Source of the DNA: Acidithiobacillus sp.
GTDB taxonomy: Bacteria; Pseudomonadota; Gammaproteobacteria; Acidithiobacillales; Acidithiobacillaceae
DNA: 64,000 nucleotides
Direction: 5' to 3'
NCBI RefSeq assembly: GCF_023256195.1
Contig: NZ_JAGDWX010000013.1
Span: forward strand, 14,893 to 78,892
A program made the translations under genes and the position numbers. The notes under the pieces were generated by a model. The model worked only from the letters and a program-made list of their open reading frames with translations. It did not search any database and was not told the origin of the DNA. How positions within the stretch are numbered: the first letter of the stretch is position 1; every line of letters begins with the position of its first letter. Of this stretch, positions 1 to 64,000 are shown piece by piece.

Positions 1-2
1 AG

Positions 3-413
3 AACGCCCGCCGCTCCCGCGGCACCCCCCGCATTGCCAACCGCCTGCTGCGGCGGGTTCGGGACTACGCCCAGGTGCGCGGTCGGGGCGTCATCGACGA
101 GGCCACGGCACAGGCCGCCTTGCGACTCATGGAGGTGGATGAGTACGGTTTCGATGGCCAGGATCGCAAGCTGCTGCAGGCGGTGATCCAGCGCTTTGGC
201 GGTGGTCCGGTGGGGGTGGACAGCTTGGCCGCGGCCATTGGCGAGGAACGAGGCACCATCGAGGAAGTGCTCGAGCCCTTTCTCATCCAGAGAGGCTACC
301 TGATACGCACCCCGCGTGGGCGCTGCGCGACCCAGCAGAGCTACCTCGCTCTGGGGCTGCCGGCCCCGGACACGGTCTCGACCGAACGCAGCGGGGACCT
401 CTTCGATGTCTGA
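3..413 (+). CDS. ruvB: Holliday junction helicase RuvB, C-terminal part (5' truncated by window)
   Basis: This is the last 136 residues of RuvB, the hexameric AAA+ motor that drives RuvA-bound Holliday junction branch migration. The visible part begins in the lid helices ([20 protein letters not shown], where [13 protein letters not shown] holds the sensor 2 arginine) and continues into the winged-helix DNA-binding domain, ending with the family motif [13 protein letters not shown] near residue 100. The Walker motifs lie upstream, outside the window. The stop overlaps the ybgC start by 8 bp, so it is probably cotranscribed with the tol genes, as in many gammaproteobacteria. The identification is secure; only the 5' end is missing. 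Confidence 0.96.
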
Positions 414-828
414 GGCAGGCTTCCTGGGACGTCACCAAGTGCGCGTATATTATGAAGATACGGATCACGGCGGGGTCGTGTATCATGCCAATTATCTGCG
501 CTTCATGGAGCGCGCGCGAACGGAGATGTTGAGGACACTGGGCTTTTCTCTGGATGCCCTGGAGCGGGACGAGGGCGTGGTCTTTGCCGTGCGCCGGGCC
601 GACCTCGACTACCTGGCACCGGCTCGTTTCAACGATCTGTTAGACATTCTGACCCGCGTTCAGCGACAGAGCCCCACGCGCACCTTTTTTGTGCAGGAGG
701 TGCGCTGTGAGCGGGGTCTACTCTGCCGCGGCGACATCGAGGTCGTTTCGCTGCGCGCCGACAGCTTCCGTCCGACCCCCATCCCCAAGGCCCTGCGCGT
801 GGTTTTTTCCGATATTTCTACTCAGTGA
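406..828 (+). CDS. ybgC: YbgC, tol-pal associated acyl-CoA thioesterase
   Basis: A 140-residue hot-dog-fold thioesterase. The family signature [17 protein letters not shown] is present near residues 15-31, with the catalytic Asp in the DTD segment, followed by FMERARTE. YbgC enzymes hydrolyse short-chain or phospholipid-pathway acyl-CoA or acyl-ACP in the cytoplasm, and the gene is the usual first member of tol-pal operons. The ATG at 406 was chosen because it gives the normal family length and a typical short N-terminus; in-frame starts further upstream lie inside ruvB. tolQ follows 6 bp after the stop. Confidence 0.95.
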
Positions 829-834
829 GACTCT

Positions 835-1536
835 ATGGACCCCCAACACAGTATTGCCGCCGCCGAATCCCTCTCCCTAACGCACCTGGTGCTCAACGCC
901 AGCTGGGTGGTGCAGGCCATCCTCGTGCTCCTGCTCGTCGCCTCCGTCGCCTCCTGGTACGTCATCTTCCAGAAGGCCCTGGTCTTTGCCCACGCCCAAC
1001 GGGCACTGAAACGCTTCGAGAAACGCTTCTGGAGTGGTGGTGAGATGGCCCAGATCTACCAGCAGGTGACGGGCAACCCACAACTGGAGACGGGTGCTGG
1101 GGCCATCTTCTGTGCCGGCTACGAGGAGTTCCAACGACAGCGCAAGCAGGTACGCGGAGCCGACGCCCTGGATGCGGCCCGACGCGCCATGCGCGGTGCC
1201 CAGATCCGCGAGGTAGGTCAGTTGGAGGGGAATCTACCGCTGCTGGCATCCATCTCTTCGGTAGCCCCCTTCGTCGGTCTGCTGGGCACGGTGTGGGGCA
1301 TCATGACGACCTTCATGAACATCGGCGCCGCCCAGCAGGCGACGCTGGCGACGGTAGCGCCTCCAGTGGCCGAGGCGCTCATTGCGACCCTGGCCGGCCT
1401 CTTCGCCGCCATCCCCGCGACCTTCTTCTACAACCGCTTCGTGCACCGGCTGGATGAACTGGACTCCCATTATGAGGTCTTCATGGATGAGTTCACCAAC
1501 ATCCTGCACCGGCAGACCCCGGAGGCGAAACCGTGA
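835..1536 (+). CDS. tolQ: TolQ, proton-channel subunit of the Tol-Pal system
   Basis: TolQ belongs to the MotA/TolQ/ExbB family and forms the inner-membrane proton channel with TolR that energises TolA. The 233-residue product has a first transmembrane helix around residues 17-40, a large cytoplasmic loop, and two further helices that include the family segment SISSVAPFVGLLGTVWGIM (about residues 140-158) and a Thr/Ala-rich third helix EALIATLAGLFAAIPATF. The stop TGA overlaps the GTG start of tolR (GTGA), so the two genes are translationally coupled. Length and domain order are normal. Confidence 0.97.
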   Translation: MDPQHSIAAAESLSLTHLVLNASWVVQAILVLLLVASVASWYVIFQKALVFAHAQRALKRFEKRFWSGGEMAQIYQQVTGNPQLETGAGAIFCAGYEEFQRQRKQVRGADALDAARRAMRGAQIREVGQLEGNLPLLASISSVAPFVGLLGTVWGIMTTFMNIGAAQQATLATVAPPVAEALIATLAGLFAAIPATFFYNRFVHRLDELDSHYEVFMDEFTNILHRQTPEAKP

Positions 1537-1943
1537 AGCGAAGGCGACTACTGGCGGAAATGAACGTCGTCCCCTATATCGACGTCTCCTTGGTACTGCT
1601 GGTGATCTTCATGCTCTCGGCACCACTGCTGACCCAGGGCGTGAACGTGAACCTGCCCAAAGGCGTCAGCAAACCCGTACCGGACAAGACCCCGCCCATC
1701 GTCATTTCCGTCAGCCGTAGCGGTAAGCTGTTCCTGCAGTATAAGGATACCCACCAGGCGGTGAAACTGGACGATCTGGCGCAGGTCGTGGAACGTTTGA
1801 GTCACGGTCATAGTGGCAGCACGCAGGTCCTGGTGGGTGGGGACGCCGCGGTGGACTACGGCAAGGTCATGGCGGTCATGGCTCGTCTGCAGCAGGCGGG
1901 GATTGCCAAGGTGGGCCTGTTGACACGCCCGGAGGGACATTGA
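1533..1943 (+). CDS. tolR: TolR, stator subunit of the Tol-Pal system
   Basis: An ExbD/TolR family protein of 136 residues with one N-terminal transmembrane helix (about 15-35) and a periplasmic domain. The membrane segment PYIDVSLVLLVIFMLSAP carries the essential aspartate (D17 or so) that takes part in proton flow with TolQ. The start is GTG inside the GTGA overlap with tolQ, and the stop overlaps the TTG start of tolA (TTGA). It couples the proton motive force to TolA during outer-membrane constriction at division. Confidence 0.97.
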   Translation: MKRRRLLAEMNVVPYIDVSLVLLVIFMLSAPLLTQGVNVNLPKGVSKPVPDKTPPIVISVSRSGKLFLQYKDTHQAVKLDDLAQVVERLSHGHSGSTQVLVGGDAAVDYGKVMAVMARLQQAGIAKVGLLTRPEGH

Positions 1944-2962
1944 AACGGGAGCCGCGCACAGCGCCACTGATCCTGGCCATCCTGCTCAATGCCGCGTTGC
2001 TCGCGGCCTTGTTCTGGACCTTCCACGTCAATATTCCCAGTGCCGGATCCACACCCATGCAGGCGCAGTTGGTCAGCTCCGCCGCGACCCCGGCGACTAC
2101 GGCACCGGCGAAAACGCCGGTGAAGCCGACCCCCACTACCCAAGCACAGCCCACGCCGAAACCGGCCCCCACACCGCCGCCCAAAGCGGAACCCAAACCA
2201 CAGCCTGAGCCAGAGCCGAAACCGAAGCCACAAGTCCAACCACAAAAGCAGGCAGAGGCAGCCCAGAAGCGCCTGGAAGAGCAGAAACAAGCGGCAGAAC
2301 TGACGGCGCAGCGCGCCGCTGCGGAGAAGCACGCCGAAGAACTCGCCGCCAAGAAACGCGCCGCGCAACGTGCGGCAGAGCGCGAGGCGAAAGCAAAGGC
2401 GGCGGAGCAGAAGGCCGCGGCAGAAAAAGCGGCGGCAGAGAAGGCGGCCGCGGAAAAGGCCGCAGCAGAGAAGGCCGCGGCAGAAAAAGCGGCTGCGGAA
2501 AAGGCCGCTGCCGAGCGTGCCGCCCAGCTCAGGAAGGAACTGGCCGAACAGGCGGCCAAAGCTGCCGAGGCAGCGCGCGCCAAGGCCCTGCGCGAACGCA
2601 TGGAGGCGCAGGCCAAGCTCCAGGCGGAAGCCAACATAGCGGCCGCGCGCGCCGCCCAGGCAGCAGAAAACCAAAAGCTCATCGCCCTGTTCAGCCAGCA
2701 GGTCCAGAGAAGGGTCTACAGCAAGTGGGACACCAACTTTGCCGCCGCACTCTCCTGTGTCGTGCAGATCCGCCTCAGTCCCACCGGCGCGATCATCGGC
2801 TCGCCGCAGATCCTGCGCTCCAGCGGCAATCCTCAGTTTGACCGCGCCGTGGTCAACGCCGTGGAGCAGGCCGCCCCCTTCGTGCCGCCCCTGGGCTTGT
2901 CGTACAATCTCTACAAGGAAGTCGACATCAAATTCAACGCTGAGGAACTCAATCATGGCTAG
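1940..2962 (+). CDS. tolA: TolA, envelope-spanning link of the Tol-Pal system
   Basis: A 340-residue TolA. Domain I is an N-terminal transmembrane anchor (about residues 8-30). Domain II starts with a Pro/Lys-rich stretch (about 55-110, alternating PKPEPxPKP) and continues as a very Ala/Lys/Glu-rich helix to about residue 255 that includes seven KAAAE pentapeptides. Domain III (about 255-340) is the globular C-terminal domain that contacts TolB and Pal, recognisable from VQRRVYSKWD and the CVVQIRLSPTGAI region. The start is TTG in a TTGA overlap with tolR, and the stop overlaps the tolB start by 8 bp. It spans the periplasm from the TolQR motor to the outer membrane. Confidence 0.95.
   Translation: MKREPRTAPLILAILLNAALLAALFWTFHVNIPSAGSTPMQAQLVSSAATPATTAPAKTPVKPTPTTQAQPTPKPAPTPPPKAEPKPQPEPEPKPKPQVQPQKQAEAAQKRLEEQKQAAELTAQRAAAEKHAEELAAKKRAAQRAAEREAKAKAAEQKAAAEKAAAEKAAAEKAAAEKAAAEKAAAEKAAAERAAQLRKELAEQAAKAAEAARAKALRERMEAQAKLQAEANIAAARAAQAAENQKLIALFSQQVQRRVYSKWDTNFAAALSCVVQIRLSPTGAIIGSPQILRSSGNPQFDRAVVNAVEQAAPFVPPLGLSYNLYKEVDIKFNAEELNHG
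2411..2515 (+). repeat. Seven tandem 15-bp units encoding KAAAE in tolA
   Basis: Seven consecutive 15-base units each encode Lys-Ala-Ala-Ala-Glu within the helical domain II of TolA. The codons vary between units (AAG/AAA, GCC/GCG/GCA/GCT, GAA/GAG), so the peptide repeat is conserved while the DNA has diverged. This suggests an older array under selection for a regular helix rather than a fresh slippage tract. Copy-number change would alter the reach of TolA by about 7.5 angstroms per unit if the region is a continuous helix. Confidence 0.9.
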
Positions 2963-4229
2963 ACGTCTGTGGATTCTGCTTCTGACCTTTGGCCTGGGGT
3001 TTTTCTGGAATCCCGTGGCGCAGGCCGCACTCACCGTCGACGTGACCAAAAGTGTGTCCTCGGCTCTGCCCATCGCCATACCGTCCTTTGGACCCGGCCT
3101 ACCCGGTCAACCCAGTGTGGCGGAAGTCATCCGCAGCGATCTCAGTCACAGCGGACTCTTCCGGGTTCTCGCTCCCGGCAGTTATCCTGGCGACCCGCAC
3201 CAGCCCATCGAAGTCAAGGCGAGCAGTTGGAGCGGCATCGGTGCGACAGGCCTCGCCATCGGTGACACCCAGAAACAGGCCAACGGCGATTACGTGGTGC
3301 AGGTCTACGTCTACAACGTGCAGACCGGACAGGAACTGGCCGCCCGCCGCTATACCTGTTCGCCAGCGGAGCTGCACATGACAGCGCATCACGTTGCCGA
3401 TCTCATCTACCAGGCCTTCACTGGCAAGGCGGGACCTTTTGCCGCGCGCATCGCCTACGTGCGCCAGATAGGCAACGAATATACCTTGCTGGTGGCCGAG
3501 TCCGATGGTTGGAACCCGCACCCCGTCGTACGCGGCCGGATGCCGGTTTTTTCGCCGGTGTGGTCGCCGGATAACCACCGTTTGGCCTACGTCACCTATC
3601 ACGACGCGCGCGCCATCATCTACATCCAAAATCTGGCCACGGGGCAGCGTCAGGCCGTCGCTCCGGGCGGTGAGATCGTCAGCGCGCCGGCCTTCTCGCC
3701 CAACGGTCGAGAGCTGGCCTATGCCCGCGCCCAAGGCGGAGCGACCAACCTCTACGTCGTCGATCTCGCCACCGGTCAACGCCGACAGCTGACCCACGGC
3801 AGCGCCATCAATACCTCACCCAGTTGGGCGCCCGACGGCCAGCATCTGGTTTTTGTATCCGATCGCGCCGGCAGCCCCCAGATCTATTCCATGGATGTGG
3901 CTGGAGGAGAGGTCCATCGGCTGACCTTTTCCGGCAACTACAACGCCAGCCCCGTCTATTCGCCCACGGGTCAGGACATCGCCTTCATTCACCGCACCGG
4001 TGGTGTCTATGCCTTGGCGGTGATGCGGGCCGATGGCAGCGACCTTCGTGTCCTGGACGCGCAAGGTAACTGCGATCACCCAAGCTTTGCCGGTAACGGT
4101 CAGATGATTCTGTACGGCACCCAACGCGGTGGTCGCAAGGTCCTCGCCGAGGCGAGCGTCGATGGCAAGACCTTGGCGATATTGCGTGGCGCAGCGGGCG
4201 AGGACAGCCAGCCGGCCTGGTCACACTGA
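2955..4229 (+). CDS. tolB: TolB, periplasmic beta-propeller of the Tol-Pal system
   Basis: A 424-residue periplasmic protein with a Sec signal peptide (about residues 1-24, ending AQA|AL), an N-terminal alpha/beta domain (about 25-160) and a six-bladed beta-propeller made of WD40-like TolB repeats such as SPVWSPDNHRLAYV, APAFSPNGRELAYA and SPSWAPDGQHLVFVSD. The propeller binds Pal, and the N-terminus is the TolA-responsive region in the family. The ATG at 2955 overlaps the end of tolA by 8 bp. Unusually, pal does not follow: the next genes (queC, queE, cpoB, pal) lie on the opposite strand, converging on tolB. Confidence 0.97.
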   Translation: MARRLWILLLTFGLGFFWNPVAQAALTVDVTKSVSSALPIAIPSFGPGLPGQPSVAEVIRSDLSHSGLFRVLAPGSYPGDPHQPIEVKASSWSGIGATGLAIGDTQKQANGDYVVQVYVYNVQTGQELAARRYTCSPAELHMTAHHVADLIYQAFTGKAGPFAARIAYVRQIGNEYTLLVAESDGWNPHPVVRGRMPVFSPVWSPDNHRLAYVTYHDARAIIYIQNLATGQRQAVAPGGEIVSAPAFSPNGRELAYARAQGGATNLYVVDLATGQRRQLTHGSAINTSPSWAPDGQHLVFVSDRAGSPQIYSMDVAGGEVHRLTFSGNYNASPVYSPTGQDIAFIHRTGGVYALAVMRADGSDLRVLDAQGNCDHPSFAGNGQMILYGTQRGGRKVLAEASVDGKTLAILRGAAGEDSQPAWSH

Positions 4230-4242
4230 CGCGGCCCCTGGT

Positions 4243-4330
4243 GACGGACCGAAGCCGTGGAAAGCGGCTCGGTGTCAGTCCGCCCGGGCTCGGTCTCGCG
4301 TCCGCCGCCGCCAGGACCGCAGACCGAACC
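4243..4330. repeat. REP/BIME-like pair of imperfect hairpins between convergent tolB and queC
   Basis: The 112-bp gap between tolB and queC is largely built from copies of one short unit. Direct copies GGCTCGGTGTCAGTCCGCC (4266-4284) and GGCTCGGTCTCGCGTCCGCC (4287-4306) are each faced by an inverted relative: ACCGAAGCCG at 4248-4257 and GGACCGCAGACCGAACC at 4314-4330. The left pair forms a 9-bp stem with one bulged A (4248-4257 with 4265-4273, loop TGGAAAG). The right pair forms a longer imperfect stem. There is no T-tract, so this is not a classic intrinsic terminator, but placement between convergent 3' ends is typical of REP/BIME elements. Whether copies exist elsewhere in the genome cannot be seen here. 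Confidence 0.6.
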
Positions 4331-4341
4331 AGGCCGGACAC

Positions 4342-5028
4342 TCAACGGTAGGGGGCGGGATCCCGTCGATCGAGCGCGGCAAAACCTGCCAGGCGCAGGC
4401 GGCAGCTGTCACAGCGACCACAGGAACGTCCTTCGGCGTCCAGTTGATAGCAGGACCGCGTCTGGGCATAGTCGACGCCCAGTTCCAGCCCCCTGCCAAT
4501 GATTTCGGCCTTGCTGAGATATTGCAGCGGGGCATGGATGGTGAGTCTCTGACCCCGTTCGGCGCCGAGTACGGTGGCCACCTGTGCAAGCTCCTGGAAA
4601 CGCTGGATGAATTCCGGTCTGCAATCGGGGTAACCGCTGTAATCCTGACTGTTCACACCAATGAAAATGTCTTGGATTCCAAGAACCTCGGCCAAAGCCA
4701 GGGCATAGGAAAGAAACAGAGTGTTGCGGGCCGGCACGTAGGTGACGGGAACACCCGCCTCTCCAGACCGCTCGGGCACGGCGATACGCTCGTCCGTGAG
4801 GGCGGATGCGCCAAACACCCGTAGATCCATTTTGAGGATACGGTGGCTGCGCACCCCTGCGGCATCGGCGAGCTTCCGTGCAAACCGAAGCTCCGTGGCG
4901 TGCCGTTGACCGTAGTCGAAGGATAGGGCGTGCAGGGCGAAGCCGGCTTCGCGAGCAATGGCGAGCACCGTGGCAGAATCCAGTCCGCCCGATAATAGAA
5001 CGATGGCCTCTTTGTCGGTGTCGCCCAT
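4342..5028 (-). CDS. queC: QueC, 7-cyano-7-deazaguanine (preQ0) synthase
   Basis: QueC converts 7-carboxy-7-deazaguanine to preQ0 using ATP and ammonia, on the queuosine tRNA modification pathway. The 228-residue product starts with the PP-loop motif [12 protein letters not shown] (about residues 11-22) and ends with the zinc-binding cluster [17 protein letters not shown], whose four cysteines are all present. It also has the family segment [16 protein letters not shown]. It is the last gene of the - strand run pal-cpoB-queE-queC, 24 bp after queE. Confidence 0.96.
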
Positions 5029-5052
5029 GCCGCCAACCCTCCCGCTGCCCTC

Positions 5053-5694
5053 TCAGTGGCCGGGGACATCTCCCCAGATGAGCTTATGCAACTGAATCTG
5101 CAGACGCACGGGCAGACGATCTTCGAGAATCCACTCCGCCAGATCCCTGGGGCTCAACTCCCCATGGGCCGGCGAGAACAACAACTCACAGCGGCCGACG
5201 AGCCCACGCTCGCGCACGGTGGTCCGTGCCCACTCGTAATCGCTGCGATCGCAGAGCACGAACTTGAGCTGATCGCGGCTGTTGATATAGTCCAGATTTT
5301 CCCAGAGGTTACGGTCGCACTCTCCCGATGCCGGGCTTTTCAGATCGAGAATCTTGACCACCCGCGGGTCGACGTCCACCACGCTCAGGGCGCCACTGGT
5401 TTCGAGATAGACCTCGCGCCCGCTGTCACACAGAGCGGTCATGAGGTCGTGCACCGCCGGCTGCGCCAAGGGCTCACCACCCGTGACGACCACCAAGCGA
5501 TTGTCGCGCTCTGCGACCCGCGCCAGGACCTGGTCCCGCTCCAACCATTCGCCGCCGTGAAAGGCGTAAGCCGTATCGCAGTACCTGCAGCGCAGCGGAC
5601 AGCCCGTGAGGCGAACGAAAGTTGCCGGAACACCGGACGCGCTAGTCTCACCCTGCAGGCTGTGGAAGATTTCGCTGACGCGCAGCCGGGACAT
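5053..5694 (-). CDS. queE: QueE, 7-carboxy-7-deazaguanine synthase
   Basis: A radical SAM enzyme of 213 residues that rearranges 6-carboxytetrahydropterin to 7-carboxy-7-deazaguanine in queuosine synthesis. The cluster motif CPLRCRYC (CxxxCxxC, about residues 32-39) ligates the SAM-bound iron-sulfur cluster, and VVTGGEPLAQP (about 69-79) is the SAM-binding GGE motif. The N-terminal EIFHSLQGE is the family signature. The start codon directly abuts the cpoB stop, and queC follows, so the pathway genes are cotranscribed with pal and cpoB. Confidence 0.96.
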   Translation of the reverse strand: MSRLRVSEIFHSLQGETSASGVPATFVRLTGCPLRCRYCDTAYAFHGGEWLERDQVLARVAERDNRLVVVTGGEPLAQPAVHDLMTALCDSGREVYLETSGALSVVDVDPRVVKILDLKSPASGECDRNLWENLDYINSRDQLKFVLCDRSDYEWARTTVRERGLVGRCELLFSPAHGELSPRDLAEWILEDRLPVRLQIQLHKLIWGDVPGH

Positions 5695-6528
5695 CTAGCG
5701 CGACATGGCCTGTAACTGAGCCTGAGCTTTCTGCGCCGAGGGTGTACTGGGGTACTGCTTGAGTATCTTGTTGAGAACACCGCGCGCCTTGGCCGACTGA
5801 CCTGTGGACTGGTAGACCTCCGCCAGGCGCAGCATCGCCTCCGGTGCCAGACTGCTCTGAGCGTACTGCGTCTCGACCGTAGTCAGGCTCTTGATGGCGG
5901 CATCGTTCTGTCCCAGCACATACTGCGCCTGACCCAACCAGTAGTAGGCGTTGACCACCAGACTGCTCTGGGGATACTTGCGGATGAACTCCTGCAGGGC
6001 GGTCACCGCTGAGCCGTATTTACCGGCGCGCAGCAGATCGAAGGCGCGCTGATAGTCGGCCTGTCCCAGACCCGGTACGCTGGACTCCGACGCTCCGCCC
6101 AAGGCACTGGCCAGGGCGCTGCTGGTATTGGTCGTTTGGGCAACGGACGCTACCGAAGCCGTGGGAGCGCTGCTGCCGAGGCCCGCGCTGCTGACCGGCG
6201 CCACGGTGGCAACTGCTGCCGCAACGCTATTGAGCCGCTCTTGCGTCGCTTTTTGCTGTTGCTCCAGAGCGTGGGTCTTGCTCTCCAGTTCGCCGCGCAG
6301 GTCGCGAATCTCCGCCTCCATTCTCTGGGAACGGTTGACCAGGTCGGCGAGGGCGCTCTGGCTGCCTCGCTCGGCCTTCTGCACGGCGATGAGACTGTTG
6401 ACCTCACCTTGCAGCACCGACACTTCCTGGCGCAACTGCAGCAACTGCTCACTGGTAGACTGCGCCATGGCCACCGGGCTCAGTGCCGAGAGGCCCAGGA
6501 CCAGGAGCAGTCGGGTTGTGTTTCTCAT
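5695..6528 (-). CDS. cpoB: CpoB (YbgF), periplasmic coordinator of Tol-Pal and cell wall synthesis
   Basis: A 277-residue periplasmic protein with a signal peptide (about 1-22, ending AMA|QS), an N-terminal coiled coil (about 25-100, heptad-rich LRQEVSVLQGEVNSLI) that trimerises in homologues and contacts TolA, an Ala/Ser/Val-rich linker, and a C-terminal TPR domain (about 155-277) with repeats such as YYWLGQAQYVLGQNDAAI. CpoB coordinates peptidoglycan synthesis with outer-membrane constriction. It lies 17 bp downstream of pal and abuts queE, all on the - strand. Confidence 0.94.
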   Translation of the reverse strand: MRNTTRLLLVLGLSALSPVAMAQSTSEQLLQLRQEVSVLQGEVNSLIAVQKAERGSQSALADLVNRSQRMEAEIRDLRGELESKTHALEQQQKATQERLNSVAAAVATVAPVSSAGLGSSAPTASVASVAQTTNTSSALASALGGASESSVPGLGQADYQRAFDLLRAGKYGSAVTALQEFIRKYPQSSLVVNAYYWLGQAQYVLGQNDAAIKSLTTVETQYAQSSLAPEAMLRLAEVYQSTGQSAKARGVLNKILKQYPSTPSAQKAQAQLQAMSR

Positions 6529-6545
6529 TCTCTAACCACCTTGGC

Positions 6546-7127
6546 TCATCCGCCGTTGTAACCGCCGCTGTAGACAAAATCGACACGCCGATTCTTGGCC
6601 CAGCAGCTCTCATCGTTCTGGTTGCACAGCGGATTGTCCTTGCCGAAGCTCACGGTGCTGATGCGTGCAGCGCTCACCCCTTGAGCCTCCAGGTAACGCT
6701 TCACCGCCTCGGCACGCCGCTCGCCCAAGGCCAGGTTGTATTCTTGGGTGCCGCGATCGTCGGTGTTGCCCTCCAAACGCACCTTGACGTGGGCGTGGTT
6801 CATCATGAACTGGGCATTCTGACTGGCGATCTCCTGCGCGCGAGCATCCAGGCTGTCGCTGTTGAAGGCGAAATGCACCCGCAGATGCTGCGGCAGTGCT
6901 GCCAGCTCGGCCGCCGTGAGCCCACTGTTGGCACCACCGATGGGACCGTTGGCATCCAGCTGCTGGGAGCCGATCCCCGCACCGTTGTAGGCGGCCGTAC
7001 CGGCCGACTCCACCGGCGCCACAGGTCCGGTGGCCTTGGGCGCGCCACTGCCGACGTTGCTGGCGCAACCGGCGAGGGCCAAGATTCCCGCAGCGGTGGC
7101 GGCTATCCATATCGTTGTGCGTTCCAT
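6546..7127 (-). CDS. pal: Pal, peptidoglycan-associated lipoprotein
   Basis: A 193-residue outer-membrane lipoprotein. The signal peptide ends in the lipobox LAGC (acylated Cys about residue 21), followed by a flexible linker and an OmpA-type peptidoglycan-binding domain (about 80-190). Motifs include VHFAFNSDSLD, LEGNTDDRGTQEYNLALGERRAEAV and the C-terminal NRRVDF, matching the residues that bind diaminopimelate in Pal and OmpA. It begins the - strand half of the tol-pal locus and diverges from hemC. A short cysteine-containing insert (PLCNQNDESCWAK) near the C-terminus is also common in Pal proteins. Confidence 0.97.
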   Translation of the reverse strand: MERTTIWIAATAAGILALAGCASNVGSGAPKATGPVAPVESAGTAAYNGAGIGSQQLDANGPIGGANSGLTAAELAALPQHLRVHFAFNSDSLDARAQEIASQNAQFMMNHAHVKVRLEGNTDDRGTQEYNLALGERRAEAVKRYLEAQGVSAARISTVSFGKDNPLCNQNDESCWAKNRRVDFVYSGGYNGG

Positions 7128-7156
7128 GTGCTAATCTCCAGAAAGAATGGGCGAAT

Positions 7157-7184
7157 TGTATATTGCGCGCTCTACCCGAAGCAA
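7157..7184 (-). promoter_or_regulatory. Candidate sigma70 promoter for pal-cpoB-queE-queC
   Basis: On the - strand, TTGCTT (7184-7179) is followed 16 bp later by TATACA (7162-7157). The start of pal is 30 bp further on, with a GGAGAT ribosome-binding site. This would drive the inverted half of the tol-pal cluster separately from tolQRAB. Confidence 0.45.
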
Positions 7185-7193
7185 TGGCATCCC

Positions 7194-7221
7194 TTGACAG
7201 GCCCCATTGCGCTGCTAAGGT
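7194..7221 (+). promoter_or_regulatory. Candidate sigma70 promoter for hemCDB
   Basis: A perfect TTGACA (7194-7199), a 16-bp spacer and TAAGGT (7216-7221) lie 31 bp before the hemC start at 7252. It faces away from the pal promoter in the 124-bp divergent region. Confidence 0.55.
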
Positions 7222-7251
7222 GGGGCATCGCCATGGCATAAACGGCAGGAT

Positions 7252-8187
7252 ATGTCCCGCTCGAGCTCCACATCCCCCCTGCGTATCGGCACGCGCGCCA
7301 GTCCGCTTGCTCTCTGGCAGGCCGAACACGTGCGCGCGGGCCTGCTGCGCGAGCATCCCGGAATACAGGTTGAGATCGTGCCCATGACCACGCAGGGGGA
7401 CCGGATGCTCGCCGCCCCGCTGCATCAGATTGGAGGCAAGGGTCTCTTTGTCAAAGAGATCGAGACCGCCTTGCTGGAGCGTGTCGTGGACTTGGCGGTG
7501 CACTCCATGAAGGACGTACCGGCGCAGCAGCCGGAGGGTCTGGAGATCGCCGCCATTCTGGCGCGGGAAGACGTGCGGGACGCCTGGGTCTCTTCTAAAT
7601 TTGCGGGTCCCGACGACCTTCCGCCCGACGGCCGGGTGGGGAGCTCCAGTCTGCGTCGGCGGGCGCAGCTTCTGCATCGTCTCCCCGGAATCGTGGTACT
7701 GGACCTGCGCGGCAACGTTGCCACGCGCCTGCGCAAACTGGACGCCGGTGACTACGACGGTATCGTGCTGGCGGCGGCCGGTCTCAAACGTCTGGGTCTT
7801 GCGGATCGGATCCGCCAGGTGTTGGAGCCCGAGCTCTCGCTCCCGGCGGTAGGCCAGGGTGCCATCGGCGTGGAAATCCGTAGCGATGACGCACGTATCC
7901 GCACCCTGCTCGAGCCCCTGAACGATGTGCTGACGAGCCGCTGCGTCCGTGCCGAGCGCCACATGAATCGCCTCCTCGGCGGCGACTGCCGCCTGCCCGT
8001 TGCTGCCCTGGCACAGGCCGACGGCGACACTCTGCGGCTGCGCGGGCTGGTGGCCAGCCCCGATGGGCGCGAAGTGCTGCGGGCCGAGGCGATAGGTGAC
8101 GAAGCCGAGACCCTGGGAGAAAACGTCGCCCAAGCGCTCCTGGCACAGGGGGCGCAAGGCATCATCGACGAGGTAAGACGGTCATGA
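7252..8187 (+). CDS. hemC: HemC, porphobilinogen deaminase (hydroxymethylbilane synthase)
   Basis: HemC polymerises four porphobilinogens into hydroxymethylbilane in tetrapyrrole synthesis. The 311-residue sequence begins with LRIGTRASPLALWQAEHV and contains VDLAVHSMKDVP, VGSSSLRRRAQL, LDLRGNVATRLRKLD and the cofactor loop GGDCRLPVA, whose Cys246 anchors the dipyrromethane cofactor. The stop overlaps hemD by 4 bp (ATGA). With hemD and hemB it forms a compact operon for three successive steps from 5-aminolevulinate to uroporphyrinogen III. Confidence 0.97.
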   Translation: MSRSSSTSPLRIGTRASPLALWQAEHVRAGLLREHPGIQVEIVPMTTQGDRMLAAPLHQIGGKGLFVKEIETALLERVVDLAVHSMKDVPAQQPEGLEIAAILAREDVRDAWVSSKFAGPDDLPPDGRVGSSSLRRRAQLLHRLPGIVVLDLRGNVATRLRKLDAGDYDGIVLAAAGLKRLGLADRIRQVLEPELSLPAVGQGAIGVEIRSDDARIRTLLEPLNDVLTSRCVRAERHMNRLLGGDCRLPVAALAQADGDTLRLRGLVASPDGREVLRAEAIGDEAETLGENVAQALLAQGAQGIIDEVRRS

Positions 8188-8972
8188 GCGAGCTTCTGCG
8201 CGGCAAGGGCGTCGTGGTCACGCGCCCCAAGGAACAGTCTGCCGAGCTCATCGCTCTGCTGGAAGCGGCCGGTGCGCATCCCATTCCCTTTCCGGCCATC
8301 CGTATCGAGGCGCCGGAAAACTGGCAATCCCTGGATGCCGCCCTGGATGGGCTGGCGCGCTTTCGGTGGGCGATCTTCAGCAGCCGCAACGCCGTCCAGT
8401 TTGCGCTCAGCCGCCTGCAGGGGCGCGCACAGGAGTGGCCCAAGTCCGTGCAGGTCGCCGCTGTCGGTCGCGAGACCGCACGCGCCCTGAAGGATTTCGG
8501 CCTGAGCGTCGATCTCGTACCAGACCGCTTCAGCTCCGAGGGTTTGCTGGAGCATCCTGCTTTGCGGGAGGTGCAGGGAGTGGAAGTCGCCATATTCGCA
8601 GGCGACCAAGGACGGGAGCTGCTGGAGCACACCCTGAGCGAGCGCGGCGCGCTGGTGGAAAAGGTCTACTGTTACCGACGCAGCGTGCCCGGCGCCAACC
8701 CTACACCCCTCCTGCACGCCTGGGCACGGGGCGAACTGCATGCCGTGACGGTCACCAGTCCTGAGATTTTCAACAACTTCTATCAGATGGTAGGGGGCTT
8801 GGGGCAGCGTTGGCTCAAGAACACTCCCATTGTCGCCATCAGCCCGCTCACCGCCGAGGCCGTCACGGCCAAAGGACTGCCCGCACCCTGGGTGGCTCCC
8901 GAGGCCAGCAATCAGGGTCTGCTGCAAGCGCTTCGGGATTGGGCCAAGCACATGGAGGATTCGGAACGATGA
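8184..8972 (+). CDS. hemD: HemD, uroporphyrinogen-III synthase
   Basis: HemD cyclises hydroxymethylbilane with inversion of ring D to give uroporphyrinogen III. The 262-residue product has the poorly conserved two-lobed fold of the family. Recognisable elements are the N-terminal GVVVTRPKEQSAELIALLEAAGA, the FSSRNAVQFAL segment, and the C-terminal VTVTSPEIFNNF and ISPLTAEAV. It is joined by 4-bp overlaps to hemC upstream and hemB downstream, which supports the assignment as much as the sequence does. Confidence 0.93.
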   Translation: MSELLRGKGVVVTRPKEQSAELIALLEAAGAHPIPFPAIRIEAPENWQSLDAALDGLARFRWAIFSSRNAVQFALSRLQGRAQEWPKSVQVAAVGRETARALKDFGLSVDLVPDRFSSEGLLEHPALREVQGVEVAIFAGDQGRELLEHTLSERGALVEKVYCYRRSVPGANPTPLLHAWARGELHAVTVTSPEIFNNFYQMVGGLGQRWLKNTPIVAISPLTAEAVTAKGLPAPWVAPEASNQGLLQALRDWAKHMEDSER

Positions 8973-9976
8973 GTACCACCTTGCCCATGCCACATCGCCT
9001 GATGGCGCGCCACCAGCCGCGCCGCCTGCGCCGCCGTCCTTCCATGCGCTCGCTGCTGCGCGAGACGCAGCTGCAGGCCAGCGATTTCCTCCTCCCGATC
9101 TTTCTGGTGGACGGTGAGGGCATACGTGAGGCCATATCGTCCATGCCCGGCGTGTACCGGCACAGTATCGACTCTTGTCTGAAACTCTGCGGCGAGGCGG
9201 TCGCGCGGCGGATCCCCGGAGTGCTCCTCTTCGGGGTCGTGCCCGCGCAGTGCAAGGACGCGGCAGGTTCTGCCTCCTGGGCCAGCGACGGCCTGGTCCA
9301 ACGCGCCACCCGCGCCATCCGTGAGCGCTATCCGGATCTTCTGGTGATCGCCGACGCCTGCTTCTGCGAATATACCGACCACGGACATTGCGGGGTGCTC
9401 GCGGCCGATGGCGATCGCGACGATCCGGCCACCCTCGAGAATCTCCAGCGACAGGCCCTCTCCTATGCCGAGGCCGGCGTCGACGTCATCGCTCCCTCGG
9501 GCATGGTGGACGGCATGGTGCTGGCCATTCGCGAGGTCCTGGATGCGGCCCGCTACGAGCGGGTGGCGATCCTCTCCTACGCGGTAAAGTACGCCAGCGC
9601 CTTCTACGGTCCCTTTCGCGACGCCGCCGACAGTGCCCCCAGCTTCGGCGATCGCCGCGCCTACCAGATGGATCCCGCCAACCGCCGCGAAGCCTTCCGG
9701 GAGCTGGCTCTGGATCTGGAGGAAGGCGCCGACATGGTCATGGTCAAGCCCGCCATGCCCTACCTGGACATACTCCGAGACCTGCGGGAACGCTGCGATT
9801 TCCCCGTTCTGGCCTATCAGGTGTCGGGCGAATACAGTATGCTTCGCGCGGCCGCCGACGCTGGTGTTCTGGAACTCGAGCGCAGCGTGCTGGAGTCTCT
9901 GCTGGCGATCAAGCGCGCCGGCGCCGATGCCATCATCAGCTATTTCGCCATCGAGGTCGTAGACTGGCTGGATTGA
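8969..9976 (+). CDS. hemB: HemB, delta-aminolevulinic acid dehydratase (porphobilinogen synthase)
   Basis: HemB condenses two 5-aminolevulinate molecules into porphobilinogen. In the 335-residue product the zinc site DACFCEYTDHGHCGV is intact, with Cys131, Cys133 and Cys141 as ligands, so this is the zinc-dependent type rather than the Asp-rich magnesium type. The two Schiff-base lysines are Lys207 (SYAVKYASAFYGPFRDA) and Lys260 (MVMVKPAMPYLDI). The ATG at 8969 forms an ATGA overlap with hemD and was preferred over upstream in-frame starts inside hemD. Confidence 0.97.
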   Translation: MSTTLPMPHRLMARHQPRRLRRRPSMRSLLRETQLQASDFLLPIFLVDGEGIREAISSMPGVYRHSIDSCLKLCGEAVARRIPGVLLFGVVPAQCKDAAGSASWASDGLVQRATRAIRERYPDLLVIADACFCEYTDHGHCGVLAADGDRDDPATLENLQRQALSYAEAGVDVIAPSGMVDGMVLAIREVLDAARYERVAILSYAVKYASAFYGPFRDAADSAPSFGDRRAYQMDPANRREAFRELALDLEEGADMVMVKPAMPYLDILRDLRERCDFPVLAYQVSGEYSMLRAAADAGVLELERSVLESLLAIKRAGADAIISYFAIEVVDWLD

Positions 9977-10070
9977 GCGCTTTCGTGCCCAGCCGCCACG
10001 GCACCGGTAGCTGTCCCAGCCTCCTCGCTGCGGTACGGCGAGACGGCGTATCCGGGACGGGCGATAAACC

Positions 10071-10676
10071 ATGCCGCATCTGAAGCGCCGCATCCTGCGC
10101 TCTGTGTCCTTTGGGCTGGGTGCCGGTGACCTGGATCAGCTCTTCCCCTGGCTGCTGTTGTCCAGCCTGTGCCTCGGCAGCCTCTTTCTGCTAGCCTTGG
10201 GTACCGGCGCCCTGACCCTGCCCCGGGTTCCACCCATCTCGTCCTACGTTCAGATCGATCTCGTCTCGGCGGCACCTGCCGACAACGCGGGCAGTCCCGC
10301 CTTGCCCGTTACCGCGGCGGGACAGGGGCTCCCCGTGCAGCGCGCCGCAACGGCGCGTGCCCCCAGTGCCACACCATCGGACCCGCAACAGCAGCTCGCC
10401 GCCTATCTGAGGGAATGGGAACGACGGGTGGCCCAAATTGCCGGAGGCACTCTGGCAGGGCAGGCCGTCCCTCAAGGTCGATTGGTGGTCGCCATCACCA
10501 TTGACCCCGCCGGTCATCTGCGCCAAGTGCAGATCCTACGTGGTGGGGAGCACCGCGATCTCGTCCTGGCCGTGGAAAACATTTTGCAGCAGGCAGCACC
10601 CTTCCCGCCTCTGCCGCCCTCTTGGCAGCATCCGCCCCAGGATCTGCGCATCGTGCGCACCTGGAACTTCGAGTGA
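10071..10676 (+). CDS. TonB-like C-terminal domain protein with one N-terminal membrane helix
   Basis: A 201-residue protein with a basic N-terminus, a membrane segment around residues 24-46 (PWLLLSSLCLGSLFLLALGTG), an Ala/Pro-rich linker and a TonB/TolA-type C-terminal domain (about 105-200) containing GRLVVAITIDPAGHLRQVQIL and the following helix and strand. This is the architecture of energy transducers that reach across the periplasm, but at 201 residues it is short and lacks the long Pro-Lys spacer of E. coli TonB. No exbB/exbD or TonB-dependent receptor is nearby, so its motor may be TolQR or a distant ExbBD. It lies about 95 bp after hemB. Confidence 0.75.
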   Translation: MPHLKRRILRSVSFGLGAGDLDQLFPWLLLSSLCLGSLFLLALGTGALTLPRVPPISSYVQIDLVSAAPADNAGSPALPVTAAGQGLPVQRAATARAPSATPSDPQQQLAAYLREWERRVAQIAGGTLAGQAVPQGRLVVAITIDPAGHLRQVQILRGGEHRDLVLAVENILQQAAPFPPLPPSWQHPPQDLRIVRTWNFE

Positions 10677-10739
10677 CACCCACCGAACCCAAGACATTTC
10701 CCAAGGGGCGCGCGATAGCCGCAGACCTGGGCCAGAACT

Positions 10740-12002
10740 CTAGGGCAAGGCTGCAGACCAGGCCAACGCATCCAGACTCAGTCGCCCGAGGATACCGTCG
10801 GGCAGACCCAGACGCTGCCGGAGCTTCTGAGCCGCATCTTCATCCTGGCGCTCGATGGCCTCTACCAAGGCGAGAATCTGGCCATCCTCTCCAGTCCGCG
10901 ACAATAGCGCCTCTCGCAGGGCATCGGCCAGATGCAGTTCGTGCAGGAGATCGGGCATGGGCTGGTCCATGAGAGCGTCCAGCAGAGACAGCATGCCGAC
11001 CAGGAAGCTGCGATGCAGTGCGGCGGGGTGCTGGTCGAGTGTGGTGGAGTTCTCGCGGATGATTTCGGCCAGACGCGCGCGCGTGCTTGCCTGCAGTGCA
11101 AGCGACGCCCTCGCAGGTCCCTGCGTGGTGAACATCAGCAAAGTGAGCCAGCGCTGCAGGGGCTGACGTCCCAGCAGCACCAAGGCGCGTCGGATGCTGT
11201 CGATGGTTTCGCCACGACGCAGTCCTGCAGAATTGAGGTAACGTAACAACTGATAGGAGAGGGCGGGATCGCGGCGGAATCCTTCCTCAATCTCTTCCAG
11301 CGGGCCCTCGGCAGCGAGTAGATTGATGAGGTGAAACACCACACGTTGCTGGCTGCTGAGCTTCTTTCCCGCGACGGTCTCCGGGCGCATGAAATAATAG
11401 CCTTGGGCGTAATCAAAGCCCGCCTCGAAGCATTGTTGCGCCAATGCTCGGGTTTCTACGCGGGTAGCGACGGTAGCAAGGTGTGCCGTGATGGACCCCG
11501 CCCGGCGGATGAGCATCAGAGCGCGCTGCCAGTCTGCCGGAGCGGACTCGTACAGGTCGATCTTCACGTAATCCATCAAGGGCAGCAGGGCCAGCTGCCA
11601 GGGCAGACCCGAGAAGCGATCCAGAGCCAGACGAAAGCCATGTTTTTTCAGGGCAAGGATCTTGTCCAGGAACTCCTGCCCGGGCGCCTGCGCGAGGGTA
11701 AACTCGGGGACGATCTGACGCACGGGAAACAGTTCGAGACTCTTCTCGTCGAACAGACTGTCGGTGAAATTCACAAAAGCCGGCTTGCCGCCCAGCAGAG
11801 ATTCCACCGGAAACCAGCTGAAAGCCTTGACCAGAACCCTGGCCGAAGCCAGAAATGGATCTGCAAGAATCGTTTCGCTGTCGCGCGCAAAAAGCTCGTA
11901 GGCGATGACCTCGCCATGGCGCCCCATGATAGCCTGCCTGGCGACGAGTTCGGGACCTACGGACTTGCTTTCTGTGGGTACTTCGGGGGGTGGTGACATC
12001 AT
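10740..12002 (-). CDS. Degenerate EAL-HDOD signalling protein (YuxH type)
   Basis: A 420-residue cytoplasmic protein. Residues about 15-210 resemble an EAL domain of the YuxH class (VARQAIMGRHGEVIAYELF, then DYVKIDL), and residues about 210-400 form an HDOD domain (FRRDPALSYQLLRYLNSAG, then IRRALVLLGRQPLQRWLTLL). The catalytic EAL triplet reads YELF and the metal-binding DDFG motif reads LDRFSG, so phosphodiesterase activity is unlikely and a c-di-GMP-binding or scaffold role is more plausible. The ATG-ATG at 12002 was chosen because upstream sequence only extends the frame without homology. It converges on the TonB-like gene. Target unknown. Confidence 0.82.
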   Translation of the reverse strand: MMSPPPEVPTESKSVGPELVARQAIMGRHGEVIAYELFARDSETILADPFLASARVLVKAFSWFPVESLLGGKPAFVNFTDSLFDEKSLELFPVRQIVPEFTLAQAPGQEFLDKILALKKHGFRLALDRFSGLPWQLALLPLMDYVKIDLYESAPADWQRALMLIRRAGSITAHLATVATRVETRALAQQCFEAGFDYAQGYYFMRPETVAGKKLSSQQRVVFHLINLLAAEGPLEEIEEGFRRDPALSYQLLRYLNSAGLRRGETIDSIRRALVLLGRQPLQRWLTLLMFTTQGPARASLALQASTRARLAEIIRENSTTLDQHPAALHRSFLVGMLSLLDALMDQPMPDLLHELHLADALREALLSRTGEDGQILALVEAIERQDEDAAQKLRQRLGLPDGILGRLSLDALAWSAALP

Positions 12003-12102
12003 CGGTGTGCTTATCCGGCTCGGCAATGGCAAGGACGCTTTCGGCGCGAACCTTGTGGCGTGGCGCCATCGAACTCTTAGATGGTCAGCAAAGGCGTATC
12101 TG

Positions 12103-13452
12103 TCAAGGTCCCGGCTTGGCAGCCTCCAGCGCCTCGCGTTCCAACGCCTCGAGGCTGCGGGCACTGCTCTCGACGGCAAAGCGGGCGGTGATGGCACGAC
12201 CGAGCCAGGCCACCGCCGCCACCGCCATGAGCAATGCGGCAACACCCACACGCTGTTCCAGGATGGGAAAGAGCACTGCCGAAAACACGGCGCCGAGGCG
12301 CGAGACAGAGGTGGCCAGACCGGCCACACTTGCCCGCCACTCCGTTGGGAAAATCTCTACCGCAAGGGCAAAGATGGTGACCGCCGGCCCTAGGCCCAGA
12401 CCCAGGGCATAGAGGGTGCTGCCGAAAAAGAGAACCACCACCGAGGGCATGGCCACACCCAGGGCAAAGATCGCAAGGCCCACGGCCATCAGAGCAAACC
12501 CCCCTTTCTGCAGAGGAATGCGACCTACTCGGTCGATCCGGGGCAGAATGTAGACGATGGCGCTGGCCGTGACGATTTCGAAGATAAGATTGATACCGGC
12601 AGCAGCCATATCGCTGCTGGCCACCTGGGTACTGCGCAACACGCTCGGGAGGTAGAGCGCAATCCCCAGGCTCACCACGTCCAGGCAAAACCAGGGTAGC
12701 ACACCGAGGACCAGCCGACGGCGCCATGCCCGCTTCTGCCACAGGGGCGCCAGTGACATGCGTTGCGCACCGAATCCATCCAGGCGGACACGCACGGCGT
12801 CCTCGTCCAGACCCGGCTCGAGGGCACGCAGGGCCGCCGCGGCCGCTTTGCTGCGCCCTTGTCGCAGCAGCCAGCGCGGTGACTCGGGAAGCCGACGACG
12901 CAGCCATAAAAGACCCACGGCCGGTATCACCGCGCTTGCCAGCATCCAGCGCCAGGAGTCCGGTCCCACAGGCAGCAGGATCAGGCCCAGAACGGTAGAA
13001 AATACAGCGCCACCGAACCAGGCCAGATTGACCCAGGCAAAACCGCGACCCCGGCGCACCGTGGCGCTGTATTCAGCAACGATGGTCGCTACCAGGGGAT
13101 AATCGAGACCGATGGCAAGACCCGTCACGAAACGTCCGAGGAACAGGATTCCAAGGTCGGGACTCAGGGCGCTGATGACGGCCCCGAGCACGTAGAGCAT
13201 CACATTGGGCAGCAGCAGACGCTGGCGGCCAAAACGATCCGTCACCCATCCACCCAGCACACCGCCCACCAGAGAACCCAACAGGGCCATGGCCATGAGG
13301 GTGCCCACATCCGCCGCGGATGGCTGCCACTGGCTTTTCAGCGGCAGGAGGGCGATGGCCAGGATACTGAGGTCAAAACCATCCAGAAACATGCCGAGGG
13401 TGGCTGCCCACAGGGCTCGGGTATTTTTGCCGGAGGCTGCCACTGCGCGCAT
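12103..13452 (-). CDS. Major facilitator superfamily transporter, sugar-porter/organic-acid type
   Basis: A 449-residue protein with about 12 predicted membrane helices. The loop 2-3 motif GGWVTDRFGRQRLLL and the post-TM6 motif LPESPRWLLRQG place it in the MFS clade of sugar and aromatic/organic acid:H+ symporters (SP, AAHS or PHS families). N-terminal GMFLDGFDLSILAIALLPL and the large central cytoplasmic loop fit this. The substrate cannot be told from sequence. It starts 10 bp after the hemolysin-III-like gene on the - strand, so the two are probably cotranscribed, and the EAL-HDOD gene lies about 100 bp downstream. Confidence 0.85.
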   Translation of the reverse strand: MRAVAASGKNTRALWAATLGMFLDGFDLSILAIALLPLKSQWQPSAADVGTLMAMALLGSLVGGVLGGWVTDRFGRQRLLLPNVMLYVLGAVISALSPDLGILFLGRFVTGLAIGLDYPLVATIVAEYSATVRRGRGFAWVNLAWFGGAVFSTVLGLILLPVGPDSWRWMLASAVIPAVGLLWLRRRLPESPRWLLRQGRSKAAAAALRALEPGLDEDAVRVRLDGFGAQRMSLAPLWQKRAWRRRLVLGVLPWFCLDVVSLGIALYLPSVLRSTQVASSDMAAAGINLIFEIVTASAIVYILPRIDRVGRIPLQKGGFALMAVGLAIFALGVAMPSVVVLFFGSTLYALGLGLGPAVTIFALAVEIFPTEWRASVAGLATSVSRLGAVFSAVLFPILEQRVGVAALLMAVAAVAWLGRAITARFAVESSARSLEALEREALEAAKPGP

Positions 13453-13462
13453 GGGGCGCCCG

Positions 13463-14095
13463 TCAGGAACTCACGGCAAGCCAAATACCCCAGAATTGCA
13501 GGGCGGTACCCGCCAGGACAAAAAGGTGCCAAATGGCATGAAAATAGCGTCGGGCATCCATCACAAAGAAAACCACGCCCGCCGTGTAGGCGAGCCCACC
13601 CGCCCCGAGGTACCACAGGGATAGGCCCGGTGCCGCTTGGTACAGAGGGCCGACCGCCAGCAGAATGAGCCAACCCATGACGAGATACCACCACAGAGAT
13701 AGGGCCGCGAAACGCTCGCGCAAACGCCACAGCAGCAGGGCCCCGATTATGGCCAGCAGCCACTCTGCCGCAAAGATTCCCCAACCGAGAGGCCCGCGCA
13801 GCATGAGGAGACTCACGGGAGTGTAGGTGCCGGCGATGAGGCCGTAGATGGCGGTACGGTCCAGCAGCTGCAAGCGCTCTTTCTGCGGGCCGCTGCGCCA
13901 GGCGTGGTACAGGAGAGAGCTCAGATAGAGCAGAGCCGCGGTGAGGAGAAAGAGGCCCAGGGCGAGCAGAGCCCGCGTCGACAGGGACGACCAGCGTGGT
14001 ACGACGAGCAGCGCAAAGGCCGCCAATGCAAGCCCCACCCCCGCACCGTGGGACACGGCGTTGATCTGCTCTTCTCGCAGAGATTGCTCCCGCAT
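13463..14095 (-). CDS. Hemolysin III / YqfA-like PAQR family membrane protein
   Basis: A 210-residue, seven-helix membrane protein of the hemolysin III (PAQR) family. The first helix region EEQINAVSHGAGVGLALAAF carries the family histidine, followed by SSLLYHAWRSGPQKERLQLLDRTAIYGLIAGTYTP, and the C-terminal helix pair contains RYFHAIWHLFVLAGTALQF. The conserved Ser, His, Asp and HxxxH residues that bind zinc in PAQR hydrolases are all present. Despite the name, a haemolytic role is not established; some members affect membrane lipid homeostasis. The ATG at 14095 is preceded by a G-rich ribosome-binding site. Confidence 0.87.
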   Translation of the reverse strand: MREQSLREEQINAVSHGAGVGLALAAFALLVVPRWSSLSTRALLALGLFLLTAALLYLSSLLYHAWRSGPQKERLQLLDRTAIYGLIAGTYTPVSLLMLRGPLGWGIFAAEWLLAIIGALLLWRLRERFAALSLWWYLVMGWLILLAVGPLYQAAPGLSLWYLGAGGLAYTAGVVFFVMDARRYFHAIWHLFVLAGTALQFWGIWLAVSS

Positions 14096-14329
14096 CACCG
14101 CACCCCCCTTGCCCAAATGCTTGCGGTTATAGCAGCCGCTGCGCACCGTGGCAAATGACCGCGGTGGGCGTCGTGTCCAGGGAACGGGCCCATATCCACG
14201 GCCATGATCAGCGTCCGAAGAGTGTCGGCGGCGTGCCGCTTCAGCTGGCCATGCAGGCGGCTGGACCCGAACGCATCGGGGGTGTACACCATGGCTGAAC
14301 CAAGAGGAGCGGGCTCCGTTTCCCGGGCC
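14096..14329. other. Divergent intergenic region between hemolysin-III-like gene and copA
   Basis: I see no credible gene in this stretch. It contains a perfect 10-bp palindrome, GGTGTACACC, at 14281-14290, about 40 bp upstream of the copA operator. Its function is unknown. Confidence 0.5.
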
Positions 14330-14361
14330 TTGACTCTGCACTGCCTTGTAGAGTTTAGAAT
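14330..14361 (+). promoter_or_regulatory. MerR/CueR-type promoter-operator for copA
   Basis: A -35 TTGACT (14330-14335) and a -10 TAGAAT (14356-14361) are separated by 20 bp, the overlong spacing used by MerR-family activators. The spacer region holds an inverted repeat, ACTCTGCA (14333-14340) against TGTAGAGT (14347-14354), with one mismatch. This is the layout of CueR-controlled copA promoters, where metal-bound regulator untwists the DNA. No cueR gene lies in the window, so the regulator is inferred to act in trans. Confidence 0.8.
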
Positions 14362-14393
14362 GGCGACATCGTGTGCTGTGCGGGGATGACGAC

Positions 14394-16889
14394 ATGAGCG
14401 AAGCAGAGACGGAGCGACTGGATATCGGCGTTCGCGGGATGACCTGCGCCTCCTGCAGCAGTCGAGTGGAGCGCGCCCTGGAGCGTCTTCCGGGGGTAGT
14501 GTCGGCGCAGGTGAATCTTGCCACGGAACGTGCCGAGGTCTGTTTCACCCCTGGGCAGCAGTCCGCGCCGGCAGTCGTCGCAGCCGTCCAGGCCAGCGGT
14601 TACGAGCCGGTGGTACAAGAGGCGGAAATCGCCGTCGCCGGAATGACCTGTGCGTCCTGTGTGGGCCGGGTCGAGCGCGCCTTGCGCCGGCAGCCCGGGG
14701 TACTCGAGGCCAGTGTGAATCTCGCCACCGAGAAAGCCACGGTCCGCTATCTGCCCACCATGGTAAAGACCGAGGATTTACTGGCGGCTATCCGCAAAGC
14801 GGGATACGAGGCAAGCCTCACGAATCCGACCAAAGGCGCCGATGCCGGCTTGCAGGCATCGCGCGAAACGGCGGCGCGCTCGCTGTGGCTAGCGTCGGGG
14901 GCCGCGCTCATCGTGCTCTGCCTCGCCATGATACCGCCCTGGTGGCCCGGTCTTGAGCGACTCGTCGGCTCCATCAGCCCCTTCCCCCGAGCTTCCGAGT
15001 GGCTGCAGATGTTCTTGACGACTTTCGTGCTCTTCGGCCCGGGCCGACGTTTTTTTCGGGCCGGCTGGGTTGCTTACCGTCACCTTGCCCCGGACATGAA
15101 TTCTCTGGTCGCCACCGGAACCGGCGCCGCTTGGCTCTACAGCCTGCTGGTATTGCTGACGCCCGGGATCTTTCCGGCGGCCGCTCGGCATGTCTACTTC
15201 GATTCTGCCGCGGTCGTGGTCGCCGCCATCCTCGTCGGGAAATATCTGGAGGCGGCAGCGAAGGATCGCAGTGCCGCGGCCATAGCCCAGCTGGCCAGGC
15301 TGCAGGTCCGCAGCGCCGCCGTTCTGGACGAGGCCGGACAGACCCATGAGACCCCCATTGCGGAACTGCGGCCCGGGCAGCGGGTACTGGTGCGCCCGGG
15401 TGAACGCATTCCCGTCGATGGTCGGGTGGTCGAGGGTCGGGCCGAGGTGGATGAAGCCATGCTGACTGGCGAGCCCTTGCCGCAGGTCCGCCGTCCCGGC
15501 GACAACGTAGTGGGCGGCACCCTGTGTCGGGATGGTCGCCTGGTCATCGAGGTCACGAAGCGCACCGGTGATACCGTACTCGCCCAGATCATCCGTCTGG
15601 TGGAGAACGCACAGAGCGGCAAACTGCCCATTCAGGGGCTCGCGGATCGCGTCGTGCGGGTCTTCACCCCCCTGGTGCTGCTCACCGCCGCCCTCAGCTT
15701 CGGCGCTTGGCTGGCGCTGACGGGAGATCTCAGCCAGGCGCTGGTCGCTGCGGTCGCGGTGCTCGTCGTTGCCTGCCCCTGCGCCATGGGCCTCGCGACT
15801 CCCGCTGCCGTGCTCGTCGGTACCGGGCGGGCGGCGGAGCTGGGGGTGCTGTTTCGCTCCGGTGAGGCTCTGGAGCATCTGGCTCGAGCCAACACTCTGA
15901 TATTCGACAAAACCGGTACCCTGACCACCGGCCGCCCGGTTCTCGTGGGCTACCACGGAACCGATCCCGACCAAGCGCTGCGCCTGGCAGCCGCGGCGGA
16001 GCAAGGCTCGGAGCATCCTTTGGGGCAGGCCTTGGTCAATGCCGCACGTGAGCACGGCCTGGTCCTGCCGCCGCTGCAGGATTTTCAGGCCCTGCCCGGC
16101 CTCGGCCTGCGTGCCCGAGTAGAAGACCACGCGGTCTTGCTGGGCTCCGCCGAATTTCTGCGTGGCGAGGGCATCGTCGTGGACGAGACCAGCGTCACGA
16201 CCACCGCGGACATGCCCGCCCATGGCCGGATCTATCTGGCCCTGGACGAACGATTCTGGGGCAGCTTCCGTTTTGCCGACCCCTTGCGCCCGGAGGCCGT
16301 TCGCGTGGTCGACAGTTTACGCCGCCGCGGTTTCGAGCTCTGGATGATCACCGGGGATGCGGCGAGCACCGCCATGGCGGTGGCGCGAGAACTGGGTATC
16401 CAGCACTGGTACGCGGGAGTGCTGCCCCAGGATAAGGCCAAGCGGGTGGGGGAACTGCGCGAAGCGGGCAAGAAGATCGTCTTCGTCGGTGACGGCATCA
16501 ACGATGCTCCGGCCCTGGCCACGGCCGATGTCGGCATTGCCCTCGCCAGCGCTACGGATATAGCCCGGGCGGCGGCGGATGTGACCCTGACCCATGGGCG
16601 ACTGGAAGCCGTGGTCACTGCCGTCGACGTCGCTCGGCACACCCTGGCCAACATCCGCGGCAATCTGTTCTGGGCCTTTTTCTACAATATTTTGCTGATA
16701 CCGGTCGCCGCAGGGCTTGCGGCACCCTGGGGGTTGACCCTGAACCCTATGGCGGCGGGCGTGGCCATGGCCTTATCCTCGGTCTTCGTCCTCAGCAACA
16801 GCCTACGTCTGCGGCGACTGCAGCCTTTCCCGGAGATAGCCGTGACGGCAGGCCATTCATCGGCGCCGGTCGCAGAGCAGTATCCCTAG
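14394..16889 (+). CDS. copA: CopA, Cu(I)-exporting P1B-type ATPase
   Basis: An 831-residue P1B-ATPase that pumps Cu(I) out of the cytoplasm. Two N-terminal heavy-metal domains carry GMTCASC (Cys18/Cys21 and Cys86/Cys89). The transport site CPC is at 461-463, the phosphorylated Asp505 is in DKTGT, the family His541-Pro is in GSEHPLGQ, the actuator TGE is in MLTGEPLP, and the hinge is [10 protein letters not shown]. The last membrane helices [13 protein letters not shown] and [15 protein letters not shown] match the Cu(I) subclass. The ATG at 14394 follows a GGGGA ribosome-binding site; its promoter is of the MerR type, and the chaperone gene copZ lies 52 bp downstream. Confidence 0.96.
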
Positions 16890-16941
16890 ACCGGCGAGGG
16901 CGAGATACTGAGATTTCACTAGAGCTTTTGAGGAGGCAATC

Positions 16942-17148
16942 GTGAAGGAACTGCACTTGAACATCCGCGGTATGACCTGTGGCCACTGCGTGCGCGCCGT
17001 GCGTGAGGCGTTGGAAGCCGTCCCTGGCGTCACTCGGGCCGAAGTCAGCCTCGAAGCATCCGAGGCCACCATTCAGGGGGATGTCGACCCCAAAGCGCTC
17101 GTGGCCGCCGTAGAAGCGGAGGGTTACAGCGCCGAGGTCCGGACCTGA
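16942..17148 (+). CDS. copZ: CopZ-like copper chaperone
   Basis: A 68-residue single heavy-metal-associated domain with a beta-alpha-beta-beta-alpha-beta pattern and the metal loop IRGMTCGHCVRAV (Cys13 and Cys16). It probably carries Cu(I) to CopA. The start is GTG, fixed by an AGGAGG ribosome-binding site at 16931-16936, and the length is standard for CopZ. It follows copA on the same strand with no visible promoter of its own, so it should be induced together with copA. Confidence 0.93.
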   Translation: MKELHLNIRGMTCGHCVRAVREALEAVPGVTRAEVSLEASEATIQGDVDPKALVAAVEAEGYSAEVRT

Positions 17149-17188
17149 GGCATGCCCCGTTGTAGCGCGACACTCGGATCCGGGCCGC

Positions 17189-17902
17189 TCAGGAGCTGGG
17201 CGGGACGATGTGCAGGGCCTCTCCCCAGCGACTGTAGACGATGGATTCCGTGAGCTGGTAGGGGATGCCCGCCTGTACTGCCGTCTCCAGGAGGTGGGCG
17301 GCGCAGAGATAGTGGGGAGCGGCCTCGGCTACCCAGAGATCCCCTGAGGCCTCCTGGATCGTTCCCAGTTGTAACCCTTCAGCGTGCCTTGAAAGACTGG
17401 CCACTCCGGCAGGACTCAGGGTGAAGGCGTAGCCGATACAGGTTTGGCCATCGATGGGTCGCGCCGGCAGCGTCTGCAATGCTCCAAGATAAGGCTCCAG
17501 ATCCTGCCAGGGAATGGCCTTGGGAATCCGTATCGCTGCGGCTTCCTCACGGAACGGCCCGCCGGGCGGCGTCGTCCGATACCAGACGCGATCCCCCAGC
17601 GTGATGCTCTGCGCCTCCAGAGTGACGCCGGGCAGCGGATGCAGGCGCGCCTCGACGGAGCTGGCTTTTTCCTCGAGATCCATGGCCCCCGTGGATTCTG
17701 CCGAGATGGGCAGCATGGATGAACGAACCACCAGGTGAAAATGGTAGGGAGTATCCATGGCCCGCTGTACCGCATCCGCCAGCAGGGGTGGTATGGCGGC
17801 GGACGGGGCGCTGGACGCCGGCACCGTAGCCTGGGCAGACGCGGAAACCGGTAGCCAGAGGGCAGCGGCCAGCATGGTGAGCAGAGGGACGGGTCTTTTC
17901 AC
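17189..17902 (-). CDS. Secreted protein of unknown function beside the copper genes
   Basis: I do not recognise this 237-residue protein. It has a clear signal peptide (VKRPVPLLTMLAAALWLPVS, cleavage near ASA|QA) and a mature part rich in beta-strand-like segments (FHLVVRSSMLP, GVTLEAQSITLGDRVWYRTTP), loosely reminiscent of LolA/LppX-type lipid-binding folds, but that is only an impression. Two cysteines (TCIGYAF and YLCAAHL) could form a disulfide. The GTG at 17902 was preferred over a TTG 36 bp upstream because it gives a normal signal peptide with a GGAG 10 bp before it. It is convergent with copZ and just downstream of the proline-rich gene. Confidence 0.7.
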   Translation of the reverse strand: MKRPVPLLTMLAAALWLPVSASAQATVPASSAPSAAIPPLLADAVQRAMDTPYHFHLVVRSSMLPISAESTGAMDLEEKASSVEARLHPLPGVTLEAQSITLGDRVWYRTTPPGGPFREEAAAIRIPKAIPWQDLEPYLGALQTLPARPIDGQTCIGYAFTLSPAGVASLSRHAEGLQLGTIQEASGDLWVAEAAPHYLCAAHLLETAVQAGIPYQLTESIVYSRWGEALHIVPPSS

Positions 17903-17941
17903 GAGGACGGCACTCCAGACTGCCAAGATTGAAACCAAGAT

Positions 17942-18664
17942 TCAGGGCCGCGGCGGGCCGCCGTGTGGGCCCATGCCCCCTCCCGGCTCCCCGGGTCCAC
18001 GTTGCTCCGGCCCAGGCCCGTGGGGCCCAGGTCCGTGGGCTTCGGGACCGTGGGGTCCGCCGCCAGGATGTGGACCGCCGGGACGTGGACCTCGCGGTCC
18101 TTCCCCGGGACCACCGTGCGGACCGGGCCCGTAAGCGCGAAAATCGGGACCCCGGTCCTCCGGGTAGCGCTCCCGTCCACGCCCCTGGAACTCTGGCCGA
18201 TACTCCCCGGGCCCGCGAAACCGTGGGCCCCGATCGTGCTCCGCCCAGAGCCAACGGCCCGGCGGCGGCCGATACCGTCCTGGGGGTGGTGGCGGCGGCG
18301 GGGCAACACCGAGTACCCGGAAGAAGCGGTCCGGCGGCGGCGGGGGCGGCATGCCGCGCGGCGGCGGGGGCGGCGGCGGGGCGCCATAGGGTGGAGGTGG
18401 CGGCGGCGCCGCATAGTAGCGATAGTAGAGTTGCGGGTAGTACTGCCAGATCACATATTGCGCATACAACGGCGCCGGATAGTACCTCACATATGTGGGC
18501 GGCGGCACGAGGTAGGCGTACTGCGGAAAATTGGAGAAGCCAATAGGATAACCGGGCCCTCCCAGATTCAGCTGCAACTGGACATCGGCCAGGACCGGTC
18601 CGATCCCTGCGGAACCCAGAATGGCGATTGCCCCGGCCATTAACAGCGATTTTTTGGGATGCAT
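17942..18664 (-). CDS. Secreted Pro/Gly/His-rich low-complexity protein
   Basis: A 240-residue protein with a signal peptide (about 1-26, ending VLA|DV), a Tyr-rich segment (about 45-80, with YYPAPLYAQY, WQYYPQLYYRYYAAP), polyproline runs (about 81-135, PPPPPP blocks) and a C-terminal third of Gly-Pro-His units such as GPHGPEAHGPGPHGPG. There is no known domain. The His/Gly/Pro tail could bind metal ions, which fits the neighbouring copA-copZ, but low-complexity composition alone proves nothing. The ATG is preceded by GGAGAGA. It is followed after 39 bp by the other unknown secreted protein, so the two may form an operon. Confidence 0.7.
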   Translation of the reverse strand: MHPKKSLLMAGAIAILGSAGIGPVLADVQLQLNLGGPGYPIGFSNFPQYAYLVPPPTYVRYYPAPLYAQYVIWQYYPQLYYRYYAAPPPPPPYGAPPPPPPPRGMPPPPPPDRFFRVLGVAPPPPPPPGRYRPPPGRWLWAEHDRGPRFRGPGEYRPEFQGRGRERYPEDRGPDFRAYGPGPHGGPGEGPRGPRPGGPHPGGGPHGPEAHGPGPHGPGPEQRGPGEPGGGMGPHGGPPRP

Positions 18665-18915
18665 CGTTCTCTCTCCAGTCCCACTTCAGGACGGCTTCAC
18701 GTCCACCCATCAAGCAGGATTCATGCCGGGTGTTCTTTGCTCCGCATCAGGCGGGCCGCCGACGGGCTAAATCGGGATCGAAGCGCGCCGTATCGAGTCT
18801 GAAGTCCCGAACGAGGTGGGCAAAAGAAGGTCGGCTGCCATCCCGACGGATGGCAAACGTCGCTACAGAGCGACAGAAAAGCGGCGCTGGCCGGGGCGCT
18901 TCGCGCAAAGACCAT
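18665..18915. other. Intergenic region between rng and the Pro-rich gene
   Basis: These 251 bases separate two - strand genes. Apart from the two hairpins near the rng end, I see no gene. The right-to-left promoter of the Pro-rich gene should lie in the part near 18680-18760, but I cannot pick a convincing -35/-10 pair. Confidence 0.4.
18821..18855 (-). terminator. Possible terminator of rng
   Basis: A perfect 8-bp stem TGCCATCC/GGATGGCA (18836-18843 with 18848-18855, four-base loop) is followed on the - strand by a pyrimidine-rich tract ending in four T (18825-18822). A second small stem GTCGCT/AGCGAC (18859-18864 with 18869-18874) lies just before it. The gap from the stem to the T-tract is longer than usual, so termination efficiency is uncertain. 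Confidence 0.4.
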
Positions 18916-20406
18916 CTACATCAGGATGATATCGTACTGTTCCTGGGTGTAGGTCTGCTCCGCCTGAACCCGGATCGGGCGACCGATGAACTCCTCCAGA
19001 GCCGCCAGGCTCGTGCTCTCCTCGTCCAGCAGCTTGTCGGCTACCTTTGTCGAGGCCAGGACGACGAAACGTTCGGCGGGGTAGGCCCGAGTCTCGCGGA
19101 CGATCTCCCGCAGGATTTCGTAACAGATGGTCTCGGCGGTTTTCATGAATCCGCGTCCGTGGCAGTAGGGACAGGGTTCGCATAGGATCTGGCGCAGGCT
19201 CTCGCGGGTGCGTTTGCGGGTCATCTCCACCAGACCCAGAGCCGAAATCTGGGTGATGCTGCAGCGCGTGTGGTCGCTCTGCAAGGCCTTTTCCAGAGCG
19301 CGGTGCACCCGCCGCTTGTGCTCCTCATCCTCCATGTCGATGAAATCGATGATGATCATGCCGCCGATGTTACGCAGACGCAGCTGCCGGGCGATAGCCG
19401 CTGCCGCTTCCAGGTTGGTCTTGAGGATGGTTTCCTCTTGATTGCGGCGACCGACGAAAGCGCCGGTATTGACGTCTACCGTGGTCAGCGCCTCTGTCTG
19501 ATCGATGATGAGGTAGGCTCCGGATTTCAGGGTGACACGGCTTTGTAGGGCGCGCTCGATCTCGTCTTCCACATTGTAGAGGTCAAACAGCGGTCGATCG
19601 CCGGCGTAGTGTTCGATACGTTCCACCACCTCCGGAATCACCTCGGCGCAGAACTGGCGGGCAGCCTCATAGGTCTCTCGGCTGTCGATGCGTACGCGCT
19701 GAATGTCGTCGGACATGACATCGCGCATGACCCGCAGGGCGAGGTTGAGATCCTGATGGATCAGCTGGGGAGCCCGCGCGCCGGCGATCTGCTCGTGGAT
19801 GCTCTGCCATAGCCGTCCCAGGAAATCGAGGTCACTGGCAAAATCCTCGGCCTCGGTTCCCTCGGCCAGGGTCCGGATGATATAGCCGCCGTCTTCATCC
19901 GCGGGGATCATCGCCTTGAGGATGCCCTTCAGGCGTTCCCGCTCCTCCGGGTTCTCGATCCGACTGGACACCCCGAGGCGTGGCACGTAGGGCATGTAGA
20001 CCAGATAGCGGCCCGGCAGGGTGATACGGGTGGATAGCCGCGCCCCCTTGCTGCCGACGGGATCCTTGATGACCTGCACGACCACCTCCTGCCCCTCGTG
20101 CAGGAGCGTGGCGACACTGCGCACCTCGTGGCTCACATCGACCCGGGTCTCGAGATCGGCATCGCCGTTGTCCATCTCCTCGTCCTGGATATCGCCTGCA
20201 TGCAGAAAGGCCGTACGCTCGAGGCCGATATCGATGAAGGCCGCCTGCATCCCGGGCAGTACCCGCCGCACCACGCCCTTGTAGATATTTCCGACCAGGC
20301 CCCGATGGCTACTGCGTTCGATCTGGACCTCCTGGAGTACCCCGTTGTCCACCAAGGCGACACGGATCTCCTGAGGGGTGACGTTGATCAACAGCTCTTC
20401 ACTCAT
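18916..20406 (-). CDS. rng: RNase G
   Basis: A 496-residue endoribonuclease of the RNase E/G family that matures the 16S rRNA 5' end and degrades some mRNAs. An S1 domain is at about 35-125 (GNIYKGVVRRVLPGMQAAFIDIG). The DNase I-like catalytic region has DFIDM and DVNTGAFVG with the magnesium-binding Asp residues, and the zinc-link CPYCHGRG is near residue 410. The length and lack of a long acidic/arginine-rich tail identify RNase G rather than RNase E. The ATG at 20406 overlaps the end of maf by 8 bp, matching the common maf-rng pairing. Confidence 0.95.
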   Translation of the reverse strand: MSEELLINVTPQEIRVALVDNGVLQEVQIERSSHRGLVGNIYKGVVRRVLPGMQAAFIDIGLERTAFLHAGDIQDEEMDNGDADLETRVDVSHEVRSVATLLHEGQEVVVQVIKDPVGSKGARLSTRITLPGRYLVYMPYVPRLGVSSRIENPEERERLKGILKAMIPADEDGGYIIRTLAEGTEAEDFASDLDFLGRLWQSIHEQIAGARAPQLIHQDLNLALRVMRDVMSDDIQRVRIDSRETYEAARQFCAEVIPEVVERIEHYAGDRPLFDLYNVEDEIERALQSRVTLKSGAYLIIDQTEALTTVDVNTGAFVGRRNQEETILKTNLEAAAAIARQLRLRNIGGMIIIDFIDMEDEEHKRRVHRALEKALQSDHTRCSITQISALGLVEMTRKRTRESLRQILCEPCPYCHGRGFMKTAETICYEILREIVRETRAYPAERFVVLASTKVADKLLDEESTSLAALEEFIGRPIRVQAEQTYTQEQYDIILM

Positions 20407-21013
20407 GTCGATCTCGCAAGAAGGGGGGTGACAGACCGACGGCACGCAACAGCGTCGCCGTTTCGTAGAGGGGCAGACCCATGACGCCGCTGTAGGACCC
20501 GCGCAGACTCTGTACAAAGCTGGCGCCCAGACCCTGAATACCGTAACCACCGGCCTTGTCCCATGGCTCGCCACTGGCCCAGTAGGCTGCCGCCTCGGCA
20601 CGGCTGAGCGGACGCAGCAGGACGGCGCTGCGGCTCAGGCCGCGGTACCAACGTTGGCCGTCGTATATGGCCACCGCCGTCAGCACCCGATGCCAACGCC
20701 CCCCGAGAGCCGCGTACATGCGCTGCGCCTCGGCAAAATCCCGCGGTTTACCGAAGATTTGTTCACCCTGGACCACCACGGTGTCGGCGGCCAGGACGAT
20801 GCCTTCCGGAAGCGCGTGCCAGACCGCCAGGGCTTTGTCCCGAGCGAGGCGGCGGACCAAGGTCTGCGGTCCTTCCGTGGGGTGTGGGGTTTCGTCTACG
20901 GCGGCCGCCCGCACCCGCGGCGCGTAACCCAGCTGACGCAGCAGCTCAAGACGCCGCGGTGAGGCCGAGGCGAGGGTCAGAGCGGGCGTGCCGGAAGCGT
21001 CAGGGCTGGGCAC
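20399..21013 (-). CDS. maf: Maf/YhdE-family nucleotide pyrophosphatase
   Basis: A 204-residue Maf protein, a house-cleaning nucleoside triphosphate pyrophosphatase; the YhdE subfamily prefers dTTP and UTP. Motifs are LASASPRRLELL (phosphate loop), the acidic VDETPHPTEGP, LAADTVVV, GKPRD, and GYGIQGLGASFVQSLRGSYSGVMGLPLYET. The start is taken as GTG at 21013, overlapping the upstream OmpA-like gene by 14 bp, because nothing closer to the SASPRR motif offers ATG, GTG or TTG. It overlaps rng by 8 bp. Confidence 0.92.
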   Translation of the reverse strand: MPSPDASGTPALTLASASPRRLELLRQLGYAPRVRAAAVDETPHPTEGPQTLVRRLARDKALAVWHALPEGIVLAADTVVVQGEQIFGKPRDFAEAQRMYAALGGRWHRVLTAVAIYDGQRWYRGLSRSAVLLRPLSRAEAAAYWASGEPWDKAGGYGIQGLGASFVQSLRGSYSGVMGLPLYETATLLRAVGLSPPFLRDRHE

Positions 21014-21890
21014 CAAGCCCCACGAGCAGCAGTTCTGCCATTCCCGCCGGTACCCCGGAACCACTGGCCAGAGCCAGTCGCTGATCGGGGATACCGTTCT
21101 GACGCAGGGCACGTAGAATGCTCTCGGCCTGGCGCGTGGCGGTGTTGGTCCCCTCCGGCTGGGGCGACACCCGCACCAGGATCTCACTGGCGCTGCTCTG
21201 ACGCAGGCTGTTGGCCACCGAACGCAGACGCTGCAGGCCATTGGCAGTCAGCTGATGACTGGAAGGCACGAAGAGCTGGGCCACGGGCATCCGCAGGCGT
21301 ACCCCCTCCTTGCCGGTGCTGATCTGGGCATATTGGCTGAGACCGGCGGGGATCCCCGGCACCGCGACGCTGGGACTGGGCACCGCGCCTGGGGCTGCGG
21401 GTGCCTGCTTGGACAGTTCCTCCAGCCGCTGCTGCTCCTGTCGTAGGGTCTGCTTCTGCTGCTGGATTTCCTGTTGCAGGCGTTCGCTCTGGGCACCGGT
21501 CGCGGTCTGCTGCGCCAGCTGCTGGCGCAGGCGCGCGTATTCATCCTGGAGATGCTGGCTCTGGCTCTGCAGGTCCTGCAATTGCCGTCGCAGCGAGGCG
21601 AGACGCTGGCTTTGCTGAGCGTTGTCCCGTTCGATCCGGATACCTTCCAGCTGTGCTGCGAAGATGGCCCGATCCACGGCAAAAAGTGCCGGATTGACCT
21701 GATCGCTGGTCATCTGCTGCAAGGTCGAACGCATTGGCGCCAGCCGATCCGCCGGCACCTGCTGCTGCTCCAACTGCTGGAGCGCGCGCAGATCGCTCTG
21801 CAATTCTTGGGTCGTACGAATGTCGGCGCGGGCCAGAAGCGGGCAGACGATGAGGGCCGCGCCCAGAGTCAAGGTACCGAGAACTTTCAT
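21000..21890 (-). CDS. Periplasmic coiled-coil protein with OmpA-like C-terminal domain
   Basis: A 296-residue exported protein: signal peptide (about 1-22, ending ARA|DI), a long Gln/Arg-rich coiled coil (about 70-165) and a C-terminal segment (about 195-290) with the OmpA/MotB-like pattern FVPSSHQLTANGLQRLRSVANSLRQ and ATRQAESILRALRQNGI. The peptidoglycan-binding NxxLSxxRA motif is degenerate: the expected residues read NTATRQAESI, lacking the Leu-Ser. It overlaps the upstream lipoprotein by 4 bp (ATGA) and maf by 14 bp. It probably acts in the envelope as a pair with the lipoprotein; the precise function is unknown. Confidence 0.75.
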   Translation of the reverse strand: MKVLGTLTLGAALIVCPLLARADIRTTQELQSDLRALQQLEQQQVPADRLAPMRSTLQQMTSDQVNPALFAVDRAIFAAQLEGIRIERDNAQQSQRLASLRRQLQDLQSQSQHLQDEYARLRQQLAQQTATGAQSERLQQEIQQQKQTLRQEQQRLEELSKQAPAAPGAVPSPSVAVPGIPAGLSQYAQISTGKEGVRLRMPVAQLFVPSSHQLTANGLQRLRSVANSLRQSSASEILVRVSPQPEGTNTATRQAESILRALRQNGIPDQRLALASGSGVPAGMAELLLVGLGAQP

Positions 21891-22321
21891 GGTGTGGTAT
21901 CCCCCAACTGCTTGCGGGTGGCCGCGACCTTTTGCTGCAGTTCCGCCACGCGCTGCTGCTCCTGACGAATCTGACTCTTGAGCTGAGCCTCCTCGGCGCG
22001 GCCGGGAGCGCCGTTGAGGCGCGCCTGGACGTTGTCCAGGAGCAGTTTGGCCAGCTGCGTCTGGCGATCGGCATAGAGATAGTCGCCGCGAGCATCGGCA
22101 GCACGGGCTGCCGCCAGTGCCCGCTGGGCGGGCACCAGCTCCGCTGCCTTGACCTGTGGGGACAAGGAGAAGATATGCGCCCGTCCCTCCTGCACCGCGA
22201 TGGCATTGTCCGTCACCTGCGCCGGCGTGGGGCTCACCATCTGGGCGCAGGCGGCAAGGGTCAGCAGGCTCGCCATGAGGGCGCCGCGTCCCATTAGGCC
22301 TAGCGTTGAGATCTTCACCAC
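21887..22321 (-). CDS. Small helical lipoprotein (DUF4398-like)
   Basis: A 144-residue lipoprotein whose signal peptide ends in LTLAAC (lipidated Cys about residue 26). The mature part is helical, with AQRALAAARAADARGDYLYADRQTQLAKLL and a C-terminal coiled coil, resembling DUF4398 envelope lipoproteins that often pair with an OmpA-domain protein. The GTG at 22321 is chosen because AAGGAG lies 7 bases upstream; a longer frame from 22339 would bury that site. Translational coupling to the next gene (ATGA) supports a two-protein envelope module. It starts 4 bp after the rlmH stop. Confidence 0.78.
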   Translation of the reverse strand: MVKISTLGLMGRGALMASLLTLAACAQMVSPTPAQVTDNAIAVQEGRAHIFSLSPQVKAAELVPAQRALAAARAADARGDYLYADRQTQLAKLLLDNVQARLNGAPGRAEEAQLKSQIRQEQQRVAELQQKVAATRKQLGDTTP

Positions 22322-22325
22322 AGCA

Positions 22326-22799
22326 TCACTCCTTTGCACCTCGATGATAGGGAAGCCCTGCCTGAATGCTCCAGGCCCGGTACCACTGCTCGGCCAGAAC
22401 GACGCGCACCACCGGATGCGCGAGGGTGAGCGGCGACAGCGACCAACGCCAGGTGGGTGCGAGCTGTGGGTCCAGGCCGTCGGGCCCGCCTATCCAGAAT
22501 ACCAGATCCTGTCCCCGCTCGAGCCAGTCGACCTGGCGCCTGGCCAGATCCTCACTGCTGAGGGCGCGGCCGCACACATCGAGGGCAATCACCTCGGCAC
22601 CGCGGGGAGTCGCCGCTTGCAGCCGACGACCTTCCTCCGCCCGCCAGCGCTCAACGCTCCCTCCCGGCCGGCGTGTCGCCAAGGGCAGGGACTGCCACAC
22701 TGGCCGCAATGGTGGCGGAATTCTTGCCGTGTACTCCACTACCGCCATCTCTACCCAGCCCGGCATGCGGGTACCCAGCGCCAGAATGCGTACCTGCAC
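22326..22799 (-). CDS. rlmH: RlmH, 23S rRNA pseudouridine-1915 N3-methyltransferase
   Basis: A SPOUT methyltransferase of 157 residues that methylates pseudouridine 1915 of 23S rRNA helix 69 on assembled 70S ribosomes. It shows the knot region LVFWIGGPDGLD (GGPxG) and the C-terminal EQWYRAWSIQAGLPYHRG with the essential PYHR. It lies 6 bp after rsfS, in the usual nadD-rsfS-rlmH order. Confidence 0.97.
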   Translation of the reverse strand: MQVRILALGTRMPGWVEMAVVEYTARIPPPLRPVWQSLPLATRRPGGSVERWRAEEGRRLQAATPRGAEVIALDVCGRALSSEDLARRQVDWLERGQDLVFWIGGPDGLDPQLAPTWRWSLSPLTLAHPVVRVVLAEQWYRAWSIQAGLPYHRGAKE

Positions 22800-22805
22800 C
22801 GACGC

Positions 22806-23159
22806 CTAGCGTCCGTCCTGCTCTCGCGTCCGCGGCAGCTCGCCCCAGAGGCGCTCCAACTGGTAAAAGTCGCGGGTCTCGGGGCGCATGAGGTGAACCA
22901 CGACATCCCCCAGATCTACCAGCAGCCAGTCGCCGCCGGCCCCGCCCTCGGTGCCGAGCGGTCTTATTCCTCGCTCCCGCAGCGCATCGACCACGGCCTC
23001 GGACAAGGCCCGCAACTGACGGTCCGAATTGCCGGAGGCGATGACCAGGTAATCGGTGATGTCGGTCTGGCACCGGACATCGATGGTCTCTATGGACTGA
23101 CCCTTGTGCTCATCCAGGGCGTGTACGGCAAGATCACGAACTTCTTCAGCGCTTGGCAA
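22806..23159 (-). CDS. rsfS: RsfS, ribosome silencing factor
   Basis: A 117-residue member of the RsfS/Iojap family. It binds protein L14 on the 50S subunit and prevents subunit joining under poor nutrient conditions. Diagnostic segments are DITDYLVIASGNSDRQLRAL, GDWLLVDLGDVVVHLMRPETRDFYQLERLW. It is located between nadD (16 bp upstream) and rlmH on the - strand, the classical arrangement. Length is typical. Confidence 0.97.
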   Translation of the reverse strand: MPSAEEVRDLAVHALDEHKGQSIETIDVRCQTDITDYLVIASGNSDRQLRALSEAVVDALRERGIRPLGTEGGAGGDWLLVDLGDVVVHLMRPETRDFYQLERLWGELPRTREQDGR

Positions 23160-23175
23160 TGGCCAGAATCCTCAT

Positions 23176-23820
23176 TCAGGAGCTGCAATAGAGCCTTTCC
23201 GCCACAATATATTCCAAGACGGCTTCGGGCAACAGAAAAGCGGGGCTCCGTCCGGCCGCAAGCAGACTGCGGATGCGGGTGGCCGATATCTCCAGGGCCG
23301 TGACATTCAAAAAGGCAATCTTGCCCGCCGGCTCCGCGCGTAATGCCGCGAGGTCGTCACAGCGACGCTGGTACAGGGCCTGGCGCAGTGCCTCCGGCAA
23401 CTCGGCAGCCGGCCACCCCGGCCGACCCGTGACGACGAGGTGGGCGAGATCGAGGATCTGCTCCCACGCGCGCCAAGTGTCGAAGCGCAGGAAGGCATCC
23501 ATGCCGATCACCATGGACAGTGAGGCCGCCCCATGCTCCTCGCGCAGGTGACGCAGGGTATCGACGGTGTAGGAGGGGCCCTCCCGCTCTACCTCGAAGC
23601 TGCACACTGCAAGCTGCGGGTATCGCCGTACCGCGCGCCGCACCATCTCCAAACGGTGGCGCGCCGGCGCCCAGGGGCTCTGACGGTGCGGCGGGTGACC
23701 GGCCGGGATCAGCAGGGCCCTGGGCAAGCCCAAGGCTTCCCGAACCTCTTCCAGAGCGCGCAGATGCCCATAGTGCACCGGATCGAATGTGCCGCCGAGG
23801 ATGACCAGGTCATGCTTCAT
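23176..23820 (-). CDS. nadD: NadD, nicotinate-mononucleotide adenylyltransferase
   Basis: NadD adenylylates nicotinate mononucleotide to form deamido-NAD. The 214-residue product has the nucleotidyltransferase motif [17 protein letters not shown] (about 9-25) and the C-terminal [13 protein letters not shown] (ISxTxIR). The ATG at 23820 gives the canonical N-terminus [10 protein letters not shown]; an in-frame ATG 18 bp upstream is possible. No ribosome-binding site precedes either, while a TATAGT -10 lies at 23832-23827, so the mRNA may be leaderless. It is the first gene of the - strand run to rng. Confidence 0.95.
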
Positions 23821-23898
23821 GCGGGCACTATAGTCCATGGTCCGAGTGAGTGGAAAGTGGGTCTGGCAAGCCACCGTGAGAGTCCCGCCACCGCGACT

Positions 23899-23927
23899 TT
23901 GACAAATGCAACCTAGTTGCATAATTT
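23899..23927 (+). promoter_or_regulatory. Promoter with palindromic operator upstream of the OprB-like porin gene
   Basis: A TTGACA (23899-23904) and TAATTT (23922-23927) are spaced by exactly 17 bp, and the last 15 bases of the spacer are the palindrome TGCAACCTAGTTGCA (23907-23921), with perfect 6-bp arms. A repressor bound here would exclude RNA polymerase. A near-identical site, TGCAACCTGATTGCA, sits on the promoter of the next gene but one element, the metal-binding protein at 25315. The form resembles boxes of Fur-family metal regulators, but the regulator is not in the window. Confidence 0.7.
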
Positions 23928-23956
23928 CTCGCCATCCACAGAGCTTGACCCCACCG

Positions 23957-23980
23957 ATCATTATCGTTAATGATAATGAT
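23957..23980 (+). promoter_or_regulatory. Fur-box-like inverted repeat before the OprB-like porin gene
   Basis: ATCATTATC (23957-23965) and GATAATGAT (23972-23980) form a perfect 9-bp inverted repeat around GTTAAT. Overlapping GATAAT-type hexamers on both strands are the elements of Fur binding sites. It lies 30 bp before the start codon, downstream of the candidate promoter, and overlaps a second weak promoter (TTGACC at 23945-23950). Confidence 0.6.
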
Positions 23981-24010
23981 ACGCGTTTACATTTAACGAA
24001 GAGGAAATCC

Positions 24011-25246
24011 ATGCGTCGTACAGTCATCTCTGCGCTGCTGAGCATTATGGTCGCTTCCAAGGCTTTCGCCTTCACCCCGGCCGAGCAGGGTCAAGGCCCG
24101 GTGGCAAAGGTCCCGGGTATCCCTGCCAGCTTCCTGCCCGCCTACAATCGACTGGCCGATGGCTGGTCCTGGGCCGGCCACCTGGACACCGAGAGCTACA
24201 GCAACCTCGCCGGTGGCCAGGCGCGGGGAACTACGGCCAATCTGCTGGGACAGTTGGGCGGGCGTCTGGACACCGGCCGCGCCGGTCTCTGGACTGGGGG
24301 ACAGTTCACGCTCACCGGCCTTGGGATTTTGGCCGGTGCCGATCCCGAGGGCTACAGCGCCGCGCTGCAGTCGCCGAGCAATATCTATGCGCCGTCGCGG
24401 CTGCATCTATACCAACTGAGCTTTCGCCAGCAAATCGGGGCGGGCGTCCAGCTGCGGCTGGGCTACGACGACATCAACCACTACTTTGATGTCGTCGGCA
24501 ATGCCGAGAACCTATTGAACAGTGCCTTCGGCTTCACGCCGACCATCACGGAAAATGTCCCCGGCAACGGCAGCTATCCCTACAGCGCCTTAGGCGCTCT
24601 GATCGGCCTGCACGGGGACCATTGGGGGACGAAACTCGGGATCTTCCAGGGAGACGCTCAGCACCAGTTCACGCACACCTTTGCCCGTGGCTATCTCGCT
24701 CTGTGGGAGGGTGGGCTGCGCTGGGGATCGGCGAGCGGTGCATCGGAGGGGGAGGAGGGAGACGATGGTGCTGCCTACGTGCTGAAACTGGGGGCCTGGC
24801 ATTATCGGCAACCGCATCCCGAGCTTCCGGAGCTTAGCCCCAGCACCTCAGGCGTCTATACGGTGTGGGAGGCGCGCCGGGATCTGACCCAGGGCCGCCG
24901 CCTGGGACTGTTTCTGCAGGGGGCGGCGGCGCCACAGACCATCAATCGCATACCCTGGCAGCTGGCTCTGGGTCTACGTCTACAGCAGCCCTTTCCCGGT
25001 CGGTCCGGCGATAGCCTCAGTCTCGGCGTGACTCGCTCCTGGCTGCGCAGCGCGGTGCTGCGAGGGGACGAGGACCTTCCCGCCGGGCCCATCCATCCCG
25101 CCGAAACGGCCTATGAGCTTACCTACGTGGCCCAGTTGCGTCCCTATCTCAGTGTCCAGCCGGATATCCAGTTCATCCACAGACCTCAGGGGGTCTATCC
25201 CGATGCCACCGCCGCCCTGCTGCGCGTGCACCTGGAGTTCTTCTGA
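24011..25246 (+). CDS. OprB-family outer-membrane porin
   Basis: A 411-residue outer-membrane protein with a signal peptide ([20 protein letters not shown]) and a beta-barrel pattern ending in the terminal Phe of VHLEFF. Segments such as [57 protein letters not shown] and HRPQG match the carbohydrate-selective OprB family, which forms 16-stranded channels. The ATG at 24011 follows AAGAGGAAA. The control region carries a palindrome shared with the downstream metal-binding protein gene plus a Fur-like box, so this copy is more likely used for metal (or metal complex) entry than sugar. That is inference from regulation. Confidence 0.82.
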
Positions 25247-25255
25247 GAGTCTCCC

Positions 25256-25297
25256 TTGACAGAATGTCGTCTGCACTCATAATGCAACCTGATTGCA
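25256..25297 (+). promoter_or_regulatory. Promoter and palindromic operator of the metal-binding protein gene
   Basis: TTGACA (25256-25261), a 16-bp spacer and CATAAT (25278-25283) form a strong promoter. TGCAACCTGATTGCA (25283-25297) covers the expected transcription start. It differs from the porin-gene operator at only two of fifteen positions, keeping the TGCAA-N5-TTGCA core. The AGGAG ribosome-binding site follows at 25303-25307. Confidence 0.7.
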
Positions 25298-25314
25298 CCT
25301 ACAGGAGTCATGTC

Positions 25315-26253
25315 ATGGTCCTCCGCCGCCTCGTCCCTCCCCTCCTGCACCCGCTGCGTGTTTCAGGGATACTGTCTTGGCTGGGTCTGGCGCTGTGTCT
25401 GGGATGCGCCAGCCCGGCCCTTGCGCAAGCCATCCCCGCCGTCGGCGCCGAAAACGAATACGCCGATGTCATCGCCCAGATCGGCGGCCCTTACGTGCAG
25501 GTACGCGCCATCGAAAGCAATCCCAACACGGATCCCCACAGCTTCGAGGCCAGCCCGGCGGTGGCCCGTGAACTGGCCGAAGCGCGCCTGGTAGTGCGCA
25601 ATGGGCTGGGCTATGACGATTGGGCGCGGAAGATTCTGGCGGCCAATCCAATGCGTGAACGTCGCGTGATCGTGGTGCAGGATCTGCTGGGTTTACCGCG
25701 CAATACGCCCAACCCGCACCTTTGGTACCGACCCGAAACCATGCCCAAGGTGGCTCAGGCAGTGGCTCAGGCGCTGGCCCAGCTCGACCCAGCTCACGCC
25801 GCCTACTTTGCCGCGCGGGTCCAGGATTTCGATCGGTCCTTGCAGCCCTGGTTCCAGGCCATCGCTCAGTTCAAGGCCCGCTATAAGGGCACCCCCGTGG
25901 CCGTCACCGAACCGGTGGCCGACTACCTTCTCGAAGCAGCGGGCTGCCGCATCGAGACGCCTTGGGCCCTGCAGGCGGCCATCATGAACGGCACCGATCC
26001 GGCACCCCAGGACGTCAGTTACCAGAACCGGCTGCTGGATCGGCACCAGGTCAAGGTGTTTCTGTACAATCAGCAGGTGACGGATCCCCTCACCCGCTCC
26101 TTTCTGGATCGCGCCCGCCAACACGGCATCCCCGTGGTGGGCGTCTACGAGACCATGCCGGAGGGCTACCATTACCAGACCTGGATGTTGGCCGAGACCA
26201 AGGCCCTGATGGCCGCTGTGGCCCAGGGTCGATCCACTACGGTACTGCACTGA
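25315..26253 (+). CDS. ZnuA/TroA-type periplasmic metal-binding protein, orphan
   Basis: A 312-residue cluster A-I (TroA superfamily) metal-binding protein with a signal peptide ending near ALAQA|IP. Expected ligand positions are His75 (NTDPHSFE) and His135 (NPHLWYRPE). At the third position, normally His, the sequence has Glu199 (VTEPVADYLLEAAG), and the fourth acidic ligand is probably in VYETMPEGYHYQ. It lacks the His-rich loop of classical ZnuA. No ABC permease or ATPase gene is adjacent, so it must use a transporter elsewhere or act as a metal carrier. It shares an operator with the preceding porin gene. Zn, Mn or Fe cannot be told apart. Confidence 0.85.
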   Translation: MVLRRLVPPLLHPLRVSGILSWLGLALCLGCASPALAQAIPAVGAENEYADVIAQIGGPYVQVRAIESNPNTDPHSFEASPAVARELAEARLVVRNGLGYDDWARKILAANPMRERRVIVVQDLLGLPRNTPNPHLWYRPETMPKVAQAVAQALAQLDPAHAAYFAARVQDFDRSLQPWFQAIAQFKARYKGTPVAVTEPVADYLLEAAGCRIETPWALQAAIMNGTDPAPQDVSYQNRLLDRHQVKVFLYNQQVTDPLTRSFLDRARQHGIPVVGVYETMPEGYHYQTWMLAETKALMAAVAQGRSTTVLH

Positions 26254-26278
26254 GTCTGTCGGAGGCGTCCGGAGCGCG

Positions 26279-26306
26279 TGGACTGGCCTTGGACTTTTGT
26301 CATAAT
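26279..26306 (+). promoter_or_regulatory. Candidate promoter giving a leaderless acyltransferase mRNA
   Basis: TGGACT (26279-26284), a 16-bp spacer and CATAAT (26301-26306) precede the ATG at 26313 by only 6 bases. Transcription would start at or next to the A of the ATG, and no ribosome-binding site is visible. Confidence 0.4.
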
Positions 26307-26312
26307 GCCGTC

Positions 26313-27236
26313 ATGGAAGCCTCCTCACCTGCGCCTTCACCCAGCCTCGTCCAACGCTTTACCGCGGGCGCCGCTGTCGCACTGATGCGGCTGTCCGCGC
26401 GCTTGCCACGGCGGGCGCGCCTCGGTCTGGCGCATGGACTCGGCGACCTTGCGCGCCTGCTGGTGCCACGGGCGCGTCGGGTCGCCCGTCGCAATCTGGA
26501 GATAGCCTTTCCGGAGTATTCGAAAGCGCAACAGCGGCGCCTCCTGCGCGCGCATTTTCACGCCCTGGGCGAAGCCCTCCTCGAACTGGGCCCTCTCTGG
26601 CTGTGGCCCCTGCCGCGGGCTCTGGCGCTCATCCGCGAGGTGCGCGGGGGCGCGGCCGTGGATGCCGCCATCGCCGAGGGCCGCGGGGTCGTGCTGTTCA
26701 CGGCCCACCTGGGTTCCTGGGAGGCGGCGGTGCAGTACATCGGCCAGCGCTGGCCCGTGACGGTGCTCTACATGGCCACCCGAAACCCGCTTATCAACGA
26801 GCGTCTGGTGTCCGGTCGATCCCGCAGTGGCGCCCGGCTGGTGGCCAAGGAGGGTGGTATCCGGCCACTGCTCCAGGCTCTGCAGCGCGGCGAGGCTGTC
26901 GGCATCCTGCCGGACCAGAACGTAGACCCGCGCGAGGGCGTGTTTGCACCTTTCTTCGGCCGCCCTGCCTGTACCACGCCCCTGCTGGGACGTCTGGCCG
27001 AGAGACGACGCAGTGCCGTCTTCGGTCTCTTTGCCTACCGTCTGGAGCAGGGCGAGGGATTCCGTCTCGAGATCACGCCCATGCCCGAGGATTTTCCCAG
27101 TGGCAACGCCGAGAACGATGCAGCAGTCATGAACGCCGCGCTGGAGCACGCCATCCGTCAGGCACCTGCCCAGTACTGGTGGGTGCATCGGCGCTACAAG
27201 GACCCCGCCCCCAGCTGGGATTATCCCTACGACTGA
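26313..27236 (+). CDS. LpxL/HtrB-family lipid A lysophospholipid acyltransferase
   Basis: A 307-residue membrane-associated acyltransferase that transfers a secondary acyl chain to lipid A precursors at the inner membrane. The catalytic HxxxxE motif is HLGSWE in VLFTAHLGSWEAA (about residue 132), followed by VLYMATRNPL and ILPDQNVDPREGVFAPFFGRPA, the family substrate-binding region, and YWWVHRRYKD at the C-terminus. Which acyl chain it adds, and whether it is LpxL or LpxM, cannot be decided. The start ATG lacks a ribosome-binding site, consistent with a leaderless transcript. Confidence 0.92.
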   Translation: MEASSPAPSPSLVQRFTAGAAVALMRLSARLPRRARLGLAHGLGDLARLLVPRARRVARRNLEIAFPEYSKAQQRRLLRAHFHALGEALLELGPLWLWPLPRALALIREVRGGAAVDAAIAEGRGVVLFTAHLGSWEAAVQYIGQRWPVTVLYMATRNPLINERLVSGRSRSGARLVAKEGGIRPLLQALQRGEAVGILPDQNVDPREGVFAPFFGRPACTTPLLGRLAERRRSAVFGLFAYRLEQGEGFRLEITPMPEDFPSGNAENDAAVMNAALEHAIRQAPAQYWWVHRRYKDPAPSWDYPYD

Positions 27237-27251
27237 CGCTGTCGCCCGCCC

Positions 27252-27280
27252 CTTGAAAAGCCTCTGAGCCATCCCCAACT
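27252..27280 (+). promoter_or_regulatory. Sigma32 (heat-shock) promoter of hsp20
   Basis: CTTGAAA (27252-27258), a 14-bp spacer and CCCCAACT (27273-27280) match the heat-shock consensus CTTGAA/CCCCATnT closely. Transcription should start near 27287, leaving a leader of about 34 bases. Confidence 0.82.
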
Positions 27281-27285
27281 ACCGG

Positions 27286-27323
27286 GTGCGGTTGGTTTTT
27301 TTCAGGAAAGGAGACGCGCTATG
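27286..27323 (+). promoter_or_regulatory. Putative fourU-like RNA thermometer in the hsp20 leader
   Basis: In the short leader, seven U (27296-27302) can pair with the ribosome-binding site AAGGAG region (27308-27314) using A-U and G-U pairs, and the stem is closed by GUGCG (27286-27290) with CGCGC (27315-27319), just before the AUG at 27321. A weak U-rich pairing with the Shine-Dalgarno sequence is the principle of fourU thermometers in small heat-shock genes. This is a hand-drawn structure and has not been computed. Confidence 0.45.
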
Positions 27324-27764
27324 AGTGAAGAAAGCAAAGTGGTAGCCCCCGCGAGGGTGACGGACCCCGTGGAGCAGCTTTTCGATGCCATGCTGCCCGG
27401 ATTCTTCCGGCCGGTGAATCTGCCCTCGGGAATGGCCCGCCCCAACGTGGCGTATATTGATGTCATCGACCGTGACAACGAAATCGTCATCAAGGCGGAG
27501 GTGGCGGGCGTGGACAAGGATCATCTGGATATCCAGGTCCATGGTAACCAGGTCTATATCAGCGGCAACAAGACCGAAGAAGTGGAAAAGGGTGAGGGCA
27601 AGTACATCTACCGGGAGCGGCGCTACGGAGAATTCTCCCGTACCATCCAGCTACCGGTGGATGTGGATGCCACCCAGACCCGCGCGGTCTACAAGGATGG
27701 CGTGCTGGAGCTGACGCTGCCCAAGGCGGAATCGGCCAAGCGGCGTCGCATCACCGTCGAGTAA
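27321..27764 (+). CDS. Small heat-shock protein of the Hsp20/alpha-crystallin family
   Basis: A 147-residue holdase chaperone. The alpha-crystallin domain spans about 45-140 and contains VDKDHLDIQVHGNQVYISGNK, the beta5-beta7 region YRERRYGEFSRTIQLPVDVD and KDGVLELTLPKAE, ending in a short tail RRRITVE. It binds unfolding proteins during heat or acid stress. Regulation fits: a consensus sigma32 promoter and a possible translation-controlling leader hairpin lie immediately upstream. It is followed by a bidirectional terminator. Confidence 0.95.
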   Translation: MSEESKVVAPARVTDPVEQLFDAMLPGFFRPVNLPSGMARPNVAYIDVIDRDNEIVIKAEVAGVDKDHLDIQVHGNQVYISGNKTEEVEKGEGKYIYRERRYGEFSRTIQLPVDVDATQTRAVYKDGVLELTLPKAESAKRRRITVE

Positions 27765-27783
27765 GGCTCAGCAGGCACCCTGC

Positions 27784-27820
27784 AGGCCCGGACGCCATAT
27801 ACCGGGGCGTCCGGGCCTTT
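27784..27820. terminator. Bidirectional intrinsic terminator between hsp20 and mnmE
   Basis: A perfect 13-bp stem AGGCCCGGACGCC/GGCGTCCGGGCCT (27784-27796 with 27806-27818, nine-base loop) is followed by TTT on the + strand. It sits between the convergent 3' ends of hsp20 and mnmE. The T-tract is short, but the stem is very stable. Confidence 0.85.
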
Positions 27821-27827
27821 GTCGTGC

Positions 27828-29177
27828 TCACTTGCCGATACAGAACTGGGAGAAGATCTCCCCCAGAATTTCTTCCACGTCTATGGCTCCGGTAACGCGG
27901 CCAAGACTCGCGGCAGCGGTCCGCAGGTGCTCGGCGCAGAGCTCCTCGTTACCCTGGGCCAGTGCCGCCTCGGCATCGGCCATGGCAGCACGGCAGTGCT
28001 CGAGGGCGTGCACGTGGCGGCTGCGAACACTGAAGGGCGCCGCCTCGCTGGCGCCCAGACAGAGCTGCAGCTCCTCACGCAGCTTATCGAGGCCCTGACC
28101 GGTGCGTGCGGACAACACTATTTGGCGATGGATAGTGGGCAGCATAGGCTCCTCGGCCACCAGGTCCCCCTTGTTCCAGACGACAGTCAGCCGTTGCGGG
28201 TCCAGCTCTGCCAGGATGCGGGCATCGTCATCGCACCAGCCCTCGGCGGCATCCACCACCAGCAGTACCCATTGGCTGCTGGCGACGGCGGCGCGGCTGC
28301 GGCGGATCCCTTCGCGCTCCACTGGATCGATGCTCTCCTGCAGCCCTGCAGTATCCACGAGCTCCACCGTCAGGTTGCCGATCTGCAGCTCCTCGCGGAC
28401 GAGGTCTCGGGTGGTACCAGCGATGGCCGTGACGATGGCGCTGTCCCGCTGGGCCAGGGCATTGAGCAGGGACGATTTACCGACATTGGGGCGGCCGATG
28501 AGGGCGACCCGGGCACCGCGGGCGAGGCGGGCGCCTTGGCGCGCCTGCCGCAACAGGGACTCGAGACCTTGCTGCCCCTCGGCCAGAGCCTGCATCAGAG
28601 CCTGGCGATGGGAGGTCCCGAGGTCCTCTTCACTAAAGTCGAGACCCGCCTCACACAGCGCCAGCACTTGCAGGATGGCGCGGCGCAGGTCCGTGACCCG
28701 CTCGGAAAAGCGCCCCTCGAGACTTGCCAGAGCGGCACGTGCCTGGTGCTCGCTCTGGGCGTGAATGAGATCCGCCAGACCCTCTGCCTGGGCCAGATCC
28801 ATACGGCCATTGAGAAAGGCGCGCTCGCTGAACTCTCCCGGGCGGGCGTCGCGGGCTCCCAAGCGCCGAGCGCTCTGCTGCAGGAGCTGCAGAACCAGGG
28901 GACTGCCGTGGCCGTGCAGCTCAACGACGTCTTCTCCGGTAAAACTGTGGGGGCCCGGGAAATAGAGGACGAGGCCTTGATCCAGGGCAGCACCGTGCTC
29001 GTCGTAAAAACGCTGCAGATAGGCCCGCCGCGGCTCCCAAGGACGCTGCCGACGGCAGATTGATCGGGCGATGGCGAGCGCCTCGGGGCCGGACAGGCGC
29101 AGGATACCCACCCCGGCAACACCCGCGGCCGTGGCCGGGGCAACGATGGTGTCCCCCAGACGGTAGTCCAGGGCCAT
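27828..29177 (-). CDS. mnmE: MnmE (TrmE), tRNA wobble-uridine modification GTPase
   Basis: With MnmG, MnmE installs the carboxymethylaminomethyl (or related) group at U34 of certain tRNAs. The 449-residue product has the N-terminal tetrahydrofolate-binding domain (DTIVAPATAAGVAGVGILRLSG), a helical domain, an inserted GTPase domain with GRPNVGKSSLLNAL, GTTRD, DTAGLQE and NKGD, and the C-terminal catalytic CIGK. It is the last gene of the - strand run rpmH-rnpA-yidD-yidC-mnmE, 12 bp after yidC, an arrangement widespread in proteobacteria. Confidence 0.97.
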   Translation of the reverse strand: MALDYRLGDTIVAPATAAGVAGVGILRLSGPEALAIARSICRRQRPWEPRRAYLQRFYDEHGAALDQGLVLYFPGPHSFTGEDVVELHGHGSPLVLQLLQQSARRLGARDARPGEFSERAFLNGRMDLAQAEGLADLIHAQSEHQARAALASLEGRFSERVTDLRRAILQVLALCEAGLDFSEEDLGTSHRQALMQALAEGQQGLESLLRQARQGARLARGARVALIGRPNVGKSSLLNALAQRDSAIVTAIAGTTRDLVREELQIGNLTVELVDTAGLQESIDPVEREGIRRSRAAVASSQWVLLVVDAAEGWCDDDARILAELDPQRLTVVWNKGDLVAEEPMLPTIHRQIVLSARTGQGLDKLREELQLCLGASEAAPFSVRSRHVHALEHCRAAMADAEAALAQGNEELCAEHLRTAAASLGRVTGAIDVEEILGEIFSQFCIGK

Positions 29178-29189
29178 GGCCGCCTCCTC

Positions 29190-30800
29190 TTAGGCTTCCT
29201 TCATCACGTGGCGAGTGATGAGGTACTGCTGGGCGATGGAGACCACGTTATTGGTCAGCCAGTAAAGCACCAAGCCCGCCGGAAAGAAGGAGAAGAAAAT
29301 CGCGAAGATCACCGGCAGTGCCGAGAGAATCTTCTTCTGCATGGGGTCCATGGGCGCCGGGTTGAGACGCTGCTGGATGAACATGGACACCCCCATGAGC
29401 AGAGGCAGGATATAGTAGGGATCGGGCGCCGCCAGATCGTGTATCCAGAGTACGAAAGGCGCCATGCGCAGCGACACGCTCTCCACGAGCACCCAGTAGA
29501 GGGCGATGAAGACCGGCATCTGAATGACGATGGGCAGACAGCCAGCCATGGGATTGACCTTCTCGCTGCGGTACAGCTCCATCATGGCCGCACCCATTTT
29601 CTGGCGATCCTCACCGTGCAGCTTCTTGATCTGCTCGAGCTTCGGCTGCAGCTTGCGCATGTTGGCCATGGAACGATAGCTGATGGCAGAGGGGTAGAAG
29701 AAGAGAATCTTTACCGCCAGCACCAGCAGCACGATGGCCAGACCCCAGTTACCGGTCCAGCTGTGGAACCAGCTCAGGACTCCGTGCATGGGCTCGGCGA
29801 TGATGGCGAACCAGCCGTAGTCCACGGTCTGCTCCAGGCCACGGCCCAAAGCCGTGAGGGTTTTCTGCTCCTTGGGACCGAGATAGAGATCCTGCTCGAT
29901 GGTCGTACTCTGCCCAGGTGCAAGGCGCGGCAGAGGCAGGGCTACGCCGGCGACGGAGTCCGGCCCAACGGAGCGGGCATAGATCTGGCCGGTGGCCCTG
30001 GGGTCGGGAAGGATGGCCTGCAGAAAATAATGATCGGTCATCCCGGCCCAGCCGGAGCCGCTCCACTCCTCGGGATGGCTGCGCAGATCCGAGAAGGATT
30101 TCTCTGAAAAGCTGCCGTTGTGCATGAGCACTGCGCCCGTGAAGATGGACATGAACCAGTGGCTCTCGCTACGGTCGTTGCGGAGGATCTGATCGAGGTA
30201 GCTGCCGTTCCAGTCGGTGCTGCCGCCATTGGTGACGCGGATGGTCTCGTGGATGAGGTAGCTGTCCGGAGCGAACTCCAGGGTCTTTTCCACGCGCAGG
30301 GGGCCCGCTTCGCCCTGCAGGATCAGCGCGTGGCCGGTATCCTGGAGCAGGCGGTAGCGTCCCTGCAGGACCTGCCCGTCGAGACTGCGAAAACCGCTCT
30401 GCTGCAGCGTGAGGCGGCTGCTCTCGGGCGTCAGGATCGGATAGGGTGCGCTATCGCTGCTGCTGGTGGGGTAGCGCTTGAGGCCGAGGTGGACGATATC
30501 GCCACCCACGAGACTGACCGAGCCTTGATACACGCGAGTTGCAAAGGAAACCGTCGGTGCCGCGGCAAGCTGCGCCGGACCTGCCAGGCCGATCACCGTG
30601 CTGCTGGCCACGGCCGTCGCCGCCGCGCTGGAGGCGGGGGGCACAGTGGCGGCAGGGCGCGGCGCCGCTTGGGCGGTCGCACTCTGTGCGGCGGCGGTGG
30701 GCGATCCGGGATGGGAGGGCTTGGGCGCCATCCACTGCTCGTATAGTACGAGGACGATGACGGAGAGCACGACGGCAAGGAGGGTTCGTTGCGTATCCAT
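29190..30800 (-). CDS. yidC: YidC, inner-membrane protein insertase
   Basis: A 536-residue Oxa1/YidC family insertase. An N-terminal signal-anchor (MDTQRTLLAVVLSVIVLVLYEQWMAP, abbreviated here to its first helix), an Ala/Pro-rich linker and a large periplasmic beta domain (about 60-330) precede five C-terminal helices that hold the hydrophilic groove. The arginine in SYRSMANMRKLQPKLEQIKKLHGED and NPMAGCLPIVIQMPVFIALYWVL are typical. YidC inserts small membrane proteins alone or with SecYEG. It is 14 bp downstream of yidD. Confidence 0.97.
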   Translation of the reverse strand: MDTQRTLLAVVLSVIVLVLYEQWMAPKPSHPGSPTAAAQSATAQAAPRPAATVPPASSAAATAVASSTVIGLAGPAQLAAAPTVSFATRVYQGSVSLVGGDIVHLGLKRYPTSSSDSAPYPILTPESSRLTLQQSGFRSLDGQVLQGRYRLLQDTGHALILQGEAGPLRVEKTLEFAPDSYLIHETIRVTNGGSTDWNGSYLDQILRNDRSESHWFMSIFTGAVLMHNGSFSEKSFSDLRSHPEEWSGSGWAGMTDHYFLQAILPDPRATGQIYARSVGPDSVAGVALPLPRLAPGQSTTIEQDLYLGPKEQKTLTALGRGLEQTVDYGWFAIIAEPMHGVLSWFHSWTGNWGLAIVLLVLAVKILFFYPSAISYRSMANMRKLQPKLEQIKKLHGEDRQKMGAAMMELYRSEKVNPMAGCLPIVIQMPVFIALYWVLVESVSLRMAPFVLWIHDLAAPDPYYILPLLMGVSMFIQQRLNPAPMDPMQKKILSALPVIFAIFFSFFPAGLVLYWLTNNVVSIAQQYLITRHVMKEA

Positions 30801-30814
30801 GGGGCTCCACGGCT

Positions 30815-31033
30815 TCAGGGAACGGGGTCGAAGCCACCCGGATGCCAGGGGTGACAACGACCAAGACGTTTGATGCCCATCCACGAACCCTTCAGCAGTC
30901 CGTAACGGGCGATAGCCTCACAAGCGTACTCGGAACAGCTGGGGTGGTAGCGGCAGTTGTTACCCAGAAAGGGGCTCAGCAGCAGCTGGTAGGCACGGAT
31001 GAGCAGGATGGCTCCCCGTCGTAACCAGACCAT
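30815..31033 (-). CDS. yidD: YidD, membrane protein insertion efficiency factor
   Basis: A 72-residue YidD with the family core [29 protein letters not shown] and a conserved Cys triad (NCRYHPSC), ending HPGGFDPVP. It has an amphipathic N-terminal helix that associates with the inner membrane and assists YidC-dependent insertion. The ATG at 31033 overlaps the rnpA stop (ATGA); the frame runs further upstream inside rnpA but the normal family start is this one. Confidence 0.96.
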
Positions 31034-31377
31034 CAGGGGCGCAACACCGCATCGACCCGCATCGCCAGAACCTGATAGGAGCACTGCGCACATGCCGGCC
31101 TCGCTACCAGCATGAGGTCCTTGGCCTGATCGCGCCAGAGAGACTGGCGAAAGGCTTCGCGCAGACGCCGCTTGACGCGGTTGCGCTGGACTGCGTTACC
31201 GACCTTGCGGCTGACCGCCAGCCCTAGGCGTGCGTGGCCCTCACCGTTACTAAGGACATAGCAGGCGAGCTCCGGAAAGCTGCGCTTACGTCCCTCGCTG
31301 AGGGCGCGCCGGATCTCCGCCTTGTGCCGCAAACGCCAGCGGCGTCCAAAGTCCTGGGGCCGCGCCTTGGGGGTCAC
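31033..31377 (-). CDS. rnpA: RnpA, protein component of ribonuclease P
   Basis: A 114-residue basic protein that binds RNase P RNA and helps recognise tRNA precursor leaders. The signature [13 protein letters not shown] is present near residue 65, with [15 protein letters not shown] before it. The GTG at 31377 lies in a GTGA overlap with the rpmH stop, so rnpA is translationally coupled to rpmH as in other bacteria. Longer frames upstream run antisense-free but through rpmH and are not used. Confidence 0.95.
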
Positions 31378-31508
31378 GGGCAGAGACGGGCACGACCCTT
31401 GGCACGCCGGCGCTTCAGCACCAGACGGCCAGCCTTGGTCGCCATACGGGCGCGGAAGCCGTGGGTGCGCTTGCGGTGAACGACGCTGGGTTGAAAAGTA
31501 CGCTTCAT
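31374..31508 (-). CDS. rpmH: Ribosomal protein bL34
   Basis: A 44-residue, Arg/Lys-rich protein beginning [20 protein letters not shown] and ending [14 protein letters not shown], which is ribosomal protein L34 of the 50S subunit. It heads the rpmH-rnpA-yidD-yidC-mnmE run and its stop overlaps rnpA by 4 bp. In many bacteria dnaA and the origin lie next to rpmH; here the divergent neighbour is mlaF and no DnaA-box cluster is visible. Confidence 0.98.
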
Positions 31509-31540
31509 GGGACTTTATCCTGGTTCTCTCAAGAGCCGAG

Positions 31541-31569
31541 AAGATAAGGAGATGCTCCTGAGATGTCAA
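31541..31569 (-). promoter_or_regulatory. Sigma70 promoter of rpmH operon
   Basis: On the - strand TTGACA (31569-31564) and TATCTT (31546-31541) are spaced by 17 bp, 33 bp before the rpmH start. This is the best -35/-10 pair in the divergent rpmH-mlaF region. Confidence 0.7.
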
Positions 31570-31648
31570 GCCAGAAGCGGGCCCCTCGCCCCGACCGCGG
31601 CAGCCCCTCCCCGCCCCTGACCGTTAGCCACCGCTTTCCTCCTCGGGC

Positions 31649-31654
31649 TATAAT
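31649..31654 (+). promoter_or_regulatory. Candidate -10 element for mlaFEDCB
   Basis: A perfect TATAAT lies 30 bp before the mlaF GTG. No good -35 hexamer is placed at 17 bp; TTAGCC lies 19 bp upstream. The start site would be near 31661. Confidence 0.45.
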
Positions 31655-31684
31655 GCCGACATCTAATACGGAACGGTAAGGAAT

Positions 31685-32509
31685 GTGGCGGCAAGCGATC
31701 TCATAGAAATAGAACAGCTGCGCTTTTCCCGGGGCAGCCATCGCGTCCTGGACGGTGTCGACCTGCGTGTCCGCCAGGGCGCAGTGGTAGCGGTCCTGGG
31801 TGCGAGCGGTGGCGGCAAGACGACACTGCTCAACCTCATGGCCGGCACCCTGCGTCCCGACGCCGGCAGCATTCGCGTGCAGGGCCGGGAGCCGGCAAAG
31901 CTCCGTCGCAGCGAACTCTTCGCCCTGCGTCGGAGCATGGGGATGCTCTTTCAGCATAGCGCCCTGTTCACGGACCTGTCGGTTTTCGAGAATGTCGCCT
32001 TTCCCTTGCGCCGGCATTTCCGCCTGCCCGAAACCCTGTTGCGCAAGCTGGTGCTGATGAAGCTCGAGGCCGTTGGTCTGCGCGGCGCCGCCACGCTCCG
32101 GCCCGGAGAGCTGTCGGGCGGCATGGGCCGGCGCGTGGCGCTGGCTCGGGCGGTGGTCATGGATCCCATCCTCATCTTCTACGACGAGCCCTTCACAGGC
32201 CTCGACCCCATCAGCGTCGGTATCATTGCCACCCTCATCCGCCGCCTCAACGACGCCCTGGGCGCCACCAGCATCGTCGTCAGCCACGATGTCGGCGAGA
32301 CTTTCAGCATTGCCGACTACGGCTTCATCCTGGCCGGTGGCAAGATCATCGCCCAGGGGACTCCCGCAGAGCTGCGCGCCAGCGAGTCGCCACTGGCCCA
32401 GCAGTTCCTGGGCGGACGACCGGACGGACCCGTGCCCTTCCACTACCCCAGCGCGCAGAGCTTTCTGGAGGCCATGGGCCTGAAACGATGGGAGGCAGGA
32501 CGATCGTGA
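31685..32509 (+). CDS. mlaF: MlaF, ATPase of the Mla phospholipid transporter
   Basis: A 274-residue ABC ATPase with Walker A GASGGGKTT (about 39-47), signature LSGGMGRR, Walker B ILIFYDEPFTGLDP and switch His in VVSHDV. These are close to MlaF, which powers the MlaFEDB complex that returns mislocalised phospholipids from the outer to the inner membrane. The start is GTG after AAGGA; mlaE overlaps by 4 bp. The five genes mlaF, E, D, C, B follow in canonical order, which fixes the function. Confidence 0.95.
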   Translation: MAASDLIEIEQLRFSRGSHRVLDGVDLRVRQGAVVAVLGASGGGKTTLLNLMAGTLRPDAGSIRVQGREPAKLRRSELFALRRSMGMLFQHSALFTDLSVFENVAFPLRRHFRLPETLLRKLVLMKLEAVGLRGAATLRPGELSGGMGRRVALARAVVMDPILIFYDEPFTGLDPISVGIIATLIRRLNDALGATSIVVSHDVGETFSIADYGFILAGGKIIAQGTPAELRASESPLAQQFLGGRPDGPVPFHYPSAQSFLEAMGLKRWEAGRS

Positions 32510-33288
32510 GCGCTTTGGACTTCATCCCCGAGCTCGGCCACAGAGTGCGTGAAAGCGTGCCGAGGCTGGGTGCTGCCACCCGCTTTCTGGTCCTTGGCCT
32601 CGGTCGCCCGTTCCATCGCCACTTCAGCATCCAGCAATGGTTGCGGCAGGTCTACGGTTTTGGAGTGCTGTCTCTCGCTCTGATGGTGGTGGCGGCCTTT
32701 TTCACCGGCATGGTGCTGGGCTTTCAGGGCTACTACGCCCTGGTGCGCTTTGGCGCCACCTCCGCCCTGGGAACCCTGGTCGCCCTGTCTCTGCTGCGGG
32801 AGCTCGGTCCAGTGCTGACGGCGCTCCTTTTCGCCGGGCGCGCCGGCTCCGCCCTGACGGCGGAAATTGCCACCATGAAGGCGACGGAGCAGCTCTCGGC
32901 CATGGAGATGATGGCCGTCGACCCGCTGGCCTGGGTGGTTGCGCCGCGGCTGTGGGCAGCGGTGTTCACTGTGCCCATCCTCTGCGTGATCTTCGATCTC
33001 GTGGGCATTTTCGGTGGCTATCTCATCGCCGTGCCGGTACTGGGCGTCGACAGCGGGACTTTTTGGTCGCAGATGCAGTCCAATGTGTCCTTCCGTGGCG
33101 ATATACTCAATGGCCTGTTCAAGGCTCTGTGTTTTGGCCTGGTGGTAGCCTGGATCGCCGCCTGGCAAGGTTACAGCGCCCAGCCCACGGCTGAAGGTGT
33201 GGGCAATGCCACCACCCGCAGCGTGGTAGCGGCGTCCCTGGCGGTGCTGGGCTTGGATTTCATTTTGACGGCCTTACTCTTTTCATGA
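32506..33288 (+). CDS. mlaE: MlaE, permease of the Mla phospholipid transporter
   Basis: A 260-residue MlaE/YrbE family permease with about five membrane helices. Characteristic segments are FFTGMVLGFQGYYALVRFGA, LLRELGPVLTALLFAGRAGSALTAEI and MEMMAVDPLAWVVAPRLW, where the coupling helix contacts MlaF. The GTG at 32506 overlaps the mlaF stop (GTGA) and follows GGGAGG; an ATG 18 bp further upstream is less likely. It forms a dimer in the inner membrane. Confidence 0.95.
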   Translation: MSALDFIPELGHRVRESVPRLGAATRFLVLGLGRPFHRHFSIQQWLRQVYGFGVLSLALMVVAAFFTGMVLGFQGYYALVRFGATSALGTLVALSLLRELGPVLTALLFAGRAGSALTAEIATMKATEQLSAMEMMAVDPLAWVVAPRLWAAVFTVPILCVIFDLVGIFGGYLIAVPVLGVDSGTFWSQMQSNVSFRGDILNGLFKALCFGLVVAWIAAWQGYSAQPTAEGVGNATTRSVVAASLAVLGLDFILTALLFS

Positions 33289-33818
33289 CAGGTGACCGTT
33301 CGATGAGCAATCGTGCAGTGGACTGGTGGGTGGGGATCTTCGTCCTGCTCGGAATCGCCGCGCTGGCGGTGTTGGCCTTTCGCGTCGGCAACCTATCGGG
33401 TTTCCAGTACGGCCAAGGCTATATCCTGCATGCGGATTTCAATAACGTCGGGAGCCTCAAGGTCCGCAGCCCCGTCAAGCTGGGCGGGGTGACCGTCGGT
33501 GAGGTGACGGGGATCCGCATCGACCCCAAAACCTTCCAGGCCGAGGTGAGCATGCGCATCGATCCTCAGCTCAAGCTGCCGGTGGATACCGGTGCCTCCA
33601 TCTACACCCAGGGCCTGCTGGGCGAGCAATACATCGCCATCCAGCCGGGTGGTATGCCCCAGGACCTCAAGCCCGGCGGCACCATCACCCTGACCCAGAG
33701 CGCTGTGAACATCGATCAGCTCATCGGGCAGATGGTCTTCAGCAAGGCGGAAGGTGGAAGCGGTGGTTCAAGCTCTGGCTCCAGCGCCAATGCCATTCCC
33801 AACCCCCCAGGACAGTGA
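33285..33818 (+). CDS. mlaD: MlaD, MCE-domain substrate-binding subunit of Mla
   Basis: A 177-residue protein with one N-terminal helix (VGIFVLLGIAALAVLAF) and a single MCE domain (about 48-125; FNNVGSLKVRSPVKLGGVTVGEV, YTQGLLGEQYIAIQPGG), then a hydrophobic helix and a Ser/Gly-rich tail. Six copies form the periplasmic lipid channel ring above MlaE. Two starts are possible: ATG 33285 in an ATGA overlap with mlaE, or ATG 33303 preceded by AGGTGA; the second gives a length closer to E. coli MlaD. Confidence 0.94.
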   Translation: MTGDRSMSNRAVDWWVGIFVLLGIAALAVLAFRVGNLSGFQYGQGYILHADFNNVGSLKVRSPVKLGGVTVGEVTGIRIDPKTFQAEVSMRIDPQLKLPVDTGASIYTQGLLGEQYIAIQPGGMPQDLKPGGTITLTQSAVNIDQLIGQMVFSKAEGGSGGSSSGSSANAIPNPPGQ

Positions 33819-33837
33819 CCTATTCCAGGAGATTGCC

Positions 33838-34440
33838 ATGAAGTTCCTAGCCTATGCATTGATGTTTCTGGTTCTCGGCTGGACCCTGCCGGCGCAGGCA
33901 GCCGATGTCGCCGAGCCGGCCAAGGTCGTGGAGCAGATGACCAACTCGGTGCTCACCGTGCTGCAGAAGAACGAGGGGCGCCCCGTGGATCGAGCCCTCA
34001 AGAAGGAGGTGGCCGATATCATCCTGCCGCACATCGACTTCACCACCATGTCCCAGTACGTCATGGCGCAGTACTGGCGGCAGATGACCAGCGCCCAACA
34101 GGAAACCTTCGTCCGCCTGTTCAAGGAGCTTTTGGTCAAGACCTACAGCAACTCCCTGAACCACTACCATGGCCAGAAGGTGAAGATTACCGGCAGCCAG
34201 CAGATCTCCCAGAATCCGCCCGTGGCTCAGGTCAACATGGTGATCCAGCAGCCTGACGGCGGTCCCGAGATCCCCGTCATCTATGCCCTGCTTCAACAGG
34301 GCAACACCTGGCGCATCTATAACGTCTACATCGACGGCGTCAGTCTCGTGCTCAATTACCGCCAGAGTTTTGGTCAGATCGCCGCCAGCCGCGGCATTCC
34401 GACGCTCCTGCGAGATCTCAAGGCTAAAGTGGATGACTGA
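33838..34440 (+). CDS. mlaC: MlaC, periplasmic phospholipid carrier
   Basis: A 200-residue soluble periplasmic protein with a signal peptide ending PAQA|AD, matching the MlaC/Ttg2D family (PHIDFTTMSQYVMAQYWRQM, FKELLVKTYSNSL, NVYIDGVSLVLNYRQSF). It carries phospholipid between the outer-membrane MlaA-porin complex and MlaD. mlaA is not in the window. It is followed by mlaB with an 8-bp overlap. Confidence 0.95.
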   Translation: MKFLAYALMFLVLGWTLPAQAADVAEPAKVVEQMTNSVLTVLQKNEGRPVDRALKKEVADIILPHIDFTTMSQYVMAQYWRQMTSAQQETFVRLFKELLVKTYSNSLNHYHGQKVKITGSQQISQNPPVAQVNMVIQQPDGGPEIPVIYALLQQGNTWRIYNVYIDGVSLVLNYRQSFGQIAASRGIPTLLRDLKAKVDD

Positions 34441-34771
34441 GGCACGGGCACGCTGGCAGCTCGGTCGCGAGGGCGAGCAAACGGTGCTGCGTCTGTCCGG
34501 CGACTGGCGGCTCGACGCTCTGAACGAGGCACTGCGCGCGGCAGAGCTGCGGGCGCCGGCGGTGGACCGAGTCTGTCTCGACGCCGTGGACACTGCCGAC
34601 AGCGCGACCCTAGCACTGCTACTGGACTGGCAGGACCAAGCGCTACGGCGAGAACGGCCATTGGTTCTGACCGGCCTCGGGGCGGGCCTGCGCGAGCTGA
34701 TCCATCTCTACGGTCTGGAGGCCCTCCTGGACGAGACCCGCGCTGCGGGCGACACGCCGCGTGAGCACTGA
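34433..34771 (+). CDS. mlaB: MlaB, STAS-domain subunit of Mla
   Basis: A 112-residue STAS-domain protein with the pattern TVLRLSGDWRLDALNEAL, then VCLDAVDTADSATLALLLDW, where the Ser corresponds to the STAS regulatory helix, and LVLTGLGAGLRELIHLYGLEALL. MlaB binds MlaF and stabilises the complex. Its ATG overlaps mlaC by 8 bp and its stop overlaps the following ABC ATPase by 11 bp. Confidence 0.9.
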   Translation: MTEARARWQLGREGEQTVLRLSGDWRLDALNEALRAAELRAPAVDRVCLDAVDTADSATLALLLDWQDQALRRERPLVLTGLGAGLRELIHLYGLEALLDETRAAGDTPREH

Positions 34772-35693
34772 TCTCGCCATCCACGTGCGCGGTCTGCGTA
34801 AAGTCTACGGCAAGGATTTCCTCGCCTTGGGCGGCGTCGACCTGGATGTGCGTGCCGGAGAGTTCTTTGGTCTCCTGGGCCCCAACGGTGCCGGCAAGTC
34901 CACGCTCATCAACATCTTGGCCGGGGTCGTCCGACGCAGCAGCGGGGTCGCCGAGATCTTCGGTTTCGACGTTGAAAAAGACTATCGCCATAGCCGCCAG
35001 ATGCTGGGGGTCGTGCCGCAGGAACTGGCCTACGACCCCTTTTTCACCGTGCGCGAGTTCCTGCGCTGGCAGTCCGGCTACTTCGGTATCCGCCACAACG
35101 ACGACTGGCTGGACGTCCTCATGCAGGAACTGGATCTGGCGGACAAAGCCAACACCAACCTGCGCGCGCTCTCCGGGGGCATGAAACGACGGGTGCTCAT
35201 CGCCCAGGCCATGGTCCATCGCCCCCCCGTCGTGGTTCTGGACGAACCCACCGCCGGCGTCGACGTGGAACTGCGCCAGGGACTGTGGCGCTTCATGCGC
35301 CGTTACAACGCGGAGGGCCATACCGTCATCCTCACCACCCACTACCTGGAAGAAGCCGAGGAGCTTTGCGGTCGCATCGCCATTCTCGATCACGGCCAGG
35401 TCCTTGCCCTAGACAGCAAGGAGGCCCTGCTCGCCCACAGCCGGCACCGGGTGCTGTCGGTGAGCTTCGAGCGCGACCCGGGGCCGTTGCCCCCGGAACT
35501 GGAGGACGCCCTCATGCGCGCCGATCCGCGTACCTGGGTGCTGCGCATCCAGCGCGAACGGGGACTCGGACCCGTCCTGCGCCAGCTGCAGGCGCTTCCT
35601 GCCCAGATCGTCGATCTGCACGTGCAGGAACCGCGTCTGGAGGATGCCTTCACCGAACTCCTTGCCCAGGGTCATGACCAAGCGCGCCCCTGA
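34761..35693 (+). CDS. YadG-like ABC-2 type ATPase without adjacent permease
   Basis: A 310-residue ATPase with Walker A GPNGAGKST (about 42-50), signature LSGGMKRR, Walker B VVVLDEPTAGVD and switch TTHYLEEAEEL, followed by the C-terminal region typical of drug/polysaccharide-type ABC-2 ATPases such as YadG. In related genomes a YadH-like permease normally follows; here an S4-domain gene starts 20 bp before its end and no permease is present. The start is GTG overlapping mlaB by 11 bp. It may pair with a permease elsewhere, or the permease gene has been lost. Substrate unknown. Confidence 0.85.
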   Translation: MSTDLAIHVRGLRKVYGKDFLALGGVDLDVRAGEFFGLLGPNGAGKSTLINILAGVVRRSSGVAEIFGFDVEKDYRHSRQMLGVVPQELAYDPFFTVREFLRWQSGYFGIRHNDDWLDVLMQELDLADKANTNLRALSGGMKRRVLIAQAMVHRPPVVVLDEPTAGVDVELRQGLWRFMRRYNAEGHTVILTTHYLEEAEELCGRIAILDHGQVLALDSKEALLAHSRHRVLSVSFERDPGPLPPELEDALMRADPRTWVLRIQRERGLGPVLRQLQALPAQIVDLHVQEPRLEDAFTELLAQGHDQARP

Positions 35694-35952
35694 CGGCCTG
35701 CGACTTGACCTTTTCCTGAAGATGGCGCGGCTCATCAAACGGCGCAGTCTGGCCAAGACCATCTGCGACGGCGGCTGTGTCACTCTCAACGGCCGCACCG
35801 CCAAGGCCGCCAGCGAGGTGCGCGCCGGCGATGCGCTTTGTATCGACATTCGCGACCGCTACCTTGAGCTGCGAGTGCTGCGTCTGCCCACCCGTATCGA
35901 AGGGCCCGACGGTGTGGTGGACATCATCCGCCACGAGGAGCGACCGCGATGA
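35674..35952 (+). CDS. S4-domain RNA-binding protein (HslR/RqcP family)
   Basis: A 92-residue protein consisting of an S4 domain: RLDLFLKMARLIKRRSLAKTICDGGCVTLNGRTAKAASEVRAGDAL, cited in parts, is the alpha-L RNA-binding fold. It resembles heat-shock protein 15 (HslR) and Gram-positive RqcP, which bind 50S subunits carrying nascent chains. HslR usually has a long basic tail that this one lacks, so it may be nearer to RqcP/YlmH-type proteins. It overlaps the ABC ATPase by 20 bp and pdxA by 4 bp. Confidence 0.8.
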   Translation: MTKRAPDGLRLDLFLKMARLIKRRSLAKTICDGGCVTLNGRTAKAASEVRAGDALCIDIRDRYLELRVLRLPTRIEGPDGVVDIIRHEERPR

Positions 35953-36938
35953 GTGCGCCACGGCTGCTCATCACCATGGGCGAGCCGGCGGGGATCGGTC
36001 CCGACCTCTGCCTGGCCCTGGGCGAACACCATCTGCCGGGTACCCCGGTGGTCATCGGTAGTCGCGCATGTCTCCAGCGGCGCGCCGCCGAGCTGGGCGT
36101 CGGCCTGCGTCTGCGCCCCTGGCAGCCAGAGCAGCCCTGGCCCGAGGCAGAAGCGAGGAGCCTTGCGGTACTGGACCTGCCCTTGCCCCATCCCTGTCGC
36201 GCCGGCCAGCTCGAGCCGGGCAATGCCGAAGCGGTATTGCGGGGCCTGGACCTGTCCGTGGAAATCCTCTCGCTGGGCCTGGCCGATGCCCTGGTCACGG
36301 GACCGATGCACAAGGGTGTCATCAACGACGCCGGGATTCCCTTCGCCGGACACACCGAGTATCTGGCACGGTTGTGCGGGGTCGAGCAGGTGGTCATGAT
36401 GCTGGCCGGACGCGGTCTGCGCGTTGCCCTGGCGACGACGCATCTGCCGCTGCGCGCCGTGGCCGACGCCATCCAGATGGAATCCCTGGAAACCACCTTG
36501 CGCATCCTCCACCAAGCCCTGCGCACCGACTTCGGCCTTGCGGATCCTCGCATCCTGGTAGCCGGACTGAATCCACACGCCGGCGAGGGCGGGCATCTGG
36601 GGCGCGAGGAGTTGGACGTCATCGAGCCCGTCCTGCACGCCCTGCAGGGGGAGGGAATGCGGCTGCACGGACCCTTGCCGGCCGACACGCTCTTTCAACC
36701 GCGCACTCTGGAAGAAGCCGACGCGGTGCTGGCCATGTACCACGACCAAGGTCTCCCCGTCCTGAAGTACCATGCCTTTGGTGCGGCGGTGAACATCACC
36801 CTGGGCCTACCCATCGTCCGCACCAGTGTCGATCACGGAACCGCCCTGGACTTGGCCGGAACCGGGCAGGCAGAGGTCAGCAGCTTGCTCGCCGCCCTGA
36901 ACATGGCAGCGGAAATACACCACAACCGGCGCGGCTGA
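35949..36938 (+). CDS. pdxA: PdxA, 4-hydroxythreonine-4-phosphate dehydrogenase
   Basis: PdxA oxidises 4-phosphohydroxy-L-threonine in the DXP-dependent pyridoxal phosphate pathway, using NAD and a divalent metal. In the 329-residue product the metal ligands are in GHTEYLA, NPHAGEGG and MYHDQG, and the N-terminal ITMGEPAGIGPDL is the family start. It overlaps the S4 gene by 4 bp. Its usual partner rsmA follows, but an antisense HNH gene is interposed. Confidence 0.96.
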   Translation: MSAPRLLITMGEPAGIGPDLCLALGEHHLPGTPVVIGSRACLQRRAAELGVGLRLRPWQPEQPWPEAEARSLAVLDLPLPHPCRAGQLEPGNAEAVLRGLDLSVEILSLGLADALVTGPMHKGVINDAGIPFAGHTEYLARLCGVEQVVMMLAGRGLRVALATTHLPLRAVADAIQMESLETTLRILHQALRTDFGLADPRILVAGLNPHAGEGGHLGREELDVIEPVLHALQGEGMRLHGPLPADTLFQPRTLEEADAVLAMYHDQGLPVLKYHAFGAAVNITLGLPIVRTSVDHGTALDLAGTGQAEVSSLLAALNMAAEIHHNRRG

Positions 36939-36941
36939 GGC

Positions 36942-37496
36942 CTAGAAGACGTGCTGTCGGTCGGCCGGCACCTGTGCCAGCAGAAACTCCATCTGATCGG
37001 CGAGGATGCGACGATTGCTCAAGAGGAGATACTCGGCCCAGGTGGGCGTGAAGGGTACCGCCAAGAGGGGCATGCCCGCCTCTTCCGGAGTACGGTTGTC
37101 CTTGCGACTGTTGCACCAGCGGCAGGCGGTGACGACATTGGTCCAAATGTCGCGGCCGCGGCGCGAAAGAGGGATGATGTGGTCCCGGGTCAGCTCGCGC
37201 TGCGGGAAGTGCCGGCCGCAGTACATGCAGAGGTGGCGATCGCGGTGAAAGAGGGTAGGATTGCTCAGGGCCGGCGGTCGCACCTTACCGAGATGGCGAC
37301 CGCGTACGGCGATGACCGGGTGGATCTCCAGGCTGGAGGGCAGACCGCTCAGCCTGCTGATGCCGCCGTGGGCCGTGAAAAAAGGGCTTCCCAAGGTCCA
37401 GGCCACATTGCCCCGGACATAGTGGGCTGCGGCCTCTTCCCAGGTTTCCCAGGCCATGGGACGACCACTCACGTCAAGACGCAGCACGAGGTGCAT
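36942..37496 (-). CDS. HNH endonuclease family protein
   Basis: A 184-residue protein whose C-terminal half contains a zinc-stabilised HNH domain: CMYCG (about residue 95), RDHIIPLSRRGRDIWTNVV and ACRWCNSRKDNRTP with the second Cys pair. The N-terminal part (RLDVSGRPMAWETWEEAA) is the conserved region of a widespread bacterial HNH family not linked to introns or restriction systems. The ATG at 37496 follows GGAAA. It is antisense between pdxA and rsmA, which are normally adjacent and cooriented, so it may be a later insertion. Its target is unknown. Confidence 0.88.
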   Translation of the reverse strand: MHLVLRLDVSGRPMAWETWEEAAAHYVRGNVAWTLGSPFFTAHGGISRLSGLPSSLEIHPVIAVRGRHLGKVRPPALSNPTLFHRDRHLCMYCGRHFPQRELTRDHIIPLSRRGRDIWTNVVTACRWCNSRKDNRTPEEAGMPLLAVPFTPTWAEYLLLSNRRILADQMEFLLAQVPADRQHVF

Positions 37497-37561
37497 AGAC
37501 TTTCCGTCAGGTAGCGCCTGAATAAGGCGTCGCTTGAATATAGCATGAAGGACCGAGAAGA

Positions 37562-38371
37562 ATGCAAGCAGAGCCCGCCCCCCGAGCCAAGAAGCGCTTC
37601 GGCCAGAATTTTCTGGTGCAGCCGGCCGTCGTCCAGAGAATCGTCGCGGAGCTCGGCCCGAGTCCCGGCGATGCCCTCGTCGAGATCGGCCCTGGTCGCG
37701 GTGCCTTGACCCGCGCGCTGCTGGCAGCCCTTGCCCCGGACCAGAAGCTGCAGGTGATCGAACTGGATCGCGAGCTCTTGCCCCTGCTGCGGGATCTGGC
37801 CCCTGCAGAGCGTCTGGAGGTCGTCCACGCCGACGCCTTGAAAGTGGATTTTGGCGAGCTTGCCGCCACTGCCGGCCGGCGGCTGCGCGTCGTCGGCAAT
37901 CTCCCCTACAATATTTCCACGCCCTTGCTGTTTCACCTCCTGACACAGGCGCAGGCCGTGGAAGACATGCACTTCATGCTGCAACGGGAGGTCGTGGAAC
38001 GCATCGTCGCCGCGCCCGGTAGCGGCACCTACGGGCGCCTTTCGGTCATGCTGCAGGCCTACTGTCGGGTGGAGATGCTCTTTCCCGTGGCGCCCGGGAA
38101 TTTTTATCCCGTACCCAAGGTGGATTCGGCCTTCCTGCGTCTCGTGCCGCGCCGTCCCGCTCCCATCCCCCCGGCGCAGCAGGCAGGCTTTGCCGAGCTC
38201 GTCCGCCAGGCCTTTGCCCAGCGGCGCAAGACCCTGGCCAACAACTTTCGCGGGCATCTGCCGGCCGAGATCTGGCAGCGGCTGGATATCGATCCGGGAC
38301 GCCGCGCGGAAACCCTAAGCGTCGAAGATTTTTTCCGCCTCGCCGAGGCCCTCGATACCCCAGGAGCATGA
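37562..38371 (+). CDS. rsmA: RsmA (KsgA), 16S rRNA adenine dimethyltransferase
   Basis: RsmA dimethylates A1518 and A1519 in 16S rRNA helix 45 and acts as a checkpoint in 30S assembly. The 269-residue product has KRFGQNFL, the SAM-binding EIGPGRGALTRAL, and the catalytic NLPYNIS motif (about 118-124). The start ATG lies 65 bp from the divergent HNH gene start. The YbjN-like gene follows after one base. Confidence 0.97.
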   Translation: MQAEPAPRAKKRFGQNFLVQPAVVQRIVAELGPSPGDALVEIGPGRGALTRALLAALAPDQKLQVIELDRELLPLLRDLAPAERLEVVHADALKVDFGELAATAGRRLRVVGNLPYNISTPLLFHLLTQAQAVEDMHFMLQREVVERIVAAPGSGTYGRLSVMLQAYCRVEMLFPVAPGNFYPVPKVDSAFLRLVPRRPAPIPPAQQAGFAELVRQAFAQRRKTLANNFRGHLPAEIWQRLDIDPGRRAETLSVEDFFRLAEALDTPGA

Positions 38372-38372
38372 T

Positions 38373-38837
38373 ATGGAAGCCATGAAGGCGGTCGCCGCCC
38401 TTTTTGCTGAACTGAACTGGCCGGCCCGCGCCGTCCCCGACTATCCGGTCTACAGCTGTGCCCTGGCGGTGCCCAATGGCCCGCTGGAGATTTTTTGCCA
38501 CGTACACGCCGAACGCGAGCGCATCCTCTTTTATGTCCGACCTCAGGAGCTGGATATTCCTCAGGCTCGCCTAGGAATGCTCATGGAGTTTCTGACTCGG
38601 GCCAACTACGGCCTGCCTCTTGGAAACTTCGAACTGGACCTGAGCGACCAGGAGCTCAATTTCAAGAACAGCGTGCAGCTGCCCGAGCGCTGTGTCGACG
38701 CCGAGATATTGAAACCCTATCTGCTGCACGCCGTGGAGACCTGCAACTTTTATCTGCCGGGCATCCGTCAGGTGCTGGCCGGGGCAGCCGCGGCGCAGGT
38801 CATCGAGAATCTGGAGCGGAGGGCGACGTCGAACTGA
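38373..38837 (+). CDS. YbjN-domain protein
   Basis: A 154-residue cytoplasmic protein resembling the YbjN family (Tir-chaperone-like fold): WPARAVPDYPVYSCALAVPNG, ILFYVRPQELDIPQARLGML, EFLTRANYGLPLGNFELDL and LNFKNSVQLPE are family-like segments. YbjN proteins are linked to stress tolerance and multicopy suppression, but the molecular role is unclear. AGGAG lies 6 bases before the ATG. Its last 38 bp overlap the convergent SPOR-domain gene. Confidence 0.75.
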   Translation: MEAMKAVAALFAELNWPARAVPDYPVYSCALAVPNGPLEIFCHVHAERERILFYVRPQELDIPQARLGMLMEFLTRANYGLPLGNFELDLSDQELNFKNSVQLPERCVDAEILKPYLLHAVETCNFYLPGIRQVLAGAAAAQVIENLERRATSN

Positions 38838-39600
38838 TCCGGTCCGGCGCATCCGGTGCCGCCGAACTGAGTACGGGCGTGAGTCCGAGCCCGCGAATCC
38901 GCGTCAAGGCCGGCTGCGCCTGCACCAGTGAGGGGAAGGGATTGCTGACCAGACTGTAGAGGGCCTGGCCATCCTCACCCTGGGTCTCACGCAGGTGCGT
39001 CGAGACGCCGAGGAGCGCGAGACGCTCTTGCAAGACCCGCGCTGCACCGTGGTTGCTGAAGGCACCCACCTGGATGACGACGGGTTTGAGGGCGATGTTG
39101 CTGCGCGTGGCGGCGGTGTCGGGAATGCCCGGACCACTGCCGAGGATATCCTTGGGGATCTCCACCTTCATCTGCGGCAGGATCCGATAGAAATTGAAAT
39201 CTACCGCGCTGTCGGCGGAGGCGGTGGGGCTGGAGGCTGCCGCTGCGGGCGCTGAGACGGCAGCAGCGGTGGTGGTACTCGCAGACCTCGCCGCCCCGGT
39301 GGTAACCGGAGCCGTGGAGAGCGGCCCTGCCACCGCCGGTGTCTCCTGCCCGCTGTCCACTGGGGCGACGGGCTTCTGCGGTACCTTGAGCAGGCCCAAT
39401 TGACCGCGATCCAGAGGTAGCTGGGCGAGCCACCACCAAGTGGCAACACTCAGCAGCAGGATCAACAGAATCAGCAGCCAGGGCCAGCGGCGGCGGGACG
39501 GTGGTGGCCCCGATGGCTCCTCGTCCTCGCGCTCCCTTGGCGGCAAAGGCCGCGGCGTCGGCGCACCGGGACGGCTGCTGTGGCTCTTGTAGTCACGCAT
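38800..39600 (-). CDS. SPOR-domain membrane protein
   Basis: A 266-residue bitopic protein: a short cytoplasmic Pro/Arg-rich N-terminus (PPREREDEEPSGPPPSRRR), one membrane helix (WPWLLILLILLLSVATWWWL), a periplasmic Ala/Thr/Ser linker and a C-terminal SPOR domain (about 180-250, VVIQVGAFSNHGAARVLQERLALLGVSTHL). SPOR domains bind denuded glycan strands and localise proteins to the septum, as in FtsN and DedD. The ATG at 39600 was chosen; it lies 40 bp from the argS end, matching the common argS-ftsN/SPOR linkage. Confidence 0.88.
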   Translation of the reverse strand: MRDYKSHSSRPGAPTPRPLPPREREDEEPSGPPPSRRRWPWLLILLILLLSVATWWWLAQLPLDRGQLGLLKVPQKPVAPVDSGQETPAVAGPLSTAPVTTGAARSASTTTAAAVSAPAAAASSPTASADSAVDFNFYRILPQMKVEIPKDILGSGPGIPDTAATRSNIALKPVVIQVGAFSNHGAARVLQERLALLGVSTHLRETQGEDGQALYSLVSNPFPSLVQAQPALTRIRGLGLTPVLSSAAPDAPDRISSTSPSAPDSR

Positions 39601-39639
39601 GGCCAGCGGGGGCGCGGTCGAGACCAAACACGAGGCCGC

Positions 39640-41382
39640 TCACATCCGCTCGGGCGCGCTGACACCCAGCAGAGTCAGACCATTGGCAATGGTACGGGCG
39701 ACGGCCCTGACCAGAGCAAGGCGGGCATGGCGGATGGCGCTCTCCTCCACCAGGATGCGGGTGGCGTTGTAATAGGTATGGAAGGCGGCGGCCAGTTCCT
39801 TGAGATAGAAGGCGATCTGGTGTGGCTCCCGCGCCCGGGCGCTGATGCCGACGACCTCGGGAAAACGCCAGAGCAGATCCGCCAGGGCAAGCTCGCGGGC
39901 ATCCTGCAGGGGCGCAAGCTCCGGGACCTGCTCCTGCGGCGTCGACAGACCCTGTTCCTCGGCCTGGCGGAAGAGGGAGTAGACGCGGGCGTGTGCGTAC
40001 TGGATGTAGTAGACCGGATTTTCTTCGCTGCGCTGCTTGGCCAGCTCCAGATCGAAGTCCAGGTGCTGATCGGCACGTCGCAGCACGTAGAAAAAACGGG
40101 CGGCGTCGTTGCCCACTTCTGCTCGCAGCTGGCGCAGGGTGACGAATTCGCCGGCACGCGTGGACATGGATACCTTTTCCTCGCCGCGGTAGAGGATGGC
40201 AAACTGCACCAGTAGGATCTCCAAGGCCGCCTCATCGAGCCCCATGGCCTGCAAGGAGGCACGCACCCGCGCCACGTAGCCGTGGTGGTCGGCGCCCCAC
40301 ATGTCCACGAGCCGATGAAAGCCGCGTGCGAACTTGTCGGCATGGTAGGCGACATCCGAGGCAAAATAGGTATAAGCGCCATTGTCCCGCCGGAGCACGC
40401 GATCCTTGTCGTCGCCATAGGCCGTCGAGCGGAACCACAGGGCACCATCCCGGACGTAGGTGTGTCCGGCGGCCGTCAGGGCCTCCACGGCGCGCGTTAT
40501 GGCGCCGCTGTCCATCAGGCTGCGCTCGGAATACCAACCGTCGTAGTGGACTCCGAATTCGGCGAGATCCGCGCGGATGTCCGCCAGAATGGTCTCCAGA
40601 CCGGCCCGGTGCAGGGGCGCATAATCGGCACCAAGATCCGTCTTGAGCTGCTGGATCAGGGCATCCATGGCCTCGTCGGGATCGGCGAAGCGGCCGAGGT
40701 CCGGCAGATGCGCGGCGGCGGGTAAGAGACGGTCGCCCAACTCCCGGCGCAAGGCCTCGGCAATGGGCAGCAGGTAGTCGCCGCGATAGGCATTGCTGGG
40801 GTAAGGCCAGGGCAAGGGGTGACCGGCGCTCTCCAGATAGCGCAGGTAGACGCTGGCGGCGAGGATATCCATCTGCCGGCCGGCATCGTTGACATAGTAC
40901 TCACAGAATACCCGGTAGCCGCAGAAGCGCAGGATGTTGGCAAGACTGGCACCGTAGGCGGCACCGCGGCCGTGGCCAACGTGCAGGGGACCGGTCGGGT
41001 TGGCAGAGACGAACTCCAAGTGCAGGGTCTCACCCTGCCCGAAGTCGTGGGCACCGAAGCGTTCCCCCTCGGCGTAGACCCGGCGCACGACCTCCTGAAA
41101 TGCCTCCGGCCGCAGAAAGAAGTTGATGAAACCGGGCCCCGCTACCTCGCAGCGGGCTATGTGGGACGACTCCGGCAGCGCGGCCACGATGCGCTCCGCC
41201 AGCTCGCGCGGCTTGCAGCGCGCCTCCTTGGCGAGTAACAGCGCCACATTGCTGGCCAGATCCCCGTGACTCGCCTGCTTGGGGCGATCCAGCTCCAAGG
41301 ATGCGGGAACCTGGCTCAGGGTGCCGGACTCCACCAGCTGCTGGAGGGCTGCGGACAACGCGGAGGTGACGAATGCTTTCAC
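39640..41382 (-). CDS. argS: Arginyl-tRNA synthetase
   Basis: A 580-residue class Ia synthetase. The HIGH-type motif is [12 protein letters not shown] (about residue 128), and the N-terminal Add1 tRNA-binding domain and C-terminal DALR anticodon-binding domain (about 465-580) are present. The KMSKS motif is not canonical, as usual in ArgRS; the corresponding region is [15 protein letters not shown]. The GTG at 41382 gives the normal N-terminus [13 protein letters not shown]. The SPOR gene follows downstream. Confidence 0.96.
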
Positions 41383-41511
41383 GATAGGCCTTGAGATGGA
41401 TGCATTTTTGCGGCAGTGTACCGCAAGTAGCCGATGAACGGCAGTGGCGCGGGCGGCGACCACAGGATGCGCGCCCACCCTGGTCCAAGCGGCGCCCCAT
41501 GGAATGTGACG

Positions 41512-42420
41512 ATGTCGGATGCCCACCCCCTGTCCTTCTTTTGGCACTGGCTGACCTTACCCATCACCCTTCCCGGTGAAGGCCACGTCACCCCCCTGGC
41601 CATATTCGAGTTCATACTCACCCTGGTGGTGCTGTGGTGGGGAGCCATCCGTCTGCGCAAACTGCTGCGCCAGGTCCTGAGCCGGCGCATGGACCACGCC
41701 ACCGCCTATGCCATTTCTCGCATCAGCTATTACCTCATCATTGCCTTTGGCCTGCTGGTAGCGCTCCAGACCCTCGGCGTCAATCTGAGCAGCCTGGCCA
41801 TCTTCGGCGGTGTCGTCGGGGTCGGTCTGGGCTTTGGCCTGCAGAACATCTTCAGCAACTTTGCCTCGGGCCTGATCCTGCTGTTCGAGCGCAGCATCAA
41901 GGTGGGTGACTACATCCAGCTCAAAGAGAACGGGATGCACGGCATGGTGACCAAGCTCAGCGTGCGCTACACCCAGGTCAAGACCAACGACCACGTGGAT
42001 ATCCTGGTCCCCAATTCCCAGTTCGTGAACGGTGAGGTCATCAACTGGAGTCTCGACGAACCCGTCATCCGCCTCCACATCCCCTTTCGCGTGCCCTACG
42101 GGACCGACCGCAAGCGGCTTCAGGAGCTGGTGGTGGAAACGGCACGGCGCTCCCCCCTTACGGTGGACGACGAGCAGCATCGCCCGGGTCTGTGGATCGT
42201 CGCTTTTGGCGATGCCGGCTACGACTGCGAAATGATCGTCTGGGTCAACCGCGATGGTCTGATGCGGCCGGGCGGAACCCGCGCGCACTACCACGGACTG
42301 CTGGCCGACGCTCTGGAGTCCGCTGGGATCGAGATACCGCGGCCGCGTCAGGAGGTGGTACTGGCGGGCAGATCCCGAGCCGTCGAGGCGCCGGTTTCCA
42401 GCTCCTCCTCTTCGACATAG
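41512..42420 (+). CDS. MscS-family mechanosensitive channel
   Basis: A 302-residue small-conductance mechanosensitive channel. Three N-terminal membrane helices end in the pore-lining TM3 ([32 protein letters not shown]) with the Gly/Ala packing pattern of MscS, followed by [13 protein letters not shown] and the cytoplasmic beta and alpha/beta domains. It releases solutes during osmotic downshock. The ATG at 41512 is preferred over in-frame starts that would overlap the argS upstream region. Its last 73 bp overlap the convergent transporter gene. Confidence 0.92.
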
Positions 42421-43931
42421 TTGTGGGGCATGTCGGGCCGGTCGATGCGGCGTGGCGGGATGATGAGGACATAGGCCGCGAGCGCCGCCAGCAAGGCGAT
42501 CCACATGCACAGACGCAGCAGATTATTCATGCTGAGGGTTGCAGCCTCTACCCCGAGGAGGTGCTGCAGCTGCCACAGTGGCCAAGCGCTGTGGTGGTAG
42601 GGATCGATGCCGTCGCGCATCTGCGTGGCCGCCAGGGCACTGCCGCGGGTCCAGTAGACGCTGATCAGGCTGACACCGATGTTGGCACTGAAGACCCGAA
42701 TGAAATTACTGGTGGTGGCTGCCCGAGGGATCTCCGCCGCCGGCACCTCCGACAGCAGGATGAGGGTGAGAGGCACGAACAGACTGCCCACGGCCAAGCC
42801 CATCAGCAACATGGGTAAGAAGACGTCCCCCAGGCTGCTGATGGGGCTCAGACGAAAACTGCCGTAACTGGCGGCAAAGAGCAGAAAACAGAGGGCAGCC
42901 AGGCGCCGCAGTCCCACCAGGCCGCGCAGGCGATCCATGATTATGGACAGGGGAATGGCGCCGATGGCGATGGGCACCAGGACGATGCTTCCCCAAAAAC
43001 CGTTGTAGCCCAGATTCTGCTCGACCCACAGCGGCAGGGCCGCAGCCCAGCCCATGAACATGGCCCAGCCGAGGCAGAGCAGCAAGAGTCCCAGCCAGTA
43101 ATTGCGCTGCCGTAGATAGTGGAAACGCAGCAGCGGATGGCGCGCCTCGCTCTCTCGCCAGGCAAAGAGCACGAAGGCGATCAGGGCAAAGACGCTGCTC
43201 TGCAGAATCAGAGGCGAGTGCCACCAGCCATACTGCTCGCCATTGTCCAGGGTGATCTGCAGACCCATGAGGCCCGCGTAGAGCAGCAGGAAACCGACGA
43301 GATCGAAGGCGGGCAGCGTAGGGTCGCCAGGTTCGGCGGGGATCGCCCGGGCTCCCAGGACGGCAGCCACCAGCCACAGCGGCAGGGACAACCAGAAGAT
43401 CCAGCGAAAACCTGGTCCCGTCGCCAGCCAGCCGCCGATGGCCGGCCCGAAGAAGAAGGGCACCAGCATGGCGTTGCTCCAGAAGACCGTGACCAGGGCA
43501 TGCTTGCTCTTGGGGCTGTGGCGCAGAAAGAGACTCTGACTGAGGGGTACCAACAGACCGGCGGCCAAGCCTTCCAGGGTTCGCGAGAGCAGCATGATCC
43601 AAAGATTGTGGGTCGTGCCGCTGATGACGGAACCGACGGCCGCCACTACGGTGGCGGCCAGAAAGACCCGGCGCATGCCGAAGCGGGCGGTGGTCCAGGG
43701 CATCAGGGTGATGCCCAGCGACCAATTGACGATGAAGTAGGTCAAGGTCCAGAGCGCATGATCGCTGCTGGTGGCAAGCCCGCCCGCGACGTAGGGAAAA
43801 ATGGCCTGGATCCCGGCGCCCTCGAAGGAGCCGAGGGCAAGACCCAGACCGACGCCCACGAAGAGCGGCCAGGACTGGCGCAAGGGGCGAATATCGGCAT
43901 CGCCACTGAGGGCATGGGAATCGGCGGTCAT
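42348..43931 (-). CDS. DHA2-family (EmrB-like) multidrug MFS transporter
   Basis: A 527-residue MFS protein with about 14 helices: motif A-like region GITLMPWTTARFGMRRVFL, motif SRTLEGLAAGLLVPLSQSLFL as in EmrB/QacA, and a periplasmic loop before the last helix pair (YWTRGSALAATQMRDG). It probably exports hydrophobic or cationic compounds by proton antiport. An EmrA-type membrane fusion partner is absent. A divergent LysR-type gene lies 104 bp away and is its likely regulator. The C-terminal 24 codons overlap mscS. Confidence 0.88.
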   Translation of the reverse strand: MTADSHALSGDADIRPLRQSWPLFVGVGLGLALGSFEGAGIQAIFPYVAGGLATSSDHALWTLTYFIVNWSLGITLMPWTTARFGMRRVFLAATVVAAVGSVISGTTHNLWIMLLSRTLEGLAAGLLVPLSQSLFLRHSPKSKHALVTVFWSNAMLVPFFFGPAIGGWLATGPGFRWIFWLSLPLWLVAAVLGARAIPAEPGDPTLPAFDLVGFLLLYAGLMGLQITLDNGEQYGWWHSPLILQSSVFALIAFVLFAWRESEARHPLLRFHYLRQRNYWLGLLLLCLGWAMFMGWAAALPLWVEQNLGYNGFWGSIVLVPIAIGAIPLSIIMDRLRGLVGLRRLAALCFLLFAASYGSFRLSPISSLGDVFLPMLLMGLAVGSLFVPLTLILLSEVPAAEIPRAATTSNFIRVFSANIGVSLISVYWTRGSALAATQMRDGIDPYHHSAWPLWQLQHLLGVEAATLSMNNLLRLCMWIALLAALAAYVLIIPPRRIDRPDMPHNYVEEEELETGASTARDLPASTTS

Positions 43932-44035
43932 GACGTCACTCTAAGACCCCGGAATTCCATTGGACAAGTCGATATATTTACGCTCTAAAATAGGAATTAC
44001 CGATATCTACAGCTACGGGGTCCAGCTCTGCCATC

Positions 44036-44929
44036 GTGAAATATTCACCCGAGGATATCCTGATCTTTCTGGAAGTTGCAGAAGCGGGTGGCGTGGCGGC
44101 GGGATCACAGCGCCTCAATCGCAGCCAGCCGGCCGTCTCCGAGCGCCTCCAACACCTGCAGCGCGCCCTGGGCGAGCCGCTCTATCGCCGCTCCGGGCGT
44201 GGGATTCGCCTGACGGCCGCCGGCGAATCCCTGCTGCCCCTGGCCCGGCGTCTGCGCGAGGACCTCGCCGAGGTGGAGCTCTGGTCCGCCCATCGCCACA
44301 GCCTGCGCGACGGCGAACTGCGCATCGCCGCCAGCAGCACGGTGGCCAACTACTTCCTGCTGGAGCATCTGGCGGAGTTCCGCAGCCGCTATCCGGGTAT
44401 CGGCCTGCGCCTGAAGGCCGGCCCCTTGGAGCGCGATATCCGCTGGTCCGACTGGGATCTCATCTTTACGGAAGAGGCTCTGGCGGCCAGCAGCCTGCCC
44501 AGCTCGATGCGGCAGATCCCCTGGCGCCGTGACGAGATCGTCGCCATACTGCCGCGAGATCATCCCTGGGTGCGTGCCGGTCGCCGGAGCGTCGACTGGC
44601 CGACGGTGCTGACCCAGCCCATCGTCTGGCGAGAACCCCATTCCGGAGTACGGCAGCGGGTGGAAGCGGCCCTGGCTGCCGCCGGCCTGCGACCGCAGTA
44701 TGCCGTGGAGGTCACGGGCATCGAGGCCCTGCGCGATGCGGTGGCGGCGGGCCTAGGTCTTGGCTTCGGCTCCGTAGAGGCCTTGGACAAGGTCCACTGG
44801 CCCTTGGCCTCCCTGCATCTGGACCCGCCCCGCGGCTTGTTCTGGGACCTCTACCTCGTCTATCCCATCGGCGAACGGCGCTCCCGTGCCCTGCAGGCCC
44901 TGTTGGAGGTGCTGGCCCTGGATATCTGA
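44036..44929 (+). CDS. LysR-type transcriptional regulator
   Basis: A 297-residue LTTR. The N-terminal winged HTH (about 1-60) reads FLEVAEAGGVAAGSQRLNRSQPAVSERLQHLQRALGEPLYRRSGRG in parts, with the usual linker helix and a periplasmic-binding-protein-like effector domain (about 90-295). It is divergent from the DHA2 transporter and likely controls it and itself through the 104-bp intergenic region. The start is GTG. The effector is unknown. Confidence 0.93.
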   Translation: MKYSPEDILIFLEVAEAGGVAAGSQRLNRSQPAVSERLQHLQRALGEPLYRRSGRGIRLTAAGESLLPLARRLREDLAEVELWSAHRHSLRDGELRIAASSTVANYFLLEHLAEFRSRYPGIGLRLKAGPLERDIRWSDWDLIFTEEALAASSLPSSMRQIPWRRDEIVAILPRDHPWVRAGRRSVDWPTVLTQPIVWREPHSGVRQRVEAALAAAGLRPQYAVEVTGIEALRDAVAAGLGLGFGSVEALDKVHWPLASLHLDPPRGLFWDLYLVYPIGERRSRALQALLEVLALDI

Positions 44930-44942
44930 AGCAATCCCAGGC

Positions 44943-45857
44943 TCAGCGATCCGCCAGCAGGCCCCCACCCTCCAACAGCACGAAGGCGCCGGAGCCACCC
45001 GCCGGATGCTCGAGCCAGATGAGGGGATAGGGAAGGTCGCGCGCCAGCAGGGTGTGCTCGGCATCACCCGTTTCCACCACCAGAGCGCCACCCGGCAGCA
45101 GATGCGCGTGGGCCTGATCCAGCAGGGGCAGGATGCAGTCCAAGCCGTCCTCACCGGCGGCCAGGGCAAGGCGCGGCTCGTGCCGATACTCCGGGGGTAG
45201 TTGGGCCATGGCGGCGGCATCGACGTAGGGCGGATTGCTGACGATGAGATCGAAACGGGCATCGCCCACGGCGCTGAAGAGATCGGACGGGTAGAGGCGT
45301 ATGCGCTCCTCCAGATCGTGACGACGAACGTTCTCGGCCGCCAGTTCCAGCACCTCCGGGGAAATATCCACCGCATCCACCGTGGCCTCGGGGAATCGTA
45401 AGGCAAGGGCCACGGCCATGCAGCCGGAACCGGTGCCGATCTCGAGGATGCGGCGTACCCCTTCGGCCCGCACCCAGGGGGCAAAACCCTCCTCGATGAA
45501 AGGCTCGAGCAGACTGCGGGGAATGAGCACGCGCTCGTCCACGGCGAAACGCAGGCCGGCAAACCAGGCCTCGCCCAGAATATAGGCAGTGGGTCGGCGC
45601 AGGATCTCGCGCTGGTAGAAGGCGTCGAGAATCCGCTCCGCCTCGGACCGGGTTACCCGGCACGAAAGGACCTCCGGCAGATCCTCGGGTTCCAGGTCGA
45701 GGCGGCGGGCAACGAGGGCGCAGGCCTCGGCCCGGGGCGTCTGGAAACCCTGGCTGCAATCGATGGCGGCGGCGCTGAAGCGGCTCCAGCCATAGCGGCA
45801 GAAGTCGCCGATGCGGCGCAGGGAATCGCCCAAGGCCAAGTACTGTCGGCGCTCCAT
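44943..45857 (-). CDS. prmB: PrmB, ribosomal protein uL3 glutamine methyltransferase
   Basis: A 304-residue SAM-dependent N5-glutamine methyltransferase of the HemK family. The SAM site is RILEIGTGSGCMAVALAL (about 140-157) and the catalytic NPPY is in IVSNPPYVDA (about 205). The N-terminal ARRLDLEPEDLPEVLSCRVTRSEA and LIPRSLLEPFIEEGF (PrmB type has PRSxxxE(L)I) favour PrmB, which modifies protein L3, over PrmC. It follows the exonuclease gene on the - strand by 8 bp. Confidence 0.92.
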   Translation of the reverse strand: MERRQYLALGDSLRRIGDFCRYGWSRFSAAAIDCSQGFQTPRAEACALVARRLDLEPEDLPEVLSCRVTRSEAERILDAFYQREILRRPTAYILGEAWFAGLRFAVDERVLIPRSLLEPFIEEGFAPWVRAEGVRRILEIGTGSGCMAVALALRFPEATVDAVDISPEVLELAAENVRRHDLEERIRLYPSDLFSAVGDARFDLIVSNPPYVDAAAMAQLPPEYRHEPRLALAAGEDGLDCILPLLDQAHAHLLPGGALVVETGDAEHTLLARDLPYPLIWLEHPAGGSGAFVLLEGGGLLADR

Positions 45858-45865
45858 CGGCGCTC

Positions 45866-46627
45866 CTAGTCCAGTTCCAACCACACGGGACAATGGTCCG
45901 CCCCGCGTACCTCGGTGGCGATGCCAGCCCCCTTGAGGCGTCCCAGCAGACTTTCGTGTACCCAGAAGTAATCGAGACGCCAGCCCACGTCCCGCTCCCG
46001 AGCACCGCTGCGTAGGCTCCACCAGGAGTAGGTGCGCGCCTCGGGGTGGAGGTGGCGGAAACTGTCGACGAAGCCCGCGTCTTGCCAGCGGTCGAGCCAG
46101 GCGCGTTCTTCCGGTAGGAAGCCCGAAACCTTGCGGTTGGCCTCGGGCCGGGCCAGATCCTGGGGCGTGTGGGCGGTATTGACGTCGCCGCAGAAAATCA
46201 CCGGTCGTCCCCGGCGCACCACGGCCAGCACCTGCTCCAGGAAAAAAGCATAGAACTCCAGTTTGAAGGCGAGCCTCTGCGCATCCTTCTTGCCGTTGGG
46301 AAAATAGACATTGTAGAGGTCGAAGTCGCCGCAATCGGTAACCACGACCCGCCCCTCGGCATCGAAATCGGCGCGGCCGATACCGCTGCGCAGGGCTTTG
46401 CAGGGAGCGCGGAAAAAGGTGGCGACGCCGCTGTAGCCGGGCCGCTGCGCTTCGGCCCACAGGCTCTCAAAGCCGGGCAGACGTCCCTCTTCCGCATCCA
46501 GCTGCTGCGCCTGGACCTTGGTTTCCTGGACACAGAGTACGTCCATGGGCGTGGCCGCCACCCAGTCGCGCAGACCGTGCCGGAGGGCCGCTCGCCAGCC
46601 GTTGACATTCCAGCTGTACAGACGCAC
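45866..46627 (-). CDS. Exonuclease III family AP endonuclease (first copy)
   Basis: A 253-residue member of the ExoIII/APE1 family that cleaves at abasic sites in DNA repair. Active-site segments are SWNVNGWRAAL, CVQETKVQ (metal-binding Glu), YNVYFPNG, FCGDVNTAHTPQDLARP (Asp-Asn), TYSWWSLR, WRLDYFWV and ADHCPVWLELD (catalytic His). The GTG at 46627 is in a GTGA overlap with the upstream small gene. This copy is nearer to ExoA of Gram-positives and archaea, unlike the second copy at 48498. Confidence 0.93.
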   Translation of the reverse strand: MRLYSWNVNGWRAALRHGLRDWVAATPMDVLCVQETKVQAQQLDAEEGRLPGFESLWAEAQRPGYSGVATFFRAPCKALRSGIGRADFDAEGRVVVTDCGDFDLYNVYFPNGKKDAQRLAFKLEFYAFFLEQVLAVVRRGRPVIFCGDVNTAHTPQDLARPEANRKVSGFLPEERAWLDRWQDAGFVDSFRHLHPEARTYSWWSLRSGARERDVGWRLDYFWVHESLLGRLKGAGIATEVRGADHCPVWLELD

Positions 46628-46906
46628 TCAGCGCACCACCCGGACGGCGAGAAAATCGCCATCCTCCAGCACCCGCTGCAACAGCACGCGACCGGCCGCA
46701 GCGTCGGCCCGATCCTCGGGAAGCAGGGCCAGACCCTCGCGGGCGGCACTGGGGCTGATGACGCCGTGGCGCAGTGCCAGGTGGTAGAGCACCTGGACGC
46801 TGCGCGCCTGCTCTGCGCTGTTTTCCATCTCGCCCTGAAACGCGGCCGTGGGTCCGCCATAGAAGTGCAGCTTACGGATGTGCTGAGTGTCGGGCAGGGT
46901 CGGCAT
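46628..46906 (-). CDS. Small hypothetical protein between rlmJ and exonuclease gene
   Basis: I do not recognise this 92-residue protein. It contains no signal peptide or membrane helix. The sequence is mixed: IRKLHFYGGPTAAFQGEMENSAEQARSVQVLYHLALRHGVIS followed by an acidic helix and LLQRVLEDGDFLAVRVVR; the segment is cited in two parts. It overlaps the exonuclease by 4 bp and begins 6 bp after rlmJ, so it is cotranscribed and translated with both. Codon use looks like its neighbours, so I consider it a real gene. Confidence 0.65.
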   Translation of the reverse strand: MPTLPDTQHIRKLHFYGGPTAAFQGEMENSAEQARSVQVLYHLALRHGVISPSAAREGLALLPEDRADAAAGRVLLQRVLEDGDFLAVRVVR

Positions 46907-46912
46907 GGTCGC

Positions 46913-47809
46913 TCATTCCTTGACGGTGGCTTGGTGGCGGCGCGCTGGTCGCGTGTCCTCCCGGGCGGGAACGCTTCGGGGCAGGGCGCGGTAGGAGAGA
47001 TCCCAGAATCCCCCACGGGCCAGCACCGGTCCCAGCGCCGCCAGGGCGGCCAGGAGACGCTCGCGCAGACCCCAGGGTGGGCGCACGAGGATGAGACCGG
47101 AACCTACCAGATGGGCGCCGCCGATTTCCGGTTCCTGGCGCAGTTCCACCACCTCGAAATCCAGGGTGCGCTGGAGGGCCTGAAAAAGTCGCGAGATCAT
47201 ACCGCGAACCTTGATGGGATACCAGACGATCTGGCAGCCCTGCGGCCAGCGCGTGTGCGCGGTAAGGATGGCGCTGGCCAGGGCCTCCCACTCGTCGCGG
47301 CGCTCGAAGGGCGGATCCATGAGTATCAGTCCGCGCTTTTCCGGCGGCGGCAGGTGGGCGCGCAGCACCGCGTAACCGTCTTCGCCCAGCACGCTGGTGC
47401 GTCCCCGCCCGCCCAGGGCCTCACGCAGCCGTTCACGCACGCCCGCCACCGTCTCCGCCAGCACCATGCGGTCCTGGGGACGCAGCAGGCGGGCGGCGAT
47501 GACGGGTGAGCCCGGGTAGTGCTGCAGGACGCCGTCCTCAGCCCCTTCCTTCAGCAGGTCGAGCCAGGGCGACAGGCCCGTCAGTTCTCGACGCGCGACC
47601 CAGACCTTGTCCACCCCCAGACGGTTCTCGCCCTCGCTGGTCAGCCGATAGTGGCCAGCACCGGCATGGGTCTCCAGATAGAACAGGGGGGAATCCTTCT
47701 GCAGCAGACGTTCCAGGGCGAGACTCAGGGTGAGATGCTTGAAGCAGTCGGCGGCATTGCCGGCATGATGGTCGTGGCTGTAGTTCACGGGCGCCTTTGG
47801 TCTTGGCAT
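46913..47809 (-). CDS. rlmJ: RlmJ, 23S rRNA A2030 N6-methyltransferase
   Basis: A 298-residue Rossmann-type methyltransferase that modifies A2030 in 23S rRNA. Family segments are NYSHDHHAGNAADCFKHLTL at the N-terminus, LETHAGAGHYRL, the catalytic LILMDPPFE (DPPF, about 165) and CQIVWYPIK. The start ATG has a conventional short spacing to the divergent GST gene (78 bp gap). It heads the - strand run rlmJ-hypothetical-exonuclease-prmB. Confidence 0.95.
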   Translation of the reverse strand: MPRPKAPVNYSHDHHAGNAADCFKHLTLSLALERLLQKDSPLFYLETHAGAGHYRLTSEGENRLGVDKVWVARRELTGLSPWLDLLKEGAEDGVLQHYPGSPVIAARLLRPQDRMVLAETVAGVRERLREALGGRGRTSVLGEDGYAVLRAHLPPPEKRGLILMDPPFERRDEWEALASAILTAHTRWPQGCQIVWYPIKVRGMISRLFQALQRTLDFEVVELRQEPEIGGAHLVGSGLILVRPPWGLRERLLAALAALGPVLARGGFWDLSYRALPRSVPAREDTRPARRHQATVKE

Positions 47810-47887
47810 GGTCGTCGGGCTCGGTCATGATAGCAGAAAGTCGTTTGCTGTCGGGATCTGGTCCCACCCGTTGCGAGGAGAAGCACC

Positions 47888-48493
47888 ATGCGCCTGTACG
47901 CCACGCCCACCAGCCCTTACGCCCGCAAGGTACGCATCGTCCTGGCGGAAAAGCGCATTCCCTACGATCTGGAGTGGGTGGATCTGCGTAGCCCGGACCA
48001 CCCCGTCAAGACCGTCAACCCCCTCGGCAAGATTCCCGTGCTGGTATTGAACGATGGCACGCCGGTCTACGATTCCAGCGTCATCGTCCAGTATCTCGAC
48101 CTGGCCCACCCGCAGCCCCCGCTCATTCCGGCGGATTTGCCGGGCCGCCTGCGCGCCCTGCGCGGCGAGGCTCTGGCCGATGGCATCATGGACAGCACCA
48201 TCACCTGGGTCATGGAACAGCGGCATAGCAGCGACTGTCAGGATGCTGCCCTGCTGGCGCGAATGCGCAGCAAGGTGATCACCGCCCTGTCCATGCTGCA
48301 GGCGCAGGTGCCGCAGTGGCAGGAAAAGGACAAGACCGAGCACTTGGAGCTGCCGGAAATAGCGGCCATCGCCGCCATCGCCTATGTCGATCTGCGCGCC
48401 CCCGAATTTTTGCTGGGGTTTGCGGAGCTGATGGGATGGTATCAGCGCATGCGCCAACGCCCCAGCATTGCCGATACCGCCGCCACGGCCTAG
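47888..48493 (+). CDS. Glutathione S-transferase family protein (YibF-like)
   Basis: A 201-residue GST with an N-terminal thioredoxin fold (MRLYATPTSPYARKVRIVLAE, and NPLGKIPVLVLNDG with the cis-Pro before Val) and a helical C-terminal domain (about 85-200). The residue after SP is Tyr-Ala rather than a CxxC, so it is not a glutaredoxin. Substrate unknown; the YibF branch binds glutathione but has little known activity. The second exonuclease gene starts 4 bp after its stop. Confidence 0.88.
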   Translation: MRLYATPTSPYARKVRIVLAEKRIPYDLEWVDLRSPDHPVKTVNPLGKIPVLVLNDGTPVYDSSVIVQYLDLAHPQPPLIPADLPGRLRALRGEALADGIMDSTITWVMEQRHSSDCQDAALLARMRSKVITALSMLQAQVPQWQEKDKTEHLELPEIAAIAAIAYVDLRAPEFLLGFAELMGWYQRMRQRPSIADTAATA

Positions 48494-48497
48494 CCGC

Positions 48498-49274
48498 GTG
48501 CAGATCACGAGCTGGAACGTCAATTCCCTGAAGGTACGCCTGCCTCAGGTGGAAGCCTTTCTCGAGGACCACCAGCCCGACCTCCTCTGTCTGCAGGAAA
48601 CCAAGCTTCCGGACGAGCGTTTTCCCACCGAGGCCCTGCACGCGCGGGGCTACACGGCCTTGTATCACGGTCAGAGCGCCTACAACGGTGTGGCCATGCT
48701 CAGTCGCGGGGTTCTGGGGGATCCGGAATGCGGCCTGGCCGACGGCGACGCGCAGCCCCAAGCCCGCCTCTGCGCGGCCAGCCATGGGGCGCTGCGCGTC
48801 GTGAATGTCTATGTGCCCAACGGCCAGGCCCTGGACAGCGATAAGTATGCCTACAAGCTGCGCTGGCTGGCGGCCCTGCGCGACTATCTGCGGGACGCCC
48901 TGATGCGCTGGCCGCAGCTGGTGGTACTGGGCGACTTCAACATCGCCCCCGCCGCCTCGGACGTCTTCGACGCCGAGGCCTGGGGCGAGGATATCCTCTG
49001 TTCTCCCCCCGAGCGCGCCGCCCTGAGATCTCTGGAGGAACTGGGGCTTGTGGACGCATACCGAGCTCTCCATCCAGAGGGTCGGGAATTTACCTGGTGG
49101 GACTATCGCGCCGCCGGCTTTCGCCGCGATCGCGGTCTGCGCATCGACCTCATCCTCGTATCCACGGCCCTGTGGCCACAGGTACGTCGGGTGGTCGTGC
49201 ATCGTGAGCAGCGGGCTGTGGAACGCCCCTCGGATCACGCGCCCGTGTCCCTCTTTCTGGAGCAAACACCATGA
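48498..49274 (+). CDS. xthA: Exonuclease III family AP endonuclease (second copy, XthA type)
   Basis: A 258-residue ExoIII-type enzyme: ITSWNVNSLKVRLPQVEAFL, LLCLQETKLPDERFP, VNVYVPNGQALDSDKYAYKL, VLGDFNIAPAASDVFDAE, FTWWDYRAAGFRRDRGLRIDLILV and the catalytic PSDHAPVSLFLE. The spacing and DRGLRID motif are of the E. coli XthA branch, unlike the first copy 1.9 kb upstream. The GTG at 48498 was chosen because it gives the canonical N-terminus. hemH overlaps the end by 4 bp (ATGA). Confidence 0.94.
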   Translation: MQITSWNVNSLKVRLPQVEAFLEDHQPDLLCLQETKLPDERFPTEALHARGYTALYHGQSAYNGVAMLSRGVLGDPECGLADGDAQPQARLCAASHGALRVVNVYVPNGQALDSDKYAYKLRWLAALRDYLRDALMRWPQLVVLGDFNIAPAASDVFDAEAWGEDILCSPPERAALRSLEELGLVDAYRALHPEGREFTWWDYRAAGFRRDRGLRIDLILVSTALWPQVRRVVVHREQRAVERPSDHAPVSLFLEQTP

Positions 49275-50251
49275 TCGGCATACTCTTGGTCAATCTGGGC
49301 ACCCCCGATGCCCCCACCACTCCAGCCCTGCGCCGCTATCTGCGGGAATTCCTGAGCGATCGCCGGGTGGTAGAGATTCCGCCCATCCTGTGGTGGCCCA
49401 TTCTCAACGGCCCCATCCTCCTAACTCGGCCGGCCCGCTCGGCGCGGGCCTACGCTCGAGTGTGGATGCCCGAAGGCTCTCCCCTGCTCGTCTACAGTCA
49501 GCGGCTTGCCCGTGGGCTGCAGGAGATCTGGGATGGCGAAGGGGCGGGAAGGGTGCAGGTGGAGCTGGCCATGCGCTACGGCAATCCGTCCGTGGCCAAG
49601 GGCATGCAGAGGCTCTGGGACGCGGGTTGTCGCAAGATCCTGGTGGTACCCCTCTACCCCCAGTATGCCGCGGCTACGACGGCCTCCACTTTCGATGCCG
49701 TCGCCCGCACCCTCATGGGCTGGCGCGAGATTCCCGCCCTACGCCTGGTGCGCGACTGGCACAATCACCCGCTCTATATCGCCAATCTCGCACGCAGCGT
49801 GCGCGAGCACTGGCAGGCCCATGGGGAGCCGGACCGGCTGCTCATTTCCTTCCACGGCCTGCCGGAACGCTGTGTCGCCCTGGGCGATCCCTACCGGAGC
49901 CAATGCGAACACACCACGGCCCTCCTCGTGGAAGCCCTTGGACTGGATTCAGAGCGCTACCTGCAGACCTTTCAGAGCCGCTTTGGCCCAGCCAAGTGGC
50001 TGCAGCCCTACACGGACAAGACCCTGGAAGCCTTGGGAAAGGCGGGCGTCGGTCGGGTCGACTGCCTGTGTCCGGGCTTCAGCGCCGATTGCCTGGAAAC
50101 CCTGGACGAGATCGCCGTCGAAGGGCGCGAGACCTTTATCGAGGCGGGCGGCGGGGACATGCACTACATTCCGGCACTGAACGACGATCCTCAGTGGATC
50201 GCGGATTTTGCCCGCATTCTCGCACCACACTGGCAGGGTTGGGACGACTGA
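49271..50251 (+). CDS. hemH: Ferrochelatase
   Basis: A 326-residue ferrochelatase that inserts Fe(II) into protoporphyrin IX, the last step of heme synthesis. Landmarks are GILLVNLGTPDAPTTPALRRYL, VVPLYPQYAAATTAS, the catalytic His in LISFHGLPERCV, YRSQCEHTT, FQSRFGPAKWLQPYTD and the metal-binding Glu region LETLDEI. It is encoded 39 kb from hemCDB and overlaps xthA by 4 bp. Protoporphyrin genes are not next to it. Confidence 0.97.
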   Translation: MIGILLVNLGTPDAPTTPALRRYLREFLSDRRVVEIPPILWWPILNGPILLTRPARSARAYARVWMPEGSPLLVYSQRLARGLQEIWDGEGAGRVQVELAMRYGNPSVAKGMQRLWDAGCRKILVVPLYPQYAAATTASTFDAVARTLMGWREIPALRLVRDWHNHPLYIANLARSVREHWQAHGEPDRLLISFHGLPERCVALGDPYRSQCEHTTALLVEALGLDSERYLQTFQSRFGPAKWLQPYTDKTLEALGKAGVGRVDCLCPGFSADCLETLDEIAVEGRETFIEAGGGDMHYIPALNDDPQWIADFARILAPHWQGWDD

Positions 50252-50352
50252 CGCCGCTGCGGCACACAAGACGGCTTTCCCCGTCGCCGCACAAGGTTTA
50301 GACTCCCTGAAGGATTCTGCCACCTCAACCTGCGAGCCGAGGACCCGCCACC

Positions 50353-50838
50353 ATGATCATCGCCAAGGATACCGTCGTCACCATCGATTACTCTCTCACC
50401 GACGAGGAGGGAGAGCTCATCGACAGTTCTGAAGGCGAGGAGCCCCTCGTCTACCTGCACGGCCATCACGGTATCATACCGGGCCTCGAGGAGGCTCTGG
50501 CCGGGCACCAGGAAGGGGACCGGCTGGAAGTGACCATCCCCCCCGAGGAGGGTTACGGGGACTGGGACGAGGACCTGGTGGAAATCGTCTCGGTGTCGGA
50601 TTTCGACGATCCCGAAACCCTCGAGGTGGGAGCACAATTCGAGACCGACACGGAAGAGGGTCCGCGGCTGGCAACCATCATCGAGATCGAGGGGGGTGAG
50701 GTTACGGTAGACCTGAATCACCCCCTGGCCGGAATGACCCTGAACTTCGACATCGTCGTGCGCAATGTGCGCGCGGCGACGGCGGAAGAGCTGGCACACG
50801 GCCACCCCCACGGCGCAGGGGCGCACGAGCACGATTGA
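50353..50838 (+). CDS. slyD: SlyD-like FKBP-type peptidyl-prolyl isomerase
   Basis: A 161-residue FKBP with inserted IF domain (about 70-130): VTIDYSLTDEEGELIDSS, GHHGIIPGLEEALAGHQEGDRLEVTIPPEEGYG in parts and DLNHPLAGMTLNFDIVV. It catalyses prolyl isomerisation and binds unfolded chains. The C-terminal tail AHGHPHGAGAHEHD holds five histidines, a shorter version of the metal-binding tail of E. coli SlyD, so Ni or Cu binding is plausible. The anmK start overlaps by 4 bp. Confidence 0.94.
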   Translation: MIIAKDTVVTIDYSLTDEEGELIDSSEGEEPLVYLHGHHGIIPGLEEALAGHQEGDRLEVTIPPEEGYGDWDEDLVEIVSVSDFDDPETLEVGAQFETDTEEGPRLATIIEIEGGEVTVDLNHPLAGMTLNFDIVVRNVRAATAEELAHGHPHGAGAHEHD

Positions 50839-52031
50839 CTCCGGGAACCCAGGGCACTGAGCGCGCCAGCCTTGGCGCCGAGGTTCTGCGCCTTTTGGGG
50901 CTCATGTCCGGCAGCAGCGCCGACGGCATCGACGCGGCCCTGCTGGAATGCGGTAGCGAGGGGCGTCCCGTATTTCTGGGACACCGACACCACCCCTATC
51001 CCGCTTCCTTGCAGGGGCGGATCGTCGCCGCCAACGCCCTGCAGGACCTCGAAACGGCCGCCCAGCTGGAGCGGGAGCTTGGCCTGGAACACGCTCGCTT
51101 CGCCGCTGCCTGCCTCGCCGATTGGGGCAGGGTGGATGCCATCGCGGTGCACGGCCAGACCATCCGCCACCGGCCCCGGCATGAGCCCGCTTTCACCATT
51201 CAGCTCAGCGCCGCGCCCGATCTTGCGGTCGCCACCGGCCTCACCGTCGTCCACGACTTTCGCCGCGCCGATGTGGCTGCCGGTGGCCAGGGAGCACCCC
51301 TGGTGCCACCCTTTCAACAGGCCCTCTTCGCTGCGGAGCGCACGCGCCTCTTTCTGAACATTGGCGGCATCGCCAATCTCACGGTCCTGCCGGGTCGGGA
51401 GGATGGCGGTCCGCTTCTGGCCTGGGATTGCGGTCCCGGCAACGCCCTGCTGGATGCAGCGGTAGTGCTGCTGAGTGGCGGGCAGCAGCGTTACGACGCG
51501 GACGGGGCCTGGGCGCGCCAGGGTGAGGTCCGCACCGAGGTCCTGGCGAACTGGCTGTCCTGGGACTACTTTCGCAGACCGCCGCCCAAGAGCACCGGGC
51601 GCGAGGACTTCTCGGCAGAGCTCGTACGGTCGCTGTGGCGAGACTGGCCGTTCCGTGCCGCCGACTTTCTGGCCACCCTCACGGCGCTCACCGTCGAGAG
51701 CATTGCCACGAGCCTGGAGTCCTGGGCAGCGCCGGCGGAAGGGCTCTGGGTGTTTGGGGGTGGTGCCGACAACGTCTTCCTCATGGCGCTGCTGGCCAAC
51801 CGCCTACCCCATCTGCCCCTCTACAAAGGCACACCGGAGGGTGGCCTGCCGCATCTCGCCGTGGAGGCGGCGGCCTTCGCCTGGCTCGGCGATCGCTGCC
51901 TGCGCGGTGTCGCTCTGGACCTGCACGAGGTGACGGGGCAGCGGCAGCCGATAGTGCTGGGAACTATCCTGCCGGGCAGCAATTGGGCGGAATTACTGGC
52001 GAAATTACGTTGCATGGGCGAGAATCCGTGA
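50835..52031 (+). CDS. anmK: AnmK, anhydro-N-acetylmuramic acid kinase
   Basis: A 398-residue ASKHA-fold kinase that phosphorylates 1,6-anhydroMurNAc from peptidoglycan recycling. It has LLGLMSGSSADGIDAALLE, VHGQTIRHRP, VHDFRRADVAAGGQGAPLVP, FLNIGGIANLTVLP and WDCGPGNALLD in family order. The start is TTG in a TTGA overlap with slyD; an internal start nearer the MSGSS motif would remove an N-terminal extension of about 20 residues, so the start is uncertain. Confidence 0.95.
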   Translation: MTPGTQGTERASLGAEVLRLLGLMSGSSADGIDAALLECGSEGRPVFLGHRHHPYPASLQGRIVAANALQDLETAAQLERELGLEHARFAAACLADWGRVDAIAVHGQTIRHRPRHEPAFTIQLSAAPDLAVATGLTVVHDFRRADVAAGGQGAPLVPPFQQALFAAERTRLFLNIGGIANLTVLPGREDGGPLLAWDCGPGNALLDAAVVLLSGGQQRYDADGAWARQGEVRTEVLANWLSWDYFRRPPPKSTGREDFSAELVRSLWRDWPFRAADFLATLTALTVESIATSLESWAAPAEGLWVFGGGADNVFLMALLANRLPHLPLYKGTPEGGLPHLAVEAAAFAWLGDRCLRGVALDLHEVTGQRQPIVLGTILPGSNWAELLAKLRCMGENP

Positions 52032-52906
52032 TCATGCACGACGATGTTCCCAGCCCCAGCGGCGCAGCCATGGTATGCGGTATCCTGGGCGACCCCGTCC
52101 GCCACAGTCTGTCGCCCTGGATGCATCGCCTGTTCGCCGCGCAGACCGGACAGGACCTGGTCTACGCCCCCTTCCCCACGACCAGCACGGACCTGGGTCT
52201 CGTGCTGGCCGGATTGCGGGCCGCGGGCGTGCGCGGTCTGAACCTGACCATTCCCCACAAGGAGACGGTCCTGCCTTACCTCACGCAGATCGCTCCGGAC
52301 GCCGCCGCTATTGGCGCTGTCAACACTCTGCGCTTCGAGGCGGACGGGCTGCGCGGGGACAATACCGATGCCCCGGGCTTCCTGCGTGCCCTGCAGCGGC
52401 ACGCCGGCGATCATTGGGCCTTGCGGCCTGCCCTGATCCTCGGCGCGGGCGGGGCGGCGCGCGCCATCGTCCACGCCCTGGGCAGCGCCGGGGTGCCAGA
52501 GATTCTCCTCGCCAATCGGGACCTCGCGCGGGCGCACTCCATGGTACAGGATTTCCCGCACCTGCCTCTGCGCGCCTTGGCCCTGAGCCCGGAGAGCCTG
52601 CGCCCACACCTTCCCAACCTGGGTCTCGTGGTCAACTGCACCGCCCGCGGCCTGCACGGCGAGAGCCATCCCGAACTTGCCCTGGAGCTTCTGGACCCCA
52701 CTGGCAGCGTCTGCGATATCGTCTATAACCCTTTGCACACCCCCCTGATTCGGGCGGCGCTGGACCGTGGTCTGCGGGTGGTGGACGGTCTCGGCATGTT
52801 GGTGGAGCAAGGGGCCGAAAGCTTTTCCCTGTGGACGGGAGTGATGCCCGATCCGGAACCCGTCGAGGAGCGTTTACGCCAATGGCTCTCAGCCCAGACA
52901 CCCTGA
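52028..52906 (+). CDS. aroE: Shikimate dehydrogenase
   Basis: A 292-residue NADPH-dependent dehydrogenase converting 3-dehydroshikimate to shikimate in aromatic amino acid synthesis. Shikimate binding is in RHSLSPWMHRLFAAQTG and NLTIPHKE (catalytic Lys), with GDNTDAPGFLRAL; the nucleotide site is LILGAGGAARAIVHAL and NRD, and the C-terminal VVDGLGMLVEQGAESF closes it. The GTG at 52028 makes a GTGA overlap with anmK; an ATG 6 bp further on is the alternative. Confidence 0.96.
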   Translation: MIMHDDVPSPSGAAMVCGILGDPVRHSLSPWMHRLFAAQTGQDLVYAPFPTTSTDLGLVLAGLRAAGVRGLNLTIPHKETVLPYLTQIAPDAAAIGAVNTLRFEADGLRGDNTDAPGFLRALQRHAGDHWALRPALILGAGGAARAIVHALGSAGVPEILLANRDLARAHSMVQDFPHLPLRALALSPESLRPHLPNLGLVVNCTARGLHGESHPELALELLDPTGSVCDIVYNPLHTPLIRAALDRGLRVVDGLGMLVEQGAESFSLWTGVMPDPEPVEERLRQWLSAQTP

Positions 52907-54588
52907 CCCTCAATCCCATGCTGCGGGCCCTGGCGGCCCAAGGTCTGGGCGATGAGGCAACGCTGCGCGAGCTGGCCGGTGACCCCAAGCGCGGCAATCG
53001 ACCCCTGCTTTTCCACCTGGTGGACAAGGGCGCCGTCAAGGCCCCAGCCCTCATGGCCTACCTTTCCAATCGTTACAACGTGCCCATGCTGGATCTGGAG
53101 GCGGTGCAGATAGACGACACCGTGGTCGCCAAGGTCGACCGCCAGCTCATGGCGCGTCACCAGGTCCTGCCCCTGTCCCGCCACCGCGACATGCTGTTCC
53201 TGGCGGTGGCCGATCCCACGGACTTCAAGGCCATCGAAGAGGTCAAGTTCAACACCGGCCTCCAGGTCACCCCCATCCTGGTAGAGGCAGACAAGCTGTC
53301 CAAGGCCGTGGCCGCCTTTACCAGCAGCATGCAGGGTAAGCTCGAGGATCTCTTCGTCAATGACAGCAAGAAAACCGAGGACGCGGACGAGTTCGACCTC
53401 GGCAGCGACACCGAGGGAGTAGAAGACGCCCCCGTCGTGCGCTTCGTCCAGCAGCTGCTCCTGGACGCCATCCAGAAAGGGGTGTCCGATATCCACCTCG
53501 AACCCTACGAGCGCGACATCCGCGTGCGCTATCGCCTGGACGGGGTGCTGCAGGACGTACTGCACCCGCCCATCGCGCTGCGCGAAGGCATCACCTCGCG
53601 CCTGAAGATCCTGTGCAAGCTGGACATCTCCGAACGGCGCCTACCCCAGGACGGGCGTCTGCGGGTGCGGGTGCCGCCGGCACGCATCATCGACTTCCGC
53701 GTGTCCTTCTTGCCCACCAATTTCGGCGAGACCATCGTCCTGCGTCTGCTGGACCCGGCCAGCTCCAAGGTGCCCATCGAGGCTCTGGGTTTCTTGCCGG
53801 AGCAGCGCAAGGCCTTCGAAGATGCCATCCACCGCCCCTACGGCATGATCCTGGTCACCGGGCCCACGGGCTCCGGCAAGACCACCACCCTGTATACCGC
53901 CCTGAACATCCTCAATACCGGCGACGTCAACATCAGTACCGCCGAGGACCCCGTGGAAATTCCGGTCTACGGTATCAATCAGGTCAACATCAACGAGCGC
54001 ATCGGGCTGAACTTTGCGGCAGCACTGCGTTCTTTTCTGCGTCAGGATCCGGATATCATCATGGTGGGTGAGGTGCGCGACCTGGAGACGGCCGAGACGG
54101 CCATCAAGGCTGCCCAGACGGGCCACCTGGTCCTCGCCACCCTCCACACCAACGATGCGCCCCAGAGTCTCACTCGTCTGGAGAACATGGGCATTCCGAC
54201 CTACAACATCGCCGGCGCCGTGCACCTGGTGATGGCGCAACGTCTCGCCCGCAAACTTTGCCCGGTGTGCAAGGTGCCCTTGAAGATTCCCGAGCAGGCC
54301 CTGCTGGAGGCGGGCTTCGCCGCCGACGATTTGCAGGGTTGGCGCCCTCTGGGTCCCAAAGGCTGCGATGAGTGCAATCAGACCGGCTACAAGGGCCGTA
54401 TCGGTCTGTATCAGGTCATGCCCGTGAGCGACGCCATGCGCGAGATCATCATGCGCGGCGGTACCTCCATGGACCTCGCGCGCCAGGCGCAGAGCGAGGG
54501 CGTCTTGAACATGCGCCAGGCCGGTCTGAAGCGGGTACGCGAGGGGCTGACGAGTCTCGAAGAGGTCCTGCGCGTCACCAACCTGTGA
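52882..54588 (+). CDS. pilB: PilB, type IV pilus extension ATPase
   Basis: A 568-residue hexameric ATPase that powers pilus assembly at the inner membrane. N-terminal MshEN-type domain (about 1-150), Walker A TGPTGSGKTTTLYTALN (about 335), Asp box, Walker B LRQDPDIIMVGEVRDLETAETAIKAAQTGHLV in part, His box, and the zinc tetracysteine CPVCKVP...CDECNQTGYKG near 455-505. The ATG at 52882 overlaps aroE by 25 bp. pilC, normally next, is missing here; pilS and pilR follow instead. Confidence 0.95.
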   Translation: MALSPDTLTLNPMLRALAAQGLGDEATLRELAGDPKRGNRPLLFHLVDKGAVKAPALMAYLSNRYNVPMLDLEAVQIDDTVVAKVDRQLMARHQVLPLSRHRDMLFLAVADPTDFKAIEEVKFNTGLQVTPILVEADKLSKAVAAFTSSMQGKLEDLFVNDSKKTEDADEFDLGSDTEGVEDAPVVRFVQQLLLDAIQKGVSDIHLEPYERDIRVRYRLDGVLQDVLHPPIALREGITSRLKILCKLDISERRLPQDGRLRVRVPPARIIDFRVSFLPTNFGETIVLRLLDPASSKVPIEALGFLPEQRKAFEDAIHRPYGMILVTGPTGSGKTTTLYTALNILNTGDVNISTAEDPVEIPVYGINQVNINERIGLNFAAALRSFLRQDPDIIMVGEVRDLETAETAIKAAQTGHLVLATLHTNDAPQSLTRLENMGIPTYNIAGAVHLVMAQRLARKLCPVCKVPLKIPEQALLEAGFAADDLQGWRPLGPKGCDECNQTGYKGRIGLYQVMPVSDAMREIIMRGGTSMDLARQAQSEGVLNMRQAGLKRVREGLTSLEEVLRVTNL

Positions 54589-56189
54589 ACCGCGGGTCCT
54601 CCTTCGCGGCCACGGGCCGCCGCTCCTGGGGGGTAGCCACCTACCGCCTGCTCATCGCCGCAGCGCTCCTGGTCCTGCTGCAGCTGCCCCTCGGTCGCAG
54701 TGATCTGGTGCTGCCGCCGCAGAATCTCCCCGCCCTCATCGATGTCGCCTGGGCCGCCGTGGGCCTGAGCCTCCTCTACCTCGGCATCTTGCGCGTCAGC
54801 AGCCAACTTGCCGATCACCCAGCCTTTCCCTGGCTGCAGGTCTCTGGCGATAGCCTCGTGGTGCTGTTGCTGTTGCACTACGGCGGAGGTCTCGCCGGGC
54901 CCTTCGCCATCCTGCCGCTACTGCTGATGATCTCCACGGCCAAGCTCCTGCGCGGTCGCGGCGCTTTCCTCTTTGTCTGGCTCCTGCTGATCCTGCTGCT
55001 GGTGGAGTTCTTCCTGCTCGGGCCGGAGCATACCCGCCTGCCCCTCGGACAGCTGCTCGTCTATCTACTGGCACTGGTCGCCGTGGCCTTTCTGGCCGAC
55101 AGTCTGGTGGTCAGCCTGGAGCGCAGCAATCGCCTGACGCGGGAGCGGGATGTCGAACTAGGGAACCTGAACCTCCTCAATCAGGAGATCATCCAGCAGG
55201 TGGACTCCGGCCTGCTGGTGCTCGATCGGCAGAATCGGGTGGTACTCAGCAATCCCGCCGGCCGCCGTCTTGCCGGCTATGAGCGTTGGCAGGACGTGCC
55301 CGTGGCCCTGGATGTGGTGCAGCCGAGCCTGGCGGCGGCGCTGCGCCAGGGCGAACTGCACGAGAGTCGGGAGGTCTTGGTAGCCATCGAGGGAGGCGAG
55401 CGACTGAGCCTGCTCATCCGTCTCATCGCCCTGCCTCAGGGTCCCTACCGTCTGCTGATTCTGCGGGATGCGACGGAGCTGCGCGAACGCGAACGCGAGG
55501 CGCAGATGGCCGCGTTGGGGCGATTGGCCGCCAACATTGCCCACGAGATCCGCAATCCTCTGAGTTCGGTCCGCCACGCTACCGACCTGCTGCGGGAATA
55601 CGTACAGGACGAACCGGGTTCTCTCCACCTTTTTCGTATTCTGGAGCGCGAAACGCTGCGCATCGATCGCATCATCGACTCCGTTCTGGAAATGGCCCGA
55701 CCGCGTCCGGCACACCCGGAACCCATCGTCCTGCAAAGCTGGCTGCCGGTGCTGCTGGAGCAGTTGTCTGCCGACCCGCGTCTGGCGACGCTGCGCATCG
55801 ACCTGCGTAAGGTCGGCGGCGAGCCCGTGGCCTTCGCCGACCCCGCCCATCTGCGCCAGATCTTTGCCAATCTGCTGCAGAACGCCGCCCAGCACGCGGG
55901 TGCCGGTGCCACGGAGGTTCGGGTGGAAATTGCCTGGCGCAGCACGGGCAACGGCTTCGTGGAGATACGTCTGCGCGATCATGGTCCGGGAATCCCGGAA
56001 GAATCCTTGGAGCGGATCTTCGAGCCCTTCTTCACCAGCGATGCCCGCGGCACGGGCCTTGGGCTGTCCATGGTGCGCGAGCTTCTGCGCCTCAACCACG
56101 GTAATATAGAGGCTCGAAACCACAGGGAGGGCGGCGCAGAGTTCCAGCTGGAACTGCCGGCCTGGGACGGAGGGGGATCGCTCCATTGA
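54585..56189 (+). CDS. pilS: PilS, sensor histidine kinase
   Basis: A 534-residue membrane histidine kinase. About six N-terminal membrane helices (residues 15-185), a short PAS-like segment (about 195-300, VDSGLLVLDRQNRVVLSNPAGRRL), HisKA with phospho-His320 in ANIAHEIRNPLSSVRHATDLL, and HATPase with FANLLQNAAQHAG (N box), RDHGPGIPEE and GTGLGLSMVRELL. The domain order is that of PilS, which senses pilin in the membrane and phosphorylates PilR. The GTG overlaps pilB (GTGA), and the stop overlaps pilR (TTGA). Confidence 0.93.
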   Translation: MNRGSSFAATGRRSWGVATYRLLIAAALLVLLQLPLGRSDLVLPPQNLPALIDVAWAAVGLSLLYLGILRVSSQLADHPAFPWLQVSGDSLVVLLLLHYGGGLAGPFAILPLLLMISTAKLLRGRGAFLFVWLLLILLLVEFFLLGPEHTRLPLGQLLVYLLALVAVAFLADSLVVSLERSNRLTRERDVELGNLNLLNQEIIQQVDSGLLVLDRQNRVVLSNPAGRRLAGYERWQDVPVALDVVQPSLAAALRQGELHESREVLVAIEGGERLSLLIRLIALPQGPYRLLILRDATELREREREAQMAALGRLAANIAHEIRNPLSSVRHATDLLREYVQDEPGSLHLFRILERETLRIDRIIDSVLEMARPRPAHPEPIVLQSWLPVLLEQLSADPRLATLRIDLRKVGGEPVAFADPAHLRQIFANLLQNAAQHAGAGATEVRVEIAWRSTGNGFVEIRLRDHGPGIPEESLERIFEPFFTSDARGTGLGLSMVRELLRLNHGNIEARNHREGGAEFQLELPAWDGGGSLH

Positions 56190-57553
56190 GTGCCAGCGAC
56201 AGGCAGAAGCACCAGGCTCTGGTCGTCGACGACGAGCCGACCATCGTCGAGCTGCTGGGCATTACCCTCGAGGGCATGGGTCTTGAGGTCCTGGCCTGCC
56301 ACAGTCTCGCGGAAGCCTTTGCTGCCCTTGCCGCCGGTCCGCCGTCGCTGTGCCTGACGGACCTGCGTCTGGGCGACGGCTCCGGCATGCAGCTTCTGCA
56401 GAAGATCCGGGAACGCTATCCTCAGGTGCCCGTCGCGGTGATCACCGCCTATGCCTCGGCAGAGGGTGCCGTGGAAGCGATGCGCGCCGGCGCCTTCGAC
56501 TTCATGACCAAGCCCATCGAACTGGCCCGCCTGCGCCGGCTGGTGGCCGAGGCCATCGCCCTGGGCGAACTGCCGCGCGAGGTGGAAGACCTCAGCGAGC
56601 GCCTGGTGGGACGCAGCCCAGCCATGGTGGCTCTGCGCGAGCGCGTCCGCCTGCTGGGGCGCAGCAACGCGCCTGTCCACATCCGCGGCGAGTCGGGCAC
56701 GGGTAAGGAGCTGGTAGCCCAGGCCATCCACGACGCGAGCCCGCGCCGGGACAAGGCCTTCATCGCCGTGAACTGTGGCGCCATCCCCGAAAACCTCATG
56801 GAGAGCGAGTTTTTCGGAGCCGAAAAAGGTGCCTATTCCGGCGCCGTGCAGCGGCGTGAAGGGCTCTTCCTGGCGGCCAATGGCGGCACGCTCTTTCTCG
56901 ATGAAATCGCCGAACTGCCCTTGACCACGCAGGTAAAGCTGCTGCGGGTACTGCAGGAGCGGGTCGTGCGACCCCTGGGAGGCCTGCGCGAGATCGGCGT
57001 CGATATCCGTCTGATCTGTGCCACACACCGCGATCTACGGCGCATGGTAGCTGAAGGTACCTTTCGCGAAGACCTTTTCTACCGCATCAATGTCGTTCCG
57101 GTGGAGATCCCACCTCTGCGCGAGCGCCGCGAAGATATTCCCGTACTGGCAGAGGCCCTGTTGGAGCGCCTCTGCCAGCGCCACGGGCGCCCCATCGCCA
57201 GCCTCGAGCCCGAGGCGCTGGCCTGGTTGTCCACCCGTGACTTTCCGGGTAACGTGCGCGAGCTGGAGAACCTGCTGGAGCGGGCATTGGCGCTGCAGTC
57301 GCGGCCGCTTCTGCGACGGGAAGATCTGGAACCCACACCGACGACGACGGCGCCGCTTCCGTCGCTGCCCGACACGCCGACGGGGGCGGATACGGCCCTC
57401 GCGCAGCGCCTGGCCGAGGCGGAATCCCGGTATCTTGCATCGCTGCAGATCCGATTTAGGGAGCGCCCCGAGGAGCTCGCCCGGACCCTGGGTATCAGTC
57501 TGCAATCCCTACGTCTGCGCCTCGCCCAAGGAGGACCGGCTCTTGATTCCTGA
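56186..57553 (+). CDS. pilR: PilR, sigma54-dependent response regulator
   Basis: A 455-residue NtrC-type activator: receiver domain with phosphoacceptor Asp59 (CLTDLRLGDGSG), AAA+ domain with Walker A GESGTGKELVAQAIH, Walker B GGTLFLDEIAELPL, and a C-terminal Fis-type HTH (LARTLGISLQSLRLRLAQ). The sigma54-contacting loop reads GAYSGA instead of GAFTGA, keeping the flanking glycines. It should activate pilin gene transcription with RpoN; no pilA or sigma54 promoter is seen in the window. The start is TTG in a TTGA overlap with pilS. Confidence 0.93.
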   Translation: MSASDRQKHQALVVDDEPTIVELLGITLEGMGLEVLACHSLAEAFAALAAGPPSLCLTDLRLGDGSGMQLLQKIRERYPQVPVAVITAYASAEGAVEAMRAGAFDFMTKPIELARLRRLVAEAIALGELPREVEDLSERLVGRSPAMVALRERVRLLGRSNAPVHIRGESGTGKELVAQAIHDASPRRDKAFIAVNCGAIPENLMESEFFGAEKGAYSGAVQRREGLFLAANGGTLFLDEIAELPLTTQVKLLRVLQERVVRPLGGLREIGVDIRLICATHRDLRRMVAEGTFREDLFYRINVVPVEIPPLRERREDIPVLAEALLERLCQRHGRPIASLEPEALAWLSTRDFPGNVRELENLLERALALQSRPLLRREDLEPTPTTTAPLPSLPDTPTGADTALAQRLAEAESRYLASLQIRFRERPEELARTLGISLQSLRLRLAQGGPALDS

Positions 57554-58328
57554 GATGCTCTTGATCGCCCTTGCCGGCCTCTTGGTGGGCAGCTTTCTCA
57601 ATGTGGTGGTTCATCGGGTGCCGCGACGCGAATCCATCGTCCATCCCGCTTCTCACTGCCCGGCGTGCGGTCACGTCCTGCGGCCCTGGGAAAACATCCC
57701 CGTTCTCAGCTGGTTGTGGCTGCGCGGTCGCTGTCGCGCCTGCGGCGTCACCATCCCTTGGCGCTACCCTGCCTTGGAGATCCTCGCCGCAGTGCTGGCG
57801 CTGTTGGTATTCTGGCGACTCGGCTGGGGCGCGCGTCTGCCCGGTGCACTGCTGTTCGCCTGGAGCCTGCTGGCCCTTACCTGGATCGATCTGGAAACGC
57901 AGCTCCTGCCCGATCGCATCACCAAGCCCGGTATCCTCCTGGGTCTGCTGCTCAACGGCCTGGGCATCTGGTGGCCTGGGATCGCCCTGACCAGTCCGCT
58001 CAGCGCATTGCTGGGGGTGCTGCTGGGCTACGGTGTGCTGTGGCTGCTGGCGGCGACCTACTTCTCCATCACCCGACGACCCGGCATGGGCGGCGGCGAC
58101 CTGAAGTTTCTGGGTATGATCGGCGCCTGGCTCGGCTGGCAGGGCATGGCCATGACCCTGTTCATCGCCGCCATCACCGGTGGCCTGATCGCCACCCTCT
58201 ATCTCCTGCTGGGCAAGGGCCGTGATTACGCCATTCCCTTTGGTCCTTATCTCGCGCTGGGTGCCGCGCTGATGCTGCTGTGGCCGCAGGAGATCATCGC
58301 CGCCTATCTGCGGCTCTTGGGGCCTTGA
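57543..58328 (+). CDS. pilD: PilD, prepilin peptidase/methyltransferase
   Basis: A 261-residue inner-membrane aspartyl protease that cleaves and N-methylates prepilins. The cytoplasmic loop has the two Cys pairs CPACG (about 41-44) and CRACG (about 66-69). The catalytic aspartates are in LTWIDLETQLLPDRIT and GGGDLKFLGM (GxGD). The TTG at 57543 is supported by AAGGAGGA at 57528-57535; it overlaps pilR by 11 bp. An ATG 12 bp downstream is the alternative. Confidence 0.94.
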   Translation: MIPEMLLIALAGLLVGSFLNVVVHRVPRRESIVHPASHCPACGHVLRPWENIPVLSWLWLRGRCRACGVTIPWRYPALEILAAVLALLVFWRLGWGARLPGALLFAWSLLALTWIDLETQLLPDRITKPGILLGLLLNGLGIWWPGIALTSPLSALLGVLLGYGVLWLLAATYFSITRRPGMGGGDLKFLGMIGAWLGWQGMAMTLFIAAITGGLIATLYLLLGKGRDYAIPFGPYLALGAALMLLWPQEIIAAYLRLLGP

Positions 58329-58331
58329 AGG

Positions 58332-58949
58332 GTGCGTCGGATCGGTCTGACGGGCGGCATTGCCTGCGGCAAATCGACGGCCAGCCGGGTACTGCAGTCG
58401 GCGGGGGCCACACTCCTGGACGCTGATGTGATCGCGCGCGAGCTGGTGGAACCGGGCACGGAGGCCTGGCAGCACATCCGCGATCGCTATGGCCCAGAGT
58501 GTCTGCTGCCCGACGGCAGTCTCGATCGTGCCTGGCTGCGTCGCCGCGTTTTTTCCGAAGGGACGGAGCGCTTGTGGCTGGAGGCACTGCTGCACCCGCG
58601 GATCCGCGCCGAATTTCTGCAACGCAGCCACGCTCTGGAAGCACAGGACGAGGCTCCGGATGTGCTCATCTGGGTGGTCCCGCTGCTGCTGGAGAGCGGC
58701 TACGACAGGCTGGTGGACGGTATCCTCGTCATCGACTGTTCCCGTGACTCCCAGTGGCAACGTCTGCGCGCGCGCGCGCACTGGTCCGATGCGGAAATCG
58801 CCACCGTACTTGCACGTCAGACGGACGCCGCCCACCGTCGTGCCGCCGCCCACTGGGTCATCAACAACGACGGCGGCGAGGCGGCCTTTGCGGCGCAGGT
58901 TCGCGCCTGGTGGGACAGCCTCCAGAGCACACCGCGGACACCGTCCTGA
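58332..58949 (+). CDS. coaE: Dephospho-CoA kinase
   Basis: CoaE phosphorylates dephospho-CoA, the last step of coenzyme A synthesis. The 205-residue product begins RIGLTGGIACGKSTASRVL (Walker A) and has LLDADVIARELVEPG, VVPLLLESGYDRLVDGILVI and WVINNDG. The start is GTG three bases after pilD. The pilD-coaE-zapD order is common in beta- and gammaproteobacteria. Confidence 0.96.
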   Translation: MRRIGLTGGIACGKSTASRVLQSAGATLLDADVIARELVEPGTEAWQHIRDRYGPECLLPDGSLDRAWLRRRVFSEGTERLWLEALLHPRIRAEFLQRSHALEAQDEAPDVLIWVVPLLLESGYDRLVDGILVIDCSRDSQWQRLRARAHWSDAEIATVLARQTDAAHRRAAAHWVINNDGGEAAFAAQVRAWWDSLQSTPRTPS

Positions 58950-59036
58950 TTTTGCGCCGGACCCCTGCCTGTGGCACCCTGCTTCGTGGAGCAGGCCAGG
59001 CCCTGCCGCTTCGCTACCGTTGGAACATCCATCGCC

Positions 59037-59789
59037 ATGGCCCGTTATGAATTCCCACTGCAGGAGCGCACCCGCAATCTGTTGCGTCTGGAGAGCGTGT
59101 TCGCCGGTCTGGACGATACGCCGGACCCCCGAAACCTGCGCAGTCATCTACGCGCCTTTCTCGAGTTGCTGGATTTCTGTCAGCGCCCTGAACTGCGCCT
59201 CGATCTGATCCTGGAGCTGGAGCGGCTGCTGCAGACCCTGCAACTCTGGGCCAAGAGTCCCGAGGCCGATCATGCCGCTCTGACGCACTGGCAGGAGGAG
59301 TGTCGCGGTCAGCTGCAGCAGCTTCGGGAAATGCCCCGGGCCCTCGGCGAATCCCTGCGCCACCAGGAAATCCTGCAGCTGGCCCGGGGACGCATGGCCG
59401 TGGCCGGGGGTCTCGCAGATTGCGACATCCCGCTGCTGGCGCTCTGGCAGCAGCAATCGCCGGAACTCATCGCCGAACGCTTGCAACGCTGGCGAGCCGA
59501 GCTGATCGTCCTGGAGCGCAGCGTGGCCCTGATCCTTGCCTTTCTGCGTGAATCCCAGGCCTGGTCGCTGGAGCGCAGCCGCGGCGGGCGCTTCGCCCTA
59601 CCCCTGAATCCACGGCAGCCAATGGTACTGGCGACGGTCGTGGTGGAAGACGACGGCAGCGGGGCCTACCCCAAACTCAGCGGTGGCGCCCACCGTCTAC
59701 ACGTACAATTTCTCCAGTGGTTGGACCCTGGACCCAGCCGCGCGCTAGAATCCGATCTCAGTTTTCGCTTGGGTTTGAGCGCCTGTTAA
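59037..59789 (+). CDS. zapD: ZapD, FtsZ ring-associated protein
   Basis: A 250-residue cytoplasmic protein that bundles FtsZ filaments. Family features are the N-terminal [19 protein letters not shown], the helical region with [21 protein letters not shown], and the C-terminal beta domain [16 protein letters not shown] and the basic segment [12 protein letters not shown]. The ATG at 59037 was chosen as it gives the canonical N-terminus. coaE lies 87 bp upstream; fbp starts 11 bp after it. Usually yacG follows, but it is absent here. Confidence 0.94.
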
Positions 59790-59800
59790 AGGATGGAAGC

Positions 59801-60808
59801 ATGCAGATCGGTACCACACTGAGCCAGTTCATCATCGAAGAAACCCGCCTGTATCCAGGTGCCACAGGCGACTTCGCCGCACTCCTCAACGATCTCACCG
59901 TGGCCTGCAAGTTCATTGCTGCCCAGGTACAGCGCGGCGCGCTGGTGGGTGCCCTGGGAAGCGCCGGTACCGACAACGTCCAGGGAGAGGTACAGAAGAA
60001 GCTGGACATCATCAGCAACGACGCCATCCTACACGCCATGGATTGGACCGGACATCTGGCCGGCATGGTATCCGAGGAGATGGATGCACCTTATGTCCTG
60101 CCTGCCGGGATCCCACGCGGCAAATACCTGCTGCTGTTCGACCCCCTGGATGGATCCAGCAACATCGACGTCGGCATCAGTGTCGGCACCATCTTCAGCG
60201 TGCTGCGCGCACCGGTGGCAGGGCGCGACGCGGTGGCCGCGGACTTCCTGCAGCCGGGCGTCGAGCAGGTGGCCGCGGGCTACGCCCTCTACGGATCCAG
60301 CAACATGCTGGTCTACAGCACGGGCTACGGCGTCAACGGCTTCACACTGGAGCCCAGCATTGGCGAATACGTGCTCACGCACACCCAGATGCGGATCCCC
60401 GAGGACACCAGCGAGTACGCCATCAATGCCAGCAATCACCGGCACTGGCAGGCACCGGTGCGGCGTTACATCGACGAGCTGACGCAGGGCCGTGAGGGAC
60501 CCCGGGGACGGGATTTCAACATGCGCTGGGTGGGGTCCATGGTGGCGGACGTACACCGACTGCTGTGCCGCGGAGGTATCTTCCTGTACCCCTTCGATAC
60601 GCGAGACCCCGCCAAGCCCGGTAAACTGCGCCTGCTCTACGAGGCCAATCCCATGGCCTTTCTGGTGGAGCAGGCGGGGGGCGCCGCCAGCACCGGTGTG
60701 CAGCGGATCCTGGACATCGAGCCCGAGGCCCTGCACCAACGTGTACCCGTGATCCTCGGAGCAAAGAAGGAAGTGGAGCGCGTCGTCGCCTACCACCAAG
60801 AAGGATAA
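59801..60808 (+). CDS. fbp: Fructose-1,6-bisphosphatase, class I
   Basis: A 335-residue class I FBPase that makes fructose 6-phosphate in gluconeogenesis and the Calvin cycle. Metal and substrate motifs are [25 protein letters not shown] (about 115-129), [12 protein letters not shown], and [21 protein letters not shown]. The ATG follows AAAGGA. In an autotroph this would be a CBB-cycle enzyme, but no rubisco or other cycle gene is in the window. It is bounded downstream by a terminator. Confidence 0.97.
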
Positions 60809-60836
60809 AAAAACGGCCCCCGCATCGAGGGGGCCG
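60807..60836. terminator. Terminator between fbp and the TraT-like gene
   Basis: CGGCCCCC (60814-60821) and GGGGGCCG (60829-60836) form an 8-bp GC stem. On the - strand it is followed by seven T (60813-60807), so it is a classical intrinsic terminator for the TraT-like gene. On the + strand the stem follows the fbp stop but lacks a T-tract. Confidence 0.88.
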
Positions 60837-60874
60837 CTGCCGTTGAAGGTCGCCGCCCCAGGCGGCGACGATAC

Positions 60875-61621
60875 TCAAATGATCCCGGAAATGCTGTGCA
60901 CTAGCTGCGCCTGCAGCAGAGGGACCGCCTTCTTGAAGCTCAGATTGACCTGGTTAGCCGTGGATACGATCCGGGTGCGATAGTCTATCCAGTGCCCGGT
61001 ACCCGAGATTTCCTGCGTGGTGGTGGTGCTGGTGCCCTGCTGCAGGTTGGCATTGGTCTGCTGGGACACCGCCGCCTTGCTCCGCTCCGCCACCTGGACG
61101 TCGGTGATCATGGCATAGGTGGTGTCCTTGACCATGGAGTCGGCGACCAGGCCGATGGCACTGCCCACCAGGGCGCCCGCACCTGCGCCGGTGTAGCTCT
61201 GGCCAATGGTGCCACCGGCAATGGCGCCGAAGGCCGCGCCGCCGAAGCCGTCCGTCAGGGACTTCTTGGCCGCCGCCTCCGACATCTTGCCAACGGACAG
61301 GACATTGATCTGCAATAGGTAATGCGCCTGGTTATAGGGTACGATGCGATAGCCTTGGCTGGTCAGGTTGGCATCGATTTCCTGCTCCAGGGCGGCGACG
61401 TCGAGATTCTTGTCCGAGGTGTTCTTGAACTGTACGTAGACGGTCTCCTCGGACGGCGGTACCGGATTCAGAAAGATGGTATTGGACATCTTGGTCTGCA
61501 CGTCCAGGTTGCGGTGCTCCAGGGCAACCTGGGTGGCGGCACATCCGGACAGGGCCACTATGCCCACCGCCGCCATGCCATAAGCCACAACGCGCCGAGA
61601 TGATACCAAACGAAACGACAT
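60875..61621 (-). CDS. TraT-family outer-membrane lipoprotein
   Basis: A 248-residue lipoprotein: signal peptide ending VALSGC (Cys about residue 27), then HRNLDVQTKMSNTIFLNPV, VQFKNTSDKNLDVAALEQEI, AHYLLQINVLSVGKM, a Gly/Ala-rich hydrophobic region (about 120-165) and TTYAMITDVQVAERSK, DYRTRIVSTANQVNLSFKKAVPLL. These match TraT of conjugative plasmids (surface exclusion and serum resistance) along the full length. No conjugation genes surround it, so it is a chromosomal relative with its own promoter and terminator. Its role here is unknown; GGAGGG precedes the ATG. Confidence 0.9.
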   Translation of the reverse strand: MSFRLVSSRRVVAYGMAAVGIVALSGCAATQVALEHRNLDVQTKMSNTIFLNPVPPSEETVYVQFKNTSDKNLDVAALEQEIDANLTSQGYRIVPYNQAHYLLQINVLSVGKMSEAAAKKSLTDGFGGAAFGAIAGGTIGQSYTGAGAGALVGSAIGLVADSMVKDTTYAMITDVQVAERSKAAVSQQTNANLQQGTSTTTTQEISGTGHWIDYRTRIVSTANQVNLSFKKAVPLLQAQLVHSISGII

Positions 61622-61687
61622 GTTTCCCTCCAATGGGATAAAATGACCCTGCGGCCGAAAGCTTTGTTTTGTGACTAACGCGTATTT

Positions 61688-61715
61688 TAGAATACCATGG
61701 GAAAGTCGCAAGGCG
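61688..61715 (-). promoter_or_regulatory. Candidate promoter of the TraT-like gene
   Basis: On the - strand TTGCGA is followed after 16 bp by TAAAAT (61693-61688), with the predicted start about 60 bases before the gene. It lies back to back with the sspB promoter. Confidence 0.5.
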
Positions 61716-61769
61716 TGGCGACGCACTTGCACTGGCGGGAATTTGATCTAAAAACGGAGGGAGGAGAAC

Positions 61770-62192
61770 GTGCTCGGGAGTACCATGGTGTTGCCGGAAT
61801 CTGCCAAACCCCACCTCTTGCAGGCGATCTACGCTTGGTGCCTGGAGCAGGACCTGACCCCGTATCTACTGGTACTGGTAGACTATCCCGGTGTCTCGGT
61901 TCCACCCGGCTACGACCGCGACGGTCGCATCGTTCTGGACATATCGCCCTCGGCAACCCAGGGTTTGCAGATGGCAGACTCCTGGATTCAATTCCAGGCC
62001 CGTTTCGGCGGTGTGGCCCGTCGCATCGAGATTCCCATGGCCGCCGTGTTGGCCATCTATGCCGCGGAGACCCAGGAGGGCATGGGTTTTCCTGAACCCA
62101 GCCTGCCCCAGACGCCGGAACCGGACAGCTCACCGGACAAGGGGAGTCGTGGCGGCCACAGCGAACGGCCCGGTTTGCGAGTCATCAAATGA
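61770..62192 (+). CDS. sspB: SspB, ClpXP specificity-enhancing factor
   Basis: A 140-residue protein. The N-terminal domain (about 1-110) binds ssrA-tagged peptides: LLQAIYAWCLEQDLTPYLLVLVDYPGV, cited in parts, FQARFGGVARRIEIPMAAVLAIYAAE. The flexible Pro/Ser-rich tail ends in the ClpX-binding motif LRVIK, as in E. coli LRVVK. It delivers tagged proteins to ClpXP. The GTG at 61770 follows a strong GGAGGGAGGAG site; an ATG 15 bp later is an alternative. sspA is not adjacent; a transglycosylase gene overlaps by 4 bp. Confidence 0.95.
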   Translation: MLGSTMVLPESAKPHLLQAIYAWCLEQDLTPYLLVLVDYPGVSVPPGYDRDGRIVLDISPSATQGLQMADSWIQFQARFGGVARRIEIPMAAVLAIYAAETQEGMGFPEPSLPQTPEPDSSPDKGSRGGHSERPGLRVIK

Positions 62193-62860
62193 AGATCTGG
62201 CTGGGACTGCTGAGCTGCCTTGGGGTGCTGGCTGCCGCACCGGTCCAGGCCGATATCTACGCCTACACCGATGCCAACGGTGTCATTCACTTGACCAACG
62301 TACCGCAGAAGCAGAAACCCTACCGAATGGTGATGCGCACGCCCAAGGCCACTGCGACGGTCCTGCCGCGGCCTGCCGCCAGCCCCATGGCGCAGAAGGA
62401 GTTGCAGCCCATCGTCGATCGTGCCGCCGAGCGCTTCGGCGTCAGCGCCGCACTCATCAATGCCGTGATCCGCGCCGAGTCCGGCTTCAACAGCGGCGCC
62501 GTATCGCCCAAAGGCGCCATGGGTCTGATGCAGTTGATGCCCACCACCGCCAGCCGCTTCGGTGTGGGCAACGCCTTCAGCCCCAAAGAAAACATCGAGG
62601 GCGGTACGGCCTACCTCGCGCACCTGATCAAGCGTTTTGGTGGTGATCTGAAACTCGCCATCGCCGCTTACAACGCCGGGCCCCAGGCCGTGGTTCAGGC
62701 CGGCTACACCGTCCCACCCTATCGGGAGACCCAGAACTACGTGCCGCGGGTGCTCGCCTATTACCAGCAGTTTGCCAGCGGTCAGGGCACCGTCGTCGGC
62801 AGCGGTGCCGCGTCCACGCCAGCGCGCGGGCCGCAGATCATTCAGTTGTCGAGTCCATAA
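62189..62860 (+). CDS. SLT-family lytic transglycosylase with N-terminal DUF4124-like domain
   Basis: A 223-residue exported enzyme: signal peptide (about 1-22, ending VQA|DI), DUF4124-like region YAYTDANGVIHLTNVPQ, and a C-terminal SLT domain (about 70-195) with catalytic Glu in AVIRAESGFNSGAVSPKGAMGLMQLMP and AAYNAGPQAV. It cleaves peptidoglycan by transglycosylation in the periplasm. The start is coupled to sspB (ATGA). Its last 19 bp overlap the convergent fis gene. Confidence 0.93.
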   Translation: MKIWLGLLSCLGVLAAAPVQADIYAYTDANGVIHLTNVPQKQKPYRMVMRTPKATATVLPRPAASPMAQKELQPIVDRAAERFGVSAALINAVIRAESGFNSGAVSPKGAMGLMQLMPTTASRFGVGNAFSPKENIEGGTAYLAHLIKRFGGDLKLAIAAYNAGPQAVVQAGYTVPPYRETQNYVPRVLAYYQQFASGQGTVVGSGAASTPARGPQIIQLSSP

Positions 62861-63078
62861 CGCTGCAGTTTCTTGCTCAAGGTATTCCGGTTGATGCCGA
62901 GCCAGGCGGCAGCGACGATGCGCCGGCCCTCGGCGCGCTCCATCACCGTCTGCAACAGCGCCCGCTCCACCTCGCCCAGGACGCGTTCGTGCAGGGCAAG
63001 GGGCGCCTCCTCGTGCAGGTCATCCAGGTAGTCCGCGACGGCGGCGCGCACACAATCGTGGAGCGAGGGCCTGGTCAC
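62842..63078 (-). CDS. fis: Fis-family DNA-binding protein
   Basis: A 78-residue protein, short compared with E. coli Fis (98). The C-terminal region VERALLQTVMERAEGRRIVAAAWLGINRNTLSKKLQRYGLDN, cited here by its HTH ending WLGINRNTLSKKLQRYGL, is the Fis-type HTH_8. Fis is a nucleoid protein that controls rRNA and recombination. The start is GTG. It follows the DUF3426 gene and prmA on the - strand rather than dusB, the usual fis partner. Confidence 0.9.
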   Translation of the reverse strand: MTRPSLHDCVRAAVADYLDDLHEEAPLALHERVLGEVERALLQTVMERAEGRRIVAAAWLGINRNTLSKKLQRYGLDN

Positions 63079-63094
63079 GCGCGATACCCCATGC

Positions 63095-63727
63095 TCAGGG
63101 CCGACTCAGCAAGGTGACCTGGTAGCCCGGGGCTGCTATGAGTTTTGGGCTGCTCAGATGGAAGGAGACGTCCTCCCCCGGAACAAAACCGTCGGCGGCG
63201 TGCCGCTCGGGGCCTAGGTACTCACTGGGGCGGAATTCCAGGCGAGCGATGGTACCACCGTAACTGTTGCTCAAGGTGACCTGGATGACCGGATAGGCCT
63301 GCACCAACTGCGCGTCGTTGCGGATCTTCCCCCGGATTTCCGCCCGATGGTCCGGCAAGGGCAGGACGGAACTCTGGACGATACGGATATCCCGATTGGG
63401 ACCGGGCCAGGGGATCTGCACATCGAAGCGCGCCGCCGCGTTCAACAACGCCTGCCGTATGGGTGTCGAGGTGGCGGCGTAGGCGTAGCTGCGGGTCCAC
63501 CAGAGCACCTGAATGATGAGCACCAGGACCAGCAAAAATATGACCAGCAGCAGCAGGCGCCGGCCCCAACTCCAGCCGCTGCGTTCCTCGCCACCGCTGG
63601 CCAGCGCCGCCAGCTCTACCCGGAAGACCTGCTGGCAGACCGTGCAACGCACGAGCCCCTGGTGCGCGCGCAGCGCTCGCGGATCGACGGCAAAAGTGGA
63701 CTCACAACGCGGACAGGTGATTTCCAT
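63095..63727 (-). CDS. Zinc-ribbon/DUF3426 membrane protein
   Basis: A 210-residue protein with an N-terminal MJ0042-type zinc ribbon (CPRCESTFAVDP, then VRCTVCQQVFRV; four Cys), a membrane helix (LLLLVIFLLVLVLIIQVLWW, about 60-82) and a DUF3426 domain outside the membrane (about 90-210). Such genes lie between prmA and fis in many beta- and gammaproteobacteria; the function is unknown. CGGAG precedes the ATG at 63727, which overlaps prmA by 26 bp. Confidence 0.88.
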   Translation of the reverse strand: MEITCPRCESTFAVDPRALRAHQGLVRCTVCQQVFRVELAALASGGEERSGWSWGRRLLLLVIFLLVLVLIIQVLWWTRSYAYAATSTPIRQALLNAAARFDVQIPWPGPNRDIRIVQSSVLPLPDHRAEIRGKIRNDAQLVQAYPVIQVTLSNSYGGTIARLEFRPSEYLGPERHAADGFVPGEDVSFHLSSPKLIAAPGYQVTLLSRP

Positions 63728-64000
63728 GACGAGACTCCGAGGGATGTTCCGGCATCTTTCTGCGTCCCGAGAGCAAGGACCAGCCATCGGCGCGGATTGG
63801 TTCGGCAAAATCTATGGTAGCGGCATACGCAGACCGCACGAAATGCTCCTGCTCCGGCAAGAGGCCCGACAGCGCAAGGCTGGCATCCGCCGTCAGATAC
63901 CCGATCAGGGTCGGTGCGAGATCCACTAGGGGATTCGCCAGGATATTGGCCACCAGCAAGGGCACACGCAGCGCCGGGACCTGTTCCGGAAGATAGAGCT
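63702..64000 (-). CDS. prmA: PrmA, ribosomal protein uL11 methyltransferase, C-terminal part (5' truncated by window)
   Basis: This is the last 98 residues of PrmA, which methylates ribosomal protein L11. Visible motifs are LLVANILANPLVDLAP, containing the catalytic NILA, then ALSGLLPEQEHFVRSAYA and a C-terminal tail rich in Ser and Arg (GRRKMPEHPSESRHG). The SAM-binding GxGxG lies outside the window. The order prmA-DUF3426-fis on the - strand is conserved in related bacteria. Confidence 0.93.
   Translation of the reverse strand, partial: LYLPEQVPALRVPLLVANILANPLVDLAPTLIGYLTADASLALSGLLPEQEHFVRSAYAATIDFAEPIRADGWSLLSGRRKMPEHPSESRHGNHLSAL

Follow-up and report, generated by a model that had tools for sequence, protein, structure and literature searches.

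Two adjacent genes of an Acidithiobacillus genome, one for an OprB-family porin and one for a metal-binding protein, each have a promoter containing an almost identical palindrome, which raises the question of what regulator would read these sites and which metal the pair would serve. A sequence-only reading had proposed that shared operators, each in its own promoter, point to a single metal-responsive regulator. Inspection of the window (the whole stretch of 64,000 nucleotides that was analysed) together with Pfam searches confirmed both palindromes and their promoters, as well as the assignment of the porin to OprB and of its neighbor to the TroA family. The features of the locus are listed below.

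23176 to 23820, minus strand: nadD (context), divergent from the porin gene and also next to it in A. caldus and g4 genomes.
23899 to 23927, plus strand: porin promoter P1, with TTGACA at 23899-23904, a 17-bp spacer and TAATTT at 23922-23927 (hexamers called by eye).
23906 to 23922: Zur-type box ATGCAACCTAGTTGCAT, matching the published ATGCAACNNNGTTGCAT at 17 of 17 positions (PMC545781).
23945 to 23977, plus strand: candidate promoter P2, a CTTGACC element with a Fur-like site over the -10 region; the -10 hexamer is uncertain in this genome.
23957 to 23984: Fur-like site ATCATTATC-GTTAAT-GATAAT-GATACGC, downstream of the porin Zur box, from its match to the Fur consensus.
24011 to 25246, plus strand: OprB-family porin, ortholog of A. 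caldus FeoP (82% identity; PF04966, E 1e-28).
25256 to 25283, plus strand: binding-protein promoter, with TTGACA at 25256-25261, 16 bp and CATAAT at 25278-25283, conserved in A. caldus.
25282 to 25298: Zur-type box ATGCAACCTGATTGCAC, over the binding-protein start region.
25315 to 26253, plus strand: ZnuA/TroA-family metal-binding protein (PF01297, E 9e-43), predicted ligands H75, H135, E199 and E279.
26315 to 27236, plus strand: acyltransferase-like gene (open reading frame, start approximate), placed where htrB is in feoP-znuA-htrB (PMC7237784).

The palindrome TGCAACCTAGTTGCA (23907-23921) was read within the -35/-10 spacer of P1, and TGCAACCTGATTGCA (25283-25297) overlaps the -10 hexamer and start region of the binding-protein promoter. 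The genome, a member of the Acidithiobacillus caldus clade, was searched for the operator by pattern with the reversed motif as control. TGCAAN5TTGCA was found exactly twice in 1.98 Mb, both times at the porin/binding-protein locus, and its reversed control not at all. When the family consensus TGCAACNNNGTTGCA was allowed up to one mismatch, only three sites were identified genome-wide, at the promoters of the porin, the binding protein and an ABC operon, and the palindrome is thus not a frequent element of promoters without a link to these genes. The other 32 genomic sites had two mismatches, versus 23 in the control, and look like background. Four near-matches were read and none was kept: one on contig C2 falls among the opening codons of a gene for a ribosomal protein, two are inside coding sequence (C8:489 and C10), and one on C35 lies close to the start of a gene and has poor palindromic symmetry.

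The third site, CGCAACCCGGTTGCA, lies 12 bp from the start codon of an ATPase gene on another contig, which is followed by genes for ABC-3 permeases (C28:82538-84156) in an ATPase-permease-permease operon. The binding protein had been described as having no permease or ATPase gene beside it. With an ATPase and two permeases encoded on that other contig behind the same operator, the orphan label was discarded. An identical division into three parts, each with its box and with the ABC operon again set apart, was present in G018, the sole other genome of the genus compared, which is A. caldus or very near to it and which published A. caldus primers match exactly. Separate ABC operons with the box were also found in G023, G024 and G028.

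Across 29 genomes of the family the exact motif was found at 52 sites and the reversed control at 2. With neighbors assigned by tblastn, every one of the 52 adjoins a recurrent target type; these genomes are related, and the sites are not independent events. The neighbors were the binding protein (15 sites), the binding protein with a divergent porin (6), a FeoP-type porin (2), a porin with CutA (2), a TonB receptor (9), an amino-acid permease (11), a COG0523 GTPase (5) and DUF1826/dusA (2). That two short palindromes should be alike by chance would fit a scan of the 64-kb window, in which sites with two or fewer mismatches were no commoner than in shuffles, a scan that was itself uninformative. 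Against this, three of three genomic sites lie at functionally matched promoters and every family site lies at a recurrent target, and on the basis of this genome-wide and 29-genome placement we ruled out chance similarity, whose probability we regard as negligible.

The 17-mer is identical to the Zur box of znuABC-zur in Desulfovibrio, as given by Rodionov and co-workers (PMC545781). In addition, a beta-proteobacterial metagenome-assembled genome (locus L104) has the box ahead of a binding protein-ATPase-permease-Zur operon, whose regulator is 36% identical to that of the genome studied here. COG0523 and DUF1826 genes also occur in published Zur gene clusters (PMC2770081). Together, the predicted targets across the family are those of a Zur-type regulon, and the earlier proposal of one metal regulator behind the shared operators was supported, with a regulator probably of Zur type. 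No CobW_C/COG0523 gene was found in the genome under study, and therefore the most zinc-typical target is absent from it. The amino-acid permease, a frequent target of about 476 aa (L124-L126, L131-L133, L141, L151, L154, L158 and L159), is apparently split into two frames in G018 (L133) and G021 (L151). The TonB-dependent receptor under the box, of about 770 aa (L121, L137, L142, L145, L146, L152, L153, L157 and L162), is a candidate zinc receptor.

The search for a Fur-family regulator identified two genes in this genome, Fur (C12) and a Zur-like gene (C18:98790-99311). The Zur-like protein is Fur-family by Pfam, falls below the NCBIfam Zur cut-off, and has Fur-family proteins, E. coli Zur among them, as its nearest solved structures. 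Its ortholog was identified in 28 of the 29 genomes, the exception being 71% complete; in G018 it is at C1:1429616-1430137. A 2008 survey named the other Fur-family members of acidithiobacilli Irr and PerR, not Zur (PMC2631029). With just two Fur-family genes available, it could be proposed that Fur itself reads both kinds of site, and the fragment used in a published mobility-shift assay (EMSA) of A. caldus Fur would be compatible with Fur contacting the palindrome: the published primers delimit a 190-bp fragment (at locus L194) that holds the Zur-type box as well as the Fur site. We consider this very unlikely. The palindrome is unlike the Fur consensus, and at feoA of this genome a Fur-like site occurs without the palindrome. 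The family also conserves a separate gene for a Zur-like protein, a relative of which lies in the L104 operon. The conserved Zur-like gene most likely encodes the repressor.

The identity of the metal was approached from the binding protein and from the regulon. The binding protein is predicted to have a TroA fold with a long backbone helix (cluster A-I), and its predicted ligands are invariant in 79 aligned sequences, with one gap at H75. Binding proteins of the manganese/iron type have H-H-E-D ligands and zinc proteins have H-H-H. The H-H-E-E set of this protein appears closer to the former and is not diagnostic of zinc; in its sequence and alignment we did not find the three-histidine metal site or the histidine-rich loop of zinc-type ZnuA. 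Its nearest folds included carriers of both zinc and manganese, with a manganese-bound Liberibacter protein, PsaA and MntC among the top matches. NCBIfam gave no name above cut-off to either the binding protein or the Zur-like regulator. Zinc and manganese carriers could not be told apart by fold, and naming the metal from the ligands or fold of the binding protein was dropped.

These invariant ligands and top folds, with a weak MntC profile match, are what would be expected if the regulon were real but manganese-sensing (Mur/MntR-like), the binding protein and porin then forming a manganese route. Several observations argue otherwise: AztC, AztB and AztA were also among the weak NCBIfam profile matches, the same box is found on COG0523 and DUF1826, which are zinc-regulon markers (PMC2770081), the published box belongs to znuABC-zur (PMC545781), and the 2008 survey predicted that mntH in acidithiobacilli is under Fur control (PMC2631029). 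A manganese-sensing regulon is therefore improbable in our estimation. That the metal sensed is zinc is a likely interpretation, one to which the regulator class and companion targets point and the binding protein does not.

The porin itself has an OprB domain and a beta-barrel fold, and its model could be superposed on P. putida OprB (4gey) with a TM score of 0.73 at 18% identity; the number of strands in the model is uncertain. P. putida OprB is a carbohydrate porin with sugar specificity. In our tree the porin grouped in a clade with feoAB-linked porins (18 rows, support 100). Its orthologs in g2 genomes lie directly ahead of feoA-feoB; most of them have a Fur-like site, and the Zur box is absent. 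In the genome studied here and in A. caldus the porin gene adjoins znuA, not feoABC, and the adjacency to feoAB is seen elsewhere. Based on tree and synteny, the porin is assigned as FeoP. The FeoP-clade porins have in common an acidic, D/E-rich loop at about residues 235-250 of this porin (alignment columns 335-362), where 3 to 9 D/E residues (8 or 9 in most cases) are aligned, compared with 0 to 2 in other porins. The loop is absent from the Zur-box (second) and third porin clades described below.

The pairing of a porin with a metal carrier had been thought unusual. A feoP-znuA-htrB cluster has however been described in A. caldus MTH-04 (PMC7237784), and OprB-family porins have been tied to iron since 2004-2008 (PMC545781; PMC2631029). 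The A. caldus cluster has the same gene order and a Fur-type site in the leader, and its feoP is detached from feoABC (PMC2631029, PMC7237784). Fur was reported there to bind and repress A. caldus feoP, as determined by EMSA and RT-qPCR (PMC7237784), and the suggestion of a single regulator for the porin is therefore not supported.

The Fur-like site in the porin leader (23957-23984) is a second operator-like element that the sequence-only reading had missed. It has 5 mismatches to the 19-bp Fur consensus and is still the best match in the 64-kb window, in which the 9-bp inverted repeat at this site is the sole occurrence. Upstream of it, the P2 element GAGCTTGACC is present in A. caldus too, and G020 has TTGACC. 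As the TTGACC element is conserved in this genome, A. caldus and G020, it is a possible second porin promoter. The Zur-type box ahead of the FeoP porin has 0 mismatches at 14 positions in this genome, 1 in A. caldus, 1 in G020 and two in the G027/L040 lineage.

Repression of feoP by Fur in A. caldus (PMC7237784), and the g2 layout, in which the ortholog precedes feoA-feoB, lacks the Zur box and in most cases has a Fur-like site, would be explained if the porin were the iron porin FeoP only, its Zur box being incidental or a relic with no role in zinc uptake. Retention of the box upstream of the porin in this genome, A. caldus, G020 and the G027/L040 lineage speaks against this, as does the presence of the box at znuA and cutA loci of a second OprB lineage, and we judge an iron-only role to be unlikely.

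That second OprB clade (about 31-33% identical), from several g2 and g4 genomes, is divergent from a binding-protein operon or from cutA, with the Zur-type box between. At L136 and L245 the CutA gene and the second-lineage porin gene point away from each other on either side of the box, and L135 has the same porin and box. At L138 and L161 the box lies between DUF1826 and dusA, with a second-lineage porin behind DUF1826, and at L161 feoA-feoB are found further on. A third OprB-family lineage in the genus is represented in this genome (C23:30816-31805, L223) and in G018 (C1:1317970-1318974, L229), and is followed by genes that look CorA-like on inspection by eye. Since two OprB lineages are under the same Zur-type box, repeated recruitment is suggested. 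We consider the chances about even that in Acidithiobacillia OprB porins became Zur-controlled zinc channels of the outer membrane on two or more occasions, and that in the caldus lineage the iron porin FeoP turned into a shared Fe(II)/Zn(II) channel under tandem Zur/Fur control.

Considered together, we hold with good confidence that a Zur-type repressor, probably responding to zinc, uses the palindrome as its operator in a three-promoter regulon (FeoP, the ZnuA-like protein and the ABC operon), and that the porin is probably also controlled by Fur. The sites, their uniqueness and conservation, the gene content and the orthology were computed here, and Fur binding and repression are published for A. 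caldus. In the mechanism that we infer, the metal-bound Zur-like repressor, the metal being probably zinc, would sit in the spacer of the porin promoter and cover the start regions of the binding-protein and ABC promoters, keeping all three shut. When the metal is short the three would open and supply a pore for the outer membrane, a carrier for the periplasm and a pump for the inner membrane. As the porin leader has a Fur site and repression of the ortholog by Fur is published, a shortage of iron would be expected to release the porin too, possibly through the two-promoter layout, and the tandem Zur and Fur sites suggest an OR-type logic. The most likely role of the porin is that of a pore for divalent metals, which would be produced under a shortage of either zinc or iron, and a single pore may serve the uptake of both metals. 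The proposed outer-membrane to periplasm metal route was supported insofar as the pair looks like one; that metal passes through the porin is a prediction.

Little is known of the passage of metal ions across the outer membrane where TonB receptors and siderophores are not used. A porin gene predicted to be wired to both iron and zinc repressors and adjoining a metal-binding protein gene, plus a second OprB lineage with the same zinc box, allows the idea that porins generally admit divalent metals to be tested directly in A. caldus, which is a culturable, genetically tractable acidophile for which a fur deletion exists. The dual wiring also offers a reason for feoP standing apart from the feo operon in the caldus lineage, and a defined Zur-type box is now at hand for biomining bacteria. 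In the literature searched, a Zur-type operator on OprB porins of two lineages, and the dual wiring, appear to be unreported.

Compared with known systems, the fold of the porin resembles that of P. putida OprB (4gey), and the acidic loop of the FeoP clade is a difference from the other porin clades compared here. In A. ferrooxidans feoP lies beside feoABC, whereas the porin described here is detached, as in the published A. caldus layout. The A. caldus feoP was treated as an iron gene only in PMC7237784 and PMC2631029, and text searches of these papers returned no Zur box, zinc link or link to a distal ABC operon. The Desulfovibrio znuABC-zur system has the identical 17-bp consensus, which governs a ZnuABC-type importer (PMC545781). 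That lineage is distant, however, and in the genome studied here zur is outside the operon, while the regulon has three separate promoters and counts a porin gene among its members. Among iron-linked members of the OprB family with an inorganic-ion role, the Geobacter porin precedes feoAB and is under Fur (PMC545781), and Synechocystis Slr1908 is a protein that, unlike the porin here, carries an SLH domain (PMC8707739); for neither was a zinc-type operator reported in the sections of PMC545781 and PMC8707739 consulted. Known Zur regulons with outer-membrane proteins include TonB receptors, and oprD as a Zur-regulated porin (PMC6103462). As in those regulons, the system described here would place an ABC importer and a protein for metal entry at the outer membrane under one zinc repressor, but the entry protein is of the OprB family and is probably also under Fur.
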